NCBI GenBank assembly: GCA_021811745.1
Contig: JAJZNH010000629.1
Span: 1 to 7,073 of the forward strand
DNA: 7,073 nt
Reading direction: 5' to 3'
From: Acidobacteriota bacterium
Lineage (GTDB): Bacteria > Acidobacteriota > Terriglobia > Terriglobales > Acidobacteriaceae
This document shows, in pieces, positions 1 to 7,073 of this stretch. Numbering within the stretch: position 1 is the stretch's first letter; each line of letters opens with the position of its first letter. The translations under genes were made by a program, and so were the position numbers. Under the pieces are notes generated by a model. It was given only the letters and a program-made list of their open reading frames with translations, did not search any database and was not told the origin of the DNA.

Positions 1-1
1 C

Positions 2-1093
2 GCGCACGCGCCCAGCGCACCGCCCCCGGTGCCGGCCCGCGTTCCCGAGCAGGCCCGCTTCGACTGGTCCACCGCGGCGCAACTGAATCCGCGTTACACC
101 TTCGACGCGTTTGTCAGCGGCAGCGGCAATCAGTTTGCCCGCGCCGCCGCCCTGGCTGTGGCCGAGCGCCCTTCGCGTGCCTACAATCCGCTCTTCCTTT
201 ACAGCGGCGTGGGCATGGGCAAAACCCACCTCATGCACGCCATCGGTCACGAGGTCAAGCGCCGCCAGCCCATGGCCAGCATCTGCTACGTCTCGGCGGA
301 AAAATTCACCAATGAGATGATCAACTCCATCCGCAACGATCGCATGACCAGCTTTCGCGACCGTTTTCGCACCGTGGATGTGCTCTTGATCGACGACATT
401 CAATTCATCTCCCAGAAGGAGCGCACCCAGGAGGAGTTCTTTCACACCTTCAACGCGCTGCACGAGAGCATGAAGCAGGTGGTGATCGCCTCCGACCGTC
501 CTCCCAAGGAGCTGACGGAGATTGAGGAGCGGCTGCGCTCGCGCTTCGAGTGGGGTCTGATCGCCGACATCCAGCCGCCCGATCTGGAAACCAAGGTCGC
601 CATCCTGCTCAAGAAGGCTGAGAGCGAGCAGGTGCAGTTGCCCACCGACGTGGCGCTCTTTGTGGCCTCCAATGTGCGCACCAACGTGCGCGAGCTCGAG
701 GGCGCGCTGGTCCGGCTCATCGCCTGGTGCCAGAGCTACAAGATGGAGATCACCCTGGCAGCTACCCAGCAATGTCTCAAGCAGTTCATCGACATGCAGG
801 TGCGCAAGGTCACCATCGAGGCCATCCAGCGCGCCGTGGCCGAACAGTTTGGCATGAGGGTCCAGGACCTGAAGCAGAAGAACAACTCGCGCAACGTCGT
901 CGTTCCGCGCCAGATCGCCATGTACCTGGCCAAACAGATGACCGAGGCCAGCCTGCCCGAGATCGGCCGTCAGTTCGGCAACAAGCACCACACCACGGTC
1001 ATGCACTCCATCGCTAAAATCGACGAGCAACGGCGCACGGACAAAGACCTGCACCGCACGTTAAATAAGCTCCAGGATGTGCTGAACGGATAG
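2..1093 (+). CDS. dnaA: Chromosomal replication initiator DnaA (5' end cut off by the window)
   Basis: DnaA is the AAA+ ATPase that binds DnaA boxes at oriC, melts the origin and loads the helicase. The reading frame is open from base 2 and begins in a Pro/Ala-rich stretch (A-H-A-P-S-A-P-P-P) typical of the flexible domain II linker, so domain I and the true start lie upstream; the GTG at 29 is not the real start. The AAA+ domain follows: Walker A GVGMGKT at 206-226, Walker B LLIDD at 383-397, the SRFEWGL segment around 538-558 that should carry the arginine finger, and the sensor-2 helix [11 protein letters not shown] around 683-715. Domain IV, the DNA-binding helix-turn-helix, spans about 866-1021 and carries PRQIAMYLA and [19 protein letters not shown]. 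The DNA-contacting loop reads KHHTTV where E. coli has RDHTTV. The gene ends in TAG, and no dnaN follows. The next gene is convergent. Identification is essentially certain; only the N-terminus is missing. Confidence 0.97.
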
Positions 1094-1115
1094 AAGGAGA
1101 GGGAATGCAAATGCT

Positions 1116-1141
1116 GAAGGCCGCGCCCGCGCGCGGCCTTC
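1116..1141. terminator. GC-rich hairpin between convergent dnaA and khpB, probable terminator
   Basis: GAAGGCCGCG at 1116-1125 is the exact reverse complement of CGCGGCCTTC at 1132-1141. One further C-G pair (1126/1131) makes an 11-bp stem closing a 4-base loop. It starts 23 bases after the dnaA stop and ends 17 bases before the stop of the opposing gene, the usual place for a shared terminator. There is no T-tract after it on the + strand. On the - strand the following bases are only mildly T-rich (CATTTGCATT). It may therefore be a U-tract-poor intrinsic terminator or a 3'-end-stabilising stem. The stem is seen directly; its role is inferred. Confidence 0.6.
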
Positions 1142-1158
1142 GGTGTCTGCGGCCCGGC

Positions 1159-1710
1159 CTACCGGCGGCCGAAGCCCCTGGGCCTGACCGGAGGCGTCAC
1201 CGGCAGGTCAGCTTTGCCCTCGGGGTAGACCACCAGATAGCGGTCCCGGCCTTCGCCGTTTGAGGCCGTCTCCACGCCTTCGAGCGAGCGGCAGGCCAGG
1301 TGCAGCATGCGTCGATCGCGGCTGTTCATGGGTGGAAAACTATAGGGTATGCCCGTACTGCGCACCTTCTCCGCCGCGGTTTCGGCGGCCATGCGCAGCT
1401 CCTGGGCGCGCAGGGCTTTGAAATTGCCGGCGTCGAAGCTGACCAGGTCATGCTCGCGCGAATCGAGGCGGAGGATCTGCGCGGCCAGAGTTTCGAGGGC
1501 GCGCAGCAGTTCGCCATTGTGCTGGGTGACGAGCGGCGTGTCGGGTCCGCCCAGTTCCACGTAGATCTCGCGGGCTTCAAGACCGGCTGGGTCGCGCGCG
1601 CCGTCGCCCGCGGTAATGCGGTATTTAAGGCGCATTCCGCCCAGTTTGTTCAGGGTGTTGATAAATCCAGCGATTTTCTGTGCAGCCTCTTGAAGGTCGG
1701 CGATGGGCAT
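1159..1710 (-). CDS. khpB: KhpB/Jag-like RNA-binding protein (KH-like plus R3H domain)
   Basis: This 183-residue cytoplasmic protein belongs to the Jag/KhpB group, RNA-binding proteins linked in other bacteria to cell-division and envelope control. Residues 48-82 (EIYVELGGPDTPLV...LRALETLAAQILRL) align with the Jag KH domain. Residues 92-163 match the R3H part: a helix FKALRAQELRMAAETAAEKV, then PMNSRDRRMLHLAC with the R-x3-H pair R133/H137, and GEGRDRYLVVYP. The tail is basic (RPRGFGRR). No Jag-N domain precedes the KH part. The KH core lacks a proper GXXG loop: residues 63-66 read QHNG. I chose the ATG at 1710 because MPIADLQEAAQKI is a natural family start. A GTG at 1767 in the same frame would add 19 hydrophobic/Cys residues without a visible ribosome binding site. 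No Shine-Dalgarno precedes 1710 either; see the promoter entry. The gene lies 117 bases downstream of the sensor-kinase gene on the same strand and is convergent with dnaA. In many bacteria jag sits near the origin next to yidC; yidC is not in this window. Confidence 0.85.
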   Translation of the reverse strand: MPIADLQEAAQKIAGFINTLNKLGGMRLKYRITAGDGARDPAGLEAREIYVELGGPDTPLVTQHNGELLRALETLAAQILRLDSREHDLVSFDAGNFKALRAQELRMAAETAAEKVRSTGIPYSFPPMNSRDRRMLHLACRSLEGVETASNGEGRDRYLVVYPEGKADLPVTPPVRPRGFGRR

Positions 1711-1726
1711 AAAAATTAGTATCGCA
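1710..1726 (-). promoter_or_regulatory. Possible extended -10 promoter giving a leaderless khpB mRNA
   Basis: Reading the - strand, TGC-GATACT occupies 1726-1718. This resembles an extended -10 element (TG-n followed by a hexamer sharing 4 of 6 bases with TATAAT). Seven bases, AATTTTT, separate it from the ATG at 1710, so transcription would begin at or next to the start codon. That fits the absence of any Shine-Dalgarno sequence. No good -35 hexamer is visible at the usual spacing. It is a single weak motif in a short AT-rich patch and could be chance. Confidence 0.3.
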
Positions 1727-1827
1727 GAACCGGCAGGAGCAGAGAGGCTGAAACAGCAGAATTTCACTCGGGCGGCGAGGCAATCGCTCTCTCGGGCCAG
1801 CGTTTTCCGGGCCGGCGGAGAGGGAGA
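1711..1827 (-). other. Intergenic spacer between cpxA-like and khpB genes
   Basis: This 117-base spacer separates the sensor-kinase stop codon (TAA, 1830-1828) from the preferred khpB start. Its khpB-proximal end holds the AT-rich patch described as a possible promoter. The rest is GC-rich, with no convincing terminator stem: the two CGGGCC copies at 1794-1799 and 1808-1813 are in direct, not inverted, orientation. Read-through from cpxA into khpB therefore remains possible. Confidence 0.5.
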
Positions 1828-3252
1828 TTACGCGGAGATCTTCGCATTGCCCGGGTCAGCGGCAGGCCTGGCGGCAGGCGCGTCTTCAATGGCCGGGAAA
1901 TTCATGCGGATGATGGCGCCACCACCTTCGCGGTTAAGGGCGGCAACTTCGCCGTTGTGCAGCCTCACCGCGCGTTCCGCGATAGCCAGTCCGACGCCGA
2001 AGCCGCCGGTATTCGGGCTGCGGGCGTAGTCGACCCGGTGGAAGGGCCTGAAGATCGCGTCCAACTGATTTTCAGGGATGCCGGGGCCGCGATCGCTGAT
2101 GTCAATCTGAGCCTGGCGCTCACCATCCCTGGTGACCGCCGCAAGCTCAATCTCGACTACAGAGCCGCTCTCTGTGTAGCGGATGGCGTTGCGCACAACG
2201 TTCTCAATGGCGGGGTAAAGCAAGCCCTCGTTGCCCGCGATGACGCATTCATCGGCTGCGTGAAAGAGAACTGAACATTGGCGCTGGCGGGCTTCATATT
2301 CGGCGTCGGGAATGAGCCGCTCGATGAGGCGGTTGAGGGAGACGGGCTCGAAGTTTTCCAGCTTTTCAAGCGCTTCCATCGATGAGAGGGTGAGCAGTTG
2401 ACCGATGAGCAGGTTGAGTCTTTCGGTCTCGCGCTCGATGCGCTCGAGGTGCGTTGTCATGGCTGGCTCCGCATCCTCGCGGGCCAGCTCCAGGGCAACG
2501 CTGAGGCGCGACAGCGGCGAGCGCAGCTCGTGCGAGACGTCGCGCAGCAGAAGCTTCTGCGCGGCGACGAGTGATTCCAGTCGCTCGGCCATGTGATTGA
2601 AGTCGTGCATGAGAGCGGAGATCTCGTCTTCAGCGAAGATGCGCGATGGCTTGGGGGGCAACGCCACGCGAGCGTTCAGCTTTCCCGCCGCAAGTTCGCG
2701 GGCGGCCTTCCGGAGCCGCGCTACCGGGCGGATCAGCAGCAGGACCAGCACGAAGGTCATGAGGCCTCCGACGACAATCGCCACCGGAAGCTGCGGGAAC
2801 GAGAAGCGCCGCAGATCCTGAATCAGGCTCCTCTTTCTTGGCAAATGAGGACGGCTCAGGAGAAAGACGTATCGCCGGCCGGCGGAGGAGGTGACCGGAA
2901 CATTCCATATATATTGTTTGCCGGTCTGTTTTCCGAAGATGCGCGCGGGCATTGCCGCGTAATTAGCGAGGCTGGGCGTGCCGGGCAGCTCACAGAGATA
3001 TTGGCCTGATGTATCGGCAAGGCCGACAGTTTGGGAGATGCCGGCGCCGTAAGTCAGCAAGGCGCCACAGCCTCCACTTTCGTAGGCGGCGACAGCGGTG
3101 TTGCCTTCATTTTGCAAAGTACTGAAGAGCGTTTCGAAGGGCACTTCGGGGCCTTCAAAATGGCGGCGCACGATCAGGGCCATGGAGATCACAAAGATGA
3201 GGCTCTGCGCGATCCAGAAGATGACGAAGATTTTGAAGAAGAGCCCACGCAT
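1828..3252 (-). CDS. cpxA: CpxA-like membrane sensor histidine kinase
   Basis: A 474-residue inner-membrane sensor kinase that should autophosphorylate and pass phosphate to the adjacent regulator. In order: transmembrane helix 1 (about 5-27), a periplasmic domain (about 28-154), transmembrane helix 2 (about 155-174), a HAMP linker starting at RPVARLRKAARELAAG (175-190), the dimerisation/phosphoacceptor helix VSHELRSPLSRLSVAL with His241, the N-box ENVVRNAIRYT with Asn355, the G1 box DRGPGIP (387-393), the F-box IFRPFHRVD (400-408) and the G2 box GGFGVGLAI (416-424). The F-to-G2 stretch and HELRSPLSRL closely resemble enterobacterial CpxA. The periplasmic domain has two cysteines, Cys62 and Cys87, that could form a disulfide. 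A roughly 20-residue Ala/Pro-rich tail (from about 455) extends past the ATPase domain. The ATG at 3252 lies 3 bases after the stop of the upstream regulator gene and has its own ribosome binding site. All catalytic motifs are intact. The signal sensed cannot be read from sequence. Confidence 0.93.
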   Translation of the reverse strand: MRGLFFKIFVIFWIAQSLIFVISMALIVRRHFEGPEVPFETLFSTLQNEGNTAVAAYESGGCGALLTYGAGISQTVGLADTSGQYLCELPGTPSLANYAAMPARIFGKQTGKQYIWNVPVTSSAGRRYVFLLSRPHLPRKRSLIQDLRRFSFPQLPVAIVVGGLMTFVLVLLLIRPVARLRKAARELAAGKLNARVALPPKPSRIFAEDEISALMHDFNHMAERLESLVAAQKLLLRDVSHELRSPLSRLSVALELAREDAEPAMTTHLERIERETERLNLLIGQLLTLSSMEALEKLENFEPVSLNRLIERLIPDAEYEARQRQCSVLFHAADECVIAGNEGLLYPAIENVVRNAIRYTESGSVVEIELAAVTRDGERQAQIDISDRGPGIPENQLDAIFRPFHRVDYARSPNTGGFGVGLAIAERAVRLHNGEVAALNREGGGAIIRMNFPAIEDAPAARPAADPGNAKISA

Positions 3253-3255
3253 GGT

Positions 3256-3960
3256 TCAGTCCTTTGCTGCCGGCGCATGAAGGTTGACGGCAAGCTGATA
3301 GCCCATTCCGCGAATGGTCTTTACCTGTTCCTCGGGCGCGCCGGCGTCAGCTAGTTTGCGCCTGAGGCGGCTGACGTGCATATCCAGGCTGCGATCAAAG
3401 GGGTGGAACTTGCGGCCGAGCACGCTCTCGGAGATCTCCTCACGCGCCACCACTTTGCCGGGCGAGCGCATGAGCGCTTCCAGCAGGGCGAACTCGACGT
3501 CGGTAAGATCGATCTTTGTGCCGTTGTGCAGAACCGTGCGCGCGGCGCGATTCAGTTCCAGCCCTTCGGCACGCAGCAGCGCCTGATCCGGCTTTGCGCC
3601 GGCGCTGCGGCGCAAGATGGCGCGCACGCGGGCCAGCAGCTCGCGCGGATTGAAAGGCTTTGAGAGGTAATCATCGGCGCCGATTTCGAGGCCGACGATG
3701 CGGTCGACGTCTTCTCCACGCGCCGTTAACAGCAATACGCTGACAGGCGAGACGGCGCGAATTCTTCGCAGCACTTCAAAGCCATCCAGGCCGGGAAGCA
3801 TGACGTCGAGCAGCACGAGCGCGTATGGCTTTTCGAGTGCCGCTTTCAGCCCCGTGTCGCCGCGATGCACGGCGGTGACGCGGAAGCCGAATCGCCCCAG
3901 ATACTCCTTCAGCATGGAGCAAAGTTCAACGTCATCGTCAATGAGAAGCAGTTCGTCCAC
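3256..3960 (-). CDS. cpxR: CpxR-like OmpR-family response regulator
   Basis: A 234-residue DNA-binding response regulator, the expected partner of the adjacent kinase. The receiver domain (about 1-115) has the acidic pocket DDD (8-10), phosphoacceptor Asp52 in LLLDVMLPG-type context, Thr79 and Lys101 in DDYLSKPF. The C-terminal winged helix (about 130-228) contains LTDVEFALLEALMRSPGKVV, VLGRKFHPFDRSLDMHVSRLRRKL and the C-terminal hairpin KTIRGMGYQL. The stretch VLGRKFHPFDRSLDMH is very close to the corresponding part of E. coli CpxR, and the length (CpxR is 232 residues) also fits. I chose the GTG at 3960 because it starts V-D-E-L-L-L-I-D-D-D, the usual OmpR-family N-terminus, and has an AAGG Shine-Dalgarno 7 bases upstream. 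A further in-frame GTG at 4008 would add 16 residues without homology. It is first in the operon and divergent from the receptor gene. Autoregulation is likely, given the half-sites upstream. Confidence 0.94.
   Translation of the reverse strand: MDELLLIDDDVELCSMLKEYLGRFGFRVTAVHRGDTGLKAALEKPYALVLLDVMLPGLDGFEVLRRIRAVSPVSVLLLTARGEDVDRIVGLEIGADDYLSKPFNPRELLARVRAILRRSAGAKPDQALLRAEGLELNRAARTVLHNGTKIDLTDVEFALLEALMRSPGKVVAREEISESVLGRKFHPFDRSLDMHVSRLRRKLADAGAPEEQVKTIRGMGYQLAVNLHAPAAKD
3260..3265 (-). promoter_or_regulatory. Ribosome binding site of the sensor-kinase gene
   Basis: AAAGGA on the - strand lies 7 bases before the ATG at 3252 and inside the last codons of the regulator gene. It fixes the kinase start and shows that the two genes, only 3 bases apart, form one transcript with separate initiation sites. 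Confidence 0.75.
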
Positions 3961-3967
3961 CTGATTG

Positions 3968-3974
3968 CCTTTTT
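3968..3974 (-). promoter_or_regulatory. Ribosome binding site that fixes the regulator start at GTG 3960
   Basis: AAAAAGG on the - strand ends 7 bases before the GTG at 3960. No comparable purine-rich site stands before the in-frame GTG at 4008, which favours the shorter protein. Confidence 0.6.
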
Positions 3975-4059
3975 CCCGCAGGAAAGGATGCTTTACCCTC
4001 CCGCGCACGAATGGGCCGCGATCACTCTGCCATCAAGGCTACGCCTTCCCGGCTGCAAG

Positions 4060-4088
4060 GATATGGCAAAAATGTAACAAATCGTCAC
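4060..4088 (-). promoter_or_regulatory. Candidate promoter of the cpxRA-like operon
   Basis: On the - strand GTGACG (4088-4083; 4 of 6 matches to TTGACA) is followed after exactly 17 bases by CATATC (4065-4060; 3 of 6 matches to TATAAT). It would give a leader of roughly 90 bases before the GTG at 3960. The -35-like hexamer overlaps one of the CpxR-box-like half-sites, as an autoregulated promoter might. The match is weak, and the start point is a guess. Confidence 0.28.
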
Positions 4089-4130
4089 GGGCGCGGAGAC
4101 AAATCGTTACATGGTTTTACCCATTGTGAC
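4074..4130. promoter_or_regulatory. Cluster of CpxR-box-like half-sites in the divergent promoter region
   Basis: Known CpxR binds direct repeats of GTAAA separated by about 5 bases. Here, on the + strand, GTAAC (4074-4078) and GTCAC (4084-4088) are separated by 5 bases. On the - strand, GTCAC (4130-4126), GTAAA (4120-4116) and GTAAC (4110-4106) are each separated by 5 bases. All five half-sites keep a 10-bp period within each set, and the two sets face each other across 17 bases. A 12-base near-repeat, ACAAATCGTCAC (4077-4088) and ACAAATCGTTAC (4099-4110), differs at one base and is offset by 22 bases, close to two helical turns. The array lies between the regulator gene and the divergent receptor gene. 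Binding by this window's CpxR-like protein is inferred from the family's known site; the pattern itself is directly visible. Confidence 0.6.
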
Positions 4131-4180
4131 TGTGCGGAGTTCTCCGTCAGCGTCTCCTAAGTTAGAGCAATCCGCACAGT
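4129..4180 (+). repeat. Perfect 10-bp inverted repeat upstream of the receptor gene
   Basis: ACTGTGCGGA at 4129-4138 is the exact reverse complement of TCCGCACAGT at 4171-4180, with 32 bases between the arms. The right arm ends 3 bases before the GAGGGA ribosome binding site. The left arm overlaps the last CpxR-box-like half-site by 2 bases. If the transcript starts upstream of 4129, it could fold into a leader stem beside the ribosome binding site; otherwise the arms may be paired protein-binding sites. The repeat is certain, its function unknown. Confidence 0.55.
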
Positions 4181-4183
4181 ACC

Positions 4184-4189
4184 GAGGGA
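4184..4189 (+). promoter_or_regulatory. Ribosome binding site of the receptor gene
   Basis: GAGGGA ends 7 bases before the ATG at 4197. It supports that start, which also yields a good signal peptide. Confidence 0.75.
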
Positions 4190-4196
4190 TAGAACG

Positions 4197-7043
4197 ATGA
4201 CGAAGCGAACGATTCTCAGCACAATTTGGGGTGTATTTCTTCTCTGCGCCGCACTGCCGGCGGGAGCGCAGACGGCGGCAGGCAGAATCCAGGGGACCGT
4301 AACGGATCCAACGGGGGCAGTGATTCCATCGTCCACCGTTACCGTAACGAATTCGACCGGCGTCTCGCAGTCCACGACCAGCAGCGGCACCGGCGCTTAC
4401 GAGTTCCAGGGGCTGGCGCCGGGCCGCTATTCGGTCTCGGCCGCGGCCGAAGGGTTTGCTTCCTACACGGTGGAGAATCTTCTCATCGTTGGCGATAAGA
4501 CGATCATTCAAAACATCGAGATGCAACTGCCGGTGGAACAGCAGCAGGTGACGGTGAGCGATCAGGGCTTGAGCGTGGATACCAGCCCCGAGAACAACGC
4601 CGGGGCCATCGTCATCAAGGGCAAGGATCTGGATGCGCTCTCCGACGATCCAGACGAACTGCAGAGCGAGCTGACCGCGCTGGCCGGTCCGGCCGCGGGA
4701 CCAAACGGCGGGCAGATATATATTGACGGGTTTACCGGCGGGCAGCTCCCTCCCAAGTCTTCCATCCGCGAGATCCGCATCAATCAAAATCCCTTCTCCG
4801 CGCAATACGACAAGCTGGGCTACGGCCGGATTGAGATTCTCACCAAGCCGGGCACAAACACGCTGCACGGCATGATGATGATGAACGGCAATGATTCCAC
4901 GTTTAACTCGATTAACCCGTTCGTGAAAGAAGAGCCGCCCTACTACACGACCTTCTTTATGGGCAACGCGAGCGGCGCGCTGGGCAAGAAGGCGTCGTGG
5001 TTTGGCAGCGTCTTCCGCCGCGACAACCAGTCGAACTCGATTGTGAACGCGGAACGGCTCGATGCAAACGGCAATCCCTATAACTACTCCACTGCCGTCG
5101 CCAACCCGCAGACGCGGCTGGATGTAAGCCCGCGTTTCGACCTTCAACTGGGTGGCGGCAACACGCTTACCATCCGCTATATGTTTGACCAGCAGACGGC
5201 GACCAATAGTGGCGTTTCACAATTTTCCCTGGAGAGCCAGGCCTACAACGTTTCGAACCACGAGAACACATTGCAATTGAGCGATACGCAGGTTCTGAGC
5301 GCCAGCGTGGTGAATGAAACCCGCTTCCAGTACATGGGCGATCGCACCAGCCAGGCGGCGCAAAACAGCGGCCCTACGATCATGGTGCAGGGCGCCTTCA
5401 CGGGCGGCGCCAACAGCATGGGGGTGCTCCGCGACAACCAGGACCACTTCGAATTGCAGAACAACACGATCATGAGCAAGGGAGCGCACTCGATCAACTT
5501 TGGACTGCGGCTGCGCTATGAGCGCGACTCGAACTACTCCACCTCCGGGTTCAACGGCACGTATATCTATCCCTCGCTCAATGCTTACAAGGCGCAAACG
5601 CCGACCGAGTACGATGTGACCGCCGGAAACTCCCTGATCAAAGTGAATTACTTCGATGCCGGCGTTTATTTTCAGGATGACTACAAGGTGCGTCCCAACC
5701 TGACCATCAGTTACGGCCTGCGCTACGAGACGCAGAACGTCATTGGAGACCATAGTGACTGGGCTCCGCGATTCGCGTTTGCCTGGGCGCCCGGCGCGCA
5801 TGGAAGCACGCCGGCCAGGACGGTCTTCCGCGGCGGCTACGGATGGTTTTACGACCGCTTCGGTGAAGGCAGCATCATGCAGGCAATGCGGAACAACGGC
5901 GTGAATCAGCAGCAGTACATCATCAAGAATCCAGGCTTCTACCAGAATGCGCCACCGCCGTCGCAACTGGCATCCAGTAATGTTGCGGCGCCGACGATCT
6001 ACCAGATTGCGCCGAACATCAGAGCTTCAGTCAATATGCAGGCGGCGGGCGGAATCGAACACCTGTTCGGCAAAGTGGCCACGGTGTCGCTCACCTACAT
6101 CAACTCGCGCGGCGTTCACGAGTTTTACACCGATAACATCAATGCATTTTTACCGGGAACATATGATGCGGCCACAGGCACGGGCTCGCGGCCGAACAAC
6201 AAAAGCGGGAACATCTACCAGTTCCAGTCCGGCGGCGTTTACAACCAGAATCAACTGATGCTCAACTACAACGTGCGCACCAGCCGGCTTTCGCTCTTTG
6301 GCTTCTACATGTTGAACTTTGCCAATGCGGATACGTCGGGTGTGGGATACTTCCCGTCGAACCAGTTCGACCCGCGCGCAGATTACGGCCGCGCTAACTT
6401 CGACGTGCGCAATCGCTTCCTGTTGGGCGGCAACTTCCAGGCTCCGTTTGGGGTGTCGTTCAGTCCGATGCTGGTGGCCAACTCCGGGCAGCCCTACAAC
6501 ATCACCATTGGGCAGGACCTGAATGGCGACAACCAGTACAATGACCGGCCGACCTACGCCACGGCCGCCAGCACGGACGTTGTCCAGACCCCATACGGCA
6601 ACCTCGACATGAATCCGGCATGGAACCAGGCGCGGATTCCGTATAACCTCGGGACCGGACCGGGGCAGTTCAGCATGAACCTGAGAGTCAGCAAGGCGTT
6701 TGGCATCGGGCCGAAAGTGGCGACGGGATTTGCTCCCTCTGCCGGCGGACCCGGAGGGCCCGGCGGTCACGGTGGCCACGGCGGCAGGTTTGGCGGCGGA
6801 CTCGGGCCGGGAGGCTTGAGCGGACCGGGCGGACCGCAGCGGATGGCGCAGACGAGCACCCGGCGTTACTCGCTCAACTTCACGGCGATGGCAAGGAACG
6901 TCTTCAATAACGTGAATCTGGCGGCGCCGGTGGGCGTTATGACGTCGCAACTTTTCGGTAAGTCGAATGCTCTGGCTGGAGGGTTTTTCTCTTCCCCGGC
7001 TTCCAATCGCAGCATCGACTTGCAGATGTCGTTCAGCTTCTAG
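4197..7043 (+). CDS. TonB-dependent-receptor-like (Oar-type) outer-membrane protein
   Basis: A 948-residue outer-membrane beta-barrel protein, probably importing or binding an unidentified large substrate with TonB energy. Residues 1-24 form a Sec signal peptide (basic MTKR, hydrophobic WGVFLLCAAL, cleavage after A-G-A before Gln25). Residues about 29-111 are a carboxypeptidase-regulatory-like beta-sandwich (GRIQGTVTDPTGAVIPS...GAYEFQGLAPGRYSVSAAAEGF). Residues about 117-223 are the plug, including QIYIDGFTGGQLPPKSSIRE and the plug-end motif YGRIEILTKPGTNTLHG. The rest is barrel, with strand signatures such as NLTISYGLRYE and RGGYGWFYDRF, and a final aromatic strand SIDLQMSFSF ending in Phe as outer-membrane barrels do. 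A Gly/His-rich segment lies near residues 849-881. No clear TonB box is seen, as is common for this subtype. Acidobacteriota carry many such receptors, often somewhat longer. The gene is divergent from the CpxRA-like operon and shares its upstream region, so control by that system is likely. The substrate is unknown. Confidence 0.9.
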   Translation: MTKRTILSTIWGVFLLCAALPAGAQTAAGRIQGTVTDPTGAVIPSSTVTVTNSTGVSQSTTSSGTGAYEFQGLAPGRYSVSAAAEGFASYTVENLLIVGDKTIIQNIEMQLPVEQQQVTVSDQGLSVDTSPENNAGAIVIKGKDLDALSDDPDELQSELTALAGPAAGPNGGQIYIDGFTGGQLPPKSSIREIRINQNPFSAQYDKLGYGRIEILTKPGTNTLHGMMMMNGNDSTFNSINPFVKEEPPYYTTFFMGNASGALGKKASWFGSVFRRDNQSNSIVNAERLDANGNPYNYSTAVANPQTRLDVSPRFDLQLGGGNTLTIRYMFDQQTATNSGVSQFSLESQAYNVSNHENTLQLSDTQVLSASVVNETRFQYMGDRTSQAAQNSGPTIMVQGAFTGGANSMGVLRDNQDHFELQNNTIMSKGAHSINFGLRLRYERDSNYSTSGFNGTYIYPSLNAYKAQTPTEYDVTAGNSLIKVNYFDAGVYFQDDYKVRPNLTISYGLRYETQNVIGDHSDWAPRFAFAWAPGAHGSTPARTVFRGGYGWFYDRFGEGSIMQAMRNNGVNQQQYIIKNPGFYQNAPPPSQLASSNVAAPTIYQIAPNIRASVNMQAAGGIEHLFGKVATVSLTYINSRGVHEFYTDNINAFLPGTYDAATGTGSRPNNKSGNIYQFQSGGVYNQNQLMLNYNVRTSRLSLFGFYMLNFANADTSGVGYFPSNQFDPRADYGRANFDVRNRFLLGGNFQAPFGVSFSPMLVANSGQPYNITIGQDLNGDNQYNDRPTYATAASTDVVQTPYGNLDMNPAWNQARIPYNLGTGPGQFSMNLRVSKAFGIGPKVATGFAPSAGGPGGPGGHGGHGGRFGGGLGPGGLSGPGGPQRMAQTSTRRYSLNFTAMARNVFNNVNLAAPVGVMTSQLFGKSNALAGGFFSSPASNRSIDLQMSFSF
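6741..6840 (+). repeat. Gly/Pro/His-rich low-complexity segment in the receptor
   Basis: About 33 codons encode mostly glycine with proline and two histidines (for example GGPGGPGGHGGHGG), built from degenerate GGN-CCN-GGN triplet repeats. It falls between two predicted late barrel strands (LRVSKAFGIG before, RRYSLNFTAMARNVFNN after), so it should form a flexible loop or turn. The G-G-H-G-G-H spacing could bind metal ions, but this is speculative. The repetitive GC-rich DNA could vary in length between strains. Confidence 0.65.
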
Positions 7044-7073
7044 GGGATCGACGTAAATCAGGCGAGTTCAACG

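What the first reader, a model, noticed from the sequence alone, without database searches (positions are those of the whole stretch)
4074..4130. Five CpxR-box-like half-sites in strict 10-bp register between a CpxRA-like operon and a receptor gene
Seen: GTAAC/GTCAC on one strand and GTCAC/GTAAA/GTAAC on the other, always with 5-base gaps, forming two facing arrays. Known: E. coli CpxR binds tandem GTAAA repeats with about 5-base spacing, and this window's regulator has a CpxR-like winged helix (FHPFDRSLDMH region). Inferred: the regulator binds here, repressing or activating both divergent promoters. The pattern suggests the CpxR site code is kept in a phylum far from Proteobacteria, with an inverted double array as a possible variant.
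Basis: partly seen in the sequence, partly recalled or inferred. Interest (0 to 1): 0.72.

Follow-up and report, generated by a model that had tools for sequence, protein, structure and literature searches.

The report
Conserved CpxR-type operator in Acidobacteriota
In a soil bacterium of the phylum Acidobacteriota, the DNA between a stress-type regulator and an outer-membrane protein gene carries a strictly spaced row of binding-site copies, of the kind known from the E. coli Cpx envelope-stress system, that is kept in relatives while the neighbouring target gene and one letter of the site differ between lineages.

Summary
The array is real: GTAAC-N5-GTCAC on + (4074-4088) faces GTTAC-N5-TTTAC-N5-GTGAC read on - (4106-4130), in exact 10-bp register (0 of 20,000 shuffles). 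A sixth, degenerate slot (GAGAC, 4096-4100) lies in register.

Of 29 regulators in the window's clade (window included), 27 have both facing arrays, always 21-22 or 31-33 bp apart; half-sites carry 1.5-1.7 bits per base, flanks 0.1-0.7. The regulator falls in a CpxR clade without OmpR, CreB, BaeR or ArcA, which however are long branches. E. coli cpxP has a matching three-unit array (TTAC, TTAC, TGAC) in the same orientation.

Binding and direction of regulation are inferred, not shown. It works like a Cpx operator; I do not file it as CpxRA proper.

The parts
4074..4078 (+). half-site GTAAC, left array unit 1
   Evidence: sequence; a left pair is found in 17 of 18 TBDR-clade and 11 of 11 ECF-clade loci
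4084..4088 (+). half-site GTCAC, left array unit 2
4096..4100 (-). degenerate slot GAGAC in right-array register; GTGAC or GTTAC in many relatives
   Evidence: for the window; for relatives
4106..4110 (-). half-site GTAAC (GTTAC on +), right array
4116..4120 (-). half-site GTAAA (TTTAC on +), right array
4126..4130 (-). half-site GTCAC (GTGAC on +), right array, last unit before the divergent gene
4126..4161 (+). putative promoter of the divergent gene: GTGACTGTGC, 18 bases, CTCCTAAG
   Evidence: block found in 15 of 16 TBDR-clade loci examined; exactly 18 bases on, YTYCT stands in 13 of these 15 and a one-letter deviation in the other two; that it is a promoter is inference
3256..3960 (-). 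CpxR-type response regulator (GTG start at 3958-3960 likely, my reading)
   Evidence: Pfam Response_reg + Trans_reg_C; NCBIfam CpxR best, below cut-off; tree
3367..3369 (-). codon of the recognition-helix Arg (residue 199 counted from the codon at 3963) that covaries with half-site base 5
1828..3252 (-). CpxA-type sensor histidine kinase
   Evidence: Pfam HAMP, HisKA, HATPase_c; best NCBIfam models CpxA 305 and 220 bits, next 159, all below cut-off
4197..7043 (+). divergent outer-membrane beta-barrel protein with CarboxypepD_reg domain (TonB-dependent-receptor type)
   Evidence: Pfam OMP_b-brl_4 and CarboxypepD_reg; TonB_dep_Rec_b-barrel below its cut-off; named relatives are called carboxypeptidase regulatory-like or TonB-dependent receptor, mostly Terracidiphilus

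Best explanation
The region is the operator of the adjacent CpxR-type two-component system. Phosphorylated regulator dimers load head-to-tail on 10-bp tandem half-sites. The right array (four slots here, one decayed) runs up to the putative -35 region of the outer-membrane protein gene and most likely activates it, as the E. coli array does at cpxP. The left pair faces the regulator's own start and most likely serves autoregulation. The regulator's clade reads GTNAC rather than GTAAA because of an Arg in the recognition helix. Shown: the sites, their conservation and phasing, their tie to this regulator, and the covariation. Inferred: binding, activation, autoregulation, and the causal role of the Arg.
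For: Array beyond chance. Conservation: both arrays in 16 of 18 TBDR-clade, 11 of 11 ECF-clade and 12 of 18 Lys-clade loci; half-sites 1.5-1.7 bits against 0.1-0.7 in the flanks. Phasing: all 27 pairs of the window's clade start 21-22 or 31-33 bp apart. Tie to the regulator and not to the target: the array stays when the divergent gene is the barrel protein (15 of 18, window and one partial hit counted), an ECF sigma factor (11 of 11) or an LTXXQ protein (13 of 18). In 33 genomes the three-unit pattern is at this locus in 31; 46 of 75 matches are there, against 14 matches of the reversed control pattern anywhere. Regulator in the CpxR clade; E. coli CpxR finds this orthologue first in 3 of 4 genomes. 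E. coli cpxR-cpxP: TTTAC-N5-TTTAC-N5-CTGAC, same orientation. Helix residue and base 5 covary; the same helix position contacts bases in RstA (Arg207) and PmrA (Asn196) (passages; alignment mine). A CTTCTG-like block stands 18 bases after the last-half-site block in nearly all TBDR-clade loci.
Against: No binding or expression data. Regulator and kinase score below the CpxR/CpxA equivalog cut-offs (211 of 341, 305 of 800). Of five E. coli regulators compared, OmpR is nearly as similar as CpxR (175 against 180 bits). In the tree OmpR, CreB, BaeR and ArcA are long branches, whose exclusion the tool itself calls unsure. Among 22 loci with Asn at the helix column, only 2 have four or more units in register, 8 have two or three, and 12 have none, among them three of four Legionella-type loci and one Shewanella, so the array is not found at every CpxR-like locus. 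The regulator clade is one lineage, so the residue-base covariation inside the CpxR clade amounts to about one change. L041 and L044 have Arg with GTAAA repeats. In G376 E. coli CpxR finds the paralogue first. Of 8 paralogue loci examined only 4 have a TTTAC array; one Asn paralogue (L213) has none. G420 (L120) kept only the left pair.
Confidence: 0.8

Rival explanations
1. Another OmpR-family regulator of the cell, not the adjacent one, binds the array.
For: Regulators of this family read similar tandem sites; the genomes hold several CpxR-like paralogues and E. coli ompF upstream DNA holds TTTAC-N5-GTTAC.
Against: The array follows this regulator through three kinds of divergent gene and its last base follows this regulator's helix residue, while Asn paralogues in four of the same genomes have their own TTTAC arrays. 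In 33 whole genomes 46 of 75 three-unit matches lie at this locus.
Confidence: 0.08
2. The regulator represses through the facing arrays (roadblock at the -35 of the divergent gene, and negative autoregulation).
For: The last unit overlaps the putative -35 block; the two arrays are phased so that both can be filled at once.
Against: The matching array in E. coli belongs to cpxP; a cpxP reporter rises about 15-fold on Cpx-activating stress in P. aeruginosa and is a usual readout elsewhere (passages of PMC12802237); activation in E. coli, and last units overlapping the -35 in activators of this family, are recalled.
Confidence: 0.12
3. The repeats are promoter elements or chance AT-rich words, not a regulator site.
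For: TTTAC/TTGAC resemble -35 hexamers.
Against: 0 of 20,000 shuffles; five to six units in register; conservation far above flanks.
Confidence: 0.02

Closest known systems
E. coli cpxR-cpxP intergenic operator (CpxR box GTAAA-N5-GTAAA)
   Same: 10-bp tandem units; TTTAC-N5-TTTAC-N5-CTGAC in the same orientation to the divergent gene, with the TGAC-type unit last as in the window; regulator and kinase divergent from an envelope-protein gene
   Different: No forward pair found beside E. coli cpxR; last base A instead of mostly C; Asn instead of Arg in the helix; target CpxP instead of an outer-membrane barrel protein
Pseudomonas aeruginosa Cpx regulon (PMC12802237, passages read)
   Same: GTAAA/GTCAA tandem sites; predicted or DAP-Seq sites before outer-membrane receptor genes (pirA, fpvB, PA3268)
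   Different: Receptors are scattered regulon members, not the divergent partner of cpxR; no facing phased double array in the passages read
OmpR sites (ompF) and RstA box
   Same: Arg at the same helix position; GTTAC in the RstA consensus TACATNTNGTTACA (PMC4117788 passages) and in TTTAC-N5-GTTAC upstream of ompF (that this is the F1 OmpR site is recalled)
   Different: Regulator falls outside the OmpR branch (long-branch caveat); kinase is CpxA-type, not EnvZ or RstB

Membership tests
CpxRA two-component system | Regulator in the CpxR branch of the OmpR family | tested here: met
   CpxR clade of 79 rows, support 100/97, OmpR, CreB, BaeR, ArcA outside but on long branches; the window's clade is sister to the rest with weak support 87/74 and a midpoint root
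CpxRA two-component system | Scores above the curated CpxR and CpxA equivalog cut-offs | tested here: not met
   211.4 of 341 and 304.8 of 800 bits; the CpxR-like proteins of Shewanella (L040) and Legionella (L013) also fall below (295, 242)
CpxRA two-component system | Tandem half-sites GT(A/C)AA at 10-bp period in the autoregulatory region | tested here: inconclusive
   10-bp register and GT(A/C)A core met; the last base is mostly C, a deviation from the consensus
CpxRA two-component system | Divergent cpxP (LTXXQ protein) | tested here: not met
   Window has an outer-membrane protein; LTXXQ partner present in 13 of 18 Lys-clade loci
CpxRA two-component system | Regulator binds the site and responds to envelope stress | not testable with these tools
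   needs footprinting and reporters
OmpR-EnvZ | Regulator in the OmpR branch, kinase EnvZ-like | tested here: not met
   tree; EnvZ model 137 bits against CpxA 305

The most novel reading that the evidence does not exclude
One base-contacting residue of the CpxR recognition helix (Arg against Asn/Lys) and the last base of its half-site (C against A) changed together, insulating two Cpx-type systems that coexist in one genome, and the insulated system kept its phased facing operator while its divergent target was exchanged among a CpxP-like protein, an ECF sigma factor and a TonB-type outer-membrane protein. The direction of the change is not settled, since outgroup regulators such as OmpR also have Arg.
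Probability: 0.48. Interest if true: 0.68.

Novelty: new variant of a known kind. Interest (0 to 1): 0.52.

Why it matters
[quoted passage not shown] The residue-base pairing makes a concrete, cheap test of how paralogous OmpR-family regulators avoid cross-binding. It also proposes an envelope-stress-type input for the large CarboxypepD_reg outer-membrane proteins of Acidobacteriota, whose control is little known (my own judgement, not a searched claim).

Tried and rejected
Rejected: chance or promoter words only; membership in the OmpR-EnvZ system; a purely local oddity. Led nowhere: literature on Cpx sites in Acidobacteriota (one E. coli paper; two Acidobacteria papers, of which PMC7074687 was searched and holds no 'Cpx', PMC3174227 seen in the listing only; none; 162 papers, only 10 listed, none on the subject); literature on residue-base covariation in this family (three papers listed, none on it). 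E. coli whole-record protein searches failed (record not held), so I fetched four more E. coli K-12 stretches and compared five regulators only. I tried to place the RstA Arg207-G5 contact on the covarying base; from the numbering in the passages G5 lies directly 5' of TACA, one base from where I would need it, so the exact contact stays unproven. No structure was predicted.

Left out of counts: only the best 30 loci were fetched, so the relatives are the closest ones (138 of 399 genomes had a match). L118 (contig ends 95 bases after the regulator) is counted as lacking both arrays. Loci reached twice (L081-L088) were left out of the and counts. The conservation count used 15 of 18 TBDR-clade, 10 of 11 ECF-clade and 11 of 18 Lys-clade loci; left out were L097, L118, L120, L128 and the Lys-clade loci L002, L004, L108-L111, L114, some of which do hold an array. 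The tree left out 30 distant regulators to keep it small, among them L044, one of the two counter-examples. In one search, paralogues L212 (other helix), L213 (Asn), L214 and L217 had no TTTAC array.

Full report
What is there. The window holds, on the minus strand, a response regulator (3256-3960) and a sensor kinase (1828-3252), and divergently an outer-membrane barrel protein with an N-terminal CarboxypepD_reg domain (4197-7043). NCBIfam ranks CpxR first for the regulator (211 bits; CreB 206, OmpR 202) and two CpxA models first for the kinase (305 and 220; next 159), all below the curated cut-offs. Named close relatives of the barrel protein are from Terracidiphilus and other Acidobacteriota (best 120 of 7998 hits listed).

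The array. GTAAC 4074, GTCAC 4084 on plus; GTTAC 4106, TTTAC 4116, GTGAC 4126, reading on minus as GTCAC, GTAAA, GTAAC. A degenerate sixth slot, GAGAC, lies at 4096. No other run of two or more units exists in the window; 0 of 20,000 dinucleotide shuffles reach it. The unit definition came from the finding, so I rest the case on relatives.

Conservation. Searching 399 genomes of one class and 250 of one family (best 30 loci fetched from each), gave regulators at 57-85% identity. In the clade of the window (29 regulators including it) both facing arrays are present in 27; the others are a contig end (L118) and a locus that kept only the left pair and has another neighbour (L120). The start-to-start distance of the arrays is 21-22 bp in 13 and 31-33 bp in 14 of the 27, so they always lie on about the same face of the helix; the 10-bp step equals one unit slot, which in the window is the decayed GAGAC. 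Mean information is 1.5-1.7 bits per half-site base. Outside the arrays it is 0.23-0.62 left of the left array and 0.11-0.69 beyond +10 on the right; spacers lie between 0.06 and 1.44, so some spacers (AAATC-like) are also conserved, and the five bases after the last unit reach 1.32 in the ECF clade.

The target differs, the operator stays. In the window's subclade (18 loci) the divergent gene is the barrel protein in 15 by tblastn, counting the window itself and a short partial hit in L121. In a sister subclade it is an ECF sigma factor in 11 of 11 loci. In a further clade (Lys clade, 18 loci) it is an LTXXQ (CpxP/Spy family) protein in 13, where two of the five others are contig ends. The queries were two ECF proteins and three LTXXQ proteins confirmed by Pfam and one more LTXXQ-like protein (L104) that was not put to Pfam. 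The last layout is that of E. coli cpxP-cpxRA. In the Lys clade both arrays are found in 12 of 18 loci; there the left pair lies 32-54 bases from the regulator while the start-to-start distance to the right array varies from 21 to 170, which suggests two modules, one for each promoter. In E. coli K-12 the cpxR-cpxP region holds TTTAC-N5-TTTAC-N5-CTGAC in the same orientation, and no forward pair.

Not every CpxR-like locus shows it. Among 22 loci with Asn at the helix column, 2 have four or more units in register within the 330 bases searched, 8 have two or three, 12 none, including Legionella-type L011, L013, L014 and Shewanella L038. The facing form appears in L008 (Pyrinomonadaceae), L026 (Geobacteraceae) and L040 (Shewanella).

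Family. In a tree of 101 regulators a clade of 79 (support 100/97) holds the window's clade, E. coli CpxR, Shewanella, Legionella and the acidobacterial Lys clade, and leaves out E. coli OmpR, CreB, BaeR and ArcA; these are long branches, and the tool warns that their place is unsure. The window's clade (100/99) is sister to the rest with weak support (87/74); the root is a midpoint. E. coli CpxR finds the window's orthologue first in G322, G402 and G131 and a paralogue first in G376. By plain BLAST against five E. coli regulators CpxR (180 bits) only just beats OmpR (175). The best solved DNA-binding domain is that of CpxR (4uht, 71 bits; next RstA, 56). Because two features often used to define CpxRA (equivalog score, divergent cpxP) were tested and not met, I say that it works like a Cpx operator and do not file it as CpxRA proper.

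A residue-base pairing. The helix reads DRSLDMHVSRLRRKL in the window, with Arg at the marked place in all 29 of its clade; DRSIDMHVSKVRKKL or a close form in the Lys clade; DRAIDMHISNLRRKL in E. coli CpxR. Over loci with at least four units, the last half-site base is C in 100 of 149 units for Arg (27 loci), A in 56 of 62 for Lys (13 loci), and A in 10 of 12 for Asn/Ser (3 loci). Four genomes (G041, G225, G376, G386) hold, besides the Arg system with GTNAC arrays, an Asn paralogue with TTTAC arrays; the four other paralogue loci that I examined have none, one of them (L213) also Asn. Outside the CpxR clade, L046, L053 and L074 (Arg) have GTAAC runs, but L041 and L044 (Arg, other helix context) have GTAAA. 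In the RstA-DNA structure the matching residue, Arg207, contacts a G and R207A is called a loss-of-function mutant; in PmrA the matching Asn196 makes base-specific contact and N196A binds less well (passages of PMC4117788 and PMC4660055; the alignment of positions is mine). The exact base read by Arg here is not established. Since this is one clade against another, the pairing counts as about one event within CpxR; its direction is open because OmpR and other outgroups also have Arg.

Elsewhere in the genomes. The three-unit pattern gave 75 matches in 33 genomes, 46 of them at this locus (31 of 33 genomes, counting G517 whose contig is broken there), against 14 for the reversed control pattern. 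So of the 29 other matches perhaps half are chance. Those that look meaningful: L132 (G307) and L149 (G366), before short secreted CarboxypepD_reg-only proteins; L141 (G386), a full double array with 31-bp phase, while L132 has 22-bp phase; and L196, L185 and L216 (G062, G319, G252), 184-262 bases before an efflux-adaptor-like gene, judged from the translations alone. The regulon therefore looks small.

Mechanism. By analogy with cpxP, and because the last right unit meets a block GTGACCGCAC (15 of 16 loci) that is followed after exactly 18 bases by YTYCT in 13 of those 15, with one-letter deviations in the other two, I take the right array as an activator site and the left pair as autoregulatory. 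Neither step is shown.

Literature. Read in passages: PMC12802237 (CpxR consensus GTAAA-N5-GTAAA, GTCAA variants, Cpx systems named for alpha, beta and gamma Proteobacteria, sites before receptor genes), PMC4117788, PMC4660055, PMC4832192, PMC7074687. Other papers were seen only in listings. Searches listed nothing on Cpx operators in Acidobacteriota or on this residue-base pairing; one search showed 10 of 162 papers, and the library holds open-licence papers only, so absence from print is not established.

Noticed in passing
L132 (G307) and L149 (G366): A double array (L132) and a four-unit array (L149) before short secreted proteins with a CarboxypepD_reg domain and no barrel; 39% and 35% identical to the start of the window's outer-membrane protein.
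   Followed up: partly
window 4126-4161 and relatives: GTGACCGCAC, then 18 bases, then CTTCTG or like: looks like a promoter of unusual, perhaps ECF-sigma type.
   Followed up: partly
L196 (G062), L185 (G319), L216 (G252): TTTACAAATCTTTAC arrays 184-262 bases before efflux-adaptor-like genes (judged from translations) in three Lys-clade genomes, a likely shared second target.
   Followed up: partly
L164 (G517:C4): Three-unit array before a small secreted protein beside the outer-membrane protein orthologue; only a sub-threshold Metal_resist match.
   Followed up: partly
L148 (G041), L200 (G225): Second CpxRA-like pair with a divergent LTXXQ-type protein (L148: 23.9 bits, cut-off 24.3) and three TTTAC units, the classic cpxP-cpxRA layout, in genomes that also hold the window-type system.
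   Followed up: yes
window 2-1093 and 1159-1767: 3' part of a dnaA-like gene (judged from the translation) and a Jag/EloR-like R3H protein lie next to the cpxA-like gene; whether this neighbourhood is conserved was not tested.
   Followed up: no
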